Positions 1 through 64,000 of a stretch of 64,000 bases of DNA are shown here, piece by piece. The first letter of the stretch is position 1, and every line of letters begins with the position of its first letter. The stretch lies in the NCBI RefSeq assembly GCF_001544755.2, contig NZ_FCOF02000010.1:62001-126000 (forward strand). The letters are read 5' to 3'. The translations under genes were made by a program, and so were the position numbers. The stretch comes from Caballeronia catudaia (lineage in GTDB: Bacteria > Pseudomonadota > Gammaproteobacteria > Burkholderiales > Burkholderiaceae). The notes under the pieces are model-generated. The model was not told the DNA's origin and ran no database searches. It worked only from the letters and a program-made list of their open reading frames with translations.

Positions 1-623
1 GCGGCCACGGTCATTCGGACGTGCCGCCGGGGCCGTACACGATCGATCAGCTGATCGGCGACGTGATCGGCCTGATGGATCATCTGAAGATCGAGCGGGC
101 GAACTACTGCGGCCTGTCGATGGGCGGGCTGACCGGCATCGGGCTCGCCGCGCGTCATCCGGAGCGCTTCTCGCGCGTCGTGCTCTCGAACACCGCCGCG
201 CTGATCGGCTCGGACGCCGTGTGGACGCCGCGCGCCGCGAAAGCGCGCGAGCCGGGCGGCATGCCCGCGCTGACCGATGCCGTGATCGCGCGCTGGTTCA
301 CCGCGCCGTTCATCGAGCGCGAGCAGCTCGAGCTCGCCAATATCCGCGACGTGTTCCGCCATACGTCGGGCGACGGCTACGCGTCGAACTGCGAGGCGAT
401 CCGCGACGCGGACCTGCGCGGCGAGGCGAAAACCATCAGGCTGCCGGTGCTGGTGATCGCGGGCACGCACGATCTGTCGACGACGGCCGAGCAGGGCCGC
501 GAGCTGGCGGGCTACATCGAAGGCTCGCGCTATCTCGAACTGGACGCGGCGCATCTGTCGAACATCGAAAAGCGCGACGACTACACGCGCGCCGCCCTCG
601 ACTTTCTCGGAGAACAACAATGA
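1..623 (+). CDS. pcaD: 3-oxoadipate enol-lactonase, 5' end cut by window edge
   Basis: Hydrolyses 3-oxoadipate enol-lactone to 3-oxoadipate in the protocatechuate branch of the beta-ketoadipate pathway (cytoplasm). The frame is open from base 3 and reads GHGHSDVPPGPYTIDQL, the usual sequence shortly after the oxyanion region of PcaD, so roughly the first 60 residues lie outside the window. The alpha/beta-hydrolase nucleophile elbow GLSMGG is visible, followed by an Asp-containing GTHD segment and a late His in AAHLSN that would complete the triad. The stop overlaps the start of pcaC in an ATGA, so the two are translationally coupled. The same activity can occur as a PcaD–PcaC fusion (PcaL); here the two proteins are separate. 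Confidence 0.93.
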   Translation, partial: GHGHSDVPPGPYTIDQLIGDVIGLMDHLKIERANYCGLSMGGLTGIGLAARHPERFSRVVLSNTAALIGSDAVWTPRAAKAREPGGMPALTDAVIARWFTAPFIEREQLELANIRDVFRHTSGDGYASNCEAIRDADLRGEAKTIRLPVLVIAGTHDLSTTAEQGRELAGYIEGSRYLELDAAHLSNIEKRDDYTRAALDFLGEQQ

Positions 624-1003
624 CCGACGACGAACGCTACGAAGCCGGCATGAAAGTGCGCCGCGCGGTGCTGTCCGATGCGCACGTGGACCGCTCGCTC
701 ACGAACCGCACGGAATTGACGACGGAGTTTCAGAACTTCATCACGCGCTATGCGTGGGGCGAGATCTGGACGCGCGACGGCCTGCCGCGCCACACGCGCA
801 GCCTGCTCACCATCGCGATGATGGTCGCGTTGAACCGCGCCGAGGAGCTCGCGCTGCATTTGCGCGCCGCGAAGAACAATGGCGTGACGCAGGACGAGAT
901 CAAGGAAGTGCTGCTGCAGACCGCCGTGTATTGCGGCGTGCCGGCGGCGAATTCGGCCTTTCACCTCGCGCAGAAAATCTTCGACGAAGAAAGCAAGGCG
1001 TAG
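620..1003 (+). CDS. pcaC: 4-carboxymuconolactone decarboxylase
   Basis: A 127-residue protein of the carboxymuconolactone decarboxylase (AhpD-like) family. It decarboxylates 4-carboxymuconolactone to the enol-lactone that PcaD then hydrolyses. The family signature is clear: GEIWTRDGLPRHTRSLLTIA followed by EELALHLRAAKNNG and the helix ending in AVYCGVPAAN. Length is normal for a stand-alone PcaC. The ATG at 620 overlaps the pcaD stop, and a strong terminator follows at 1026–1060, so this is the last gene of its operon. Confidence 0.96.
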   Translation: MTDDERYEAGMKVRRAVLSDAHVDRSLTNRTELTTEFQNFITRYAWGEIWTRDGLPRHTRSLLTIAMMVALNRAEELALHLRAAKNNGVTQDEIKEVLLQTAVYCGVPAANSAFHLAQKIFDEESKA

Positions 1004-1025
1004 TCGCTGCTTCTGTCGGTCGACG

Positions 1026-1060
1026 AAAAGCCGTCTGCACAGGTTGTGCAGACGGCTTTT
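1026..1060 (+). terminator. Bidirectional intrinsic terminator
   Basis: Perfect 15-bp stem (1026–1040 with 1046–1060) with a 5-nt loop AGGTT. The arms begin AAAA and end TTTT, so it can stop transcription in both directions: pcaC from the left and the DUF3443 gene from the right. Confidence 0.9.
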
Positions 1061-1068
1061 CTGCATCT

Positions 1069-2370
1069 TCAGAACGCGTAGTAGGGACCAGCGCCCGCGG
1101 GCGTCGGCCGCCCGGAGAGCGCCGTAAACACGCGGCGTCCGTAGAAGAAGGGCAGACCCCAGTCGAAGTAGCCGCTGGCCGGTCCGGCGAGATTGTCGAA
1201 GGCGAAGTTGCCTGTGCCGAACAGCGCCGTCGATTGTGCGACCGTGAAGCTCACCGCGCTTTGCGCGCCGCTCGATGAGAGGATCGTCGCGGCGATTGTT
1301 TGCGGCGTCGACGGGCAGTACCACGCGCCGCAGCGGGCGAGTGTCGTCGATGGAAAGAAGACGCCGTTCGATCCGCTGTCGATGAAGCTCGATCCATATT
1401 GGCTGCCGCCGAACGCCGTCGTCACGTAACCGGTCGTCGAGCTCGACTTGAGCACGATCGCGGAGCCGAGCAGATTGTTCGACTGCGAGCCGATGCCAAA
1501 TGTCATCGTTCCCGTCACCGACGATGCGCCGCCGTCCGGCACGTTCGGCAACTCGATCAGCACGCCGTTGTTGTCGGCGGCGAAGTTCGCGACCGGATTC
1601 GTCACCTGCCGGGCGACCGCAAGCGTGCTCGCGACGCAGTTGCCCGAGATGCAACTGTAATACCAGCGCGGCATCGCGGACGCCGCGCAGCCCGCGCCGC
1701 AGTCGGCCGTGAACGGCCCGACGCCAAGAATGCCGTTGCCGCGCAGCGACGACGCGCTGAGCATCGGCAGGCCGGACTCGGTACAGTCCTGCGCGGTGTT
1801 CGGCGCGGCGCTATCGGCGATCAGTTGCACGGACGTCGAACTCGCGACGTGGCCGGCCATATGGACATCGGCCGCGCGCACCGTACCCCACGTATAGCCC
1901 GAGCCGAACACCGCACATTCCGCGACGACAGCGTTCGTGCCGCTGCCCGCGACGAGCGGCAGCGCGATCGACGGATCGAGCGCCGACGCCAGCACCCGCA
2001 GCCCGTGCGAACCGGTATCGACCTGAATATCGTCGATCGTCTGACAGGTGCCGGTGCCGGGCACGCAGATCGTCACGCTGGTTCGCAGCATGTTGCGCGT
2101 GTTGGTGGACGTGCGGGTGACCTCGATCGTCTGGACGTTGGGCGTCGTCGACTGCGGCACGGTGGTGTCGGCGTCCGGCGCCGATGCCGATGGCGATGGC
2201 GCGCTCGCGGGCGCGGCGGCGCTCGCCGAAGCGGGCGCGCTTGCCGCCACGGGCGCGCTCGCTTGCGCTGCCGGCGCGGCGGAGCCGCCATTCGAGCCGC
2301 CTCCGCCTCCGCCGCAGGCTTGAAGCAATGCGCAGAGCGCGATCGTCGAGAGTAGGGCGCGTGTCGTCAT
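1069..2370 (-). CDS. DUF3443 lipoprotein with pepsin-like aspartic protease motifs
   Basis: A 433-residue predicted lipoprotein. A lipobox (LLQAC, Cys19) is followed by a Gly run and an Ala/Ser/Pro-rich linker to about residue 75, so the folded domain should be tethered to a membrane facing the periplasm. Family knowledge: DUF3443, common in Burkholderia and uncharacterised as far as I know. In the sequence I see VDTGSHGLRV at 117–126, NGILGVG at 212–218, FIDSGSNGVFFP at 329–340 and a C-terminal GLPFFYGRRVFTAL near 405–418. In the same order and spacing these match the first DTG, the DGILGLG segment, the second D(T/S)G and the terminal hydrophobic–Gly segment of pepsin-family (A1) proteases. 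I infer a two-lobed aspartic protease fold. The ATG at 2370 is chosen because the longer frame upstream lacks a signal peptide and overlaps the DUF2844 gene, which ends 10 bp away. Confidence 0.88.
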   Translation of the reverse strand: MTTRALLSTIALCALLQACGGGGGGSNGGSAAPAAQASAPVAASAPASASAAAPASAPSPSASAPDADTTVPQSTTPNVQTIEVTRTSTNTRNMLRTSVTICVPGTGTCQTIDDIQVDTGSHGLRVLASALDPSIALPLVAGSGTNAVVAECAVFGSGYTWGTVRAADVHMAGHVASSTSVQLIADSAAPNTAQDCTESGLPMLSASSLRGNGILGVGPFTADCGAGCAASAMPRWYYSCISGNCVASTLAVARQVTNPVANFAADNNGVLIELPNVPDGGASSVTGTMTFGIGSQSNNLLGSAIVLKSSSTTGYVTTAFGGSQYGSSFIDSGSNGVFFPSTTLARCGAWYCPSTPQTIAATILSSSGAQSAVSFTVAQSTALFGTGNFAFDNLAGPASGYFDWGLPFFYGRRVFTALSGRPTPAGAGPYYAF

Positions 2371-2380
2371 CGTTATTCTC

Positions 2381-2845
2381 CTACTCGATGTCCGTCGTGC
2401 TGACGCCCGCCGGCAGCGCGCTCGCGAGCCACGCGCGGCCGCTGAATTCGCGCAGCCGCACGCGGTTCTCGACGACGAGATCGCCGTGCGCGACGCGCGC
2501 CTTATGCAATCCGGCATCGCCTGCGGATGCGTTCGCGGCTTGCCGGAACGTTTCGAAATACGCGCCGAGCAGCGACTTGACATCCGCCATCGCGGGCCCG
2601 CGCCAGGAGATCGCGTAGACGTCGCCGTGCGAATCCATGTATTCACGCACGACGATGCCGTGCGCGTCGGTCGTTTCGTGATATCGCACGAGTCCGCCCT
2701 GATGAAGCTGAAGCACCACATCGCCCTGCGACGCGCTCCCGGTGCGCCCGGTCGCGCCGAGTTGCGCATGGACGGACGATGCCGTGCCAATCGTGAGGAT
2801 GGTCAGGCCGATGGCAGCGTAGTAAGGAATTCTGATTTTCTTCAC
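2381..2845 (-). CDS. DUF2844 exported protein
   Basis: A 154-residue protein with a signal peptide (KKIR n-region, hydrophobic core, cleavage expected after SSVHA near residue 27). The mature part matches DUF2844, a short uncharacterised family that travels with DUF3443 in Burkholderia. Start is GTG at 2845, with a GGAG ribosome site just upstream. It is the promoter-proximal gene of a two-gene operon with the DUF3443 lipoprotein (10-bp gap). Its function is unknown; from position and export I infer that it acts with, or on, the lipoprotein. Confidence 0.87.
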   Translation of the reverse strand: MKKIRIPYYAAIGLTILTIGTASSVHAQLGATGRTGSASQGDVVLQLHQGGLVRYHETTDAHGIVVREYMDSHGDVYAISWRGPAMADVKSLLGAYFETFRQAANASAGDAGLHKARVAHGDLVVENRVRLREFSGRAWLASALPAGVSTTDIE

Positions 2846-2990
2846 TGACTTCTCTCCGTTAATTAGGACTCTTCTTATTTTTGAGATTGAATTTTAGTGG
2901 GAGAGAGAAGCGCGGCGATACGGAGGATCACTTACCCGCGGGTTACGTCCCAGCGCGGGAAAAACACAAAGTTCCTTATGAATCAGCAGG

Positions 2991-3055
2991 TTGCGACGAA
3001 TGAAAGAGCGAATTGCCAATTTTCATAAATGTCATAAATTGTCAATTCGTCGCAA
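2991..3055. repeat. 11-bp inverted repeat enclosing two AATTGNCAATT palindromes
   Basis: TTGCGACGAAT (2991–3001) is repeated in perfect inverted form at 3045–3055. Inside lie AATTGCCAATT (3011–3021) and AATTGTCAATT (3037–3047), each palindromic about its central base, with centres 26 bp apart. A 9-bp near-direct repeat TCATAAAT(G/T) is at 3023–3040. The second palindrome overlaps the -35 element at 3039–3044, a typical operator position. The binding protein is not known. Confidence 0.6.
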
Positions 3056-3067
3056 AGAGCCTTAAAT
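3039..3067 (+). promoter_or_regulatory. Sigma70-like promoter ahead of the candidate small RNA
   Basis: TTGTCA at 3039–3044 and TTAAAT at 3062–3067 with exactly 17 bp between. The start of transcription would be near 3074. The -35 lies inside the AATTGTCAATT palindrome, suggesting repression. Confidence 0.5.
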
Positions 3068-3073
3068 AGGAAG

Positions 3074-3171
3074 GACGGGTGCGGCATTTTGCTGTGCGCG
3101 GTCTGATTTCTGCGGCTAATGGCAACATGGTGATCGCCCGCCGACGAGAGGCCGCTCGGCCCTCTTTTTTT
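3074..3171 (+). ncRNA. Candidate small RNA (promoter to intrinsic terminator)
   Basis: About 98 nt between the promoter at 3039–3067 and an intrinsic terminator: GAGAGGCC (3146–3153), loop GCTC, GGCCCTCT (3158–3165, one bulged base), then seven Ts (3165–3171). No coding frame of quality lies between. bamC has its own promoter immediately downstream, so the transcript is better explained as a small RNA than as a bamC leader. An attenuated bamC leader remains possible. Confidence 0.42.
3146..3171 (+). terminator. Intrinsic terminator upstream of bamC
   Basis: Stem GAGAGGCC/GGCCCTCT with one bulge and a 4-nt loop, followed by a 7-T run. No annotated rightward gene precedes it, which is the main sign of an extra transcript here. 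Confidence 0.75.
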
Positions 3172-3198
3172 CACGGCGCAGCGCTGGACCGGTAAAAT
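3170..3198 (+). promoter_or_regulatory. Probable bamC promoter
   Basis: TTCACG (3170–3175), 17 bp, then TAAAAT (3193–3198). The start would be near 3205, giving a bamC leader of about 47 nt. Confidence 0.5.
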
Positions 3199-3251
3199 AA
3201 CGGGTTGATCCACGGAAGAACGCCCGTGGCGTAGCGGAAGGATTTTTCCAA

Positions 3252-4463
3252 ATGACAGATTTTCGTGTAACCAAGCGGATGGCTGCGCTGTTCGCCGTGG
3301 CTGGAATCGTGGCGGGATGCGGGTCGTCCAATCCCAATGCGTTCAATTACAAGAGCGATCAGCGTTCGAAGCAGGTGTCTCTCGCCGTGCCGCCGAATCT
3401 GCTCGACGAAGCCGCCGACCAGCGTTCGCTGCCGCCGCAGGGCGGTCAGGCCACGCTGTCCGATCTGCAGCAGATCCAGAAAGTCGCACCGAACGCGCCC
3501 ACGGTGGTTCCTCCGGTGTCGGGCATGCACGTTCAGCGCGACGGCACCGAGCGCTGGCTCGTCATCGACAACAAGACGCCCGATCAGGCATGGCCGCAGG
3601 TCCGCCGCTTCTGGCAAGAGCAGGGCTTTCTGCTCGTCGTCGATCAGCGCGACAAGGGCGTGATGGAAACGGACTGGAACGAAACCCATCCGCAGATTTC
3701 GGATGGCCTGATTCGCGATACGCTCGCGAAGGCGACCGGCAACTCGTACGTGACCGCCGAGCGCAACAAGTACCGCACGCGCCTCGAAGCGGCGCCCAAT
3801 GGCGGCACCTACGTGTTCATCAGCCAGAAGGGTATGCGCGAGGCGCTGACGGGCGTGAACAACGATTCGAGCCAATGGCAGGCACGTCCGAACGATCCGG
3901 CGCTCGAGAACGAATACCTGAAGCGGCTGATGTCCTCGCTCGCTCTTGCGGATCAACGCGTCGCTTCGAGTGGCGCAACGCCGCTCGACACGCCGGCTCC
4001 GGCTGGCAGCGCCGGCGCGCAGGGCGGGAAGGGCGGCGACGCGAAGGCGGCATCGGTCGCGGCGCAGAACGTCGCGCTGGCGGGGAATTCGCCGATCAGA
4101 AACGAGGTCGTGCCCGAGGCCACGACGTCGCAACTGACCTTGCCGGAAGCTTACGACCGGGCGTGGCTGCGTGTAGGTATCGCGCTCGATCGCGCCAATT
4201 TCACGGTGGACGACCGCGATCGCAACAAGGGCGTCTATTACGTGCGCTATGTGGACCCGACCGACAAGTCATCGGCGGAACAGGGTTTCTGGAGCCAGGT
4301 TTTCCACGGCCGCAAGGAAATGAAGGCGAAGCAGTACCAGATCAACGTGCGCGCTGTCACGGAGCAGCAGACGCGCGTCGCGATCGTCGACGACAAGGGC
4401 GACGTGGACGCGTCGCCGCAAGCGCGGCAGATCATGGCCTTGCTCGCCGACCAGATCAGCTGA
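3252..4463 (+). CDS. bamC: Outer membrane protein assembly factor BamC (NlpB)
   Basis: A 403-residue lipoprotein of the BAM complex, which folds beta-barrel proteins into the outer membrane. The N-terminus has a signal peptide and lipobox IVAGC (Cys23). After it comes the unstructured segment of BamC that contacts BamD, including LAVPPNLLDE, and then two helix-grip domains (about 85–200 and 280–400) joined by an Ala/Gly-rich linker. It is longer than E. coli BamC (about 344 residues), mainly because of that linker near residues 235–280. It is transcribed alone, with its own promoter and a terminator at 4491–4519. The dapA gene that precedes nlpB in enterobacteria is absent here. BamA lies at 57305 in the same window. 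Confidence 0.93.
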   Translation: MTDFRVTKRMAALFAVAGIVAGCGSSNPNAFNYKSDQRSKQVSLAVPPNLLDEAADQRSLPPQGGQATLSDLQQIQKVAPNAPTVVPPVSGMHVQRDGTERWLVIDNKTPDQAWPQVRRFWQEQGFLLVVDQRDKGVMETDWNETHPQISDGLIRDTLAKATGNSYVTAERNKYRTRLEAAPNGGTYVFISQKGMREALTGVNNDSSQWQARPNDPALENEYLKRLMSSLALADQRVASSGATPLDTPAPAGSAGAQGGKGGDAKAASVAAQNVALAGNSPIRNEVVPEATTSQLTLPEAYDRAWLRVGIALDRANFTVDDRDRNKGVYYVRYVDPTDKSSAEQGFWSQVFHGRKEMKAKQYQINVRAVTEQQTRVAIVDDKGDVDASPQARQIMALLADQIS

Positions 4464-4490
4464 TCGTTCTTCCGCGCACGATTTCAAACG

Positions 4491-4519
4491 AACCGCCTCC
4501 TTCGCGAGGCGGTTTTTTT
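4491..4519 (+). terminator. bamC terminator
   Basis: 9-bp stem AACCGCCTC (4491–4499)/GAGGCGGTT with a 6-nt loop, followed by a run of seven Ts. Confidence 0.88.
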
Positions 4520-4774
4520 GCGTCTTTTTTCTCGCGCAAACGATGGCCGTGAGGATCTTCGACACGCTCGGAAATGCGAGAGTCGTCCGTGAATTGCGCA
4601 GACAATTCTTTCCATTCGGAAATGTGCGCAAAAGCTTATAGAAATCGTCCAAAGGACAGTACATTGCATCAATGGCGCGACAGGCCGCCCGAACGTTCTC
4701 CCAGAGCGCGCTGATCCGGCGCGTCACAGCAGACAAACAGACGATTGGTTCGCCGTGCGCGAACCCCGATGGCC

Positions 4775-4806
4775 CCGTCGCCTATCCTCGTAGGGCGACG
4801 GTTTTT
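4775..4806 (+). terminator. First of two tandem intrinsic terminators
   Basis: CCGTCGCC (4775–4782) pairs with GGCGACGG (4794–4801), then TTTTT at 4802–4806. No protein gene lies between this and the bamC terminator, so it may end a small RNA. Confidence 0.7.
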
Positions 4807-4837
4807 GCCCGCGTTTCAACTGGAACGCGGGCTTTTT
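4807..4837 (+). terminator. Second of two tandem intrinsic terminators
   Basis: GCCCGCGTT (4807–4815) pairs with AACGCGGGC (4824–4832), then TTTTT at 4833–4837. It abuts the preceding hairpin directly. Confidence 0.75.
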
Positions 4838-4928
4838 CTTTGGCATCGGGATCCGCGCGTTTCAGCGTGCTCCGGCGCGCGCCGTTATGCTCCTGTTTTC
4901 ACCACTGCATTGAAAACAGGAGAACGTT

Positions 4929-5219
4929 ATGTCGGAAGTTGCCGTCGTCGCCATTCTGGTCGCGAAGCCGGGCAGGGAGGAGGAATTGAGGCAGGTGCTG
5001 GAGGCCAATGTCGAGCCGACGCGCAAGGAACCGGGCGCGCTGCAGTACGATTTGCACCGCGACATCAAGGAGCCGCGGCGCTTCATCTTCGTCGAGCGCT
5101 GGGAGAGCGAGTCCGCGCTCGCGAAGCACGGCGAATCGGCGCATATTCAGGCGTTCCGCGCCAAGTCGCCGGACCTGTGCGAGCACGCGGAAGTGCGCGT
5201 CGCGAGCAAGATCCTCTGA
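4929..5219 (+). CDS. Antibiotic biosynthesis monooxygenase (YgiN-like) family protein
   Basis: A 96-residue protein of the ABM dimeric alpha/beta-barrel family, whose members are cofactor-free quinol monooxygenases or small-molecule oxygenases. The order of elements is typical: a first strand EVAVVAILVAKPG, a helix EEELRQVLEANV, EPGALQYDLHRD and then FIFVERWES. The ATG has an AGGAG site just upstream. The gene stands alone, after two terminators, and its stop directly abuts the stop of the convergent gene on the other strand. The substrate cannot be told from sequence. Confidence 0.85.
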   Translation: MSEVAVVAILVAKPGREEELRQVLEANVEPTRKEPGALQYDLHRDIKEPRRFIFVERWESESALAKHGESAHIQAFRAKSPDLCEHAEVRVASKIL

Positions 5220-5480
5220 TCAGTGCGTTTCGTGCGGAACGTCGAGAATCAGGACGATGGTCCAGTCGGCGTCACCGTCGTGATGATACTGACGCTCCGC
5301 GACGATGAACGGCTGCTGCTTGCCGGCCGGCCCGAGAAAGAGCACGTCGCCTTCCACGGGCAGGCACTCGACGGGCGGCAGCGCCAGAAGCGCGTCCTTG
5401 TTCGCGTTGCGCGGCATCAGTTTTTCGATTTTGCGCGATGCCGCTTCGGTCCATTCGATATCGAGCTGGATATTGCTCAT
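5220..5480 (-). CDS. Hypothetical protein
   Basis: An 86-residue acidic protein I do not recognise. It has no signal peptide or membrane segment. A charged N-terminal part (EWTEAASRKIEKLMPRN) is followed by short beta-like stretches (GDVLFLGPAGKQQPFIVAERQYH and WTIVLILDVPHET), suggesting a small beta-rich fold. The ATG at 5480 is preferred over one 69 bp upstream because the extra residues look like leader sequence. Its stop codon abuts that of the ABM gene with no gap, so transcripts from the two strands must overlap at their 3' ends. Confidence 0.65.
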   Translation of the reverse strand: MSNIQLDIEWTEAASRKIEKLMPRNANKDALLALPPVECLPVEGDVLFLGPAGKQQPFIVAERQYHHDGDADWTIVLILDVPHETH

Positions 5481-5580
5481 GCTGTCGTTCGCACGGTGAG
5501 TGCGCTCCACGGTTGAATCGTTGAAAAGACGATGCGCAATGTAGCACACGCCGTGCTCCGGGCATGAGGCGCCTCGAACG

Positions 5581-5606
5581 AAAAAAGCGGCCCGGCGGCC
5601 GCTTTT
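5581..5606 (-). terminator. aceB terminator
   Basis: 10-bp stem AAAAGCGGCC (5583–5592)/GGCCGCTTTT (5597–5606) with a 4-nt loop; six As on the + strand at 5581–5586 give the U-run for leftward transcripts. Confidence 0.85.
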
Positions 5607-5633
5607 CTTCGTGCGCGAAAGCGTGCGAAACGC

Positions 5634-7244
5634 TCAGATTTCCTCGTACAGCGGCAGCGTCAGAAACTCCGTGAAATGCGCCGACGTCGACATTTCTTCG
5701 AAGATTTTCGCGGCGCGATCATACGGCTTCGTATCGGCGCCGGAAGCGCGGACACTTTGCTTCACCTTTTCCAGCTCGTCGACGGTGATCTCGCGCACCA
5801 TCGCGGCCGTGACCTTGCGGCCGTCGTCGAGCTTGCCCTTCGGCGAGCGAATCCACTGCCACACTTGCGAGCGCGAGATCTCGGCGGTCGCGGCGTCTTC
5901 CATCAGATTGTGGATCGGCACGCAGCCATTGCCCGCGAGCCACGAACCGAGATAGTGAATGCCGACGTTCACGTTGTTGCGCAGGCCCGCGTCGGTGATC
6001 GGCTCTTCCGGGCGGAAGTCGAGCAGATCGTGCGCGGTCACCTGCACGTCGGTGCGCTGCTTGTCGATCTGATTCGGCCGGTCGCCCAGCACCTTCACGA
6101 ACTCTTCCATCGCGACCGGCACGAGGCCCGGATGCGCGACCCAGCCGCCGTCGTAGCCGTCGCTGGCGTCGCGCGCCTTGTCGGAGCGCACGCCGCCCAT
6201 CGCGCGGTCGTTCGCGGCGGGATCGTTCTTGATCGGAATCAGCGCGGACATGCCGCCGATCGCCGGCGCATGGCGCTTGTGACAGGTCTTCAGCAGTTCG
6301 AGCGCGTAGGCGCGCATAAAGGGCGCGGTCATCGTGATCTTCGCGCGATCGGCCAGGCAGAAGTCCGTGTCGTTCTTGAACTTCTTGATCGCCGAAAAGA
6401 TGTAGTCCCAGCGGCCCGCGTTGAGGCCGGAACTGTGCTCGCGCAGTTCGTACAGAATCTCGTCCATTTCGAACGCCGCGAGAATCGTTTCGACGAGCAC
6501 CGTCGCGCGAATCGTGCCGCGCGCAATGCCGACGCCGTCCTGCGCGGCGACGAAGATGTCGTTCCACAGGCGCGCTTCGAGATGGCTTTCCATCTTCGGC
6601 AGATAGAAGTACGGGCCGCTGCCGCGCGCGATCAGCTCCTTCGCGTTGTGAAAGAGAAAGAGCGCGAAATCGAAGATGCCGCCCGACACGCGCTGACCGT
6701 CGACGCTCACGTGCTTTTCATCCAGATGCCAGCCGCGCGGGCGCACGATCAGCGTCGCGATCTTGTCGTTGAGCGTGTACGACTTGCCGTTCTGTTCCAG
6801 CGAAATCGTGCGGCGCACCGCTTCCTTGAGATTGATCTGGCCGACGATCTGGTTGTCCCAGTTCGGCGCGTTCGAATCCTCGAAGTCGGTCATGTACGAG
6901 TCCGCGCCGGAGTTGAGCGCGTTGATGATCATCTTGCGCTCGACCGGCCCGGTGATTTCGACGCGACGGCATTGCAGATCCTTCGGAAGCGGCGCGACGG
7001 TCCAGGCGCCTTCGCGGATCGATTTCGTCGCTTCGAGGAAGCCCGGGCGCTCGCCGGCATCGAGACGCTTGGTGCGCTCGACGCGCGCGGCCAGCAATTG
7101 CTGGCGGCGCGGTTCGAACTGACGATGCAGCGCGGCGACGAACGCGAGCGCCTCGGGCGTCAGGATGGTCTCGTAGCCGGGCTTGATGTCGGCCGAGATT
7201 GCCATGCCTTTCGGAAGCGAAAGTGAGTTCGATGGATGCGTCAT
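5634..7244 (-). CDS. aceB: Malate synthase A
   Basis: Condenses glyoxylate with acetyl-CoA to malate, the second step of the glyoxylate shunt. At 536 residues it is the size of isoform A. Recognisable family blocks include GADSYMTDFEDSNAP, VRPRGWHL and GYDGGWVAHPGL. The ATG overlaps the stop of the upstream haloacid dehalogenase gene by 4 bp, so the two are co-transcribed and coupled. A terminator follows at 5581–5606. The isocitrate lyase partner is transcribed separately at 9805–11112. Confidence 0.97.
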   Translation of the reverse strand: MTHPSNSLSLPKGMAISADIKPGYETILTPEALAFVAALHRQFEPRRQQLLAARVERTKRLDAGERPGFLEATKSIREGAWTVAPLPKDLQCRRVEITGPVERKMIINALNSGADSYMTDFEDSNAPNWDNQIVGQINLKEAVRRTISLEQNGKSYTLNDKIATLIVRPRGWHLDEKHVSVDGQRVSGGIFDFALFLFHNAKELIARGSGPYFYLPKMESHLEARLWNDIFVAAQDGVGIARGTIRATVLVETILAAFEMDEILYELREHSSGLNAGRWDYIFSAIKKFKNDTDFCLADRAKITMTAPFMRAYALELLKTCHKRHAPAIGGMSALIPIKNDPAANDRAMGGVRSDKARDASDGYDGGWVAHPGLVPVAMEEFVKVLGDRPNQIDKQRTDVQVTAHDLLDFRPEEPITDAGLRNNVNVGIHYLGSWLAGNGCVPIHNLMEDAATAEISRSQVWQWIRSPKGKLDDGRKVTAAMVREITVDELEKVKQSVRASGADTKPYDRAAKIFEEMSTSAHFTEFLTLPLYEEI

Positions 7245-8068
7245 GGTTTTCTCCTTGGTCGGTCAGACGGTTTTGCGGTTTTTGCCTTGGGTGTTGCCGA
7301 AGCGGCGTTCTGTCCTGCGCAGCCGCCTTCGATGAATGCGATGAGATCGTCCATGCCGCGCCCGCTGGCGTCCGGTGCGACGCCGAGTTCCTCCACCGGC
7401 AGCGCCGCGCGGTTGATCCAGAACGTCGTGTAGCCGAACCACGCCGCGCCGGCAACGTCCCAGCCGTTCGACGACACGAACACGATGTCGCGCGCCTGGA
7501 GCTGCGATGCGCCGAACGCGCGCGTGCCGAGCGCATACGCGGCGGCGGCGGGCTTGTAGGCGCGCACGGCATCGACGGACAGGACGTGATCGAAAAGCCC
7601 GCTCATGCCGGCGCTTTTCACGGCGATATCGAGCATCGGTGGATTGCCGTTCGACAGGATCGCAAGCGGAATATCGAAGCGCTCACGCAATTGCCGGAGC
7701 GCGGGCACGGTGTCGGGGAACGCGGACAGGCAGGCGTATTCGTCCATCAGACGCTTTTCGGCGGCGAGCGTCAGGGCGTCGGCGAGATGGAGTCGCGCCG
7801 CGGCGTGGCGCAGCGCGTCGATCGTGATGGTCCAGAACGGCGCGTAATGCGCGCCCGCCGGATCGGCGAGCGTGCGCAACTGCGTGTATTCGATCTGCTT
7901 CTGACGCCAGAGCGTCGAGAGCGCGTCGCCGTGGCCGGGAAAGAGCTGCTCGGCTGCGGCGACGACCGAATGGACGTCGAAGAGCGTGCCGTAAGCGTCG
8001 AAGATGACTGCGCGGGGCCGGGCGATATAACCGGATGAAGATGATGGGGTTGTCGTTATGGCCGACAT
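7241..8068 (-). CDS. Haloacid dehalogenase, type II
   Basis: A 275-residue HAD-superfamily hydrolase of the L-2-haloacid dehalogenase group. Motif I is FDAYGTLFD with nucleophile Asp24. Motif II is the LSNGNPPML segment. A basic residue in AYKPAAAAY follows, then the acidic loop FVSSNGWD. True type II dehalogenases convert L-2-haloacids to D-2-hydroxyacids; the natural substrate here is unknown. It is the first gene of an operon with aceB, and reads away from a LysR gene. The last 55 residues are a poorly conserved tail rich in Lys, Pro and Ala. Confidence 0.88.
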   Translation of the reverse strand: MSAITTTPSSSSGYIARPRAVIFDAYGTLFDVHSVVAAAEQLFPGHGDALSTLWRQKQIEYTQLRTLADPAGAHYAPFWTITIDALRHAAARLHLADALTLAAEKRLMDEYACLSAFPDTVPALRQLRERFDIPLAILSNGNPPMLDIAVKSAGMSGLFDHVLSVDAVRAYKPAAAAYALGTRAFGASQLQARDIVFVSSNGWDVAGAAWFGYTTFWINRAALPVEELGVAPDASGRGMDDLIAFIEGGCAGQNAASATPKAKTAKPSDRPRRKP

Positions 8069-8206
8069 TGCCTTGCGCTCCGTGTAGAGGTCGGGATCGA
8101 TTGTATTCGTGATCGAAGTAATGGAAAAAGCATTGCCGGATCACTTGATCTTTTACTTTTCTGAACCTAATCTCAACGCGAGTGGCTAAATTGACGACGA
8201 ACACGC

Positions 8207-9109
8207 ATGGATCGATTCAAGCAGATTGAGACGTTTGCCTCCGTGGCGGCGAAGGGCAGCCTGTCGGCGGCGGCGCAGGCGGAGGGCATCGCGCCGGCGG
8301 TCATCGGACGGCGGCTGGATGCACTCGAGGAGCGCCTCGGCGTGAAACTGCTCGTGCGCACGACGCGCAAGATCACGCTCACGTTCGAGGGTTCGGCGTT
8401 TCTCGAAGACTGCCAGCGCATCATCAACGACATGCAGAATGCGGAGGCGAGCGTGTCGGCGGGCGGTGTGAAGGCGAGCGGACATTTGCGCGTGTCGGCG
8501 CCGGCGGGCTTCGGGCGGCGCCACGTCGCGCCGCTCTTGCCGACATTCACGACGCAGCATCCGGATGTGTCGGTGAGCCTCGATCTGACCGACCGCATGG
8601 TCGATCTCGTCAACGAAGGCTTCGATTGCGCGGTGCGGCTGGGCGAGCTTCCGGATTCGTCGCTCGTGTCGCTGAAGCTGGGGGAGAACCGGCGCGTGTG
8701 CGTCGCGTCGCCGGACTATCTCGCGAGGCGCGGCGAGCCGGCCGATCTCGCTGCGCTCGCAAATCACAACTGTCTCGCGCTTGGCGCGTCGGCGAATCAG
8801 CAGCGCGGCTGGGTGTTTCAGCAGGACGGCAAGGTCGTGACGATCAAGGTCTCCGGCACGATGGAATGTTCGGACGGCGCGGTGCTGCACGAATGGTGTC
8901 TCGAAGGCCGTGGCCTTGCGTGGCGCTCGTGGTGGGAGGTCGGCGGGGATATCGGCGCGGGGCGTCTCGTGAGCGTGCTCGATGCGTTCGCCGCGCCGCC
9001 GATCGGCATTCATGCGGTGTTTCCGCAGAGGAGGCATTTGCCGTTGCGCGTGCGGCTGTTTCTCGATTTGCTCAAGCATACGTATAACGCGGCGGGGTAT
9101 TGGGGGTAA
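8207..9109 (+). CDS. LysR-family transcriptional regulator
   Basis: A 300-residue LysR-type regulator: an N-terminal winged helix-turn-helix (MDRFKQIETFASVAAKGSLS... with the recognition region near residues 18–50) and a periplasmic-binding-like effector domain from about residue 90. It is divergent from the haloacid dehalogenase–aceB operon, with 138 bp between. By the general habit of this family it may control that operon, but no clear T-N11-A site with symmetry was pinned down. The stop codon sits inside a small imperfect duplication (9098–9126). Confidence 0.9.
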   Translation: MDRFKQIETFASVAAKGSLSAAAQAEGIAPAVIGRRLDALEERLGVKLLVRTTRKITLTFEGSAFLEDCQRIINDMQNAEASVSAGGVKASGHLRVSAPAGFGRRHVAPLLPTFTTQHPDVSVSLDLTDRMVDLVNEGFDCAVRLGELPDSSLVSLKLGENRRVCVASPDYLARRGEPADLAALANHNCLALGASANQQRGWVFQQDGKVVTIKVSGTMECSDGAVLHEWCLEGRGLAWRSWWEVGGDIGAGRLVSVLDAFAAPPIGIHAVFPQRRHLPLRVRLFLDLLKHTYNAAGYWG

Positions 9110-9244
9110 GCCTATTGGGGTAAGCCGTTCGGAATCCTATCTACGCGCGTGCCATTCATTTGCAGATGCGGGCATCGAAACTTCTTCCGCTTCGATCCAC
9201 GTTACTACAATGGAACCACGCACTCACGGAACGAAGAGGACGCC

Positions 9245-9679
9245 ATGTTCAAACATATCCTTGTGCCGACCGACGGCTCCGAGCTATCGCAAAAAGCTAT
9301 CGACGGCGCGATCGATCTCGCGCAATCCGTCGGCGCGCGCATCACGGCTTATGCGTGCCTGCCGCAGTACCCGTATTCGCCATTCGCCGATGTCGCCGTC
9401 GAGCCGCCCGACGACTTCCACGCGCGTGCCGAAAACGAAGCCCGCGAACACCTGCGCGCGGTCGAGCGCGCCGCCGAAAGCGCGGGCGTGCCCTGCGCGA
9501 GCGTGACGAGCATCGATGCCGCGCCGTATATCGGCATCATCGAAGCGGCGGAGCAAAACGGCTGCGACGTCATCCTGATGGCCTCGCACGGACGGCGCGG
9601 CCTCGGCAGCCTGCTCATCGGCAGCGAGACGCAGCGCGTGCTCACGCACACCAAGATTCCCGTCATCGTGTATCGGTGA
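9245..9679 (+). CDS. Universal stress protein (UspA family)
   Basis: A 144-residue UspA-type protein. It has the opening strand MFKHILVPTDGSELS, the DVILMASHGRRG segment and the ATP-binding-type ending GLGSLLIGSETQRVL then PVIVYR. The ATG at 9245 is chosen over a start 96 bp upstream because it has a GAGG site at the right distance and begins the conserved strand. The gene is alone, followed by two adjacent stem-loops. Confidence 0.92.
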   Translation: MFKHILVPTDGSELSQKAIDGAIDLAQSVGARITAYACLPQYPYSPFADVAVEPPDDFHARAENEAREHLRAVERAAESAGVPCASVTSIDAAPYIGIIEAAEQNGCDVILMASHGRRGLGSLLIGSETQRVLTHTKIPVIVYR

Positions 9680-9690
9680 TGCCCGAACTT

Positions 9691-9731
9691 GCTCAAGCGG
9701 AAGCGCTCCCGCGATGCGCTTTCGTTTGAGC
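9691..9731 (+). other. Stem-loop after the universal stress gene
   Basis: GCTCAAGCGGAAGCGC (9691–9706) pairs with GCGCTTTCGTTTGAGC (9716–9731); the only two non-Watson–Crick positions are G·U in rightward RNA. It shares its last 3 bases with the terminator that follows, so the two hairpins cannot both be fully closed. Confidence 0.6.
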
Positions 9732-9775
9732 GGCGGCCGTGGCGCATTGCTGCATGCGCCACGGCCGCCGCTTTA
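9729..9775 (+). terminator. Strong stem-loop between convergent usp and aceA
   Basis: Perfect 18-bp stem (9729–9746 with 9755–9772) and 8-nt loop, followed by TTTATT. It lies between two convergent genes and probably serves both. Confidence 0.75.
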
Positions 9776-9804
9776 TTCACCGCTCTCCCTGATTCAGCCT
9801 GCTG

Positions 9805-11112
<1,308 letters not shown>

Positions 11113-11211
11113 AGCGTTTCTCCTTGAGATTGGACTGAACGACGAATGATGAATCGATGATCCTGGCGACTTGAGCTCCGTGCGCCGGATTCGGCAGCCT
11201 GCGTTTGCTCA

Positions 11212-11227
11212 ACTCTTATATAAGAGT
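11212..11227. promoter_or_regulatory. Operator-like perfect palindrome upstream of aceA
   Basis: ACTCTTATATAAGAGT reads the same on both strands over all 16 bp. The central TATATA/TATAAG would serve as the -10 of a leftward aceA promoter. CTTATATAAG-type cores are typical of small dimeric repressors such as GntR-family regulators; which protein binds here is inference. No copy is found near aceB. Confidence 0.65.
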
Positions 11228-11377
11228 CTAGGCAAATGGCGACTTTCGAAATAGCCCTTGAGGAGAGATTCGCGGATTATTTTTCCTTCGTCAATTCAAA
11301 TAGATAGGCGTGGCATTTCGTATTGCGGAATGTCTTTTCCTATCTTGCAACGACCAGCATGGTGCCGCGCAGCACAT

Positions 11378-11394
11378 CTTTTGCGACGCAAAAG
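11378..11394. repeat. 17-bp palindrome
   Basis: CTTTTGCGACGCAAAAG, perfect about a central A. It has no T-run beyond the stem, so it is not a terminator. It lies between the rhlE terminator and the aceA promoter region. Confidence 0.5.
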
Positions 11395-11430
11395 GCCATT
11401 GCGCATCGTGAAATATGGCGACAAGGCGAA

Positions 11431-11461
11431 AAAAAACCGATGCGCGAGGCATCGGTTTTTT
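11431..11461 (-). terminator. Helicase gene terminator
   Basis: AAAAAACCGATGC (11431–11443) pairs with GCATCGGTTTTTT (11449–11461), loop GCGAG. The A-run on the + strand gives the U-run for leftward transcripts; it can also work rightward. Confidence 0.85.
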
Positions 11462-11505
11462 TCGAGGCAAGGAAAGCGGTGCAGGGACCGCTCTCCGAAT
11501 GCTGC

Positions 11506-13137
11506 TTAGCTGCCGCGGCGCGGCGCGCGCGGACCGTCGTTGCGGCGTGCGCTGTAGCCGTCGCGCGAGCCGAAGCCGCCTTCGCCACGGTTGCCGCCGC
11601 GATAGCCGCCATCGCTGTTGCCACCACGATAGCCGCCGCCTTCGCCGCGATAGCCGCCGCCGTCACGCGAACCGGCGTTCGACTTGTTGCCGTAGCCGCT
11701 GGCATTGCCCGCGCCATAACCACGGCCGCTGCTGCTGCCGCCGCCGCCGTTGCCGCCGAAGCGGCGTCCGCCGTTGCTGCCGCCCGGACGGCCACGGCCG
11801 CCGCCGCCAAAACCGCCCTTCGGGGGCGACTTGCGCGGCTCGAAGCCCACGACGACGTTCACCGGCAGCGGCGAACGCACGAAACGCTCGATGCGCTTCA
11901 GCGCGCCCATTTCGGCGTAATGCACGAGGCTCACGGCGGTACCGCTGCGGCCGGCGCGGCCCGTACGGCCGATACGGTGCACGTAGTCTTCGGCGAACTT
12001 CGGCAGGTCATAATTGAAGACGTGCGTGATGCCCGGAATGTCGATGCCACGCGCGGCGACGTCGGTTGCGACGAGCACGCGCACACGGCGCTCGCGCAGC
12101 GCGCGGATCGTGCGATTGCGCGCGCCTTGCGGCAGGTCGCCGTGCAGCGCGGCGGATTCGAAACCGGCGTCGGCGAGGCGATTGGCGATCAGATCGGCAT
12201 CGCTCTTCGTCGCCGTGAAGACGATCGCCTGATCCAGCCCGTCGCCGCGCAGCAGGTGATCGAGAAGACGATCCTTGTGATCGCGGTCGTCGACGTAATG
12301 CACGGTCTGCGCGATGTTGCTCTTCGCTTCGAGCTTCTGCACGATCTCGATGCGCTCCGGATCCTTCAGAAGGCGGCCGGTCAGCGACGAGATCTTGCCG
12401 TCGATGGTCGCGGAGAAGAGCAGCGTCTGACGCGAGGCGGGCGTCGCGTCGACGATCCGCTCGATGTCTTCGATGAAGCCCATGTCGAGCATGCGGTCGG
12501 CTTCATCCAGCACGAGCATGTTCAGTTCCGACAGGTCGATGCGGCCGCGTTCCAGGTGATCGATCAGGCGGCCCGGCGTCGCGACGAGAATCTCGGGATT
12601 CTTCGCGAGCAGCATCAACTGCTGGCCGTACGCGACACCGCCGAGAATGCTGACGGTGCGCAGGCGGCGCAGATGCTTGCCGTACGTCGTCGCGGCGGTG
12701 GAAACCTGCATCGCGAGTTCGCGCGTCGGCGTGAGCACGAGCAGACGCGGGCGGGCGACGGGCTGCGGACGGCGCGCGGGCTTTGCATTCGGATCGCGCG
12801 GCGCGCGCGGTTGCTGCGCTTCCAGCTTTTGCTGCTGCGAGAATTTTTCGATGGCCGGCAGCATGAATGCCGCCGTCTTGCCGGAGCCGGTCGGGCTCGA
12901 CACGAGCAGGTCGCGGCCGGCGAGCGCAGCGGGAATCGCGCGCTGCTGCACGGGCGTCGGGTTCTGATAGCCCGCGGCGGTCAGCGCGGACACGATGTCG
13001 GCGCAAAGACCGAGGGATTCGAAACTGGGGCCGGTGGGCTGCTCGACTGCCGGAGTGACCGGGGCGTCTGTCGTGGGGGTGATGCCAATTTCTGCTGCGA
13101 GGTTTTCCAACGGGCTAGCGGTGAAGCTCGAAGTCAT
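11506..13137 (-). CDS. rhlE: DEAD-box ATP-dependent RNA helicase, RhlE-like
   Basis: A 543-residue RNA helicase. The Q-motif region FESLGLCADI...PTPVQQRAIP is followed by motif I SPTGSGKT (81–88), PTRELAMQ, DEAD in VLDEADRMLD, SAT, and the C-terminal-domain motifs ARGIDIP and HRIGRTGRAGR. From about residue 435 there is a low-complexity tail rich in Gly, Arg, Asn, Ser and Tyr with repeated GGYRG-type units, which in this family binds RNA non-specifically. The ATG at 13137 is supported by an AAGGA site; upstream in-frame codons extend 80 residues but look non-coding. The helicase has a long leader (see 13515–13520). RhlE-type helicases help ribosome assembly and mRNA decay, often in the cold. 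Confidence 0.92.
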   Translation of the reverse strand: MTSSFTASPLENLAAEIGITPTTDAPVTPAVEQPTGPSFESLGLCADIVSALTAAGYQNPTPVQQRAIPAALAGRDLLVSSPTGSGKTAAFMLPAIEKFSQQQKLEAQQPRAPRDPNAKPARRPQPVARPRLLVLTPTRELAMQVSTAATTYGKHLRRLRTVSILGGVAYGQQLMLLAKNPEILVATPGRLIDHLERGRIDLSELNMLVLDEADRMLDMGFIEDIERIVDATPASRQTLLFSATIDGKISSLTGRLLKDPERIEIVQKLEAKSNIAQTVHYVDDRDHKDRLLDHLLRGDGLDQAIVFTATKSDADLIANRLADAGFESAALHGDLPQGARNRTIRALRERRVRVLVATDVAARGIDIPGITHVFNYDLPKFAEDYVHRIGRTGRAGRSGTAVSLVHYAEMGALKRIERFVRSPLPVNVVVGFEPRKSPPKGGFGGGGRGRPGGSNGGRRFGGNGGGGSSSGRGYGAGNASGYGNKSNAGSRDGGGYRGEGGGYRGGNSDGGYRGGNRGEGGFGSRDGYSARRNDGPRAPRRGS

Positions 13138-13514
13138 GTCGATCCTTGAAACGGGGAATAAGGCGTCGGCGCCAATCGGCATACCCAGGTCGTTGGATTC
13201 AGCGAGCGAAGAAACAGCGAGCAAATCGAAAAACGGGGGCCACTCGCGCGAACGTGCGGCGAGTATCTTGGTTAGAAGCTGTATCGGATACGGCAGGCCG
13301 GGTCGTTCGCGAGAACGGCAAGCACTGACGTCAGCCTGATGCATGACGGGCCGTGAATCAAACTGCGCGCAATACAACCGCGCAATGGCCTGGCAGGGAG
13401 GGGACAGTTTCTAAACTGGATTGGAGCGAAACGCTACGAAGCGCCTTGCTGCGTGTGGCTTTTGCGCGGGCTTTGCCCGTTTGGCGTGCAACCCACAGTC
13501 GAGCGCTAGCCGCT

Positions 13515-13520
13515 AGTATA
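13515..13520 (-). promoter_or_regulatory. Candidate -10 of the helicase promoter
   Basis: TATACT on the minus strand, with only a weak -35 about 17 bp upstream. If used, transcription starts near 13508 and the leader is about 370 nt long. Confidence 0.35.
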
Positions 13521-13571
13521 TCTGAATTTGCTGCACTGCGCCACATTTCGACGCATGGCCGCGCCATCTCC

Positions 13572-13602
13572 GGGCATCGCGGCGGCGCGACGCCCGTTTT
13601 TG
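13572..13602 (+). terminator. Rightward terminator-like hairpin with no gene upstream
   Basis: GGGCATCGCG (13572–13581) pairs with CGCGACGCCC (13586–13595; one wobble), loop GCGG, followed by GTTTTT. The T-run is on the right, so it would stop rightward transcription, which is antisense to the helicase leader. Confidence 0.5.
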
Positions 13603-13608
13603 TCGATA

Positions 13609-13878
13609 TCAGGCGACTTCGCCTCGCTTCAGCGATTCGACGAGTTCGACGTAGCGCGCCTTGGCGTCGTTGGCCGGCGTGCCCTGTAGCGCGGCCCACG
13701 CTTCGTATTTGTACTTGCCGGCGATGTCGGTGAAACCGGGCTTGTCGCCCTCGACGTCGCCGATGCTCGCCTGCTTGAAGAGCGCGTAAAGGCGCAGCAA
13801 GGTGAGATTGCCGGGACGTTCGGACAGTTGCGTCACATCGGCTTGGGCCTGGGCGAATTGCTGGTCGATGTCGGTCAT
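13609..13878 (-). CDS. Acyl-CoA-binding protein
   Basis: An 89-residue four-helix acyl-CoA-binding protein, which binds medium- and long-chain acyl-CoA in the cytoplasm. The family core is evident: LTLLRLYALFKQASIGDVEGDKPG, then KYKYEAWAALQGTPANDAKARYVELV, with the Tyr and Lys residues that contact CoA. The ATG at 13878 is chosen because the longer in-frame extension runs into the promoter region of tsaB and is not protein-like. It reads away from tsaB. Confidence 0.93.
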   Translation of the reverse strand: MTDIDQQFAQAQADVTQLSERPGNLTLLRLYALFKQASIGDVEGDKPGFTDIAGKYKYEAWAALQGTPANDAKARYVELVESLKRGEVA

Positions 13879-14030
13879 GCGTGCTCCGTTGTTATCGGGA
13901 TGGCGGGCCATCTTAGCAAGCGAGGCCGGCGCCGCCTGTCGAGGCTTTCCTCCAACCGAGGGCGTCTTCCAGAGGCGATTCGGAGCGCGCCGCTTGCGTG
14001 GATCGCGCGAATCCGGGGCATGTCCCGCAT

Positions 14031-14036
14031 TACAAT
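14031..14036 (+). promoter_or_regulatory. Candidate -10 just ahead of tsaB
   Basis: TACAAT ends 7 bp before the tsaB ATG, so transcription would begin at or next to the A of the start codon. The -35 is poor. No Shine–Dalgarno sequence precedes the ATG, which fits a leaderless mRNA. Confidence 0.35.
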
Positions 14037-14043
14037 ACCGGCT

Positions 14044-14823
14044 ATGACACGCACCGTTTTGCTCGCCCTCGACACCTCGACGGAATTTTGCTCCGTCGCG
14101 CTGCTGCTCGCCGACTCCGCCTCCGCTCCGGTCCAGTCCGCCATCGCGCCTCATTACGCGAGCGGGAATATCCGTGTCTGGTTTCGTCACGAAGCGACCG
14201 GCGCGGTCTCGAGCACGCGCCTTTTACCCGCCGTGCGCGAGCTTTTGGACGATGCGGGCCTCGCGCTCGCCGATTGCGACGCGATCGCGTTCGGCGCGGG
14301 CCCCGGCTCGTTCACCGGCTTGCGCACGGCGACGGGCGTAGCGCAAGGGCTGGCGTTCGGTCTGAACGTGCCGGTCGTGCCGGTGAGCACGCTGCTCGCG
14401 TGTGCCGAAGGTGCGCGGCTCAACGATCCGTCGATCCCGCCGCGCGTGCTCGCGGCGCTCGATGCGCGCATGGACGAGGTTTACTGGGCCGACTACGAAT
14501 TCGACGCCGCCATAGGCGACTGGCGCACCTTGCACGGCGCGGCGCTCGATGCGCCCGGCTCGATGCCGCTGCCGGACGCGCCGTTCGCGCTTGCGGGCAA
14601 CGCCGCGGCCGCGTTCGGCGATCGCCTGCCGGCTTTGTCGGCTGCCGCGCGTGTCGATCGCGAAGCGCTGCCGCATGCGTTGCCGGTCGCGCTCATCGGC
14701 TTGCGTGCATTGCGGGCGGGCCGCACGGTCGCGCCCGAACATGCCGCGCCGGACTATGTGCGCGACAAGGTAGCCCAGACTACGGCAGAACGCCTGCAGG
14801 CTCGCGCGGAGGCGCTTCGGTGA
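14044..14823 (+). CDS. tsaB: tRNA threonylcarbamoyladenosine biosynthesis protein TsaB
   Basis: A 259-residue ASKHA-fold protein that partners TsaD and TsaE in making t6A37 on ANN-decoding tRNAs. The opening LLALDTSTEFCSVAL and the GPGSFTGLRTATGVAQGLAF segment, which forms the dimer interface, are diagnostic. The ATG at 14044 is picked because it starts the conserved first strand; upstream sequence is intergenic. First gene of a four-gene operon with every junction overlapping (tsaB–rimI 4 bp, rimI–udg 14 bp, udg–DUF1853 1 bp). Confidence 0.95.
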   Translation: MTRTVLLALDTSTEFCSVALLLADSASAPVQSAIAPHYASGNIRVWFRHEATGAVSSTRLLPAVRELLDDAGLALADCDAIAFGAGPGSFTGLRTATGVAQGLAFGLNVPVVPVSTLLACAEGARLNDPSIPPRVLAALDARMDEVYWADYEFDAAIGDWRTLHGAALDAPGSMPLPDAPFALAGNAAAAFGDRLPALSAAARVDREALPHALPVALIGLRALRAGRTVAPEHAAPDYVRDKVAQTTAERLQARAEALR

Positions 14824-15314
14824 GCGGCGTGCTGCTGGCCGATCGGTATCTCACACCGATGACCGACGCCGATCTCGACGAAGTCGCCGCCGTCGAAAAA
14901 CTCGCCTACGAGTTTCCGTGGAGCCGTGGCAATTTCCAGGATTCGCTGCGCAACGGCTACTACGGCGTCTGCCTGCGGCACGTGACCGGCACGCTGATCG
15001 GTTATTGCGTGCTGATGCCCGTCGTCGACGAAATGCATTTGCTCAATCTGTGCGTCGCGCCGGCGGCGCAGCGTGCGGGCGCGGGCCTCACGCTTCTGCG
15101 CGAGGCGGTGCGTATCACGCGCGCGGAGAAGCTCGAAGGCGTGCTGCTCGAAGTCCGGCCGTCCAATCCGCGCGCGATCCAGCTTTACGAGCGCTTCGGC
15201 TTCTCGGCCATCGGGCGTCGCAAGAACTATTACCCCGCGCGGCATCGCTCGCGCGAGGACGCAATCGTCATGCGTCTGTCGTTTTCGAAGGAGAGTGCGC
15301 ATGGCGCTCGATGA
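14820..15314 (+). CDS. rimI: Ribosomal protein S18-alanine N-acetyltransferase
   Basis: A 164-residue GNAT acetyltransferase that acetylates the N-terminal alanine of ribosomal protein S18. The acetyl-CoA-binding region LNLCVAPAAQRAGAGLTLLREAV and the LEVRPSNPRAIQLYERFGF block are typical of RimI. The start is GTG at 14820 within a GTGA overlap with tsaB; an alternative ATG at 14859 would remove a segment that reads as part of the conserved N-terminus. In the acetyl-CoA loop the more common Q/RxxGxG/A appears as RAGAG. The tsaB–rimI pairing is widespread. Confidence 0.93.
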   Translation: MSGVLLADRYLTPMTDADLDEVAAVEKLAYEFPWSRGNFQDSLRNGYYGVCLRHVTGTLIGYCVLMPVVDEMHLLNLCVAPAAQRAGAGLTLLREAVRITRAEKLEGVLLEVRPSNPRAIQLYERFGFSAIGRRKNYYPARHRSREDAIVMRLSFSKESAHGAR

Positions 15315-16236
15315 ATCGCTGGTTGAAGAGCTGGGCTTCGGCCCGGTCTGGGTCCGACGCGGTACGGCAGCTACGGCGCCGCGCGAGGAGGAGAGCCAGC
15401 CCGACGCCCCGGCCGCGCAAGTGGTGGAAGTGCCGGTGGCCGGGGAAATCCGGCCAGCGGTGGAAGCGCCGGCGGCCGCCGAGACGCGGCCAGAGCCGAA
15501 ACCCGTCGAACCGCCGCCCGTCGCGCAGCCCGAATCAGATCTCCCGCCGCTCGACGCCTACGACGATCTCCCATGGACCGACGAGGCGCCCATCCACGCC
15601 GAGCCCGTCATCGCCGATGCCCCGAGCGACGTCCACACGCTCGACTGGGACGCGCTCGCCGAACGTGTCGCAAACTGCGAGCGCTGCCGCCTGTGCGAGC
15701 GCCGCACGAACACGGTCTTCGGCGTCGGCGATCGCGAAGCCGACTGGATGCTGATCGGCGAGGCGCCGGGCGAGAACGAGGACAAGCAGGGCGAGCCGTT
15801 CGTCGGCCAGGCGGGCAAGCTGCTCGACAACATGCTGCGCGCGCTCACGTTGTCGCGGCAATCGAACGTCTATATCGCCAACGTGATCAAGTGCCGGCCG
15901 CCCGGCAACCGCAATCCCGAGCCCGATGAAGTCGCGCGCTGCGAGCCGTACCTACAGCGCCAGGTCGAGCTCGTGAAGCCGAAAGTCATCGTCGCGATGG
16001 GGCGCTTCGCCGCGCAAAGCCTGCTGAAAAACGAAGCCAGCATCGCGTCGATGCGCGGACGCGTGCACGAGTACCACGGCGTGCCTGTCATCGTCACGTA
16101 TCACCCGGCGTATCTGTTGCGCAGCCTTCAGGACAAGTCGAAGGCGTGGGCCGATCTTTGCCTCGCGCGCAACACGTATCGCGAGGCGCTCGCCGCGCTC
16201 GGCGTCGAGCAGGGAGCGCAGAAGGGCGGCATCTGA
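15301..16236 (+). CDS. Uracil-DNA glycosylase, family 4-like, iron–sulphur
   Basis: A 311-residue uracil-DNA glycosylase that removes uracil from DNA at the start of base excision repair. Cys126-x2-Cys129, Cys198 and Cys214 have the spacing of the 4Fe-4S ligands of family 4. GEAPG at 153–157 and HPAYLLR near the C-terminus are the two catalytic motifs. Residues 20–110 form an extra Pro/Ala/Glu-rich, probably disordered segment before the catalytic domain. The start at 15301 overlaps the end of rimI by 14 bp. Confidence 0.92.
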
Positions 16237-17228
16237 TGGCCGCGCCGGCGAGCGAGCTCGCGCGTCTCGTCGACCGCTTCGACGATGTCACCGTGCGGGA
16301 TCTCGCCTGGCTGCTCTTCGCGCCCGATCTGCTGCAGGAGGGCGATGTGGCGTTGGCACGCCCGCTGTCGTCATCGGCCGAGCGCGATGCGACGCTCGCG
16401 TGGCTCCAGGCGCTCGATGCCGCGCCGCAATCGCTCCACGATCACGCGCGCAATCCGAAGCTCACGCGCCTCGGCATCTACGCCGAAAGTCTCATCCGGT
16501 ATTTCCTTGCGCACGGCCCGGCGGCGCGTCTGATCGCGGCGAACGTGCCGTTGCGGCGTCAGCGGCGCACCATCGGCGAGTGCGATTTCCTGCTCGAAGC
16601 GGCGAACGGTGTCCGGCTGCATTGGGAACTCGCGGTGAAGTTCTATCTGCATATCGACGATGGCGACGACGATACATCGCGCGCGGCGCGCCTGTCGGAT
16701 TATGTCGGGCCGAACCTTCAGGATCGCTTCGATCTGAAGCACGCGCGGCTCGTCACGCATCAGCTCGGGCTGACGTCACGCGCGGAATTCGCCGCGCTCG
16801 GTTTCGAAGGCCCGTGGCGCGCGCAGTTGTTCATCAAGGGACGGCTTTTCTATCACGGACTCGGAGGGGATCGAATCGAGCCCGCGCCCGAGATCGGCGC
16901 GGATCACTTGCGTGGATGGTGGCTGACGGCGTCGGAGTGGCGTGAGGCGCGCGCGAGCCCATCCGACGATAAGGGCGATAAGCGCGCGTGGGTCGTGCAG
17001 CCGCGCATGGCATGGCTCGCGTCGCGGCGGCTTGACGCCGCGGCCGCCGAAACGCTCGTGTCCGAATCGGCGGCGATTCGGACACGTCTGGAAACCACGG
17101 TCGCACCGACGATGATCGCGGCCTACGTTCGCGACGACACCGGCGGCTGGAAGGAGGAATCGCGCGGTTTCATCGTGCCGGACGGCTGGCCGCAAGAAGC
17201 GCGCGCGTTCGCGGCATCGGCAGGTTAA
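16236..17228 (+). CDS. DUF1853 family protein
   Basis: A 330-residue protein of the uncharacterised DUF1853 family. The first 110 residues are helical. Then GECDFLLE (Asp117) and HWELAVKFYL (Glu131, Lys135) resemble the core of the PD-(D/E)XK nuclease fold, although the Glu–Lys spacing is three residues rather than one. The start ATG overlaps the glycosylase stop by one base (TGATG), so it is co-translated with a DNA-repair enzyme. A nuclease role is inference. It converges on thiD with 12 bp between the stops. Confidence 0.85.
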   Translation: MAAPASELARLVDRFDDVTVRDLAWLLFAPDLLQEGDVALARPLSSSAERDATLAWLQALDAAPQSLHDHARNPKLTRLGIYAESLIRYFLAHGPAARLIAANVPLRRQRRTIGECDFLLEAANGVRLHWELAVKFYLHIDDGDDDTSRAARLSDYVGPNLQDRFDLKHARLVTHQLGLTSRAEFAALGFEGPWRAQLFIKGRLFYHGLGGDRIEPAPEIGADHLRGWWLTASEWREARASPSDDKGDKRAWVVQPRMAWLASRRLDAAAAETLVSESAAIRTRLETTVAPTMIAAYVRDDTGGWKEESRGFIVPDGWPQEARAFAASAG

Positions 17229-17240
17229 GCGCCGCGCCGC

Positions 17241-18053
17241 CTACCACCAGCGGAAGAAGTGATGCACCGGCCCGACGCCGTGGCCGACGTCGAGCCGCAC
17301 GCTCGCCTCGATCGCGCCGGTCAGATAGCGCTTGGCTTCGGCGGCGGCACTCGCGAGATCGTCGGTCTGCGGGATCAGCGCCGCGATCGCCGACGACAGC
17401 GTGCAGCCCGTCCCATGCGTGTTCTTGAGCGGCACGCGCGCGCCGCCGAGCCTGAGCGACCCGCCCGCTTCGATGAGCCAGTCAGGACTGTCGTTCGATG
17501 CCAGATGGCCGCCCTTCATCAGTACGGCTTGCGCGCCGAGCGCACGCAGCGCTTCGCCCTGGCGCACCATCGCGTCTTCGTCGGCGGCGCTTTCCGTGCC
17601 CAGCAGCGCGGCCGCTTCGGGCAAATTCGGCGTGACGAGCGTCGCGAGCGGCAGCAGGTCGTCGCGCAGCGCAGCGACCGCCTCCGGCGCGAGCAGCGCG
17701 TGATGGCTCTTCGAAATCATCACGGTATCGAGAACCACATGCTCCGGACGATGACGCCTGAGCGCATCGGCGACCGCGCGCACGATGCCCGCGTTCGCCA
17801 GCATGCCGATCTTCACGGCGTCGATGCGGATATCGTCGAACACGGCGTCGAGCTGAGCGGTGATGAACGCGGGCTCCGGCGCATGGACGGCCGTCACGCC
17901 GCGCGTGTTCTGCGCGGTGAGTGCCGTGATCACGCTCGCGCCGTACGCGCCGAGCGCGGAGAACGCCTTCAGATCGGCCTGAATGCCCGCGCCGCCGCCC
18001 GAGTCGGAACCGGCGATGGTGAGTACGTTGGGGATGGGTTTCGTGGATGCCAT
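17241..18053 (-). CDS. thiD: Hydroxymethylpyrimidine/phosphomethylpyrimidine kinase
   Basis: Phosphorylates HMP to HMP-P and HMP-PP for thiamine synthesis. 270 residues, ribokinase-like. Opening LTIAGSDSGGGAGIQADLKAF is the ThiD signature, and the anion hole and catalytic Asp lie in KNTHGTGCTLSSAIAA. ATG 18053 is chosen since it begins the signature; the longer frame overlaps thiE. It is the last gene of lplT–thiM–thiE–thiD, 4 bp after thiE. Confidence 0.96.
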   Translation of the reverse strand: MASTKPIPNVLTIAGSDSGGGAGIQADLKAFSALGAYGASVITALTAQNTRGVTAVHAPEPAFITAQLDAVFDDIRIDAVKIGMLANAGIVRAVADALRRHRPEHVVLDTVMISKSHHALLAPEAVAALRDDLLPLATLVTPNLPEAAALLGTESAADEDAMVRQGEALRALGAQAVLMKGGHLASNDSPDWLIEAGGSLRLGGARVPLKNTHGTGCTLSSAIAALIPQTDDLASAAAEAKRYLTGAIEASVRLDVGHGVGPVHHFFRWW

Positions 18054-18057
18054 GAGC

Positions 18058-18705
18058 TCAGATGCGTGACTGCGCGATGGTCGCGGCAAGCGTTGCGGCG
18101 GCCTCGCGCGGGTCGGCGGCCTTGCAGATCGCGGAGACGACGGCGAGACCGGCGGGTCGGGCGCGCATGACGTCGGCGGCGTTGTGCGACTGGATGCCGC
18201 CGATCGCCACCGTCGGCAGGCGTGCGGCGGCGCGGATCGCGGAGAGGCCGTCGATGCCGCAGGGCGTGGATGCATCGGTTTTGGTCGGCGTCGCGTAGAC
18301 CGGCCCCGCGCCGAGATAGTCGACGATGCCGCCGAGCGTGTTCGCTTCGGTGGTTTCGTCCAGATTCGACACGGAGAGGCCGATCAGCGCATCGGGACCG
18401 AGCAGCCGCCGTGCGATATCGGCGGGCAGATCGCGCTGGCCGATGTGCACGCCATCGGCGTCCACGGCGAGCGCGACATCGACATGATCGTTGATGACGA
18501 ACGGCACGCCGTAAGCGCGCGTGATCGGCAACAGCTCGCGCGCGAGGTCGAACCACGCGCGCTTGTGCCACTCGGGCGCGCGCAACTGCACGAGCGTCGC
18601 GCCGCCTTCGAGCGCGGCGCGCGCGACGCGCACGGCCGCATCGTGCCCGCCACACTGCACGGGATCGAGCACGAGATAGAGCGAGAGGTCGAACGCAGCG
18701 CGCAT
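18058..18705 (-). CDS. thiE: Thiamine-phosphate synthase
   Basis: Joins HMP-PP and thiazole phosphate to make thiamine phosphate. A TIM barrel of 215 residues with the diagnostic blocks LVQLRAPEWHKRA, FVINDHVDVALAVDADGVHIGQ, GPVYATPTKTDA and AIGGIQ. The usual LRxK substrate loop reads LRAP-EWHKR. ATG 18705 is 2 bp after the thiM stop. Together with ThiM and ThiD this gives a salvage route from thiazole alcohol and HMP. Confidence 0.95.
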   Translation of the reverse strand: MRAAFDLSLYLVLDPVQCGGHDAAVRVARAALEGGATLVQLRAPEWHKRAWFDLARELLPITRAYGVPFVINDHVDVALAVDADGVHIGQRDLPADIARRLLGPDALIGLSVSNLDETTEANTLGGIVDYLGAGPVYATPTKTDASTPCGIDGLSAIRAAARLPTVAIGGIQSHNAADVMRARPAGLAVVSAICKAADPREAAATLAATIAQSRI

Positions 18706-18707
18706 GC

Positions 18708-19523
18708 TCAGTTTCCGACGATATCGCGCTGCACGAGCGTCCTGCCGAACGCGTCGGCATCGAGCGACGCGAGCCGGTCCAGATACGCGACGGCGAAACT
18801 GCCGGGCAGGGCGGCGTCGCGCGCGGCCAGCTCGCCGGCGATCGTCGAATACGCGATGGCCGCGACCGTGGCGGCCCAGAACTCGCCGCGCTCCGACGCC
18901 GTGCCGACGAACGCCGCGACCGTCGCCGACAGCGCGCAGCCGACGCCCGTCACACGCGTCATCAGAGGCGAGCCGTTGGACAGCGCAATTGTGCGGCGGC
19001 CATCGGTCACGTAGTCGGTCTCGCCCGTCACCGCGACGATGGCCTGTGTCTTCAGCGCGAGGATCTGCGCGGCGTCGAGCGCGGCGTCGGTGGCGGCGGT
19101 GCTGTCGACGCCGCGGCCGCTCGCCGCTCCGCCTGACAGACTGATGATCTCCGACGCGTTGCCGCGAATCGCCGCGGGCCTGGCATCGAGCAGATCGAGC
19201 GCGAATTCGGTGCGAAACGCGAGCGGGCCGACCGCGACCGGGTCGAGCACCCACGGCTTGCCCGCGCCGTTGGCGGCATCGACGGCGGCGCGGATCGCGC
19301 GGCTCTGCGGCACGTCGAGCGTGCCGAGATTGACCGACAGCGCATTGGCGAGCGGCGCGAATTCGCCGACTTCCTCGCGCGCGACGACCATCGCGGGCGC
19401 GGCGCCGATCGCGAGCAGGACGTTGGCGGTGAAGTTGGTGACGACGAGATTCGTCAGGCAGTGCACGAGCGGTGCGCGTTCGCGCACGCGGCTGACGAAA
19501 GAAAAGAGATCGGCGGCGGGCAT
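18708..19523 (-). CDS. thiM: Hydroxyethylthiazole kinase
   Basis: Phosphorylates the thiazole moiety (salvage). 271 residues, ribokinase-like. Clear blocks: PLVHCLTNLVVTNFTANVLLAIGA, GKPWVLDPVAVG, IRGNASEI and the catalytic VTGVGCALSATVAAF, where Cys precedes the region. No TPP riboswitch is seen: only 34 bp separate it from lplT, and these do not contain a thi-box. Its expression probably depends on the lplT promoter or a small internal one. Confidence 0.95.
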   Translation of the reverse strand: MPAADLFSFVSRVRERAPLVHCLTNLVVTNFTANVLLAIGAAPAMVVAREEVGEFAPLANALSVNLGTLDVPQSRAIRAAVDAANGAGKPWVLDPVAVGPLAFRTEFALDLLDARPAAIRGNASEIISLSGGAASGRGVDSTAATDAALDAAQILALKTQAIVAVTGETDYVTDGRRTIALSNGSPLMTRVTGVGCALSATVAAFVGTASERGEFWAATVAAIAYSTIAGELAARDAALPGSFAVAYLDRLASLDADAFGRTLVQRDIVGN

Positions 19524-19557
19524 GATGGCTTTCTCGGGAACGCAGGCGCGCGACGGA

Positions 19558-20865
19558 TCAATGCCGCGCTTCGCCGATCAGCGCGACCGAATCGAATGCG
19601 CGCTGATTGGCCTGATGCCGCCGCATCACGAAGTACATCATCAGGCACACGAACGAGCCGAACATCACGATGACGAACTGGATCGGCATGTCGAGCCACA
19701 CGAGCGCGGCGTAGAGGCACAGCATGATGAGCACCGAGAGGTTCTCGTTGAAGTTCTGCACGGCGATGGAGTGCCCGGCGGACAGCAGCACGTGCCCGCG
19801 ATGCTGGAGCAGCGCGTTCATCGGCACGACGAAAAATCCGGACAGCCCGCCGACGATCATAAGGAACACATACGCGATCAGCAGATAGCCGGGGAAGTGC
19901 ATCTTGCCGAAGTAGATGCCCCAATGCGCGGGAAAGAGGTGGCGCGTGTAGAACGCCATCAGCATGACGGCGAAGCCCATGATGATGCCGACCGGCAGCA
20001 CCGTGAGCGAGCGCTTGAGCGGCACGCGCGCGGCGGCGAGCACGGCGCCCACCGCGACGCCGACCGCAATCACCGCCTGCAGGATCGCGGCCTGCGAGAG
20101 CGTCATGCCGAGCGACACTTCGGCCCACTTCAGCACAATGAACTGGAGCGTCGCGCCCGCGCCCCAGAAGAGCGTCGTGACGGCGAGCGAGATCTGGCCG
20201 AGCTTGTCGCGCCACAACACGAGGAAGCAGTCGGCGAAATCGGTGATGAGCTTGAGCGGCCGCGTTTCCTGTTTCGGATAGCGTGCGCCGGTGTCGGGAA
20301 TGCGCAGATTGAAGATCGCGGCGATCACGTACATCAGCATGATGACGAGCATCGCGGCTTCCGCCGGCGTGTTAATGCGCGGAATGTGCAGCGAGAGCAA
20401 ATGACTCGCGATATGCGGACTGATGAGCGCGCCGCCCATCACGGTGCCGAGGATGATCGAGCCGACAGTCGTGCCTTCGATCCAGCCATTCGCGGCGACG
20501 AGCCGGTCGGCCGGCAGGAGTTCGGTCAGAATGCCGTACTTTGCCGGCGAGTAAGCAGCGGCGCCAAAGCCGACGATGCCATACGCGAGCAGCGGATGTG
20601 CGCCGAAGAGCATCGTCACGCAGCCGACGACCTTGATGGAGTTGGTCACGAACATCACGTGACCCTTGGGCCGGGAATCCGCGAAAGCGCCGACGAACGC
20701 CGCGAGAACCACATACGACAGGACGAAGAACAGCTTGAGCAGCGGCGTCATCCAGTTCGGCGCGTGAAGGTCTTTCAGCAGTGCGATGGCAGCGATCAGT
20801 AGAGCGTTATCGGCCAGCGACGAGAAAAACTGCGCGGCCATGATGGTGTAAAAACCTTTTTTCAT
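19558..20865 (-). CDS. lplT: Lysophospholipid transporter LplT
   Basis: A 435-residue major-facilitator membrane protein that flips lysophospholipids inward across the inner membrane for re-acylation. About 12 hydrophobic segments are visible, starting KKGFYTIMAAQFFSSLADNALLIAAIALL, and the family segment YSPAKYGILTELLP is present. ATG 20865 is chosen because it begins the first membrane segment; the longer frame adds 39 charged residues. The acyltransferase partner Aas is not adjacent. Reads away from alr. Confidence 0.92.
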   Translation of the reverse strand: MKKGFYTIMAAQFFSSLADNALLIAAIALLKDLHAPNWMTPLLKLFFVLSYVVLAAFVGAFADSRPKGHVMFVTNSIKVVGCVTMLFGAHPLLAYGIVGFGAAAYSPAKYGILTELLPADRLVAANGWIEGTTVGSIILGTVMGGALISPHIASHLLSLHIPRINTPAEAAMLVIMLMYVIAAIFNLRIPDTGARYPKQETRPLKLITDFADCFLVLWRDKLGQISLAVTTLFWGAGATLQFIVLKWAEVSLGMTLSQAAILQAVIAVGVAVGAVLAAARVPLKRSLTVLPVGIIMGFAVMLMAFYTRHLFPAHWGIYFGKMHFPGYLLIAYVFLMIVGGLSGFFVVPMNALLQHRGHVLLSAGHSIAVQNFNENLSVLIMLCLYAALVWLDMPIQFVIVMFGSFVCLMMYFVMRRHQANQRAFDSVALIGEARH

Positions 20866-21146
20866 CTGATCCGAAGCTTTCCTCACTGCGGGTGATCCGC
20901 CCCGGGCGCCGGATAGGCGCTCGGGCTTATGCCTTTCGAAATGGGTTGTGCGCACGGCTTTATAACACGAAAATAGGCGCATTCTGACTAGCAGTAATCT
21001 CGATCGCGCGAGAAATCACACGCTCGTGCATGAAATTCCTCATAAGATAATGTTCCGCAAGGCGTCGTGGTCGGCGCAGCAGAACGCCTCCCGCTGTCGT
21101 ATGCTCGCCTTTTAGACCGCACTCACTGCAATTCCACCAAACGCTC

Positions 21147-22217
21147 ATGCCGCGCCCCCTTTCTGCAACGATCCACACCGCCGCACTCGCCAACAACCTC
21201 GCCATTGCGCGCAAATACGCGCCGAAATCCAAGATCTGGGCTGTCGTCAAGGCAAATGCGTATGGCCACGGGCTCGCCCGGGCGTTCCCCGGACTGCGCG
21301 CAACCGACGGCTTTGGCCTTCTCGACCTCGAAGAAGCCGCGAAGTTGCGTGAATTGGGCTGGGCGGGGCCCATTCTTTTGCTCGAGGGCTTTTTCCGGCC
21401 GACCGATATCGACGTGATCGACCGCTACAGCCTCACCACGGCGGTCCACTGCGACGAACAGTTGCGCATGCTCGAAATGGCGCGCCTGTCGAAGCCGGTC
21501 AACATTCAGCTGAAGATGAATAGCGGCATGAACCGGCTCGGCTACACGCCGGCCAGGTTCCGCGCCGCCTGGGAGCGCGCGCGTGCGGCGCAGGGCGTGG
21601 GCCAGATCACGCTCATGACCCATTTCTCCGATGCCGACGGTCCGCGCGGCATCGCGCATCAGCTCGAAGCGTTCGAGGGCGGAGCGCAGGGCATCGCGGG
21701 CGCGCGCAGCCTCGCGAACTCGGCGGCGGTGCTGTGGCACCCGGACGCGCATTTCGACTGGGTGCGGCCCGGCATCATGCTCTATGGCGCGTCGCCTTCG
21801 GGCGTGACCGGCGATATCGCCGCCACCGGCCTCAAGCCCGCCATGACGCTCCAGTCGGAGCTGATCGCGGTGCAGACGGTCGACGCGGGCAGCAGCATCG
21901 GCTATGGCTCGACCTTCACGGCGGGCGCATCGATGCGCGTCGGCGTGGTCGCGTGCGGCTATGCGGACGGTTATCCGCGCGTGGCGCCGGAAGGCACGCC
22001 CGTGATCGTCGATGGCGTGCGCACGAAACTCGTCGGGCGCGTGTCGATGGACATGCTCACCGTCGACCTGACGCCGTGCCCGGGCGCGGGCATCGGCTCG
22101 CGCGTCGAGCTGTGGGGCGCGAACCTGCCGATCGACGACGTGGCGGCCGCGGCCGGCACGATCGGCTACGAGCTCATGTGCGCGATCGCGCAGCGCGTGC
22201 CGGTGCGCGCGGAATAA
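21147..22217 (+). CDS. alr: Alanine racemase
   Basis: PLP enzyme that makes D-alanine for peptidoglycan. 356 residues. The PLP lysine is Lys35 in [12 protein letters not shown], and the opposing catalytic tyrosine is in [15 protein letters not shown] and [11 protein letters not shown] are also typical. Likely co-transcribed with radA (57-bp gap). Confidence 0.96.
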
Positions 22218-22273
22218 CGTTGTCGACAAGGCTTTCGAGCCGCGAAGAACGAGAATCTCAAGCAAGGCTTTGT

Positions 22274-23659
22274 GTGGCAAAAGTAGCGAAAGCAAAGACG
22301 CTGTACGTTTGCAGCGAGTGTGGCGGGGAGTCACCGAAATGGACCGGCCAATGCGCCGCGTGCAATGCGTGGAACACGCTGACGGAATCGGTCGCGCAGA
22401 CGGCCTCGAATCATCGGTTTCAGGCGCTCGCGAAGAGCTCGCCGGTGCGCAAGCTCGCCGACATCGAGGCGTCCGACGTGCCGCGCTTCACGACCGGCGT
22501 CGGCGAATTCGACCGCGTGCTGGGCGGAGGTCTCGTGCCGGGCGGCGTCGTGCTGATCGGCGGCGATCCGGGCATCGGCAAATCGACGCTGCTCCTGCAA
22601 TCGCTCGCGGAGATCGCGCGCGAGCGGCCCGCGCTCTATGTGAGCGGCGAGGAATCGGGCGCGCAGATCGCGTTGCGCGCGCAGCGGCTCGGTTTGATCG
22701 GCGGCACGAGCGCGGCGGGCGATCTGGCGCTGCTCGCCGAAATCCAGCTCGAAAAAATTCAGGCGACCATCGACGAGCAACGGCCCGAAGTCGCCGTGAT
22801 CGACTCCATCCAGACGATCTATTCGGAAGCGCTGACGTCCGCGCCCGGCTCCGTCGCGCAGGTGCGCGAGTGCGCGGCGCAACTGACGCGCATCGCGAAG
22901 CAGACGGGCACGTCGATCATCATGGTCGGTCACGTGACGAAAGAGGGCAGCCTCGCGGGGCCGCGCGTGCTGGAGCATATCGTCGATACGGTGCTCTATT
23001 TCGAGGGCGACACGCACTCGTCGTTCCGCCTCGTGCGCGCGTTCAAGAACCGCTTCGGCGCGGTCAACGAGCTTGGCGTGTTCGCGATGACGGAGAAAGG
23101 TTTGCGTGGCGTCGCCAATCCGTCGGCGCTCTTTTTGTCGCAGCACGAGCAAAGTGTCGCGGGATCGTGCGTGCTCGTGACGCAGGAAGGCTCGCGCCCG
23201 CTGCTCGTCGAGGTGCAGGCGCTCGTCGATACGGCGCACGTGCCCAATCCGCGACGGCTCGCGGTCGGTCTGGAGCAGAACCGGCTGGCGCTCTTGCTCG
23301 CCGTGCTGCATCGGCACGCGGGCATCGCGTGTTTCGATCAGGACGTGTTCCTGAACGCGGTCGGCGGCGTGAAGATCACGGAGCCCGCCGCTGATCTGGC
23401 CGTGCTGCTCGCGATCCACTCGTCGATGCGCAACAAGCCGCTGCCGCAAGGCCTCATCACGTTCGGCGAAGTGGGTCTCGCGGGCGAGATCCGGCCGTCG
23501 CCGCGCGGACAGGACCGTCTGAAGGAAGCGGCCAAGCTCGGCTTTTCGGTCGCGCTCATTCCGAAGGCCAACGCGCCGAAGCAGGCGATCGACGGCCTGA
23601 AGGTGATCGCGGTGGACCGCATCGACGAAGCGATCGATCGCGTTCGCGATCTCGAATGA
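22274..23659 (+). CDS. radA: DNA repair protein RadA
   Basis: A 461-residue RecA-like helicase that promotes branch migration in recombination. A C4 zinc finger (Cys13, 16, 27, 30) opens the protein; Walker A GGDPGIGKS is at 96–104; the KNRFG motif follows; and the C-terminal third is Lon-protease-like (no protease activity in this family). The start is GTG at 22274 (VAKVAKAKTLYVC), since there is no ATG before the zinc finger; an AAGG stands 6 nt upstream. Confidence 0.94.
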   Translation: MAKVAKAKTLYVCSECGGESPKWTGQCAACNAWNTLTESVAQTASNHRFQALAKSSPVRKLADIEASDVPRFTTGVGEFDRVLGGGLVPGGVVLIGGDPGIGKSTLLLQSLAEIARERPALYVSGEESGAQIALRAQRLGLIGGTSAAGDLALLAEIQLEKIQATIDEQRPEVAVIDSIQTIYSEALTSAPGSVAQVRECAAQLTRIAKQTGTSIIMVGHVTKEGSLAGPRVLEHIVDTVLYFEGDTHSSFRLVRAFKNRFGAVNELGVFAMTEKGLRGVANPSALFLSQHEQSVAGSCVLVTQEGSRPLLVEVQALVDTAHVPNPRRLAVGLEQNRLALLLAVLHRHAGIACFDQDVFLNAVGGVKITEPAADLAVLLAIHSSMRNKPLPQGLITFGEVGLAGEIRPSPRGQDRLKEAAKLGFSVALIPKANAPKQAIDGLKVIAVDRIDEAIDRVRDLE

Positions 23660-23847
23660 TCGCGAACGTTTCGGCGCGTGCGCCGTCGAGATGATCGGAC
23701 CCTTCGTAACGTCTCGTAAAAAACCGGTTGCGCAATGTAACCCAAGCGACGCGGGGTTTTTCTATCCTTACAAGGCTACGGACCCGGCCAACTTCGCTAA
23801 GGCGTTTCAAGAAGCGAAGTGGCTGGAAGGATCGAGAGGACCACGCA

Positions 23848-24111
23848 TTGAAACACGCCAAATCAACCCGGCCGAAGCCCGCGTTCCATCTGCGCGGATG
23901 CCGCGTCTCCGCGCCGCTGCAGCAGCCCTGGGGCAGCGGCTGCCGAATTCTCGAATGGATCGACGAGCAGGGCCAGATCTCGCGGCGCGTCGTCGCGGCC
24001 GACATCACCGAGGACGAAGTCGTCGCCACGATTCGCCAGCATGTGATGGGGCGCAAGCACGTGCTCATCGACGACGAGCGTCAGCCCCGCCAGGTCTTGC
24101 CGCGGCGTTGA
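23848..24111 (+). CDS. DUF2866 domain protein
   Basis: A small basic protein, 87 residues from a TTG at 23848 with a GAGAGGA site 7 nt upstream. The core FHLRGCRVSAPLQQPWGSGC... and the later VVAADITEDEVVATIRQHVMGRKHVL match DUF2866, a family of unknown function found in Burkholderia. An ATG 120 bp upstream is in frame but its extra residues are Arg-rich and lack a ribosome site. It lies after radA and converges directly (no gap) with the CoA-transferase gene at 24112. Confidence 0.75.
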   Translation: MKHAKSTRPKPAFHLRGCRVSAPLQQPWGSGCRILEWIDEQGQISRRVVAADITEDEVVATIRQHVMGRKHVLIDDERQPRQVLPRR

Positions 24112-25137
24112 TCAGCGCGCGGCGAGCGCAAACAGCGGATGCGCCGCCGCTTCGGCGGGCGCGAGCACCGGCGCGACGCAGCAGTCGAGCGGCTCGAGGA
24201 GCCCCATCCATTCGTCGCGCGTGCGCTCGCGAAAGCACGCGGCCACTTCCGCCGACAATTGCGCGGCGTCCGCCTGGCCGATCGCCTGTCCGAGGCTCCA
24301 GTGCCGCGTCGCCCAGTCCGGGCGGCCGAGCGCGCCGCACAAGGTCCGCCAGAATTTCAGTTCGAGCGCGCCTACCGCGATGAAGCGGTCATCTCGCGTG
24401 CGATAGACGTCGTAGCACGGCACGCCGCCGTTCAGCAGGCCCGCGCCCGCGCGCGTGGCCGCTTCGTTATCGTTGGCGAGCGCGATGTGCGCCATCACGT
24501 TGTGCGCATGCATCGCGTGCGTCATCGAAACGTTCAGGCAACGGCCGTCGCCGCCGCGTGCGACATGCCACGCCGCCGCAAGTATCTCCATGACGGCGCA
24601 GAGCGCGCCGCCGAGCAGATCCGCAAGCTGGAAATTCGGCGCGATGGGCGTGCCGTCGCGCGCCGCGAGCTGATCGAGCACGCCCGCATAAGCGAGGTAG
24701 TTCAGATCGTGCCCGGCCTTGTCGGCGAACGGTCCTTCGCCGCCGTAGCCCGTGATCGCGCAATACACGAGCTTCGGATTCGCCTCGAGCAGCACGTCGT
24801 AGCCGACGCCCAGCCGCGCCATCACTGAAGGCCGGAAGCTCTCGACCAGCACATCCGTGTCGCGCGCGAGCTCGATCAGTTTCGCGTGGCCTTCGTCGGT
24901 CTTCAGATCGAGCGTGAGCTGGCGCTTTCCACGATTGACGATCCGGTAGAACGCGCTCGGCGCGCCGCTTTGCCGGTCCGCCTCACTTTGCAGCATCGCG
25001 CGCGCGTAATCGCCCTCGCCGGGCGGTTCGATCTTGAGCACGTCGGCGCCGAGCTCCGCGAGCCGCAAGGTCGCAACGGGGCCGGGCAGAAGCCGCGTCA
25101 GGTCCAGCACGCGCAGGCCGGTGAGGGAAGGCGTCAA
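24112..25137 (-). CDS. CaiB/BaiF family CoA transferase
   Basis: A 341-residue class III CoA transferase, which moves CoA between organic acids. Begins LTGLRVLDLTRLLPGPVATLRLAELGADVLKIEPPG, the family N-terminus, and continues with VLVESFRPSVMARLG and AITGYGG. The catalytic aspartate is likely that of KAGHDLNYLA. The start is TTG at 25137: an AAGGAG lies 10 nt upstream and the conserved sequence starts at once. It follows the ABC-F gene by 25 bp. Acid specificity is unknown; alpha-methylacyl-CoA racemases share this fold. Confidence 0.88.
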   Translation of the reverse strand: MTPSLTGLRVLDLTRLLPGPVATLRLAELGADVLKIEPPGEGDYARAMLQSEADRQSGAPSAFYRIVNRGKRQLTLDLKTDEGHAKLIELARDTDVLVESFRPSVMARLGVGYDVLLEANPKLVYCAITGYGGEGPFADKAGHDLNYLAYAGVLDQLAARDGTPIAPNFQLADLLGGALCAVMEILAAAWHVARGGDGRCLNVSMTHAMHAHNVMAHIALANDNEAATRAGAGLLNGGVPCYDVYRTRDDRFIAVGALELKFWRTLCGALGRPDWATRHWSLGQAIGQADAAQLSAEVAACFRERTRDEWMGLLEPLDCCVAPVLAPAEAAAHPLFALAAR

Positions 25138-25162
25138 GTCGTCGATCTCCTTTATGAGCCGC

Positions 25163-27103
<1,941 letters not shown>

Positions 27104-27259
27104 GTCGAAATGGCGGCGAAAAGAGCGCGGCTTGGAAGGAAAGCGCTATTTTAGACCGGACGGCTTACGTCGCCGGGGTCGGCCGTTCGGCCAATGGCGG
27201 GCGAACGCTCGTCGCGGTAGCATCGGGTGAATTTCATCTGATTCCTTCCGGAGCACGCA

Positions 27260-27739
27260 ATGGGCGACATCTACGGCTTTTCGGCTGAAACGCTCGACGG
27301 CGCGACCGTCGATCTCGACACCTATCGCGGCAAGGTTCTGCTCATCGTGAATACGGCGAGCGAGTGCGGTTTCACGCCGCAATACAAGGGCTTGCAGGAG
27401 GTCTACCAGCAGTTCGCGGCGCGCGGCTTCGAAGTGCTCGGCTTTCCGTGCAATCAGTTCGGCAAGCAGGAACCGGGCGACGCGGCGCAGATCGGCAGCT
27501 TTTGCGAGAAGAACTTCGGCGTCACGTTCCCTATGTTCGCGAAGATCGAGGTGAACGGCGCGAACGCGCATCCGCTCTACAAGTATTTGAAGGACAAGGA
27601 GCCGGGACTGCTCGGCATCGAGGCCATCAAGTGGAATTTCACGAAGTTTCTCGTGGATCGCGAGGGGAACGTCGTCAAACGTTACGCGCCGCAGACCAAG
27701 CCGGACGCGATCACCGACGACATCGAAAAGCTGCTCTGA
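27260..27739 (+). CDS. Glutathione peroxidase (thiol type)
   Basis: A 159-residue peroxidase that reduces hydroperoxides. Peroxidatic Cys36 lies in NTASECGFTPQY; the Gln and Trp of the catalytic tetrad are in the GFPCNQFGKQEPG and KWNFTKFLVD blocks. A Cys in GFPCNQFG and another in GSFCEKNFG could serve as the resolving residue, so thioredoxin may be the real donor, as in many bacterial members. ATG 27260. Converges with the cardiolipin synthase gene with 6 bp between. Confidence 0.94.
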   Translation: MGDIYGFSAETLDGATVDLDTYRGKVLLIVNTASECGFTPQYKGLQEVYQQFAARGFEVLGFPCNQFGKQEPGDAAQIGSFCEKNFGVTFPMFAKIEVNGANAHPLYKYLKDKEPGLLGIEAIKWNFTKFLVDREGNVVKRYAPQTKPDAITDDIEKLL

Positions 27740-27745
27740 GCGCAT

Positions 27746-29236
27746 TCACAGAATCGGCGAGAAAAGCCGCGCGACGTGCATCGCCATGCGCCGCCAGAAC
27801 GCCTTGCCGCGGTAGTCGTCGGCGTCGATCTCGAAGGAATGCGCGAAGTCTGCGAGCAGCATCGCTTCCACTTGGCTTGCGAACGCGCGATCGACCGTCA
27901 GCACCGTGATCTCGAAGTTCAGGCGGAACGATCGGTTGTCGAGATTCGCGCTGCCGATAGACGCCGCGATGTCGTCGACGAGCACGACCTTCTGATGCAG
28001 AAAGCCCGGCTTGTAGCGGAAGATGCGCACGCCCGCCTGCACGAGATCGTAGGCATAGAGCCGTGACGCAGCGAACACCACGCGGTGATCGCGCCGGCTC
28101 GGAATCAGGATGCGCACGTCGACGCCGCGCATCACCGCGAGCCTGAGGGCCGAAAACACGGCCTCGTCGGGGATCAGATACGGCGACGTGATCCAGATGC
28201 GCTCGCGCGCCGCGTTGATCGCCTCGACGAAGAAGAGCGAGCACGTTTCCTGTTTGTCGGCGGGGCCGCTCGACAGCACCATGCAGTGCATGTTCTCGTC
28301 CGAATGCGGCGCGGGTCCGAGTTCGGGCAGACGCTGCGTCGCCCAGTACCAGTCTTCGGTGAAGACGAACTGGATGCTGGCCACTGCCGGGCCGCGCACT
28401 TCCACGTGGGTATCGCGCCACGGCGAAAGGCGCGGATTGCCGCCGAGATATTCGACGCCCACGTTGTGCCCGCCGACGAACGCGCATTTGCCGTCCACGA
28501 CGACGATCTTCCGATGATTGCGGAAGTTGATCTGGAAGCGATGCACGAACTTGCGCGTGGCCGCGAACGGATGCGCTTCGACGCCGCCGGCGCGCAGTGC
28601 GTTCACGTAGCGATGCGGCAGGTCGAAGCTGCCGATGCTGTCGTACAGGAAGTACACGCGCACGCCGGCCTGGGCCTTTTCGATCAGCGCATCCTTGAGC
28701 TTTTCGCCGAGCGCGTCGGCGCGCACGATGAAAAATTGCACGACCACATAGCGTTCGGCCGCGGCGATGGCGTCGAGCATCGCGGCGAACGTGGCGTCGC
28801 CATTGATGAGCAAGCGCGCCGAGTTGCCGCGCAGAAAGGGCATCCCGGAGAGGCGCTGCAGCGTGCGGATCGTCGGATTGCCGAGATAGGCCGCCGGTCC
28901 GGGCGCGATTTCGCCGCGCGCGCCCGTCGAATCGACCAGCGCGGCGGTTTCGGGCGCATCGCTGCGGGCGCCCGAATCCCATTCGGCGGGCTTCGAGCGG
29001 TTGCGCAGGATGTCGATCTCGAGCCGCCGCTCGTCGATGTAACCCGCGAACTTGCTGCGGCCGAGGAAGAGATACGGAATCAGCGTGAAGTAGGGCATCG
29101 CGACGAGCGACACGGCCCACGCGACCGCGCCTTGCGACGTGCGTGTATTGATGACGGCATGGATCGCGGCAATCACGCCGAGGACATGCGCGGCCATCAC
29201 GAGCGTGCCGAGGTGTAGCCAGTCGGATGCTTGCAT
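27746..29236 (-). CDS. Cardiolipin synthase
   Basis: A 496-residue inner-membrane phospholipase D-type enzyme that makes cardiolipin from two phosphatidylglycerols. Two N-terminal membrane segments (about 8–29 and 38–58) precede two HKD motifs: His241/Lys243/Asp248 and His414/Lys416/Asp421. The architecture matches ClsA. ATG 29236 starts the first membrane segment. Possibly co-transcribed with prmB, although 129 bp with a hairpin lie between. Confidence 0.93.
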   Translation of the reverse strand: MQASDWLHLGTLVMAAHVLGVIAAIHAVINTRTSQGAVAWAVSLVAMPYFTLIPYLFLGRSKFAGYIDERRLEIDILRNRSKPAEWDSGARSDAPETAALVDSTGARGEIAPGPAAYLGNPTIRTLQRLSGMPFLRGNSARLLINGDATFAAMLDAIAAAERYVVVQFFIVRADALGEKLKDALIEKAQAGVRVYFLYDSIGSFDLPHRYVNALRAGGVEAHPFAATRKFVHRFQINFRNHRKIVVVDGKCAFVGGHNVGVEYLGGNPRLSPWRDTHVEVRGPAVASIQFVFTEDWYWATQRLPELGPAPHSDENMHCMVLSSGPADKQETCSLFFVEAINAARERIWITSPYLIPDEAVFSALRLAVMRGVDVRILIPSRRDHRVVFAASRLYAYDLVQAGVRIFRYKPGFLHQKVVLVDDIAASIGSANLDNRSFRLNFEITVLTVDRAFASQVEAMLLADFAHSFEIDADDYRGKAFWRRMAMHVARLFSPIL

Positions 29237-29317
29237 AGACGCGGGGAAGGGTTGGAAGGGCTTTGCTAATGGCGATTTGCCATATTACCCAACCCGTTCG
29301 CGCGCAGTGTCAGAGAA

Positions 29318-29346
29318 CGTTGCGGCGCCTGGGCCTCGCCGCAACG
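29318..29346 (-). other. Hairpin between prmB and cardiolipin synthase gene
   Basis: 10-bp stem (29318–29327 with 29337–29346) and 9-nt loop. On the leftward strand it is followed only by TTCTCT, so it is at best a weak terminator. Confidence 0.4.
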
Positions 29347-29365
29347 CTCGCCCGCGCGGGCAACA

Positions 29366-30250
29366 TCAGGCAGGCAGATCGGCGGCCTGGATGAGGAAGA
29401 CGTTGTCGTCGCCGGCGCTCGTCGAAAGCCACACGAGATCGAGGCCGCCCAGCGCCGCCTCGACATTGGGCCGCTCGTTGCCGATCTCGACCACGAGCAC
29501 GCCGTCCTCGGTCAGCCACTTGCCCGCGTCGCGCACGATGCGCCGCACGACGTCCATGCCGTCCGCGCCGCCGGCGAGCGCGAGCTCGGGCTCATGCCGG
29601 TACTCTTCCGGCAGCGCCCGCATAGCGTGTGCGTTGACGTAGGGCGGGTTCGTGATGATGACCTCGTAACGCGCGGTCGGCAGCGGCGCGTACAGGTCGC
29701 CTTCATGGAGCGTCACGCGCTCGTCGAGACCGTAATCGTCAACGTTGCGGCGTGCCACCGCGAGCGCGTCCGGCGAGATATCGACGGCATCGACATCGGC
29801 GTTCTCGAAGGCCTCTGCCGCGAGAATCGCCAGACACCCGGAACCGGTGCACAGTTCGAGCACGCGCGTGACCTGATCCGGATCGGCCACATAGGGCTGC
29901 AAGCCGTCCTGCAACAACTCGCCGATGAACGAGCGCGGCACGATCACGCGTTCATCGACGTAAAAGCGGCGGCCGTGCATCCACGCTTCCTGCGTGATGT
30001 ACGCGGCGGGAATGCGTTCCTTCGCGCGGCGCTCGATCACTTTCATGACGGCGTCGATTTCGTTGTCGAGCAAACGCGCGTCGAGGAACGGATCGAGCGT
30101 GTCGAGGGGCAGATGGAGCGTGTGCAGGATCAGGTACGCGGCTTCGTCGTAGGCATTGGCCGAGCCGTGGCCGAACGACAAGCCCGCTTCGGTGAAGCGC
30201 GAAACGCCGAAGCGCAGCAGGTCGCGCACGGTGGTGAAGGGTAGCGCCAT
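29366..30250 (-). CDS. prmB: 50S ribosomal protein L3 N5-glutamine methyltransferase
   Basis: A 294-residue SAM-dependent methyltransferase of the HemK/PrmB group. SAM motif LELCTGSGCL is at 131–140, and the glutamine-binding NPPY is at 201–204 followed by VNAHAM, as in PrmB. The N-terminal helical domain includes AYITQEAWMHGRRFYVDERVIVPRS. ATG 30250 is 42 bp after dapE, so it is probably in the same transcript. Confidence 0.94.
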   Translation of the reverse strand: MALPFTTVRDLLRFGVSRFTEAGLSFGHGSANAYDEAAYLILHTLHLPLDTLDPFLDARLLDNEIDAVMKVIERRAKERIPAAYITQEAWMHGRRFYVDERVIVPRSFIGELLQDGLQPYVADPDQVTRVLELCTGSGCLAILAAEAFENADVDAVDISPDALAVARRNVDDYGLDERVTLHEGDLYAPLPTARYEVIITNPPYVNAHAMRALPEEYRHEPELALAGGADGMDVVRRIVRDAGKWLTEDGVLVVEIGNERPNVEAALGGLDLVWLSTSAGDDNVFLIQAADLPA

Positions 30251-30292
30251 CGAAGGCTCCTTTTTATTTTGGGATCAATTAGGCCAAGTGAG

Positions 30293-31896
<1,604 letters not shown>

Positions 31897-31897
31897 C

Positions 31898-32737
31898 TCA
31901 GTCGCCTCGCAGCAGTTCGTTCAGGCCGACTTTCGCGCGCGTCTTCGCGTCGACCTTCTTGACGATCACGGCGCAGTAGAGGCTGTGCGAACCGTCCTTC
32001 GACGGCAGGTTGCCCGCGACGACGACCGAGCCCGCCGGAATGCGGCCATAGCTGACTTCGCCGGTTTCGCGGTCGTAGATCTTGGTCGACTGGCCGAGAT
32101 AGACGCCCATCGAAATGACGGAGTTTTCTTCGACGATCACGCCTTCCACCACTTCCGAACGCGCGCCGATGAAGCAGTTGTTCTCGATGATCACCGGGTT
32201 CGCCTGCAGCGGCTCCAGCACGCCGCCGATGCCCACGCCGCCCGACAGATGCACGTTCTTGCCGATCTGCGCGCACGAGCCGACGGTGGCCCAGGTATCG
32301 ACCATCGTGCCTTCATCGACATAAGCGCCGATGTTCGTGTACGACGGCATCAGCACGACGTTCTTCGCGATGAACGAGCCGCGGCGCGCGATGGCCGGCG
32401 GCACGACGCGGAAACCGCCCGCGGCGAAGTCTTCGGCGGTGTAGTTCGCGAACTTCGAGGGCACCTTGTCGTAGAACTGCGTGTAGTTGTAAGACCCGCC
32501 GCCGGCGGGCATCGGCGCGTTGTCTTCCAGACGGAACGACAGCAGCACGGCCTTCTTGAGCCACTGATTCACGATCCACTCGCCGTCGCGCTTCTCGGCC
32601 ACGCGCATCTCGCCGTGGTCGAGCTGCTCGATCGCATGCGCGACGGCTTCGCGGACTTCGGCGGGCGCGGCCTTGGGCGACAGCTCGGACCGGTTTTCCC
32701 AGGCGGTATCGATGATGCTCTGAAGTTGTTGCGACAT
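31898..32737 (-). CDS. dapD: Tetrahydrodipicolinate N-succinyltransferase
   Basis: Succinylates tetrahydrodipicolinate in the lysine/meso-DAP pathway. 279 residues: a helical N-terminal domain, then a left-handed beta-helix made of hexapeptide repeats from about residue 110 ([49 protein letters not shown]). ATG 32737, 42 bp downstream of dapC. Confidence 0.97.
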
Positions 32738-32779
32738 AGTTGGTATCGAGGATGGGTAGTTTTGGACCGGCGACGCTGC

Positions 32780-33997
32780 TCAGGACGTCAGCGTGCGGCA
32801 GAATTCGACGATGCGGCGGGCCCCTTCTTCACATTCGCCAGTCTCGGCCACGAGCGCGATGCGCACGAAGCCTTCGCCCGGATTCGTGCCATGCGCTGCG
32901 CGCGCGAGAAAAGAGCCCGGCAGAACCGTCACATTATAGTCGGCGTACAGACGCGCGGCGAACCCGGTGTCGCTGAGCCCGGTGCGCGAGACGTTCGCCC
33001 AAAGGTAGAACGCGGCGTCAGGCAGGCGCACGTCGAGGACTTCGGCGAGCATCGGCGTGACCGTTTCGAACTTTTGCACGTACTTCGCGCGGTTGTCGCG
33101 CACGTGCGTTTCATCAAGCCAGGCGACGACGCTCGCGCGCTGGAAGACCGTCGACAGCGCCGCGCCGTGATACGTGCGATAGAGCAGGAAGTCCTTCAGG
33201 ATCGCTGCATCGCCGGCGACGAAGCCCGAGCGCATGCCCGGCACGTTCGAGCGTTTCGACAGGCTCGACAGCATCACGAGACGCTCGAAGCCGCGGCCGA
33301 GCAGCCGCGCCGCTTCGAGACCGCCGAGCGGCGGCTTCGATTCGTCGAAATAAATCTCCGAATAGCACTCGTCGGACGCGATCACGAAGCCGTGCTCGTC
33401 CGACAGCGCGAACAGCTCGCGCCAGTTGTCGAGCGTCAGCACCGCGCCGGTCGGATTGCCCGGCGAGCACACGTAAAGCAATTGCGTACGGGCCCAGACG
33501 TGCGCCGGCACTTGCGAGTAATCGCAGGCGAAATTGCGCGCCGGGTCGCTGTTGACGAAGTAGGGCTCGGCGCCCGCGAGCAGCGCCGCGCCTTCGTAGA
33601 TTTGATAGAACGGGTTCGGACAGAGTACGATGGGCGGTTCGGCGGCGTCCGTCGTGCGGGTGTCTACCACGGTCTGCGCGAGTGCGAAAAGCGCTTCGCG
33701 CGAACCGGCGACGGGCAGCACTTCGGTCGCCGGATCGATCGATTCGAGGCCGTAGCGCGCTTTCACCCACGTCGCGATCGCGGAGCGAAGCGGCTCGCTG
33801 CCGAGCGTGGCCGGGTATGAGGCGAGGCCGTCGAGCGCGTCGACCACGGCTTCGCGGATCAGCGCGGGCGTCGGATGCTTCGGCTCGCCGATGCCGAAGC
33901 TGATCGGCGCGAATCCCGCGCGCGGCTCGATGCCCTTGAAGAGCAAGCGAAGCTTTTCGAACGGATAAGGCTGAAGTTTCTTGAGAAGTGGATTCAC
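32780..33997 (-). CDS. dapC: Succinyldiaminopimelate transaminase
   Basis: PLP aminotransferase (class I/II), 405 residues, making N-succinyl-LL-DAP. The PLP lysine is in LSSLSKRSNVPGMRSGF, the cofactor Asp in IASDECYSEIYF, and NPFYQIYEGAALLAGA is typical of DapC. The start is GTG at 33997 (VNPLLKKLQPYPFEKL); longer in-frame sequence runs far upstream on a non-coding strand. It begins the leftward cluster dapC–dapD–arsC-like–(terminator)–dapE–prmB. Confidence 0.94.
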   Translation of the reverse strand: MNPLLKKLQPYPFEKLRLLFKGIEPRAGFAPISFGIGEPKHPTPALIREAVVDALDGLASYPATLGSEPLRSAIATWVKARYGLESIDPATEVLPVAGSREALFALAQTVVDTRTTDAAEPPIVLCPNPFYQIYEGAALLAGAEPYFVNSDPARNFACDYSQVPAHVWARTQLLYVCSPGNPTGAVLTLDNWRELFALSDEHGFVIASDECYSEIYFDESKPPLGGLEAARLLGRGFERLVMLSSLSKRSNVPGMRSGFVAGDAAILKDFLLYRTYHGAALSTVFQRASVVAWLDETHVRDNRAKYVQKFETVTPMLAEVLDVRLPDAAFYLWANVSRTGLSDTGFAARLYADYNVTVLPGSFLARAAHGTNPGEGFVRIALVAETGECEEGARRIVEFCRTLTS

Positions 33998-34186
33998 GGC
34001 GTGACCGGTAAGCAGTGAGCGATGCCAGGCGGCGCTAAAGCGCATGAAACGCCTGCGGAATCGGCATCGGAAGACATCGAACGGACGTGAAACGAACTTG
34101 CGATTATAGCGTGCGGCGTCATGCCCGAAGCGGCGGGCGGCGCGTGCGACGAAGGACAAAGAGCGAATGAAGAACGGTGTATCGCA

Positions 34187-35173
34187 ATGACCGGTAACGT
34201 GCGCAATGCATCGTTGGCATGGCCGACGCTCGCGATCATGCTCGGCGCGTCGGTGTGGGGGCTCGTCTGGTATCCGATGCGCATGCTCGCCGCGATGGGC
34301 CTGTCCGGCACGGCGGCCAGCGCAACGACGAGCGGCGCCGCGTGCATCTTCGTGCTGCTCGCGAAGCGCCGCTCGATCAGCACGCTGTCGTGGCACTGGC
34401 TGCTCGTCGCGCTCGGGGTGGCGGCCGGCGTCACGAATATCGGCTTCGTGTGGGGCGCGATTCACGGACAGGTGATGCGCGTGCTGCTGCTGTTCTATCT
34501 GACGCCTGCCTGGACCGCGATCTTCGCGCACTTCATCCTCAAGGAACGCCTCACGCGCGCCGATGCCTTGCTCTCGCTGCTGTCGCTCGCCGGCGCGGTG
34601 ACGATGCTCTGGTCGCCCGAGCTCGGCTTGCCGCTGCCCGCAAACCTCGCGGAATGGGCGGGTCTTATGGGCGGCATGGGCTTCGCGATGAGTAACGTGC
34701 TCGTCGTCAAGGTCACGCGCACCTTGCCTGCGATGAAGGCCGAGATGCGCACCGCGGTGATCTTCGGCGGCGCGGCGCTGGTCGCTTCCGTCGTCACCCT
34801 GTTCGAGCCGATGCCCGAGCCGCCCGCGGCCGCGCTCTTGCCCACGGTGACGTTCATCGTGATCGGGCTGGGGATCGTGCTCGCGGTCAACAACATGATC
34901 GTGCAGGTCGGGCTCGCGCGCGTGCCGGCCAATCGCGCGTCGATCATCATGCTTTTCGAGCTCGTCGTGACGGCGCTCTCGGCGTGGCTGTTCGCGGGCG
35001 AAGTGCCCGGTCCGCGAGAATGGGCGGGCGGCGCGTGCATCGTCGCGGCGTGCGTGCTGTCGGCGTGGGTGCATCGGCAGGGCGCCTCGCGTTCGCCCCC
35101 CGCGCCCGAAGCGCTCGACATCGCCGGCGATGCGCCGCAAAGCAAAAAGAAATCGACTCGCGCGATGGTATGA
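34187..35173 (+). CDS. EamA/DMT-family membrane transporter
   Basis: A 328-residue protein with about ten hydrophobic segments in two EamA repeats: LAIMLGASVWGLVWYPMRML... and GLMGGMGFAMSNVLVVK.... It belongs to the drug/metabolite transporter group; the solute is not predictable. ATG 34187 is chosen over 34121 because the first transmembrane segment starts soon after it. The C-terminal 25 residues are polar. It reads away from dapC. Confidence 0.88.
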   Translation: MTGNVRNASLAWPTLAIMLGASVWGLVWYPMRMLAAMGLSGTAASATTSGAACIFVLLAKRRSISTLSWHWLLVALGVAAGVTNIGFVWGAIHGQVMRVLLLFYLTPAWTAIFAHFILKERLTRADALLSLLSLAGAVTMLWSPELGLPLPANLAEWAGLMGGMGFAMSNVLVVKVTRTLPAMKAEMRTAVIFGGAALVASVVTLFEPMPEPPAAALLPTVTFIVIGLGIVLAVNNMIVQVGLARVPANRASIIMLFELVVTALSAWLFAGEVPGPREWAGGACIVAACVLSAWVHRQGASRSPPAPEALDIAGDAPQSKKKSTRAMV

Positions 35174-35304
35174 TGGTGTCCGCTTCGCCGGGCCAGTCTC
35201 GATGGCATTCGAGTCCTGCTCGTCCGGCGATCGACGGGCCGCGCGGCGGTCTGTCTGCTCTGTCTGCCTTATCCTCCGTCACTCATTAAAACAGCGATAT
35301 CGCC

Positions 35305-38300
35305 GTGCGTCTGACCTCGATAAAACTCGCTGGCTTCAAGTCCTTCGTCGATCCCACGCATTTCCAGGTCCCCGGCCAACTGGTCGGCGTCGTCGGGCCG
35401 AATGGCTGTGGCAAGTCCAACATCATCGATGCCGTGCGCTGGGTGCTCGGCGAATCGCGCGCCTCGGAGCTGCGCGGCGAATCGATGCAGGATGTGATCT
35501 TCAACGGCTCGACGGCGCGCAAACCCGGCAGCCGGGCGAGCGTCGAACTCATCTTCGATAATGCCGACGGCCGCGCTGCCGGTCAGTGGAGCGCTTACGG
35601 CGAAATCGCCGTGAAGCGCGTGCTGACGCGCGATGGCACCTCCAGCTATTACATCAACAATCTGCCTGCGCGCCGCCGCGACATTCAGGACATCTTCCTC
35701 GGCACCGGCCTCGGCCCGCGCGCCTACGCGATCATCGGGCAGGGCATGATCGCGCGCATCATCGAGGCGAAGCCGGAAGAACTGCGCGTGTTCCTCGAGG
35801 AAGCCGCAGGTGTGTCGAAGTACAAGGAGCGCCGTCGCGAAACCGAGAATCGTCTGCACGATACGCGTGAAAATCTGACGCGCGTCGAGGACATCGTCCG
35901 CGAGCTTTCCACGAATCTCGAGAAGCTCGAAGCGCAGGCGGCCGTCGCGACGAAGTACAAGGACTTGCAGGCCGAAGGCGAAGAGAAGCAGCGGCTTCTG
36001 TGGCTTCTTCGCAAGAAGGAAGCGGGCAACGAAGCCGAGCGCCAGCAGCGCGCGATCCGCGAGGCGCAGGTCGAGCTCGAAGCGCAGACCGCGCGTTTGC
36101 GTGAAGTCGAAGCGCAACTGGAGACGCTGCGCGTCGCGCATTACAGCGCGAGCGACGCGATGCAGGGCGCGCAAGGCTCGCTGTACGAAGCGAATGCCGA
36201 AGTGAGCCGGCTGGAAGCGGAGATCCGCTTCATCGTCGAATCGCGCAATCGCGTGCAGGCGCAAATCGCCGCGCTCACGGCGCAACGTGAGCAGTGGCAG
36301 TCGCAGGCGCAAAGGGCGCGCGACGAAATCGACACCGCCACCGAAGCGCTCGCGGAAGGCGAAGAGAAGGCCGCCATCGCGCAGGAGAATGCCGCCGCGA
36401 AGCACGACGCGCTGCCCGCGCTCGAAGCCCGCTGGCGCGATGCGCAGGCCCAGTTGAACGAAGAACGCGCGGGCATCGCGCGCGCGGAACAGGCCCTGAA
36501 GCTCGAAGCGGCGCATCAGCGCAACGCGGATCAGCAGCTTCAGCAATTGCAGCAGCGCCAGGAACGTCTGAAGAACGAAGCGAGCGGACTGGACGCGCCC
36601 GACGAAGCGCAACTGGAAGAGTTGCGCATGCAGCTCGCCGAGCACGAAGAGGTGCTTGCCGAAGCCCAGGCGCGCCTCGCCGATGCGCAGGAGACCGTGC
36701 CGCGTCTCGATGCCGAACGGCGCGCCGCGCAGGAACGCGTGCAGAAGGAAAGCGCGCACATCCATCAGCTCGAAGCGCGTCTCGCCGCATTGAAGCAGCT
36801 TCAGGAAAGCGTGCAGACCGAAGGCAAGATCCAGCCCTGGCTCGACAAGCACGAGCTCGGCGCGCTGCCGCGTCTGTGGAAGAAGCTGCATGTCGAAACG
36901 GGCTGGGAAGCGGCGCTCGAATCCGTACTGCGCGAGCGTCTCGCCGCGCTCGAGGTATCGAATCTGGATTGGGTCAAGGCCTTCGCCACCGATGCGCCGC
37001 CCGCCAAGCTCGCGTTCTATTCGCCGCCCGTCGCGGGCAAGCCGTTCGAGGCGCCGCAAGGGCTGCGCTCGCTGCTTTCGCTCGTGCGCATCGACGATCC
37101 GGGCTTGCGTGCCGTATTGAACGAATGGCTCGCGACGATCTTCGTCGCGGATGACCTCGCGCAGGCGCTCGCGTCGCGCAATCAGTTGCCGGACGGCGCC
37201 GCGTTCGTCGTGAAGGCGGGGCATATCGTCACGCGCGTGGGCGTGCAGCTTTACGCGTCGGACTCCGAGCAGTCGGGCATGCTCGCGCGTGCACAGGAAA
37301 TCGAGAATCTGACGAAACAGGTGCGCGCACAGGCGCTCCTGTCCGATGAAGCGAAGGCCAACGCCGTACGCGCCGATGCCGCGCATACCCAAGGCTCGCA
37401 CACGCTCGCCGAAGCGCGCGCCGCCGCCGAACGCGCGACGCAGCGCGTGCACGCATTGCAGATGGACGTGCTGAAGCTCGCGCAGGCGCACGAGCGCTAC
37501 ACGCAGCGCAACACGCAGATCGGCGAGGAACTGGAAGAGATCGCCGCGCAGGTCGACGAGCAGCGCGCGCTGCGTGCCGAATCGGAAGCCGCGTTCGAAC
37601 GTCACGACGGCGAGATCGCGCAGTTGCAGGCGCGCTTCGAGGACAACCAGCTCGCGTTCGAATCGCTCGATGAAGAACTGACGAACGCGCGCCACGCACT
37701 GCGCGAGCTGGAACGCGCCGCGAGCGATGCCGGTTTCGCCGTGCGCGGCCTGTCCGCGAAGATCGACGAATATCGGCGCAACATCGACACGGCGCACGAT
37801 CAGAGCGAGCGCATCGCGGGCACGCTGGAAGACGCGCGGGCCGAGCTCGAAACCATCAACGAGCAAACCGCGCAAACCGGGTTGCAGGACGCGCTGGAAG
37901 TGCGCGCGGCGCGCGAGGAATTGCTGCATGCGGCGCGCGTCGAACTGGACGATCTCACCGCGCGTTTGCGTCAGTGCGACGAGCAGCGTCTGCTGGCGGA
38001 ACGCTCGCTGCAGCCGCTGCGCGACAGAATCAACGAATTGCAGTTGAAGGAGCAGGCCGCGCGCATCAGCGGCGAGCAGTTTGTCGAGCAGTTGCAGGCG
38101 GCGGGCGTCGACGAAGCGGAGCTCGCCGAAAAGCTCACGCCGGACATGAAGCCTTCGTATCTGCAGGGCGAAGTCACGCGCCTGAACAACGCGATCACCG
38201 CGCTCGGGCCGGTCAACATGGCCGCGCTCGAAGAACTCGCGGCGGCGACCGAGCGCAAGCACTTCCTCGACGCGCAATCGGCGGATCTGAACGACGCCAT

Positions 38301-38820
38301 CGGCACGCTGGAAGACGCGATCCAGAAGATCGACCAGGAAACGCGCGCGTTGCTGCAAGGCACGTTCGACGAGGTGAACCGTCACTTCGGCGAACTGTTC
38401 CCGCGTCTTTTCGGCGGCGGCCAGGCGAAGCTCATCATGACCGGCGACGAAATCCTCGACGCCGGCGTGCAGGTGATGGCGCAGCCGCCGGGCAAGAAGA
38501 ATTCGACGATCCATCTGCTTTCGGGCGGCGAGAAGGCGCTGACCGCGACCGCGCTCGTGTTCGCGATGTTCCAGTTGAACCCCGCGCCGTTCTGTCTGCT
38601 CGACGAAGTGGACGCGCCGCTCGACGACGCCAACACGGAGCGTTTCGCGAATCTCGTGCGTGCGATGGCGGCGAAGACGCAGTTCCTGTTCATCTCGCAC
38701 AACAAGATCGCGATGGAAATGGCGCAGCAACTGATCGGCGTGACGATGCAGGAGCAGGGCGTGTCGCGCATCGTCGCGGTGGACATGGAAGCTGCGGCGG
38801 GCTTTGCGCAGAACGGCTGA
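35305..38820 (+). CDS. smc: Chromosome segregation protein SMC
   Basis: A 1171-residue SMC ATPase that forms ring-shaped dimers with ScpA and ScpB to organise and segregate the chromosome. Walker A GPNGCGKS is at 31–38. Two long coiled coils (about 170–500 and 670–1020) surround the hinge (about 515–640). The C-terminal head has HLLSGGEKALTATALVFAMF (signature) and CLLDEVDAPLDD (Walker B). Start is GTG at 35305. Neither ScpA nor ScpB is in this window. zipA follows 148 bp later. Confidence 0.97.
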   Translation: MRLTSIKLAGFKSFVDPTHFQVPGQLVGVVGPNGCGKSNIIDAVRWVLGESRASELRGESMQDVIFNGSTARKPGSRASVELIFDNADGRAAGQWSAYGEIAVKRVLTRDGTSSYYINNLPARRRDIQDIFLGTGLGPRAYAIIGQGMIARIIEAKPEELRVFLEEAAGVSKYKERRRETENRLHDTRENLTRVEDIVRELSTNLEKLEAQAAVATKYKDLQAEGEEKQRLLWLLRKKEAGNEAERQQRAIREAQVELEAQTARLREVEAQLETLRVAHYSASDAMQGAQGSLYEANAEVSRLEAEIRFIVESRNRVQAQIAALTAQREQWQSQAQRARDEIDTATEALAEGEEKAAIAQENAAAKHDALPALEARWRDAQAQLNEERAGIARAEQALKLEAAHQRNADQQLQQLQQRQERLKNEASGLDAPDEAQLEELRMQLAEHEEVLAEAQARLADAQETVPRLDAERRAAQERVQKESAHIHQLEARLAALKQLQESVQTEGKIQPWLDKHELGALPRLWKKLHVETGWEAALESVLRERLAALEVSNLDWVKAFATDAPPAKLAFYSPPVAGKPFEAPQGLRSLLSLVRIDDPGLRAVLNEWLATIFVADDLAQALASRNQLPDGAAFVVKAGHIVTRVGVQLYASDSEQSGMLARAQEIENLTKQVRAQALLSDEAKANAVRADAAHTQGSHTLAEARAAAERATQRVHALQMDVLKLAQAHERYTQRNTQIGEELEEIAAQVDEQRALRAESEAAFERHDGEIAQLQARFEDNQLAFESLDEELTNARHALRELERAASDAGFAVRGLSAKIDEYRRNIDTAHDQSERIAGTLEDARAELETINEQTAQTGLQDALEVRAAREELLHAARVELDDLTARLRQCDEQRLLAERSLQPLRDRINELQLKEQAARISGEQFVEQLQAAGVDEAELAEKLTPDMKPSYLQGEVTRLNNAITALGPVNMAALEELAAATERKHFLDAQSADLNDAIGTLEDAIQKIDQETRALLQGTFDEVNRHFGELFPRLFGGGQAKLIMTGDEILDAGVQVMAQPPGKKNSTIHLLSGGEKALTATALVFAMFQLNPAPFCLLDEVDAPLDDANTERFANLVRAMAAKTQFLFISHNKIAMEMAQQLIGVTMQEQGVSRIVAVDMEAAAGFAQNG

Positions 38821-38968
38821 AGCATTGCGCCGGATTCGAATTGAGTGAAGACCGGACGACGTTCCGGCAACGTGCGTCACGGCGCGGAGTGCGCGCATCG
38901 GCCAGACGGCGCGATGCGTGCGACAGATCGCGCGGCGCTTCGTAACCTAAAAGAATGATGGAGCCTGC

Positions 38969-40231
38969 ATGGACGAGTTGACACTCGGTTTGGTTGGAGC
39001 CGGAGCCGTGGTGGTGGGCGGCGTGGTCGTGTACAACGCGTGGCAGTCGGCCAAGGTGCGTCGCAAGATGCCGCGCCCGATGCCCGACGAAGCTGCCGAT
39101 GCGCTCGCGCGTCAGGAAACCGACGACGAGCAGCCGTTCATCGAGCCCGTTCGCCAGTCTCGGCGTGAGCCGGTGGCGGGCGACGCCAACGCCGAGCCGC
39201 GCGATACGCGTGTCGAGCCGAGCTTCGGGACCGCGGGCGCGCCTTCCGACACGTCGACGGCCACGCCGCCGATCGCGCCGGCCGATACCGCCGTCGATCT
39301 TCAGGCCGAGGCGACTTCCGCCAACGGCGTCGCCGAAAGCGATGAAAACGGCAGCGAAGACGAACGCGCCGAACCGGTGCTGCCCGCCGCGACGACCATT
39401 TCATCGGCGCCGCCGGCGACGGTCGATCGACGCATCGATTGTGTCGTGCCGATCCGGCTCGCCGCGCCGGTCGCGGGCGATCGCGTGATTCCGCTCGCGC
39501 AGCGTCTGCGCCGCGCGGGCACGAAGCCGGTCACCATCGAGGGCAAGGCGGAAGGCGAGAGCGCATGGGAGTTGCCGCGCAACGGCGTGCGCTACGAGGA
39601 ACTACGCGCGGCCGCGCAACTGGCGAACCGCAGCGGCCCGCTGAACGAGCTCGAATTCTCCGAGTTCGTGACCGGCGTGCAGCGCCTGGCCGACGCCATC
39701 GACGGCGCGCCCGACTTTCCCGACATGATGGAAACCGTCGGCATGGCGCGCGAGCTTGACGCGTTCGCCGCGCAATGCGACGCGCAACTGTCGATCAACA
39801 TTCTCTCCGACGGCGCGCCGTGGTCCGCGAATTACGTGCAGGCGGTGGCGTCGCAGGACGGCTTGCTGCTCTCGCGCGACGGCACGCGCTTCGTGAAGCT
39901 CGACGCGAAGCAGAACCCCGTCTTCATGCTCCAGTTCGGCGATACCAACTTCCTGCGCGACGACCTCACCTACAAGGGCGGCCAGATGATCACGCTGGTG
40001 CTCGACGTGCCCGTCGCGGATGAAGACATTCTTCCGTTCCGCCTCATGTGCGATTACGCCAAATCCCTCTCGGAGCGCATCGGTGCGCGCGTCGTGGACG
40101 ATCAACGCCGGCCGCTGCCCGAATCCGCGCTGCTCGCCATAGAAAAGCAATTGATGACGCTGTATGCGAAGCTGGAGCAGGCGGGCATTCCGGCCGGCTC
40201 GCCCGCGACGCGGCGTCTTTTCAGCCAGTAG
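38969..40231 (+). CDS. zipA: Cell division protein ZipA
   Basis: A 420-residue inner-membrane protein that anchors FtsZ at the division site. An N-terminal membrane anchor (about 5–25) is followed by a long Pro/Ala/Glu-rich linker to about residue 150. The C-terminal FtsZ-binding domain from about residue 270 includes SINILSDGAPWSANYV and MITLVLDVPVADEDILPF. The arrangement and smc–zipA–ligA order are standard for the group. Confidence 0.92.
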   Translation: MDELTLGLVGAGAVVVGGVVVYNAWQSAKVRRKMPRPMPDEAADALARQETDDEQPFIEPVRQSRREPVAGDANAEPRDTRVEPSFGTAGAPSDTSTATPPIAPADTAVDLQAEATSANGVAESDENGSEDERAEPVLPAATTISSAPPATVDRRIDCVVPIRLAAPVAGDRVIPLAQRLRRAGTKPVTIEGKAEGESAWELPRNGVRYEELRAAAQLANRSGPLNELEFSEFVTGVQRLADAIDGAPDFPDMMETVGMARELDAFAAQCDAQLSINILSDGAPWSANYVQAVASQDGLLLSRDGTRFVKLDAKQNPVFMLQFGDTNFLRDDLTYKGGQMITLVLDVPVADEDILPFRLMCDYAKSLSERIGARVVDDQRRPLPESALLAIEKQLMTLYAKLEQAGIPAGSPATRRLFSQ

Positions 40232-40281
40232 TCGCCTGCTCGTGCGCGCGGCTGGCCGCGCGTGCCCGCCGTCGCAGAAAC

Positions 40282-40307
40282 GCGCCCCGGCCGGGGCGCT
40301 TTCTTTT
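40282..40307 (+). terminator. Terminator between zipA and ligA
   Basis: GCGCCCCGG/CCGGGGCGC, an uninterrupted 18-bp palindrome at 40282–40299, followed by TTTCTTTT. A hairpin would need to open its centre to form a loop, leaving about 7 bp of very GC-rich stem. Confidence 0.6.
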
Positions 40308-40420
40308 GCGTGCGCGCAGCCGCATATCGGCCCGCGATCAGGTCCGCGCTTATCCCGTTCGGCCGAGGCCACGATTTACCGATCTTCTGAGACAATCGAA
40401 CGACCGGTTGACCGATTTAA

Positions 40421-43053
<2,633 letters not shown>

Positions 43054-43081
43054 ACGCGCTCGGTGAACCGCAAGGGAACGA

Positions 43082-43110
43082 GGCCGCTTCGCGAGAGGCG
43101 GCCTTTTCTT
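43082..43110 (+). terminator. def terminator
   Basis: GGCCGCTTC (43082–43090), GCGA tetraloop, GAGGCGGCC (43095–43103), then TTTTCTTT. The T-run touches the stop of the convergent small gene. Confidence 0.82.
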
Positions 43111-43346
43111 TACGCCATCGCCTTGGGGTTGCCGCTGATATCCGGCTGGCGAAACAGCGCGACATGTTCCGGATTCGCGGACGCTTGCAGACGTCCGTCG
43201 GGCAGACGGGCGATGACCATTTCGCCGACGCCGGGGCTCGTCACGACGACTTCGTCGCGCAGGGCGAGCAGGGCTTCGAGCCGTCGTCGGCCGTTGACGA
43301 TCTCCAGACCGGTCCCCGTCTCACGAACGATGATTTCAACTGACAT
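43110..43346 (-). CDS. Small uncharacterised protein
   Basis: A 78-residue protein I do not recognise with certainty. A GGGAG site precedes the ATG at 43346 and the composition is protein-like. EIVNGRRRLEALLAL (about 15–29) is reminiscent of the GxRRxxA segment of ParB-type N-terminal domains, but the similarity is short and could be chance. It overlaps by 11 bp a shorter frame upstream (43336–43473), and its 3' end reaches the def terminator. Confidence 0.6.
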   Translation of the reverse strand: MSVEIIVRETGTGLEIVNGRRRLEALLALRDEVVVTSPGVGEMVIARLPDGRLQASANPEHVALFRQPDISGNPKAMA

Positions 43347-43473
43347 GGCGATTCTCCCTCAATGCCGTTTCGATGCTGCTGATCCTGGTGCCGCCCGCTT
43401 CGATGGCGAGGTCGCATGCGGCGCCCATCGCCTGACAGGTGTATCGGATCGATGACTCATTTTCTTTAGCCAA
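43336..43473 (-). CDS. Possible 45-residue small protein, TTG start
   Basis: From TTG at 43473 a frame of 45 residues begins MAKENESSIR and contains CQAMGAACDLAIEAGGTR and SSIETALRE, with codon third positions rich in G/C as in real genes here. It ends 11 bp inside the next small gene, the usual sign of coupled translation. No good ribosome site precedes the TTG. An internal ATG (30 residues to the stop) is an alternative. I do not recognise it. Confidence 0.35.
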   Translation of the reverse strand: MAKENESSIRYTCQAMGAACDLAIEAGGTRISSIETALRENRHVS

Positions 43474-43484
43474 AAAGCGGCCAA

Positions 43485-43518
43485 AAACGAAAAGGCACGA
43501 TCGGGACTGCATCGTGCC
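43485..43518 (-). terminator. Terminator of the pseudouridine synthase operon
   Basis: GGCACGAT (43494–43501) pairs with ATCGTGCC (43511–43518), loop of 9; on the leftward strand it is followed by TTTTCGTTTTT. Confidence 0.8.
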
Positions 43519-43563
43519 AAATTGTTCGCTGAAACGTCGTATTTTTGCGACGCTACAACTCGC

Positions 43564-45630
43564 TTAGAAAGTCTCGTTCGGCGCGAGATAGCGCCACTGC
43601 CCGGGCGGCAGCGCGCCGAGCGTGACCCGCCCCATGCGGATGCGCTTCAGGCCGACGACGTCAAGTCCGACCAGTTCGCACATGCGGCGAATCTGCCGTT
43701 TTTTGCCTTCCCGCAGGACGAAACGAAGCTGCTCGCCGTTCTGCCAACTGACCTGCGCCGTCTTGAGCGGCACGCCGTCGAGTTCGAGGCCGTGACGCAA
43801 GAGCGCGAGCTTCTCGGCGGGCAGGTGTTGATCGACGTCGAGCGTATGCTCGCCGAAGCGCACGCGCACGAGATATTCCTTGTCGACTTCCGAATGCCCC
43901 CCGATCAACTGTTTCGCGATGCGGCCGTCCTGCGTGAGCACGAGCAGGCCCGTCGAATCGATGTCGAGGCGTCCGGCGGGCGCAAGCGTGCGCAGATGCC
44001 CGGGCGCGAATCGGATGCCCGAACGGTCCTCGTCCCAGTGATTGGCCTGGTTGATGAGCGTGACTGCGGGCTCGTAGCCGTCTTCGGCCTGCCCCGAGAC
44101 ATAGCCGACCGGCTTGTGCAGAAGGATCGTCACGAGTTGCGACTGCGCGGAATGCGCCGCGGGCAGAATTTCGATGTTCTGCGTGGGACGGATGCGCGAG
44201 CCGAGCGTATCGATGATGACGCCATCGACGAGCACCCAGCCTTTTTCGATCCATTCGTCGGCTTCGCGGCGTGAGCAGAGGCCGAGTTCGGACATCACTT
44301 TCGAAAGACGCACGAGGCCGTCGTGATGTTCGCGAGGCTTCGCTGCGGAGTCGGCGGCGGGCGCGGCGGGGTTGGCTGTGGGTTTGTGCGCTTGCTCGCG
44401 CTTTGCGAACGGGCGCTCTTCGGATGATCTGCGCTCGCCGCGCGCCGGGCGGTCTTCGAACGACTTTCGCGGACCGCGTTCACCGAAAGGGGGGCGCGAA
44501 TCGTCGCCACGCGGTTTGAACGCGCGACGCTCATCGCCGCCTGAGGTGCGCTCGCCGCGAGCCGGCCGGTCTTCGAACGACTTGCGCGGACCGCGTTCAC
44601 CGAACGCCGGACGCGAATCGTCGCCACGCGGTTTGAATGCGCGACGCTCATCGCCGCCTGAGGTGCGCTCGCCGCGAGCCGGCCGGTCTTCGAACGACTT
44701 GCGCGGACCGCGTTCACCGAACGCCGGACGCGAATCGTCGCCACGCGGTTTGAATGCGCGACGCTCATCGCCGCCCGATGTGCGCTCGACGCGGGCTGGG
44801 CGATCTTCGAACGACTTGCGCGGACCGCGCTCGCTGAACGCAGGACGCGAATCGTCGCCACGCGGTTTGAACGCGCGACGTTCATCGCCGCCCGAGGTGC
44901 GCTCGCCGCGAGCCGGACGATCTTCGAACGACTTGCGCGGACCGCGCTCACCGAAAGCAGGACGCGAATCATCGCCACGCGGTTTGAACGCGCGATGTTC
45001 ATCGCCGCCCGAGGTGCGCTCGCCGCGAGCCGGACGATCTTCGAACGACTTGCGCGGACCGCGCTCACCGAAAGCAGGACGCGAATCATCGCCACGCGGT
45101 TTGAACGCGCGATGTTCATCGCCGCCCGAGGTGCGCTCGCCGCGAGCCGGACGATCTTCGAACGACTTGCGCGGACCGCGCTCACCGAAAGCAGGACGCG
45201 AATCATCGCCACGCGGTTTGAACGCGCGATGTTCATCGCCGCCCGAGGTGCGCTCGCCGCGTGCCGGGCGGTCGTCAAACGACTTGCGCGGACCGCGCTC
45301 GCCGAACGCCGGACGCGAATCGTCACCACGCGGTTTGAAGGCGCGACGCTCATCGCTCCCCGCCGTGCGCTCGCCACGAGCCGGACGATCTTCGAACGGC
45401 CTACGCGGACCGGACCCGGAACGCGAATCGTCGCCGCGCGATTTGAACGCGCGCGGTTCTCGCGGCGTATCTCCACGCTTTTCAGCGCCCGGCTGGCCCG
45501 CGCGCTTTGGACGCGCCTCTTCGGGCGCCGCTGGGCGCACAGGCTTGCGCCCGGTGGCAGTGCCGGATCGGACCGGCGATCGCGTCGCCGACGTGGGACG
45601 CGGATGTTTGGCTGTCAGTTTGACGCGCAT
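43564..45630 (-). CDS. rRNA pseudouridine synthase (RsuA/RluB/RluF family) with long repeat-rich N-terminus
   Basis: A 688-residue protein. Only the last 250 or so are the enzyme: an S4 RNA-binding domain (from about 437, LVRLSKVMSELGLCSRREAD) and a pseudouridine synthase domain whose catalytic Asp lies in AGRLDIDSTGLLVLT, with REGKKRQIRRM further on. It should modify a uridine in 23S or 16S rRNA; the exact member (RluB or RluF type) is not certain, so I give no symbol. Residues 60–407 are nine copies of a 39-residue unit (first one shorter), beginning RAFKPRGDDSRPAFGERG, highly charged and surely disordered. Family members are normally 240–550 residues. ATG 45630 lies 6 bp after the glnD stop; operon map–glnD–this gene. 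Confidence 0.92.
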   Translation of the reverse strand: MRVKLTAKHPRPTSATRSPVRSGTATGRKPVRPAAPEEARPKRAGQPGAEKRGDTPREPRAFKSRGDDSRSGSGPRRPFEDRPARGERTAGSDERRAFKPRGDDSRPAFGERGPRKSFDDRPARGERTSGGDEHRAFKPRGDDSRPAFGERGPRKSFEDRPARGERTSGGDEHRAFKPRGDDSRPAFGERGPRKSFEDRPARGERTSGGDEHRAFKPRGDDSRPAFGERGPRKSFEDRPARGERTSGGDERRAFKPRGDDSRPAFSERGPRKSFEDRPARVERTSGGDERRAFKPRGDDSRPAFGERGPRKSFEDRPARGERTSGGDERRAFKPRGDDSRPAFGERGPRKSFEDRPARGERTSGGDERRAFKPRGDDSRPPFGERGPRKSFEDRPARGERRSSEERPFAKREQAHKPTANPAAPAADSAAKPREHHDGLVRLSKVMSELGLCSRREADEWIEKGWVLVDGVIIDTLGSRIRPTQNIEILPAAHSAQSQLVTILLHKPVGYVSGQAEDGYEPAVTLINQANHWDEDRSGIRFAPGHLRTLAPAGRLDIDSTGLLVLTQDGRIAKQLIGGHSEVDKEYLVRVRFGEHTLDVDQHLPAEKLALLRHGLELDGVPLKTAQVSWQNGEQLRFVLREGKKRQIRRMCELVGLDVVGLKRIRMGRVTLGALPPGQWRYLAPNETF
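44410..45453. repeat. In-frame tandem repeat, 117-bp unit, 9 copies
   Basis: Eight copies of a 117-bp unit (39 codons) plus one degenerate 108-bp copy at the upstream end (45346–45453). Three neighbouring copies (roughly 44940–45250) are almost identical at the nucleotide level, including silent positions, while outer copies differ by several silent changes. This pattern is expected from recent unequal exchange or slippage. Because 117 is divisible by 3, copy number can change without breaking the frame. Confidence 0.93.
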
Positions 45631-45636
45631 AAAGTC

Positions 45637-48222
45637 TCAGGCTGCGATCGCGCGCAGCAGCTCGGTTTCCACCTGGATCTGGGTGCGGTTGTTCGACAGG
45701 CTTTTGCCGTCGAGCAGAAACACGTCCTCGACACGTTCGCCGAGCGTGTTGATTCGCGCGGCCTGCACGCCGATCCGGTGTTGCGCCAGAACGCGCGCGA
45801 TCGAATAAAGAAGGCCCTGCCGGTCGTTGGCCGACACAGACAGGATGTAGTACTGACCACGATCGTCGGGGCGAAGATCGACGCGCGGGGTGATTGGAAA
45901 TGTGCGCACGAGCCGCGACAGGCGGCCTTTCGACGGCTCCGGCAAGATGCGCTCGTCCACCAGCAGTGCGGCCAGTTGCTGCTCGACGAGATTGGCGATG
46001 TCGCGATAACTCCCGTCGTGGTCCGGATGCGCGACGAGGAAGTTGTCGAGCGCGTAGCCGTGCCGTGTCGTCGTCACGCGCGCATCGAGCACGGACAAGC
46101 CGTTTTTGTCGAAGTACGCGCAGATGCCGGCAAAAAGATCCGGCCGGTCCTTCACGTAGACGAGGACTTGCAGCGCGGCGCCGATGGGCGAGGGCCGCGC
46201 GCGCACGATCGGCGAATCGCTCTCGACGTGTCGATACAGCACGCGCGTCTGCCACGCGATATCGGCCGGATCGTGCCGCAAGAAATAGCCGACGTCGAGT
46301 TGATCCCAAAGACGCTTTTGCGCATGTTCGGGCACGGTTTCGAGGCGCAGAAGCGCAAGCGCCGCTTCCTGTCGCGACTTGAGTTCCGAATGCGCGTCGG
46401 GCTGCGCGCCGCCGAGCACGGCCAGCGTCGCGCGGAACAAGTCTTCCAGCAGCTTGCCCTTCCAGTTGTTCCAGACTTTCGGGCTCGTGCCGCGGATATC
46501 GGCCACGGTCAGAAGATAAAGCGCCGTGAGCCGCCGCTCGGTCTTCACCACCGTCGCGAACTGTTTGATGACTTCCGGATCGCTCGTGTCCTGCTTCTGC
46601 GCGACGTGGCTCATGGTCAGATGCTGCTGCACGAGCCAGACGACGAGTTCGGTGTCTTCCTGCCCGATGTCGTGCTCGCGGCAGAAGCGCCGGGCGTCGA
46701 CCATGCCGAGCGTCGAATGATCGCCGCCGCGGCCTTTCGCGATGTCGTGAAACAGCGCCGCGACATAGAGCACCCACGGGCGCTCGAAGTTGCCCATCAG
46801 CTGACTGCAGAACGGATACTCGTGCGCATGTTCGGCGATCGCGAAACGCCGCAGGTTGCGCAACACCATCAGGATGTGCTGATCGACGGTGTAGACGTGA
46901 TAGAGATCGTGCTGCATCTGGCCGACGATGCGCCGGAAGTTCAGCAGATAGCGCCCGAGCACGCTGGTCTGGTTCATGAGCCGCAGCGCGTGCGTGATCC
47001 CTTCGGGCTGCTTCAGAATTTCCATGAACAGGCGCCGGTTCTCCGGATCGCGCCGCCAGTTGCGGTCCATCAGGTCGCGCGCGTTGTAGATCGCGCGCAG
47101 CGTGCGCGCCGAGAAGCCCTTCACGCCGCGCGTCTGTTCGTAGAGCAGGAAGGATTCGAGAATGGCGTGCGGCTCGCGCTCGAAGACATCGTCGCGGGCG
47201 ATTTCCAGCATGCCTTGCTTCTCGACGAAGCGCCCGGAAATGACGCGCGTGATGCCGCTCGTCGACGGAAAGAGCTGCGCTTCGACGTTCTGGATCAGGA
47301 TGGTTGCGAGTTGCGTGACCGCCTTCGCCGCCCAGTAGTAACGGCGCATGAGCTGCTCGCTCGCGCGCTTGGCGGTCGTCGCCTCGAAGCCGAAGCTTTC
47401 GGCGAGCGGCGTCTGCAAATCGAATACGAGAATGTCCTGGCGACGTTTCGCGATCACGTGCAGGCGCGCGCGCAGCGCCTTCAGGAAGCCTTCGTTGCGG
47501 CGCAGCTCACGCGCTTCGCGATCGGTGATGAGCCCGCACGTGTCCAGTTCGCGCCAGTTGCTGCCGAAGCCCGCCCCGCGCGCGATCCACAGAATGAGTT
47601 GCAGATCGCGCAGGCCGCCCGGGCTTTCCTTGATGTTCGGTTCGAGGCTGTAGGGCGTGTCCTGGAACTTCGCGTGGCGCTGACGCATTTCCAGCACTTT
47701 CGCCTGGAAGAACGCGCGTGGATCGAGCGTCTCACGATAGCGCGCACCGAAACGCTGAAACAGCGCCGTGTCGCCGCAAATGCGCCGCGCCTCGAGCAGC
47801 GACGTCTGCACGGTGATGTCGTTGCCCGCTTCGGCAATACATTGCTCGACCGAGCGCACGCTGCTGCCGATATCCAGCCCCAGATCCCAAGCCATGCCGA
47901 TGAAGCGCTCGACCCGGCCGTTGAGTTCCGCGTCCTCGCTTTGCGGCGACGCATCGGGCAGGAGCACCAGAATGTCGACGTCGGAATAGGGCGCGAGCTC
48001 GCCGCGCCCATACCCGCCGACCGCGACGAGCGCCGCGTGGTCTGGCATGTCGCAGGCGGCCCAGGCGCCTTTGAGGGCGTCGTCGGTGGCGCGCGCGAGC
48101 GCGTGCATGAGCGGCTCGACGTTCGACGTCGCCTGAAAGCGTTCGATGAGCGCCGCCTTCGCCGCCTTGTAGGCGGCGCGCAGCGTTTCACAGGGCGTGG
48201 CGACGGCGGCAGTGCTGCTCAT
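45637..48222 (-). CDS. glnD: [Protein-PII] uridylyltransferase/uridylyl-removing enzyme
   Basis: Sensor of glutamine that adds UMP to PII proteins or removes it. 861 residues: nucleotidyltransferase domain with [19 protein letters not shown] (about 69–87), an HD hydrolase domain with [14 protein letters not shown], and two ACT domains at the C-terminus (about 690–760 and 795–861). ATG 48222; 70 bp after map. Full length with all catalytic motifs. Confidence 0.97.
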
Positions 48223-48292
48223 GGACTGGACGAAAAAGGCGAGAGGAGAGTGGCGCGCCAGCCTGCGTGCCGGCGCGCGGAAGAACGCGGAA

Positions 48293-49102
48293 TCAGGCGG
48301 TGGCCGCGATGAGTTGCGACGGCGCCTGCGTGTCCGCCGAGACGGTCAGCACTTCATAGCCGGTCGGCGTGACGAGCACGGTGTGCTCCCACTGCGCCGA
48401 CAGGCTGCGGTCGCGCGTCTTGACGGTCCACTGGTCGGGCATCGTGCGGATTTCGCGGCGGCCTGCGTTGATCATCGGCTCGACGGTGAAAATCATGCCC
48501 GCCTCCAGTTCGATGCCCGTGCCCGGACGCCCGTAATGCAGCACTTGCGGCTCTTCGTGGAACACCTGACCGATGCCGTGGCCGCAGTATTCGCGCACCA
48601 CGCTGTAACCCTGCGACTCGGCGTGCTTCTGGATGGCATGGCCGATGTCGCCGAGATGCGCACCGGGGCGCACCTGATCGATGCCCAGCCACATGCAGTC
48701 GAATGTGGTCTGCACGAGGCGCTTCGCCAGAATCGAACCCTCGCCGACGATGAACATGCGGCTCGTATCGCCGAAATACCCGTTCTTGATCACGGTGATG
48801 TCAATGTTCAGCGCGTCGCCATTCTTCAGCACTTTCTCACCGGGGATGCCGTGACAGATCACATCGTTCACGGAAATGCAGGTTGCCTTCGGATACGGCG
48901 GATAGCCGGGCGGCTGGTAATTCAGCGGCGCGGGAACGGTGCCCTGTTCCTTCACCATATATTCGTGACAGAGGCGGTCGAGCTCCTCGGTCGTCACGCC
49001 GGGCACGATGTGCGGCGTGATGAAATCGAGCACTTCGCTGGCGAGCCGGCAGGCGACCCGCATCTGCGCGATATCGTGTTCGTTTTTCAGCGTGATGGAC
49101 AT
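48293..49102 (-). CDS. map: Methionine aminopeptidase, type I
   Basis: Removes the initiator methionine after deformylation. 269 residues; metal ligands are in [32 protein letters not shown] and [11 protein letters not shown] 49102 is chosen because [14 protein letters not shown] is the family start; the longer frame passes into the rpsB promoter. It is divergent from rpsB, the usual arrangement. Confidence 0.97.
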
Positions 49103-49257
49103 GACTTGGCCCGGAAATGCGTGTATGCGGCAGTGAGCCGCGAAAGCGGCATTATCGCACCTTAGGAAATGAGCCGCACCCGGATAGTTCAAGGCGGGCG
49201 GCGCGGCGGCGGGATTGCGGGGCGCGCACTGGCCGGTTGTCCCTTCGAGTGGGCGGC

Positions 49258-49287
49258 TTGAGCCGGACAATCGTCACATGCTATACT
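49258..49287 (+). promoter_or_regulatory. rpsB promoter
   Basis: TTGAGC (49258–49263), 18 bp, TATACT (49282–49287). Transcription should start near 49294, about 248 nt before rpsB. Confidence 0.6.
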
Positions 49288-49366
49288 TCTGGGCTAAGTC
49301 GTAATCCATATTGCCGTCACGGTTTCGAAAGACAATCGCGGCGCAATCACGATTCCGGCTTGGAAA

Positions 49367-49418
49367 GAAGGCAGCGGCACAGTCAGCCGAGCGAAGGCAG
49401 CGGCACAGTCAGCCGAGC
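49367..49418. repeat. 26-bp tandem duplication in the rpsB leader
   Basis: Two perfect, adjacent copies (49367–49392 and 49393–49418) of a unit beginning GAAGGCAGCGGCACAGTC. They lie in the transcribed leader, before the nested stem-loop. Confidence 0.9.
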
Positions 49419-49451
49419 GGTCAACTTCATCGCTGCTTCAAGTCGATACGC

Positions 49452-49515
49452 AAGCCGGCGCACCCAGGGTGTCCCACGCTCATCATCAAGAAGCGTGGGA
49501 TGCGGCAGCCGGCTT
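49452..49515 (+). promoter_or_regulatory. Nested stem-loop in the rpsB leader
   Basis: Outer stem AAGCCGGC (49452–49459)/GCCGGCTT (49508–49515) and inner stem TCCCACGC (49472–49479)/GCGTGGGA (49493–49500), both perfect. It ends 26 nt before the start codon. In E. coli, S2 represses its own operon through the rpsB leader; whether this fold has that role is inference. Confidence 0.55.
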
Positions 49516-49541
49516 AAGACCCAACCCTCGCGGAGAATTTC

Positions 49542-50294
49542 ATGGCAGTCACGATGCGTCAAATGCTGGAAGCCGGTGTCCACTTCGGTCACCAAACACG
49601 CTTCTGGAACCCCAAGATGGCCCCCTACATCTTTGGTCATCGCAACAAGATTCACATCATCAACCTCGAAAAGACCCTGCCGCTCTACAACGACGCGCTG
49701 AAGTACGTGCGCCAGTTGGCAGCGAATCGCGGCACGATTCTTTTCGTCGGCACGAAGCGCCAGTCGCGCGACACGATCGCACAGGAAGCAGCGCGCGCAG
49801 GTATGCCGTTCGTCAACGCCCGCTGGCTCGGAGGCATGATGACCAACTTCAAGACGCTGAAAGTTTCGATCAAGCGCCTGAAGGACATGGAAGCGGCGCT
49901 GGAATCGGGCGAAACCGAGCGCATGAGCAAGAAGGAAGCGCTTCTGTTCGAACGCGAAATGGTCAAGCTGCAAAAGTCGATCGGCGGCGTGAAGGACATG
50001 GGCGGCATTCCGGACGCGATGTTCGTCATCGACGTCGGCTATCACAAGATTGCCGTCACGGAAGCCAAGAAGCTCGGCATTCCGGTCATCGCCGTGGTCG
50101 ACACGAACCACTCGCCGGAAGGGATCGACTACGTCATCCCGGGTAACGACGACGCATCGAAGGCGGTCGCGCTGTACGCGGAAGGCGTTGCCGACGCGAT
50201 CCTCGAAGGCCGCGCCAACGCGGTGAACGACGTGGTCCAGGCCGTGCGCAACGGCGAAGGCGACGAGTTCGTCGAGGTCAACGCAGAGGCGTAA
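49542..50294 (+). CDS. rpsB: 30S ribosomal protein S2
   Basis: 250 residues; opening [26 protein letters not shown] and the later [12 protein letters not shown] and [25 protein letters not shown] are diagnostic. Followed by a hairpin with a T-run before tsf, as in other bacteria. Confidence 0.99.
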
Positions 50295-50311
50295 TCGAGC
50301 CTGCGGCCGAC

Positions 50312-50346
50312 AAAAAAGGGGGCTTTGCGAAAGGCCCCTTTTTTTT
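50312..50346 (+). terminator. Attenuator/terminator between rpsB and tsf
   Basis: AAAAAAGGGG (50312–50321) pairs with CCCCTTTTTT (50335–50344), and CTTT/AAAG closes the inner part; the T-run reaches 50346. Partial read-through would set the S2 to EF-Ts ratio. Confidence 0.88.
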
Positions 50347-50438
50347 AGCCGGCGCGATGTTCGCGAATAGTTGAAACCAATTTCTGCCGCGGGCGCTCGA
50401 AGCCGCGGCACGTATCAAACAGACTCAAGGAGCGAATG

Positions 50439-51320
50439 ATGGCGGCAATTACCGCAAGCATGGTGGCAGAACTGCGCGCGAAGACCGATGCGCCGATGAT
50501 GGAATGCAAGAAGGCGCTGACGGAAGCCGACGGCGACATGGCGCGCGCTGAAGAGCTGCTGCGCGTGAAGCTCGGCAACAAGGCGAGCAAGGCGGCATCG
50601 CGCGTGACGGCGGAAGGCATTGTCACGGCGCACGTCGAAGGCGGCGTGGGCGCGCTCGTCGAGCTGAACTGCGAAACCGACTTCGTCGCGAAGAACGACG
50701 ACTTCCTGGCCTTCGGCAAGACGATTGCCGAACTGGTCGCCAAGAACAATCCGGCTGACGTCGCTGCATTGTCGGCGCTGCCTTTGGAAAGCTCGACGGT
50801 CGACGCGGTGCGCCTCGCGCTCGTCGGCAAGATCGGCGAAAACCTGTCGATCCGCCGTTTCGTGCGTTTCGAGTCGGCCAACAAGGTCGCGTCGTACCTG
50901 CACGGCACGCGCATCGGTGTGCTCGTCGAGTTCACGGGCGCTGACGAGCAAGTCGGCAAGGATGTCGCGATGCACGTCGCCGCGATGAAGCCGGTTTCGC
51001 TGTCGTCGGACGAAGTGCCGGCCGACCTGATCGCCAAGGAGCGCAGCATCGCCGAGCAGAAAGCCGCTGAATCGGGCAAGCCGGCTGAGATCGTCGCCAA
51101 GATGGTCGACGGCTCGGTCCAGAAGTACCTGAAGGAAGTGTCGCTGCTGAATCAGCCGTTCGTGAAGAACGACAAGCAGACGATCGAGCAGATGCTGAAG
51201 GCGGCGAACGCGTCGGTGCAGAAGTTCGCGCTGTTCGTGGTCGGCGAAGGCATCGAAAAGCGTCAGGACGACTTCGCGGCAGAAGTGGCGGCGCAAGTCG
51301 CGGCAGCCAAGCAGTCGTAA
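50439..51320 (+). CDS. tsf: Elongation factor Ts
   Basis: Nucleotide-exchange factor for EF-Tu. 293 residues; [25 protein letters not shown] and [15 protein letters not shown] are the family signatures. Two ATGs adjoin; the second (50439) lies 6 nt from AAGGAG, the better spacing, and matches the usual N-terminus. Confidence 0.98.
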
Positions 51321-51428
51321 GGCTCGCCCATGACGCGCGCTGTCGCCAGCGCGGCCGCGCGTCGAGCCGGCAGTACCCGCGGCGGAACGTCCGCCGCAAG
51401 AATTCAGCGATCCGGTTCGCACACGAGA

Positions 51429-51473
51429 GCGGGCGCGGTAGGATAGGGGTAAACCCTGATCCGCCGCGCCCGC
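51429..51473 (+). other. Large stem-loop between tsf and pyrH
   Basis: GCGGGCGCGG (51429–51438) pairs with CCGCGCCCGC (51464–51473); inside, GGAT/ATCC and GGG/CCC close a GTAAA loop. No T-run follows, so it is not a classical terminator; it may protect the 3' end of the rpsB–tsf message. Confidence 0.6.
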
Positions 51474-51490
51474 CGCCCGATCCGGCGCGC

Positions 51491-52277
<787 letters not shown>

Positions 52278-52368
52278 ACTCTCGCGGTATCAGGCGCTGC
52301 GCGGCACGTTGACGCCGCGCGGGGGATGCGCCGCGTTTCGCCCGTAAAACCAGGTTTGGAGGTTCAAA

Positions 52369-52929
52369 ATGAGTGTGGCTGACATTAAAAAGGGTGTCGA
52401 CCAGAAGATGCAGCGGTCGATCGAAGCGTTCAAGGCCGATCTCGCCAAGATTCGCACGGGGCGTGCGCACACGGGCCTGCTCGACCATATCCAGGTCGAC
52501 TACTACGGCTCGAATGTGCCCATCTCGCAAGTTGCGAACATGACGCTCGTCGATGCGCGCACGATCGGCGTGCAGCCGTGGGAAAAGAAGATGGTGCCGG
52601 TCGTCGAAAAGGCGATCCGCGAGTCCGACCTCGGCCTGAACCCGGCGACGCAGGGCGATCTGATCCGCGTGCCGATGCCCGCGCTGACCGAAGAGCGCCG
52701 CCGCGAGCTCACGAAGGTCGTGAAGAGCGAAGGCGAGACGGCGAAGGTCGCCGTGCGCAATCTGCGCCGCGACGCGAACGATGCGCTCAAGAAGCTCGTG
52801 AAAGACAAGGAAATTTCGGAAGACGACGAGCGCCGCTCGAGCGACGAAGTCCAGAAGCTCACGGACAAGTTCGTCGCTGAAATCGACAAGCTCGTTCAGA
52901 CGAAAGAAGCCGAAATCATGACGGTGTGA
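52369..52929 (+). CDS. frr: Ribosome recycling factor
   Basis: Splits post-termination ribosomes together with EF-G. 186 residues; the [15 protein letters not shown] and [16 protein letters not shown] segments are diagnostic. A GGAGG-like site (GGAGG at 52359–52363) precedes the ATG. Confidence 0.98.
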
Positions 52930-53013
52930 GGCCGTAGAAACGGTTTCGCCAGCCTCGGGCGTTTATCTATCCGGGCTGGCTCTCACTCCTCCAGATTCCA
53001 AGATTCACCGGCC

Positions 53014-53796
53014 ATGACCTATACCAGCTCTACCGTTACCGTGCCCGATGTCGCGGCTGTCCCGCGTCACGTCGCGATCATCATGGACGGCAATGGCCGT
53101 TGGGCGACGGAACGGCGCTTGCCGCGCGTCGCCGGTCACACGCGCGGCGTCGATGCGGTTCGCGCGACCGTCGAAAGCTGCGCGCGGCGCGGCGTCGAAT
53201 TCGTCACGCTTTTTGCGTTCAGCTCCGAGAACTGGCGCCGTCCGACCGAAGAAGTTTCGTTCCTGATGCGTCTGTTCGTCACCGCGCTCGAACGCGAAAT
53301 CGGCAAGCTGCACGCCAACGGCATCCGTCTGCGCGTCGTCGGCGACATTGCCATGTTCGACGACAAGATCCGCGCGCTCATCCAGCGCGCCGAGACCAAG
53401 ACCGCGCGCAATACTCGCCTCACGCTGACCATCGCCGCCAACTACGGCGGGCGCTGGGACATCATGCAGGCAACGAAGAAGCTCATCGCACAATCGCTCG
53501 AAACGGGGGTGCCCGCGCGCGTGGACGACGAGTCGTTCGCCGAGCATCTCGCGATGGCGTACGCGCCGGAGCCCGATCTGTTCATCCGCACGGGCGGCGA
53601 GCAGCGCATCAGCAACTTCCTGCTGTGGCAGCTCGCGTACACCGAGTTCTATTTCACCGATACCTACTGGCCCGACTTCGACGCCGACGCGCTCGACCGC
53701 GCGATCGCATCGTATGGTGACCGTGAGCGCCGCTTCGGGCGCACGAGCGCGCAGCTCGCTTCCCAATCGCAGAAGGCCGACACCCTTCCATGCTAA
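53014..53796 (+). CDS. uppS: Isoprenyl transferase (undecaprenyl diphosphate synthase)
   Basis: Makes undecaprenyl diphosphate, the lipid carrier for peptidoglycan and O-antigen. 260 residues; the catalytic [13 protein letters not shown] (Asp25) and later [19 protein letters not shown] are conserved. Ends 7 bp inside cdsA. Confidence 0.97.
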
Positions 53797-54602
53797 GAAC
53801 CCGTGTCATCACGGCAATCGTCCTGCTCGCGGTACTCGTGCCGATCACGCTGTTCGCGCCGATCGGTGCATTCGGGGCGCTGATCGGTTTCGTCGTCGTG
53901 TTCGCGGCATGGGAATGGGGACGGCTCCTCAAGTTGAACGGGGCGGGGCCGGTGGCCTATGCGCTCGTCGCGGGCGTCGCGCTCATCTTCAGCACGTTTC
54001 TCGGCATCAAATCCACGCCGCTCTATCAGATGGCGGCGATCTTCTGGGTGCTCGCCGGTCCCTACGCACTGCTGCGCAAGCCGACGCTGGCCGCGCACAC
54101 GTGGCGCGCGTTTCTGCTTTTCGCGGGTATCGTGGTGTTTCTGGCCTGCTGGCACGCGGTCGTCGATGCGCGCACGCGTGGCGTAGCATTCGTGCTATCG
54201 CTTCTGCTAGTAGTCTGGCTGGCTGATATAGGCGCATACTTCGCCGGAAAAGCGCTCGGCCGCCACAAACTCGCTCCGTCGATCAGCCCGGGCAAGACTT
54301 GGGAAGGCGCCATCGGCGGGTGGCTGGCGGTCATCGTCATCGGCGCGGTCGCCGCCAGCACCGCGTTTTATGCGCCCACCGTATTCACGGCCTTCGTCGA
54401 ACATCTCGGCTGGGATCGCTCGTTTGTCGCGGTTTCCGTGCTGGTCGCGTTCAGCGTGGTCGGCGATCTGTTCGAATCGTTGCTGAAGCGCCAGGCGGGC
54501 GTCAAGGATTCGAGCGGCCTCCTGCCGGGTCACGGCGGCGTCCTCGACCGCATCGACGCCTTGTTGCCCGTACTGCCGATCGCATTGCTGATGCTTGGCT
54601 AA
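53790..54602 (+). CDS. cdsA: Phosphatidate cytidylyltransferase
   Basis: Makes CDP-diacylglycerol for all phospholipids. 270 residues, integral membrane (about 7 hydrophobic segments). The C-terminal signature [22 protein letters not shown] then [16 protein letters not shown] is intact. Overlaps uppS by 7 bp. Confidence 0.96.
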
Positions 54603-54620
54603 TCGGCTAGAGAAGAATTC

Positions 54621-55838
54621 ATGCAAACACGTCTCACATTGCTCGGCTCCACGGGCTCGATCGGCGACAGCACGCTCGACGTCGTGGCCCGGCACCCGGA
54701 CCGCTTCTCGGTCTACGCGCTGAGCGCGCACCGCAACGGCGACAAGCTCGTCGCCCAGTGCCTGCGATTTCAGCCGGAAGTGGCCGTCGTCGGCGACGCC
54801 GATACGGCCGCGCGCGTCGCTCAGGCCTTGTGCGCCCAAGGCTGCAAGACCGAAGTGACGCACGGCACCGACGCGCTCGTCGAGGTCGCCCGCGCGTCGC
54901 AGTGCGATACGGTCGTCGCGGCCATCGTCGGAGCGGCGGGCCTCGCACCGACGCTCGCCGCCGCACGTGCTGGCAAGCGCATCCTGCTCGCGAACAAGGA
55001 AGCGCTGGTCATGTCCGGCCAGATCTTCATGGACGCGGTGCGCGACAACGGCGCCATTCTGCTGCCGGTCGACAGCGAGCACAACGCCGTGTTCCAGTGC
55101 CTGCCGCCTTGCGCGGACAAGGAGGCGAAGCTGCACGGCGGCGTTTCGAAGATCATTCTTACGGCATCGGGCGGCCCGTTCCGCACGCGTGAGCCGGCCA
55201 CGCTCGTGAACGTCACGCCCGAGGAGGCCGTGAAGCATCCGAACTGGGCGATGGGCCGCAAGATCTCCGTCGATTCCGCGACGATGATGAACAAGGGCCT
55301 CGAAGTGATCGAGGCGCACTGGCTCTTCGATCTGCCCGGCTCGCGCATCGAGGTGTTGATCCATCCGCAGAGCGTGATCCACTCGATGGTCTCTTACGCC
55401 GACGGATCGGTGCTCGCGCAGCTCGGCAATCCCGACATGCGCACGCCGATCGCGCACGCGCTGGCGTATCCTGATCGTGTGGACTCGGGCGTGGCGCCGC
55501 TGGATCTTGCGCAAATCGCGACCCTCACGTTCGAAAAGCCCGATTTCGCGCGCTTTCCGTGTCTCGCGCTCGCCATCCAGGCGCTGGAAGCCGGCGGCAT
55601 CGCGAGCGCCGCGCTGAATGCGGCCAACGAAATCGCCGTGGAAGCGTTCCTGGAGCGCCGCATCGGCTTCATGGCAATTGGCGGCGTGGTGGAGCGCGTG
55701 CTGAACGCCTTGCCGAACACGAGCGCCGCCACGCTTTCCGACGTCCTCGCCGCCGATGCGAACGCGCGCCGTCTCGCATCCCGTTTCGTCGCAGAGCTCA
55801 CCGCGAGCGCGCCGGGCGCCGAACCCATCGCCCATTGA
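54621..55838 (+). CDS. dxr: 1-deoxy-D-xylulose-5-phosphate reductoisomerase
   Basis: Second step of the MEP isoprenoid pathway, feeding UppS. 405 residues; NADPH-binding [15 protein letters not shown] at the start, [25 protein letters not shown] (metal site) and [17 protein letters not shown]. 18 bp after cdsA. Confidence 0.97.
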
Positions 55839-55845
55839 GGCCGTC

Positions 55846-57228
55846 ATGAACTTTCTGACCGAAATCGTCGCCTTCGTCGTCGCGATAGGCGTGCTCGTCG
55901 TCGTCCACGAATTCGGTCACTACAGCGTCGCGCGAATGTGCGGCGTGAAAGTGCTGCGCTTTTCGGTGGGCTTCGGCAAGCCGCTCGCGCGATGGGTCAG
56001 CAAGAAGACCGGCGTCGAGTGGACGGTCGCCGCGCTGCCGCTCGGCGGCTACGTGAAGATGCTCGACGAGCGCGAGATCGATCCCGACAGCGGCGCCAAA
56101 ATTCCCGCCGAAGATTTGCCGCGCGCGTTCAACCGCCAGAGCGTGGGCAAGCGGATCGCGATCGTCGCGGCAGGGCCCGTCGCCAACTTCCTGCTGGCGA
56201 TCGCGCTCTTTTCCGCTGTCTTCGCGGGCGGCGTGACCGAGCCCGCGGCGATCGTCTCGCAACCCGCGCCCGAGACGGCGGCGGCGCGCGCGGGCTTCGA
56301 AGGCGGCGAAACGATTCTTTCGATGCGCGACGCGCAAGGCGGCGAGACGCATCCGATCCGCTCCTGGTCCGATCTGCGCTGGAAGCTGCTCGACGCGTCG
56401 TTCGATCACCGTCGCATCGTGCTGACCGCGAAGACGCACGAGGGCACTTACGACTTCCCGGTGAGCGTCGCCGGCATAACGGATGCCGACGCCGATCAGG
56501 ATTTCATGGACAAGCTCGGCTTCGCCCCCGGCGGCGGCACGCTGACCGTGGCGGGCGTCGAGGCGGGCAGCGCCGCGCAGAAGAGCGGGCTCAAGGCGGG
56601 CGACACGCTCCGCGCGATCGACGGCCGTTCCGTCGACAACGCGGCGAGCTTCATCGACTATGTGAAGGCACATGGCGCGAAGCCCGTGACGCTCGTGATC
56701 GAGCGCAACGGCAAGCGCGAACCGGTGCAGATCGTGCCGGACCTGAAGCGCGATGCGTCGACGGGCAAGGACATCGGCCGGATCGGCGCGGCGCTGGCGA
56801 ACCAGTTGCCCACCGTGGACGTGCGCTACGGGCCGCTCGAGAGCCTGCGTCTCGGCGTGAACCGCACGTGGGACATCAGCGTGTATTCGCTGCGCATGTT
56901 CGGGCGGATGATCGTCGGCGAGGCGTCGCTCAAGAATCTGTCGGGGCCGGTCACGATCGCCGACTACGCGGGCAAGAGCGCCAGGCTCGGTTTGGCGGCC
57001 TTCGTTTCGTTTCTTGCACTCGTCAGCATCAGCCTCGGAGTGTTGAACTTGTTACCGATTCCGGTATTGGACGGTGGGCATCTGTTATATTATTTGGTTG
57101 AGGCTGTTACCGGCAAGGCAGTATCCGATCGCTGGCAGCTGGTTCTGCAAAGGGCAGGCCTGGTCTGCATCGTCGCGTTGTCGATGATCGCACTGTTCAA
57201 CGACCTCGCTCGTCTGATTCGTTTCTGA
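55846..57228 (+). CDS. rseP: RIP metalloprotease RseP
   Basis: Inner-membrane site-2 protease that completes degradation of the anti-sigma-E factor. 460 residues; zinc motif HEFGH at 21–25, two PDZ domains in the middle and LLPIPVLDGGHLLYY near the C-terminus, which holds the third zinc ligand. The ATG at 55846 begins the first membrane segment; 7 bp after dxr. Confidence 0.96.
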   Translation: MNFLTEIVAFVVAIGVLVVVHEFGHYSVARMCGVKVLRFSVGFGKPLARWVSKKTGVEWTVAALPLGGYVKMLDEREIDPDSGAKIPAEDLPRAFNRQSVGKRIAIVAAGPVANFLLAIALFSAVFAGGVTEPAAIVSQPAPETAAARAGFEGGETILSMRDAQGGETHPIRSWSDLRWKLLDASFDHRRIVLTAKTHEGTYDFPVSVAGITDADADQDFMDKLGFAPGGGTLTVAGVEAGSAAQKSGLKAGDTLRAIDGRSVDNAASFIDYVKAHGAKPVTLVIERNGKREPVQIVPDLKRDASTGKDIGRIGAALANQLPTVDVRYGPLESLRLGVNRTWDISVYSLRMFGRMIVGEASLKNLSGPVTIADYAGKSARLGLAAFVSFLALVSISLGVLNLLPIPVLDGGHLLYYLVEAVTGKAVSDRWQLVLQRAGLVCIVALSMIALFNDLARLIRF

Positions 57229-57304
57229 TCCACTTTGACAATTTCTGGCGGCGTCTATGGGCGACCGCCGGAACGAATGCAGCTTTAAATACTGGGGAAG
57301 CACG

Positions 57305-59617
57305 TTGTTCAAACCTCATCGCTTTGTTCCTAAGACGGCTGTGGCCGCGGCGCTCGCCGCAACGGGCATGGCGGCGCATGCCACCACGCCGTTCGTCGTG
57401 CAGGATATTCGGATCGACGGTCTTCAACGCATCGAACCGGGCTCCGTGTTCGCTTATCTGCCGATCAAGCAAGGCGACACCTTCACCGACGACAAGGCCT
57501 CCGAAGCGATTCGCGCGCTGTATGCGACGGGCTTCTTCAACGACGTTCAGATCGCCACCGAAGGCAATGTGGTGATCGTGCAGGTGCAGGAGCGCCCGGC
57601 GATCTCGGCCATCGATTTCGCGGGCCTGCACGAGTTCGACAAGGACAATCTCACGAAGGCGCTGCGCTCGGTGGGTCTGTCGCAAGGACGCTCGTACGAC
57701 AAGTCGCTCGTCGACAAGGCGGAGCAGGAGCTCAAGCGCCAATACCTCACGCGCGGCTATTACGCGGCCGAAGTCACGACCACCGTGACGCCGGTGGACC
57801 GCAACCGCGTCGCGATCCTGTTCTCGGTCGCCGAGGGCCCGAGCGCGAAGATCCGCCAGATCAACTTCGTCGGCAACAAGGCGTTCAGCTCGAGCACGCT
57901 GCTGGGCGAAATGCAGCTCTCCACGCCGAACTGGTTCTCGTGGTACACGAAGAGCGATCTCTACGCGAAGGAAAAGCTCACGGGCGACCTCGAGAACGTG
58001 CGCTCGTACTACCTGAACCGCGGCTACCTCGAGTTCAGCATCGATTCCACGCAGGTGTCGATCTCGCCGGACAAGAAGGACATGTATCTGACGATCGCCG
58101 TGCATGAAGGCGAGCCGTACAAGATCAGCAGCGTCCAGTTGTCGGGCAACCTGCTCGACCGCGAAGCCGAGCTCAAAAAGCTCATCAAGATCAAGCCGGG
58201 CGAGCGCTTCTCGGCAGAGAAGCTGCAGGCGACGACCAAGGCGATCGTCGACAAGCTCGGCGAATACGGCTACGCATTCGCGCAGGTGAACGCGCAGCCG
58301 CAGATCGACCAGGCGAATCACACCGTGGCGCTCACGCTGCAAGTGGACCCGAGCCGCCGCGTGTACGTGCGGCGTGTGAACATCGTCGGCAACACGCGCA
58401 CGCGCGACGAAGTGGTGCGCCGTGAAATGCGTCAGCTCGAAAGCTCGTGGTTCGACTCGAGCCGCCTCGGGCTGTCGAAGGATCGTATCAACCGTCTCGG
58501 CTATTTCACCGACGTGGACGTCACGACGGTTCCCGTCGAAGGCACGAACGACCAGGTCGACGTCGACGTGAAGGTCGCGGAAAAGCCGACCGGCGCGATC
58601 ACGCTGGGCGCGGGCTTCTCGTCGACGGACAAGGTGGTGCTGTCCGCGGGCGTGTCGCAGGACAACGTGTTCGGCTCGGGCACGAGTCTCGCGGTCAACG
58701 TGAATACCGCGAAGACGTACCGCACGCTGACCGTGACGCAGGTCGATCCGTACTTCACGATCGACGGCATTAAGCGCATCACCGACGCGTACTACCGCAC
58801 GTATCAGCCGCTGTACTACTCGACCGATTCGAGCTTCAAGATCATCACGCTGGGTGCGGACACGAAGTTCGGCATCCCGTTCTCCGAACAGGACACGGTG
58901 TTCTTCGGCGTCGGCGCCGAGCAGAACACGATGGACCTCGACTCGGCGACGCCGCAGTCGTATCAGAACTACGTGAACGAGTTCGGCCGCGTGGTGAACA
59001 ACTATCCGCTGACGGCGGGCTGGTCGCGCGACAATCGCGACAGCGCGCTGGTTCCGAGCCGCGGCTACTACATCCAGTCGAACGCGGAATACGGCACGCC
59101 GATCGGCAACACGACCTACGTGAAGTTCGACGCGCAGTTCCAGTATTACTACTCGTTCGCGCGCGGCTTCGTGCTCGGCTTCAACCTGCAGGGCGGCTAC
59201 GGCAAGGGTCTGCAAGGCCAGACGTACCCGATCTTCAAGAACTACTACGCGGGCGGTATCGGTTCGGTGCGCGGTTACTCGCCGAGCTCGCTGGGTCCGC
59301 GCGACTCGAAGACGAACGACCCGATCGGCGGCTCGCGCATGGCGGTCGGCAATATCGAACTGACGTTCCCGCTGCCGGGCACGGGTTATGACCGCACGCT
59401 GCGCGTCTTCACCTTCCTCGATGCCGGTAACGTCTGGGGCGATCCAAACCAGGGCGGCACGAGCGGCGGCGCAAACGGCCTGCGCTATGGCTACGGTGTC
59501 GGTCTCGCGTGGATCTCGCCGATCGGCCCGCTCAAGCTGAGCCTTGGCTTCCCGCTGCAAAAGCACGATGGCGACCAGTATCAGAAGTTCCAGTTCCAGA
59601 TCGGTACGGCCTTCTAA
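57305..59617 (+). CDS. bamA: Outer membrane protein assembly factor BamA
   Basis: Core of the BAM complex. From TTG at 57305 the protein has 770 residues: a signal peptide (FKPHRFVPKTAVAAALAATGMAAHA), five POTRA domains to about residue 425, then a 16-strand barrel with the VRGY motif (GSVRGYSPSSLG) and a final Phe. The TTG has GGGAAG just upstream and opens the basic signal-peptide region; an ATG 48 bp upstream would prepend acidic and Cys-containing residues that do not suit a signal peptide. Confidence 0.94.
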   Translation: MFKPHRFVPKTAVAAALAATGMAAHATTPFVVQDIRIDGLQRIEPGSVFAYLPIKQGDTFTDDKASEAIRALYATGFFNDVQIATEGNVVIVQVQERPAISAIDFAGLHEFDKDNLTKALRSVGLSQGRSYDKSLVDKAEQELKRQYLTRGYYAAEVTTTVTPVDRNRVAILFSVAEGPSAKIRQINFVGNKAFSSSTLLGEMQLSTPNWFSWYTKSDLYAKEKLTGDLENVRSYYLNRGYLEFSIDSTQVSISPDKKDMYLTIAVHEGEPYKISSVQLSGNLLDREAELKKLIKIKPGERFSAEKLQATTKAIVDKLGEYGYAFAQVNAQPQIDQANHTVALTLQVDPSRRVYVRRVNIVGNTRTRDEVVRREMRQLESSWFDSSRLGLSKDRINRLGYFTDVDVTTVPVEGTNDQVDVDVKVAEKPTGAITLGAGFSSTDKVVLSAGVSQDNVFGSGTSLAVNVNTAKTYRTLTVTQVDPYFTIDGIKRITDAYYRTYQPLYYSTDSSFKIITLGADTKFGIPFSEQDTVFFGVGAEQNTMDLDSATPQSYQNYVNEFGRVVNNYPLTAGWSRDNRDSALVPSRGYYIQSNAEYGTPIGNTTYVKFDAQFQYYYSFARGFVLGFNLQGGYGKGLQGQTYPIFKNYYAGGIGSVRGYSPSSLGPRDSKTNDPIGGSRMAVGNIELTFPLPGTGYDRTLRVFTFLDAGNVWGDPNQGGTSGGANGLRYGYGVGLAWISPIGPLKLSLGFPLQKHDGDQYQKFQFQIGTAF

Positions 59618-59672
59618 GCGGCCTGCCTTCGAACGCGAACTTCATTCAATCAGACGTAACGTGAGGAACACT

Positions 59673-60224
59673 TTGGGAACCGGTAAGCATTCGAAACATA
59701 TGGCGCTGGCGCTTGCGTTGTCGATGGTTCTCGGCTTGGGCACGGCGATGTCCGCCAGTGCTCAGGAAGCGCGCATCGCGGCGGTCAATTCGGACCGCAT
59801 CCTGCGCGAATCGGCGGCCGCGAAAGCTGCGCAGTCGAAGCTCGAGCAGGAATTTTCCAAGCGCGACAAGGCGCTGCAGGATATGGCGCAGCGCCTGAAG
59901 TCGATGTCGGACAACATCGACAAGAGCGGTGCCTCGATCGCGCCGGCCGACCGTGCGGCGCGTCAGCGCGATCTCGCCCAGCTCGACGCGGACTTTCAGC
60001 GCAAGCAGCGCGAGTTCCGCGAAGATCTGAACCAGCGCCGCAACGAAGAACTCTCGGCGGTGCTGGACCGGGCGAACAAGGTGATCAAGCAGATCGCCGA
60101 GCAGCAGCACTACGACCTGATCGTGCAGGAAGCGGTGTACGTGAGTCCGCGCATCGACATCACGGATCAGGTGCTGAAGGCGCTGGCCGCGAGTTCGGCC
60201 GGCACGGGCTCAAGCTCGAACTGA
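59673..60224 (+). CDS. ompH: Periplasmic chaperone OmpH/Skp
   Basis: Holds unfolded outer-membrane proteins in the periplasm for BamA. From TTG at 59673 it has 183 residues: signal peptide ending ASAQ, a short strand ARIAAVNSDRIL, and a long Lys/Gln/Arg-rich coiled coil (tentacles). GAGG lies 6 nt before the TTG; an ATG at 59700 would also leave a usable signal peptide but has no ribosome site. Skp has the same place next to bamA in most proteobacteria. Confidence 0.92.
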   Translation: MGTGKHSKHMALALALSMVLGLGTAMSASAQEARIAAVNSDRILRESAAAKAAQSKLEQEFSKRDKALQDMAQRLKSMSDNIDKSGASIAPADRAARQRDLAQLDADFQRKQREFREDLNQRRNEELSAVLDRANKVIKQIAEQQHYDLIVQEAVYVSPRIDITDQVLKALAASSAGTGSSSN

Positions 60225-60240
60225 CGAGGACTGAGAGCAA

Positions 60241-61341
60241 ATGGCATCAGGCATGGCGATCACGCTCGACCAACTGGTGAAGCGCTTCGGCGGCGAGGTG
60301 GTCGGCGACCGCGCGCACGCAGTCGGGAGCCTCGCGCCGCTCGACAAGGCCGGTCCCGCGCAGCTCGCGTTTCTCGCGAATCAGAAATATCTGCCGCAGG
60401 TCGAGACGACGGGCGCCGGCGCGGTGCTGATTTCCCCCGCGGACCTCGAGAAGGTGACGAATCGCACGGGCATCAATTTCATCGTCACGCCGAATCCCTA
60501 CGCTTATTTCGCGCGCGTTGCGCAGGCGTTCATCGACCTCGCAACGCCCAAGGCCCGGCCGGGCGTGCACCCGAGCGCGAGCATCGATCCTGACGCGAAG
60601 GTCGCGGCGAGCGCCGTGATCGGGCCGCATGTGACGGTCGAAGCCGGCGTGGTCATCGGCGAGCGCGTGCGGGTGGATGCCGGCGTGGCCGTCGGCCGCG
60701 GCGTTCAGCTCGGCGACGACGTCCATCTATATCCCAACGTCACCATTTATCACGGCTGCAAGCTCGGCGCGCGCGTGATCGTGCACGCGGGCGCGGTGAT
60801 CGGCGCGGACGGCTTCGGCTTCGCGCCGGATTTCGTCGGCGAGGGCGAGGCGCGCACTGGAAGCTGGGTCAAGATTCCGCAGGTCGGCGCAGTGGACATC
60901 GCCGACGACGTGGAAATTGGCGCGAATACGACGATCGACCGCGGCGCGATGGCGGACACGGTCATCGAGGAATGCGTAAAGATCGACAACCTCGTGCAGA
61001 TCGGCCATAACTGCCGCATCGGCGCCTATACGGTCGTCGCGGGCTGCGCGGGCATCGCGGGCAGCACGAATATCGGCAAGCATTGCATGATCGGCGGCGC
61101 GGTGGGCATCGCGGGCCACGTGACGCTCGCGGATTACGTGATCGTCACGGCGAAATCGGGCGTATCCAAATCGCTGCTGAAGCCCGGCCTGTACACCAGC
61201 GCGTTTCCGGCTGTGCCGCACGCGGAATGGAACAAGAGCGCGGCGATCATGCGCAATCTGGACAAGATGCGTGAGCGCATCAAGGCGCTCGAAACGGCGT
61301 TGACGGACGCAGCCAAGCGTGATGATCGAAGCGGCGCCTAA
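60241..61341 (+). CDS. lpxD: UDP-3-O-acylglucosamine N-acyltransferase
   Basis: Adds the second acyl chain in lipid A synthesis. 366 residues: a uridine-binding N-terminal domain (about 10–105), then a left-handed beta-helix of hexapeptide repeats (110–320) with the catalytic His in QIGHNCRIG, and a C-terminal helix. ATG 60241, 16 bp after ompH. Confidence 0.96.
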
Positions 61342-61487
61342 GCACTCGGCCCGCTAAGAGGAAGCGCCGAAGCAGAATCAGGAGCGGGCCGGTTCGAGCC
61401 GCCCAAGAGACGCAGCAATCCCGGGCGGGCCTCGACGACGGCCCGCCATCCAATTTCCGCGCCCAGATGCGCGTGAGCAGAACGACC

Positions 61488-61946
61488 ATGAGCACAGAAA
61501 AAATCAATCTCGACATCCACAAGATCCTCACGCTGCTGCCGCATCGCTATCCGATCCTGCTCGTGGACCGCGTGCTCGAACTCGAGCCGCACAAGAGCAT
61601 CAAAGCGATCAAGAACGTGACGATCAACGAGCCGTATTTCCAGGGTCACTTCCCGACGCGTCCGGTGATGCCGGGTGTGCTGATTCTCGAAGCGCTCGCG
61701 CAGACTGCCGCGCTTCTGACTTTCGCGGAAGAGCCGCACGACCCGGCGAAGACGCTTTATTACTTCGTCGGCATCGACGGCGCGCGCTTCAAGCGCGTGG
61801 TGGAACCGGGCGATCAACTGGTGCTCAACGTCCACTTCGAGCGGTACATGCGGGGCATCTGGAAGTTTAAGGCGCGCGCCGAAGTGGATGGCGCCACCGC
61901 CGCCGAAGCCGTGCTCATGTGTACCGTGAAGGACACGGACGCTTAA
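61488..61946 (+). CDS. fabZ: 3-hydroxyacyl-ACP dehydratase FabZ
   Basis: Dehydrates 3-hydroxyacyl-ACP in fatty-acid synthesis and competes with LpxA/LpxD for substrate. 152 residues; catalytic His54 in [11 protein letters not shown] and Glu68 in LEALAQ. ATG 61488 ([14 protein letters not shown]) matches the usual start; one at 61467 is also in frame. 146 bp separate it from lpxD, with an 8-bp stem-loop at 61424–61447 lacking a T-run. Confidence 0.96.
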
Positions 61947-62011
61947 GCGCGATTGCGTTCACCCCGCGTTCACCGTAACAAGCAGCACGAACCGCATAAG
62001 GCGACAAGCGC

Positions 62012-62800
62012 ATGAGCAAGATTCACCCCACCGCGATCATCGAGCCGGGCGCGCAGCTCCACGACACCGTCGAAATCGGACCGTACGCGATCGTCGGTTC
62101 GCACGTCGTGATCGGCGCGGGCACGACTGTCGGCTCGCATAGCGTGATCGAAGGCCATACGACGATCGGCCGCGAGAATCGCATCGGCCATTACGCGTCG
62201 ATCGGTGGCCGTCCGCAGGACATGAAGTACAAGGGCGAGCCCACGCGCCTCGAAATCGGTGACCGCAACACCATCCGCGAATTCACGACACTGCATACGG
62301 GCACGGCCCAGGATCAGGGTCTGACTTCCATCGGCAGCGACTGCTGGATCATGGCGTACGTGCATGTCGGCCATGACTGCCGGCTCGGCGACAACGTCAT
62401 CATGTCGAGCAATGCGCAACTGGCGGGGCATGTGATCGTCGGCGATCACGCGATTGTCGGCGGCATGTCGGGTGTGCATCAGTTCGTTCGCATCGGCGCG
62501 CATTCGATGCTCGGCGGCGCGTCGGCGCTCGTGCAGGACGTACCGCCCTTCGTCATCGCGGCGGGCAACAAGGCCGAGCCGCACGGCATCAACGTGGAAG
62601 GCTTGCGCCGCCGCGGTTTCACGCCCGACGCCATTTCGGCGCTGCGATCGGCGTACCGCATCGTCTATAAGAGCGGCCTGTCGCTCGAAGACGCGAAAGT
62701 GCAGTTGAAGGAACTGAGCACGGCAGGCGGCGAGGGCGATGAGCCTGTCAAGGCATTCTCCGATTTCATCGCGGCGTCGCAGCGCGGCATCATCCGCTAA
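62012..62800 (+). CDS. lpxA: Acyl-ACP–UDP-N-acetylglucosamine O-acyltransferase
   Basis: First step of lipid A synthesis. 262 residues; hexapeptide-repeat beta-helix from [16 protein letters not shown] onward with the catalytic His in [13 protein letters not shown], and a helical C-terminus with [16 protein letters not shown]. 65 bp after fabZ. Confidence 0.97.
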
Positions 62801-62812
62801 CTACGCTGCCCG

Positions 62813-63979
62813 ATGACTCTGATCCAACACCCGCCACGCATCGCGATGGTCGCGGGCGAGCCTTCTGGCGACCTGCTCGCGGCTTCGCTGCTCAAGGGCC
62901 TGAGGCAAACGCTGCCGGAAGGCACGCGCTATAGCGGCATCGGCGGCCCGCGCATGACGGCTGAAGGCTTCGAAGCGCACTGGCCGATGGACAAGCTGAC
63001 CGTGCGCGGCTATGTCGAAGCGTTAAAGCATATCCCCGAGATTCTCGGCATTCGCAGCGAGATCAAGCGCCAGTTGCTCGCGGAGCCGCCTTCGGTGTTC
63101 ATCGGCGTGGACGCGCCCGATTTCAACTTCGGTCTCGAACAGCCGCTGCGCGAGGCCGGCATTCCGACCGTGCATTTCGTGTGCCCGTCGATCTGGGCGT
63201 GGCGCGGCGGACGCATCAAGAAGATCGCGAAAGCGGTCGATCACATGCTGTGCGTGTTTCCGTTCGAAACCGCGCTGCTCGAGAAGGCGGGCGTGGCGGC
63301 GAGCTATGTGGGCCATCCGCTCGCCGACGAAATCCCGCTCGAACCCGACACGGCCGGCGCGCGCCGCGAGCTCGGCATCGCGGAAGGCGGTCCGGTGATC
63401 GCAGTGCTGCCGGGCAGCCGCCGTTCGGAAATCTCGCTGATCGGCCCGACCTTTTTCGACGCAATGGAGCTGATGCAGCTTCGCGAGCCTGATCTGCGCT
63501 TTCTGATGCCGGCCGCGAATCCGGCGTTGCGCGAATTGCTGCAGCCGCTCGTGGACGCGCACCCGCATCTGTCGCTGACGATCACCGACGGCCGCGCGCA
63601 AACCGCGATGACCGCCGCCGATGCGATCCTCGTGAAAAGCGGCACCGTGACGCTCGAAGCCGCGCTGCTCAAGAAGCCGATGGTCATCTCGTACAAGGTG
63701 CCCTGGCTCACGGGTGAGATCATGAAGCGGCAGGGTTATCTGCCGTATGTCGGCTTGCCGAACATTCTGGCGGGGCGGTTCGTCGTCCCGGAAATCCTCC
63801 AGCACTTCGCGACGCCCGAAGCGCTTGCCGACGCGACGCTAAAACAGTTGAACGACCACGCCAACCGCCGTACCCTGACGGAAATCTTCACCGACATGCA
63901 CATCGCGCTGCGTCAGAACACGTCGCAGAAGGCGGCTCAAGCCGTGGCGCGGGTGCTCGACATGCGGAGGCCGGGATAA
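62813..63979 (+). CDS. lpxB: Lipid-A-disaccharide synthase
   Basis: Glycosyltransferase that joins lipid X and UDP-diacylglucosamine. 388 residues, GT-B fold; [18 protein letters not shown] at the start, [17 protein letters not shown] and [10 protein letters not shown] are conserved. 12 bp after lpxA; no strong ribosome site, so coupling to lpxA is likely. Confidence 0.97.
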
Positions 63980-64000
63980 TGGCGACGAAGCAGGCAAAAT
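63979..64000 (+). CDS. rnhB: Probable ribonuclease HII, 3' part beyond the window
   Basis: An ATG overlaps the lpxB stop by one base (TAATG) and gives MATKQAK before the window ends. The identity rests on the conserved order lpxA–lpxB–rnhB in this family, not on the seven residues seen. Confidence 0.5.

Follow-up and report, generated by a model that had tools for sequence, protein, structure and literature searches.

A DUF3443 lipoprotein encoded beside DUF2844 is a probable two-lobed, pepsin-type aspartic peptidase

The DUF2844-DUF3443 locus

The stretch of Caballeronia catudaia DNA that we analysed (64,000 nucleotides; the window) carries a minus-strand gene for a DUF3443 protein, preceded on the same strand by a gene for a DUF2844 protein. 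The window protein scores 439 bits against the DUF3443 model (PF11925), above the curated cut-off of 25; the Pfam label of the family is 'unknown function', and no NCBIfam family scored above cut-off for this protein. Relatives on five plasmid records are named 'DUF3443 family protein' (three) or 'DUF3443 domain-containing protein' (one), or are unannotated (one). The terms DUF3443, PF11925 and DUF2844 were absent from the open-access full text searched, a scope that takes in few subscription papers or bioRxiv preprints. The genes and the features assigned to them are as follows.

2381..2845, minus strand: gene for a DUF2844 protein, 154 aa, GTG start, signal-peptide-like N terminus (PF11005, E 4.5e-33)
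2378..2383, minus strand: TAGGAG, in which the DUF2844 stop codon (TAG, 2381-2383) is merged with the likely DUF3443 ribosome-binding site (read from the sequence)
1069..2370, minus strand: DUF3443 lipoprotein gene, 433 aa, ATG start (PF11925, E 1.4e-131, residues 75-433)
2314..2370, minus strand: putative signal peptide and lipobox-like site, residues 1-19, LQAC with Cys19, Gly at +2 (read from the sequence)
2149..2313, minus strand: glycines (GGGGGG after Cys19), then an Ala/Ser/Pro-rich linker, residues 20-74
2008..2022, minus strand: N-lobe D-loop VDTGS, residues 117-121, with the proposed catalytic Asp118 (aligned with pepsin 31-35)
1876..1917, minus strand: flap-like hairpin CAVFGSGYTWGTVR, residues 152-165, with Phe155 in the place of pepsin Tyr75 (conservation, pepsin-master alignment)
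1717..1737, minus strand: N-lobe G-loop NGILGVG, residues 212-218 (conservation, profile alignment, V117-V217 coupling)
1474..1509, minus strand: putative middle strand TMTFGIGSQSNN, residues 288-299, aligned with pepsin SVVLLGGIDSSY (profile alignments)
1369..1386, minus strand: C-lobe D-loop FIDSGS, residues 329-334, with the proposed catalytic Asp331 (conservation, profile alignments)
1126..1161, minus strand: putative C-lobe G-loop and last strand WGLPFFYGRRVF, residues 404-415 (G405 in 219/219, F329-D403 coupling)

Genes for an alpha/beta hydrolase and a carboxymuconolactone decarboxylase (plus strand, 21-1003) converge on DUF3443, and a gene for an NlpB-type lipoprotein (3252-4463) diverges from the pair; DUF2844 and DUF3443 therefore make up a two-gene unit of their own. 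The pepsin-type reading of DUF3443 had been put forward in an earlier note, which stated no strand for the frame (it is minus). The segments that it listed, VDTGS at 117, NGILGVG at 212, FIDSGS at 329 and GLPFFYGRRVF at 405, were all located in the frame, and the spacing of 213 residues that it gave for Asp118 and Asp331 is correct. So is its description of a lipobox and a long Ala/Ser/Pro linker: LQAC ends at Cys19, and the linker runs to about residue 74.

Conservation and lipid anchoring in the DUF3443 family

A first genome scan gave at least 78 DUF3443 loci, from which 74 open frames, together with the window protein, were taken for alignment and 17 fragments were excluded; the alignment as stored holds 68 of these 75 sequences, seven rows of Caballeronia-type loci being omitted. 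Addition of loci from genome searches and of 107 fetched stretches brought the number of matched stretches to 254. Once 21 partial ones had been dropped, 233 full-length DUF3443 sequences remained, of which 219 are distinct; all counts 'of 219' refer to these.

The motifs are conserved beyond what chance would give: Asp118 is present in 217 of 219 sequences, and Gly213 and Gly216 of NGILG, like Asp331, in all 219. Lack of conservation of the two Asp residues across the family had been named as an outcome that would tell against the pepsin-type reading, and both are invariant or nearly so. In the N-lobe motif and just after it, Thr119 (218), Ser121 (217), Gly123 (219) and Arg125 (217) are equally well kept; the glycine of the first DTG, Gly120, is found in only 170 sequences (Ala in 36, Glu in 8, Met in 5), a variation beyond the sight of the earlier note. 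The C-lobe motif reads Ser332 in 180 sequences (Thr in 39), Gly333 in 218 and Ser334 in 213. In the flap region the counts are 218 for Cys152, 212 for Phe155 (Tyr in four), 216 for Trp161 and 219 for Gly162. The N-lobe hhG element corresponds to ILG at 214-216, with its invariant Gly216; in that of the C lobe the residue before Gly405 is hydrophobic in 219/219, yet position 403 is Asp in 200. Asp223, Tyr237, Pro259 and Gly405 are present in all 219 sequences and Pro407 in 213. The remaining cysteines are Cys102 and Cys109 (219 each), Cys196 (190), Cys224 (211), Cys228 (207), Cys240 (217), Cys245 (216), Cys347 and Cys352 (211 each). They would pair, with Cys152, as 102/109, 152/196, 224/228, 240/245 and 347/352, four of these pairs being close in sequence; five such pairs would fit an oxidising compartment of the envelope.

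When a relaxed pattern of our own was applied, 216 of the 219 relatives showed a lipobox-like site, and 190 did so under a stricter pattern that misses the window's own LQAC; the sites were read in stop-to-stop frames with start codons left unchosen. One of the three misses of the relaxed pattern (L032) starts at the end of its locus. Lipid anchoring looks general across DUF3443, judging by these patterns. Gly occupies position +2 in 190 of the 216 lipobox-like sites. In E. coli, Gly at +2 sends a lipoprotein to the outer membrane, and by this rule DUF3443 proteins would be sorted there. Three of the proteins (L063, L043 and L098) have long N-terminal extensions between the lipobox and the DUF3443 domain, in which we read Ig-like-looking repeats of the type L..NNGGD..QP.GQTC.

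Profile similarity to bacterial pepsin homologues

Bacterial members of the Pfam family Asp (PF00026) were gathered from genomes (7/398, 14/148 and 2/150) and filtered for at least 340 residues, a D-T/S-G motif and a GILG-type motif, which left 15 distinct proteins for a profile of A1 homologues; L082, L083 and L084, over the Pfam cut-off but without a GILG-type motif, were among those excluded. When DUF3443 was compared with this profile by hhalign, a probability of 58% and a P-value of 9.7e-5 (for a single comparison) were obtained over 198 columns. The alignment begins at the first Asp motif and runs beyond the second, with DTG, DSG, GILG and the hhGG segment all lined up. None of 150 A1 profiles with shuffled columns (mean 15.4, maximum 25.9) reached the score of 41.8, nor did any of 150 with shuffled 10-column blocks, in which most short motifs survive (maximum 38.6); the reversed profile scored 13.4. 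An unrelated family, DUF2844, gave 0.28 against A1 and 0.49 against DUF3443. As a yardstick, four PE-PGRS_C-like proteins (three of them matching that Pfam family, below its cut-off) gave a P-value of 1.7e-4 against the same A1 profile.

With pepsin as the master of the A1 profile, the P-value was 2e-4 over 185 columns, and in our reading of this alignment Phe155 lies opposite Tyr75, Arg125 opposite Trp39, Gly162 opposite Gly82 and Val217 opposite Leu123. Pepsin as a lone sequence gave P 0.077 against DUF3443, with the C-terminal segment two residues out of the expected register. Shallow first profiles of 3 and 4 sequences had been weak (P 0.0037 and 0.024); the result used here came from the deeper ones. 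The global mode of hhalign returned a meaningless match of 6 columns, and the full-length path to the C terminus, being forced at zero confidence, was rejected as evidence.

Each half of DUF3443 was also compared with A1 on its own. The N half gave P 2.3e-5, and the C half (270-433) P 0.0051 over 28 columns around the second motif, neither score being reached in 100 shuffles. Masking the first Asp motif lowered the full score to 26.9 and masking the second to 39.1 (0/100 shuffles each); with both masked it fell to 24.3, reached by 1/100 shuffles. Residues 340-433 alone were not recognised by the A1 profile (28/100 shuffles reached their score), and the C-lobe G-loop and last strand (404-415), which the profile alone does not pick out, is the weakest of our assignments. 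When the two halves of DUF3443 were aligned with each other, an internal repeat of only 25 columns emerged (P 0.011, 0/100 shuffles), and such a repeat on its own does not prove the second lobe.

Single sequences were searched as well. An HMM of the A1 set was run with filters off on the 219 DUF3443 proteins, on the same 219 sequences reversed and on 2606 further ORFs from these loci. It matched at E <=1 13 DUF3443 proteins, no reversed sequence and six of the further ORFs; five of the six belong to loci that supplied the A1 set, and the remaining one (L092) encodes a PE-PGRS_C-like protein. With the limit at E <=10 the numbers were 50, 0 and 10. The best E-value of any DUF3443 protein was 0.011, short of E 0.01. 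Conversely, the best non-members found by the DUF3443 HMM among the 2606 ORFs were an A1 peptidase (L081, E 0.26) and a PE-PGRS_C-like protein (L090, E 0.61), followed by two motif-less ORFs in third and fourth place and, in fifth and sixth, by the A1 peptidase that is present in both L085 and L088. The E-values of such searches are individually weak; it is the ranking that carries the weight. Against PDB sequences, neither the window protein nor a profile of 68 relatives found a match up to E 10, and no curated peptidase family matched DUF3443 above its cut-off. For PF00026 in particular, the window protein gave no match and 1/68 members matched at E 0.056, short of the curated cut-off.

Residue coupling

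Couplings were computed by two methods, which agree, from the 219 sequences (effective number 136) over 356 columns. According to an excerpt of PMC11313796, a D-loop is paired with a G-loop in each psi-loop of pepsin. Among the top 100 pairs in DUF3443, V117-V217 links the D-loop to the G-loop of the N lobe (pepsin 31-123 by alignment) and F329-D403 does the same in the C lobe. Each psi box thus holds one pair against 0.11 expected (p 0.1 each, or 0.05 each with the top 50), and boxes slid by 20 to 60 positions held no pairs in the top 100.

The middle and C-terminal strands complete the interlobe sheet of A1 enzymes. This sheet is six-stranded in A1 enzymes, with one strand from the N terminus (excerpts of PMC12730222 and PMC3640475). 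Pairs in the top 100 that join N-terminal, middle and C-terminal strands of DUF3443 are I82-I272, T81-T290, V79-T290, L274-Y410, T290-R413, E273-R413 and I82-Y430. The central-sheet box contains 11 of the top 100 pairs against 3.9 expected (p 0.0018), or 12 against 3.9 by the other method (p 0.0005). This count is not sharp, because middle-strand windows slid by 20 or 40 also held 0 to 6 pairs against about 2.7 expected, the shift of +20 giving 6; and all box p-values flatter, because the boxes were drawn in part with the list of pairs already in view. Read in this way, the couplings fit the psi-loops and interlobe sheet that a pepsin-type fold would have.

Variation of the first motif and distribution of the family

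Parsimony on a FastTree tree explains the loss of the first DTG glycine in 49/219 sequences by six changes, five of them forced by starred branches. The replacements are spread over several genera: 14 DTA and 16 DTG copies in g1 (the window's genus), 14 DTA and 1 DTG in g6 (a Burkholderiaceae genus), 8 DTA and 46 DTG in g5, 7 DTE, 5 DTM and 9 DTG in g231, and 1 DTE and 7 DTG in g220. The window's genome itself holds one DTGS copy, the gene at 1069-2370, and one DTAS paralogue, which is located at G000:C88:325733-326806 (L002, L106). All 49 glycine-less copies retain Asp118, Thr119, Ser121, Asp331, Gly333 and Ser334. For DTE and DTM we know of no precedent. For Ala there is one: the histo-aspartic protease, with the motifs HTASS and DSATS, is active, and it is the C-lobe Asp that is regarded as essential (excerpt of PMC11313796). 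As the C-lobe Asp of DUF3443 never varies (219/219), DTA copies may, by this analogy, be active.

DUF3443 was found in 10/349 Pseudomonadota genomes, in 90/200 sampled Burkholderiaceae genomes (10/25 genera there) and in 2/199 genomes of the phylum to which an acidobacterial MAG belongs, a count that includes this MAG. Among the matches listed, loci were also seen in Chromobacterium, Duganella, Myxococcales and one Spirochaetes MAG. Three Burkholderiaceae genomes (G322, G730 and G790) have 6, 7 and 6 DUF3443 matches, a paralogue expansion in genus g5.

DUF2844 as a partner of DUF3443

Of 215 testable copies of DUF3443, 206 have DUF2844 directly upstream, on the same strand and no more than 900 bases away; four further copies had too little upstream sequence. 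DUF2844 is also present in 49/49 of the copies without the first DTG glycine. Among the nine exceptions, DUF2844 is further upstream in L098, downstream in L043 and on the other side of the middle gene in L063, a locus in which three DUF3443 genes were seen with one DUF2844 gene between the second and the third. No DUF2844 was found in the loci of the other six (L040, L045, L047, L054, L055 and L079, with little sequence before the frame in L055), all of them from Myxococcales and Gammaproteobacteria metagenome assemblies. The only two copies of 219 without the N-lobe Asp (L045 and L055, GTG and NTG, both from Myxococcales) are among these six; the coincidence is a hint only, because the six are of narrow origin and L055 has just about 0.5 kb upstream.

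Coupling between the two proteins over 206 pairs was highest for F220 and DUF2844 alignment column 128, where Arg is common (7.37, a single pair), against tops of 5.5, 6.4 and 6.1 in three partner shuffles. Other recurring gene neighbours, among 12 clusters listed, occur in at most 6/42 loci, each within one lineage. In Myxococcales MAG loci L037, L049, L051, L053, L062 and L071 an ORF lies 13-100 bases from DUF3443 that is prepilin-peptidase-like by sequence reading alone.

DUF2844 is most likely a dedicated partner of DUF3443, either a substrate or a separate prosegment/inhibitor. A single dedicated substrate, or the prosegment of a zymogen-type enzyme made as a separate protein, would each yield such pairing. 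The gene pair is the most useful addition to the earlier note.

Proposed mechanism and alternative explanations

Taken together, DUF3443 is probably an exported, lipid-tethered aspartic peptidase of the two-lobed pepsin type (clan AA), with DUF2844 as its dedicated partner. Conservation, profile similarity, coupling, the lipobox-like site and the pairing of the genes are what we observe; the fold, catalysis, outer-membrane sorting, the role of DUF2844 and the five cysteine pairs are what we infer. Catalysis in pepsin-type enzymes proceeds through a water molecule that two Asp residues hold and activate for attack, in a cleft covered by a flap. By the mechanism that we propose, DUF3443 would be exported and held at the membrane by its N-terminal lipid and a flexible linker. 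Asp118 of the N lobe and Asp331 of the C lobe would form the catalytic dyad that activates water, and the hairpin of residues 152-165 would close over the cleft as a flap. Phe155 and Arg125 would stand in for the usual flap pair of Tyr75 and Trp39. The hydrogen bond between the latter two, described for the pepsin flap in an excerpt of PMC12730222, cannot form in DUF3443 because both partners are replaced, and the near-invariant Trp161 may take over together with Arg125. In each lobe the Asp loop would pack on the glycine loop of that lobe to give a psi-loop, and the sheet between the lobes would be made up of strands from the N terminus, the middle and the C terminus. DUF2844, translated immediately ahead of DUF3443 and apparently exported too, would serve as substrate or as prosegment/inhibitor.

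The fold proposed in the earlier note is supported by profile similarity with its controls, near-invariance of the Asp residues and coupling. Proteolysis is not to be stretched over all of DUF3443: 49/219 members carry DTA, DTE or DTM. In DTGS members such as the window protein, peptidase activity is likely. More tentatively, and with the balance of our judgement leaning against it, DUF2844 and DUF3443 might be a two-gene pepsin-type system of the Gram-negative envelope, with a prosegment or substrate secreted separately and lineage-wide DTA, DTE and DTM variants, some of them partner-needing pseudoproteases.

The lobes could also have the pepsin fold and carry out no proteolysis, serving as a binding scaffold, for example for DUF2844 or an envelope ligand. 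Non-catalytic members of the fold, plant xylanase inhibitors and EDGP, are on record (excerpt of PMC11313796), and the scaffold would suit the presence of Ala, Glu or Met for Gly120 in 49/219 copies that all still have DUF2844, the Phe and Arg at the Tyr75 and Trp39 equivalents, and the loss of Asp118 in two Myxococcales copies. We regard it as unlikely: the same 49 copies keep Asp118, Thr119, Ser121, Asp331, Gly333 and Ser334, needless for a pure scaffold, the histo-aspartic protease is active despite Ala in both motifs (PMC11313796, excerpt), and Phe occupies the flap position in A1 homologues of Marinomonas and Sinorhizobium too (excerpt of PMC2761423).

Much less credible is a clan AA protein that is not pepsin-like, in which a single-domain retropepsin-type unit is joined to an unrelated second half. 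Weak Asp_protease_2 matches in 7/68 members (best E 0.0041) and the concentration of profile signal in the N half point that way, but the second Asp is invariant, the A1 alignment crosses both motifs, the second A1 motif is recovered with the C half on its own (P 0.0051, 0/100 shuffles), and couplings tie N-terminal, middle and C-terminal strands together. Least probable of all, convergent motifs on an unrelated fold would agree with the lack of a match to any curated peptidase family or PDB sequence and with ten conserved core cysteines arranged unlike pepsin's, but hardly with the couplings or with the reversed, column-shuffle, block-shuffle and unrelated-family controls.

Bacteria are thought to have few two-lobed aspartic peptidases: in the excerpted text of PMC2761423, a 2009 survey of >960 prokaryote genomes reports that seven bacterial genomes encode A1 homologues and that these all lack a signal peptide. 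A lipid-anchored pepsin-type DUF3443 would, if true, widen the known range of the fold and give DUF3443 and DUF2844, both of unassigned function, a testable joint role. The natural DTA, DTE and DTM variants offer a means to ask how much of the DTG motif catalysis requires.

Comparison with known aspartic peptidases

Retropepsin-like bacterial peptidases (APRc, and the Pseudomonas ROSE proteins, which are secreted according to the title of PMC12239564) share the clan AA D-T/S-G motif with DUF3443. A retropepsin-type chain carries a single motif and forms dimers (excerpt of PMC11313796), whereas DUF3443 has two motifs in one chain.

The PE-PGRS C-terminal domain (PecA, PE_PGRS16; PF20729) is an exported bacterial two-lobed aspartic peptidase with DTG and DSG motifs (excerpt of PMC6819658), and in export and motifs DUF3443 resembles it; secretion route and domain make-up differ. 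Among the matches listed for PF20729, the DUF3443 gene is the sole match in four genomes, G249 (one of 5 matching genomes of 299) and G406, G429 and G426 (of 41), and the model picks the DUF3443 gene in only 3/41 genomes that had supplied DUF3443 loci. The curated cut-off was reached by none of the 3/68 members that matched (best E 1e-5) and in 0/41 genomes, and a rescan found no match at E 0.1 in three DUF3443 proteins listed by the genome search or in P0005. Against a profile of the four PE-PGRS_C-like proteins DUF3443 was weak (P 0.013). The proteins L090, L091, L092 and L094, below the PE-PGRS_C cut-off, have two motifs (D-T/S-G-S-T-G and DTGV) and signal-like N termini; they come from other Pseudomonadota genomes, including a small Burkholderiaceae genome, and may be another unnamed group of two-lobed aspartic-peptidase-like proteins.

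The best profile match that we found for DUF3443 is to the bacterial A1 homologues of MEROPS (shewasins and kin, PF00026), with which it shares the order of motifs: two D-T/S-G, flap, GILG, hhGG and last-strand motif. By model score it falls outside Pfam Asp, and we would file it as a separate clan-AA-like family that probably works like A1. The Asp expected of both motifs is there (Asp118 in 217/219, Asp331 in 219/219), and so, in the window protein, is the Gly of both (in the family, Gly120 in 170/219 and Gly333 in 218/219); the flap Tyr75 of A1 is replaced by Phe155 in 212/219, with Tyr in 4. If the GLP register is right, DUF3443 has Leu at the place of pepsin Asp303, like A1 homologues of Shewanella and Colwellia (excerpt of PMC2761423). 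Unlike the seven A1 homologues given without signal peptides in that excerpt, DUF3443 looks exported and lipid-anchored, and it is further set apart from A1 by its ten conserved core cysteines, its Phe and Arg for Tyr75 and Trp39, and its DUF2844 partner.
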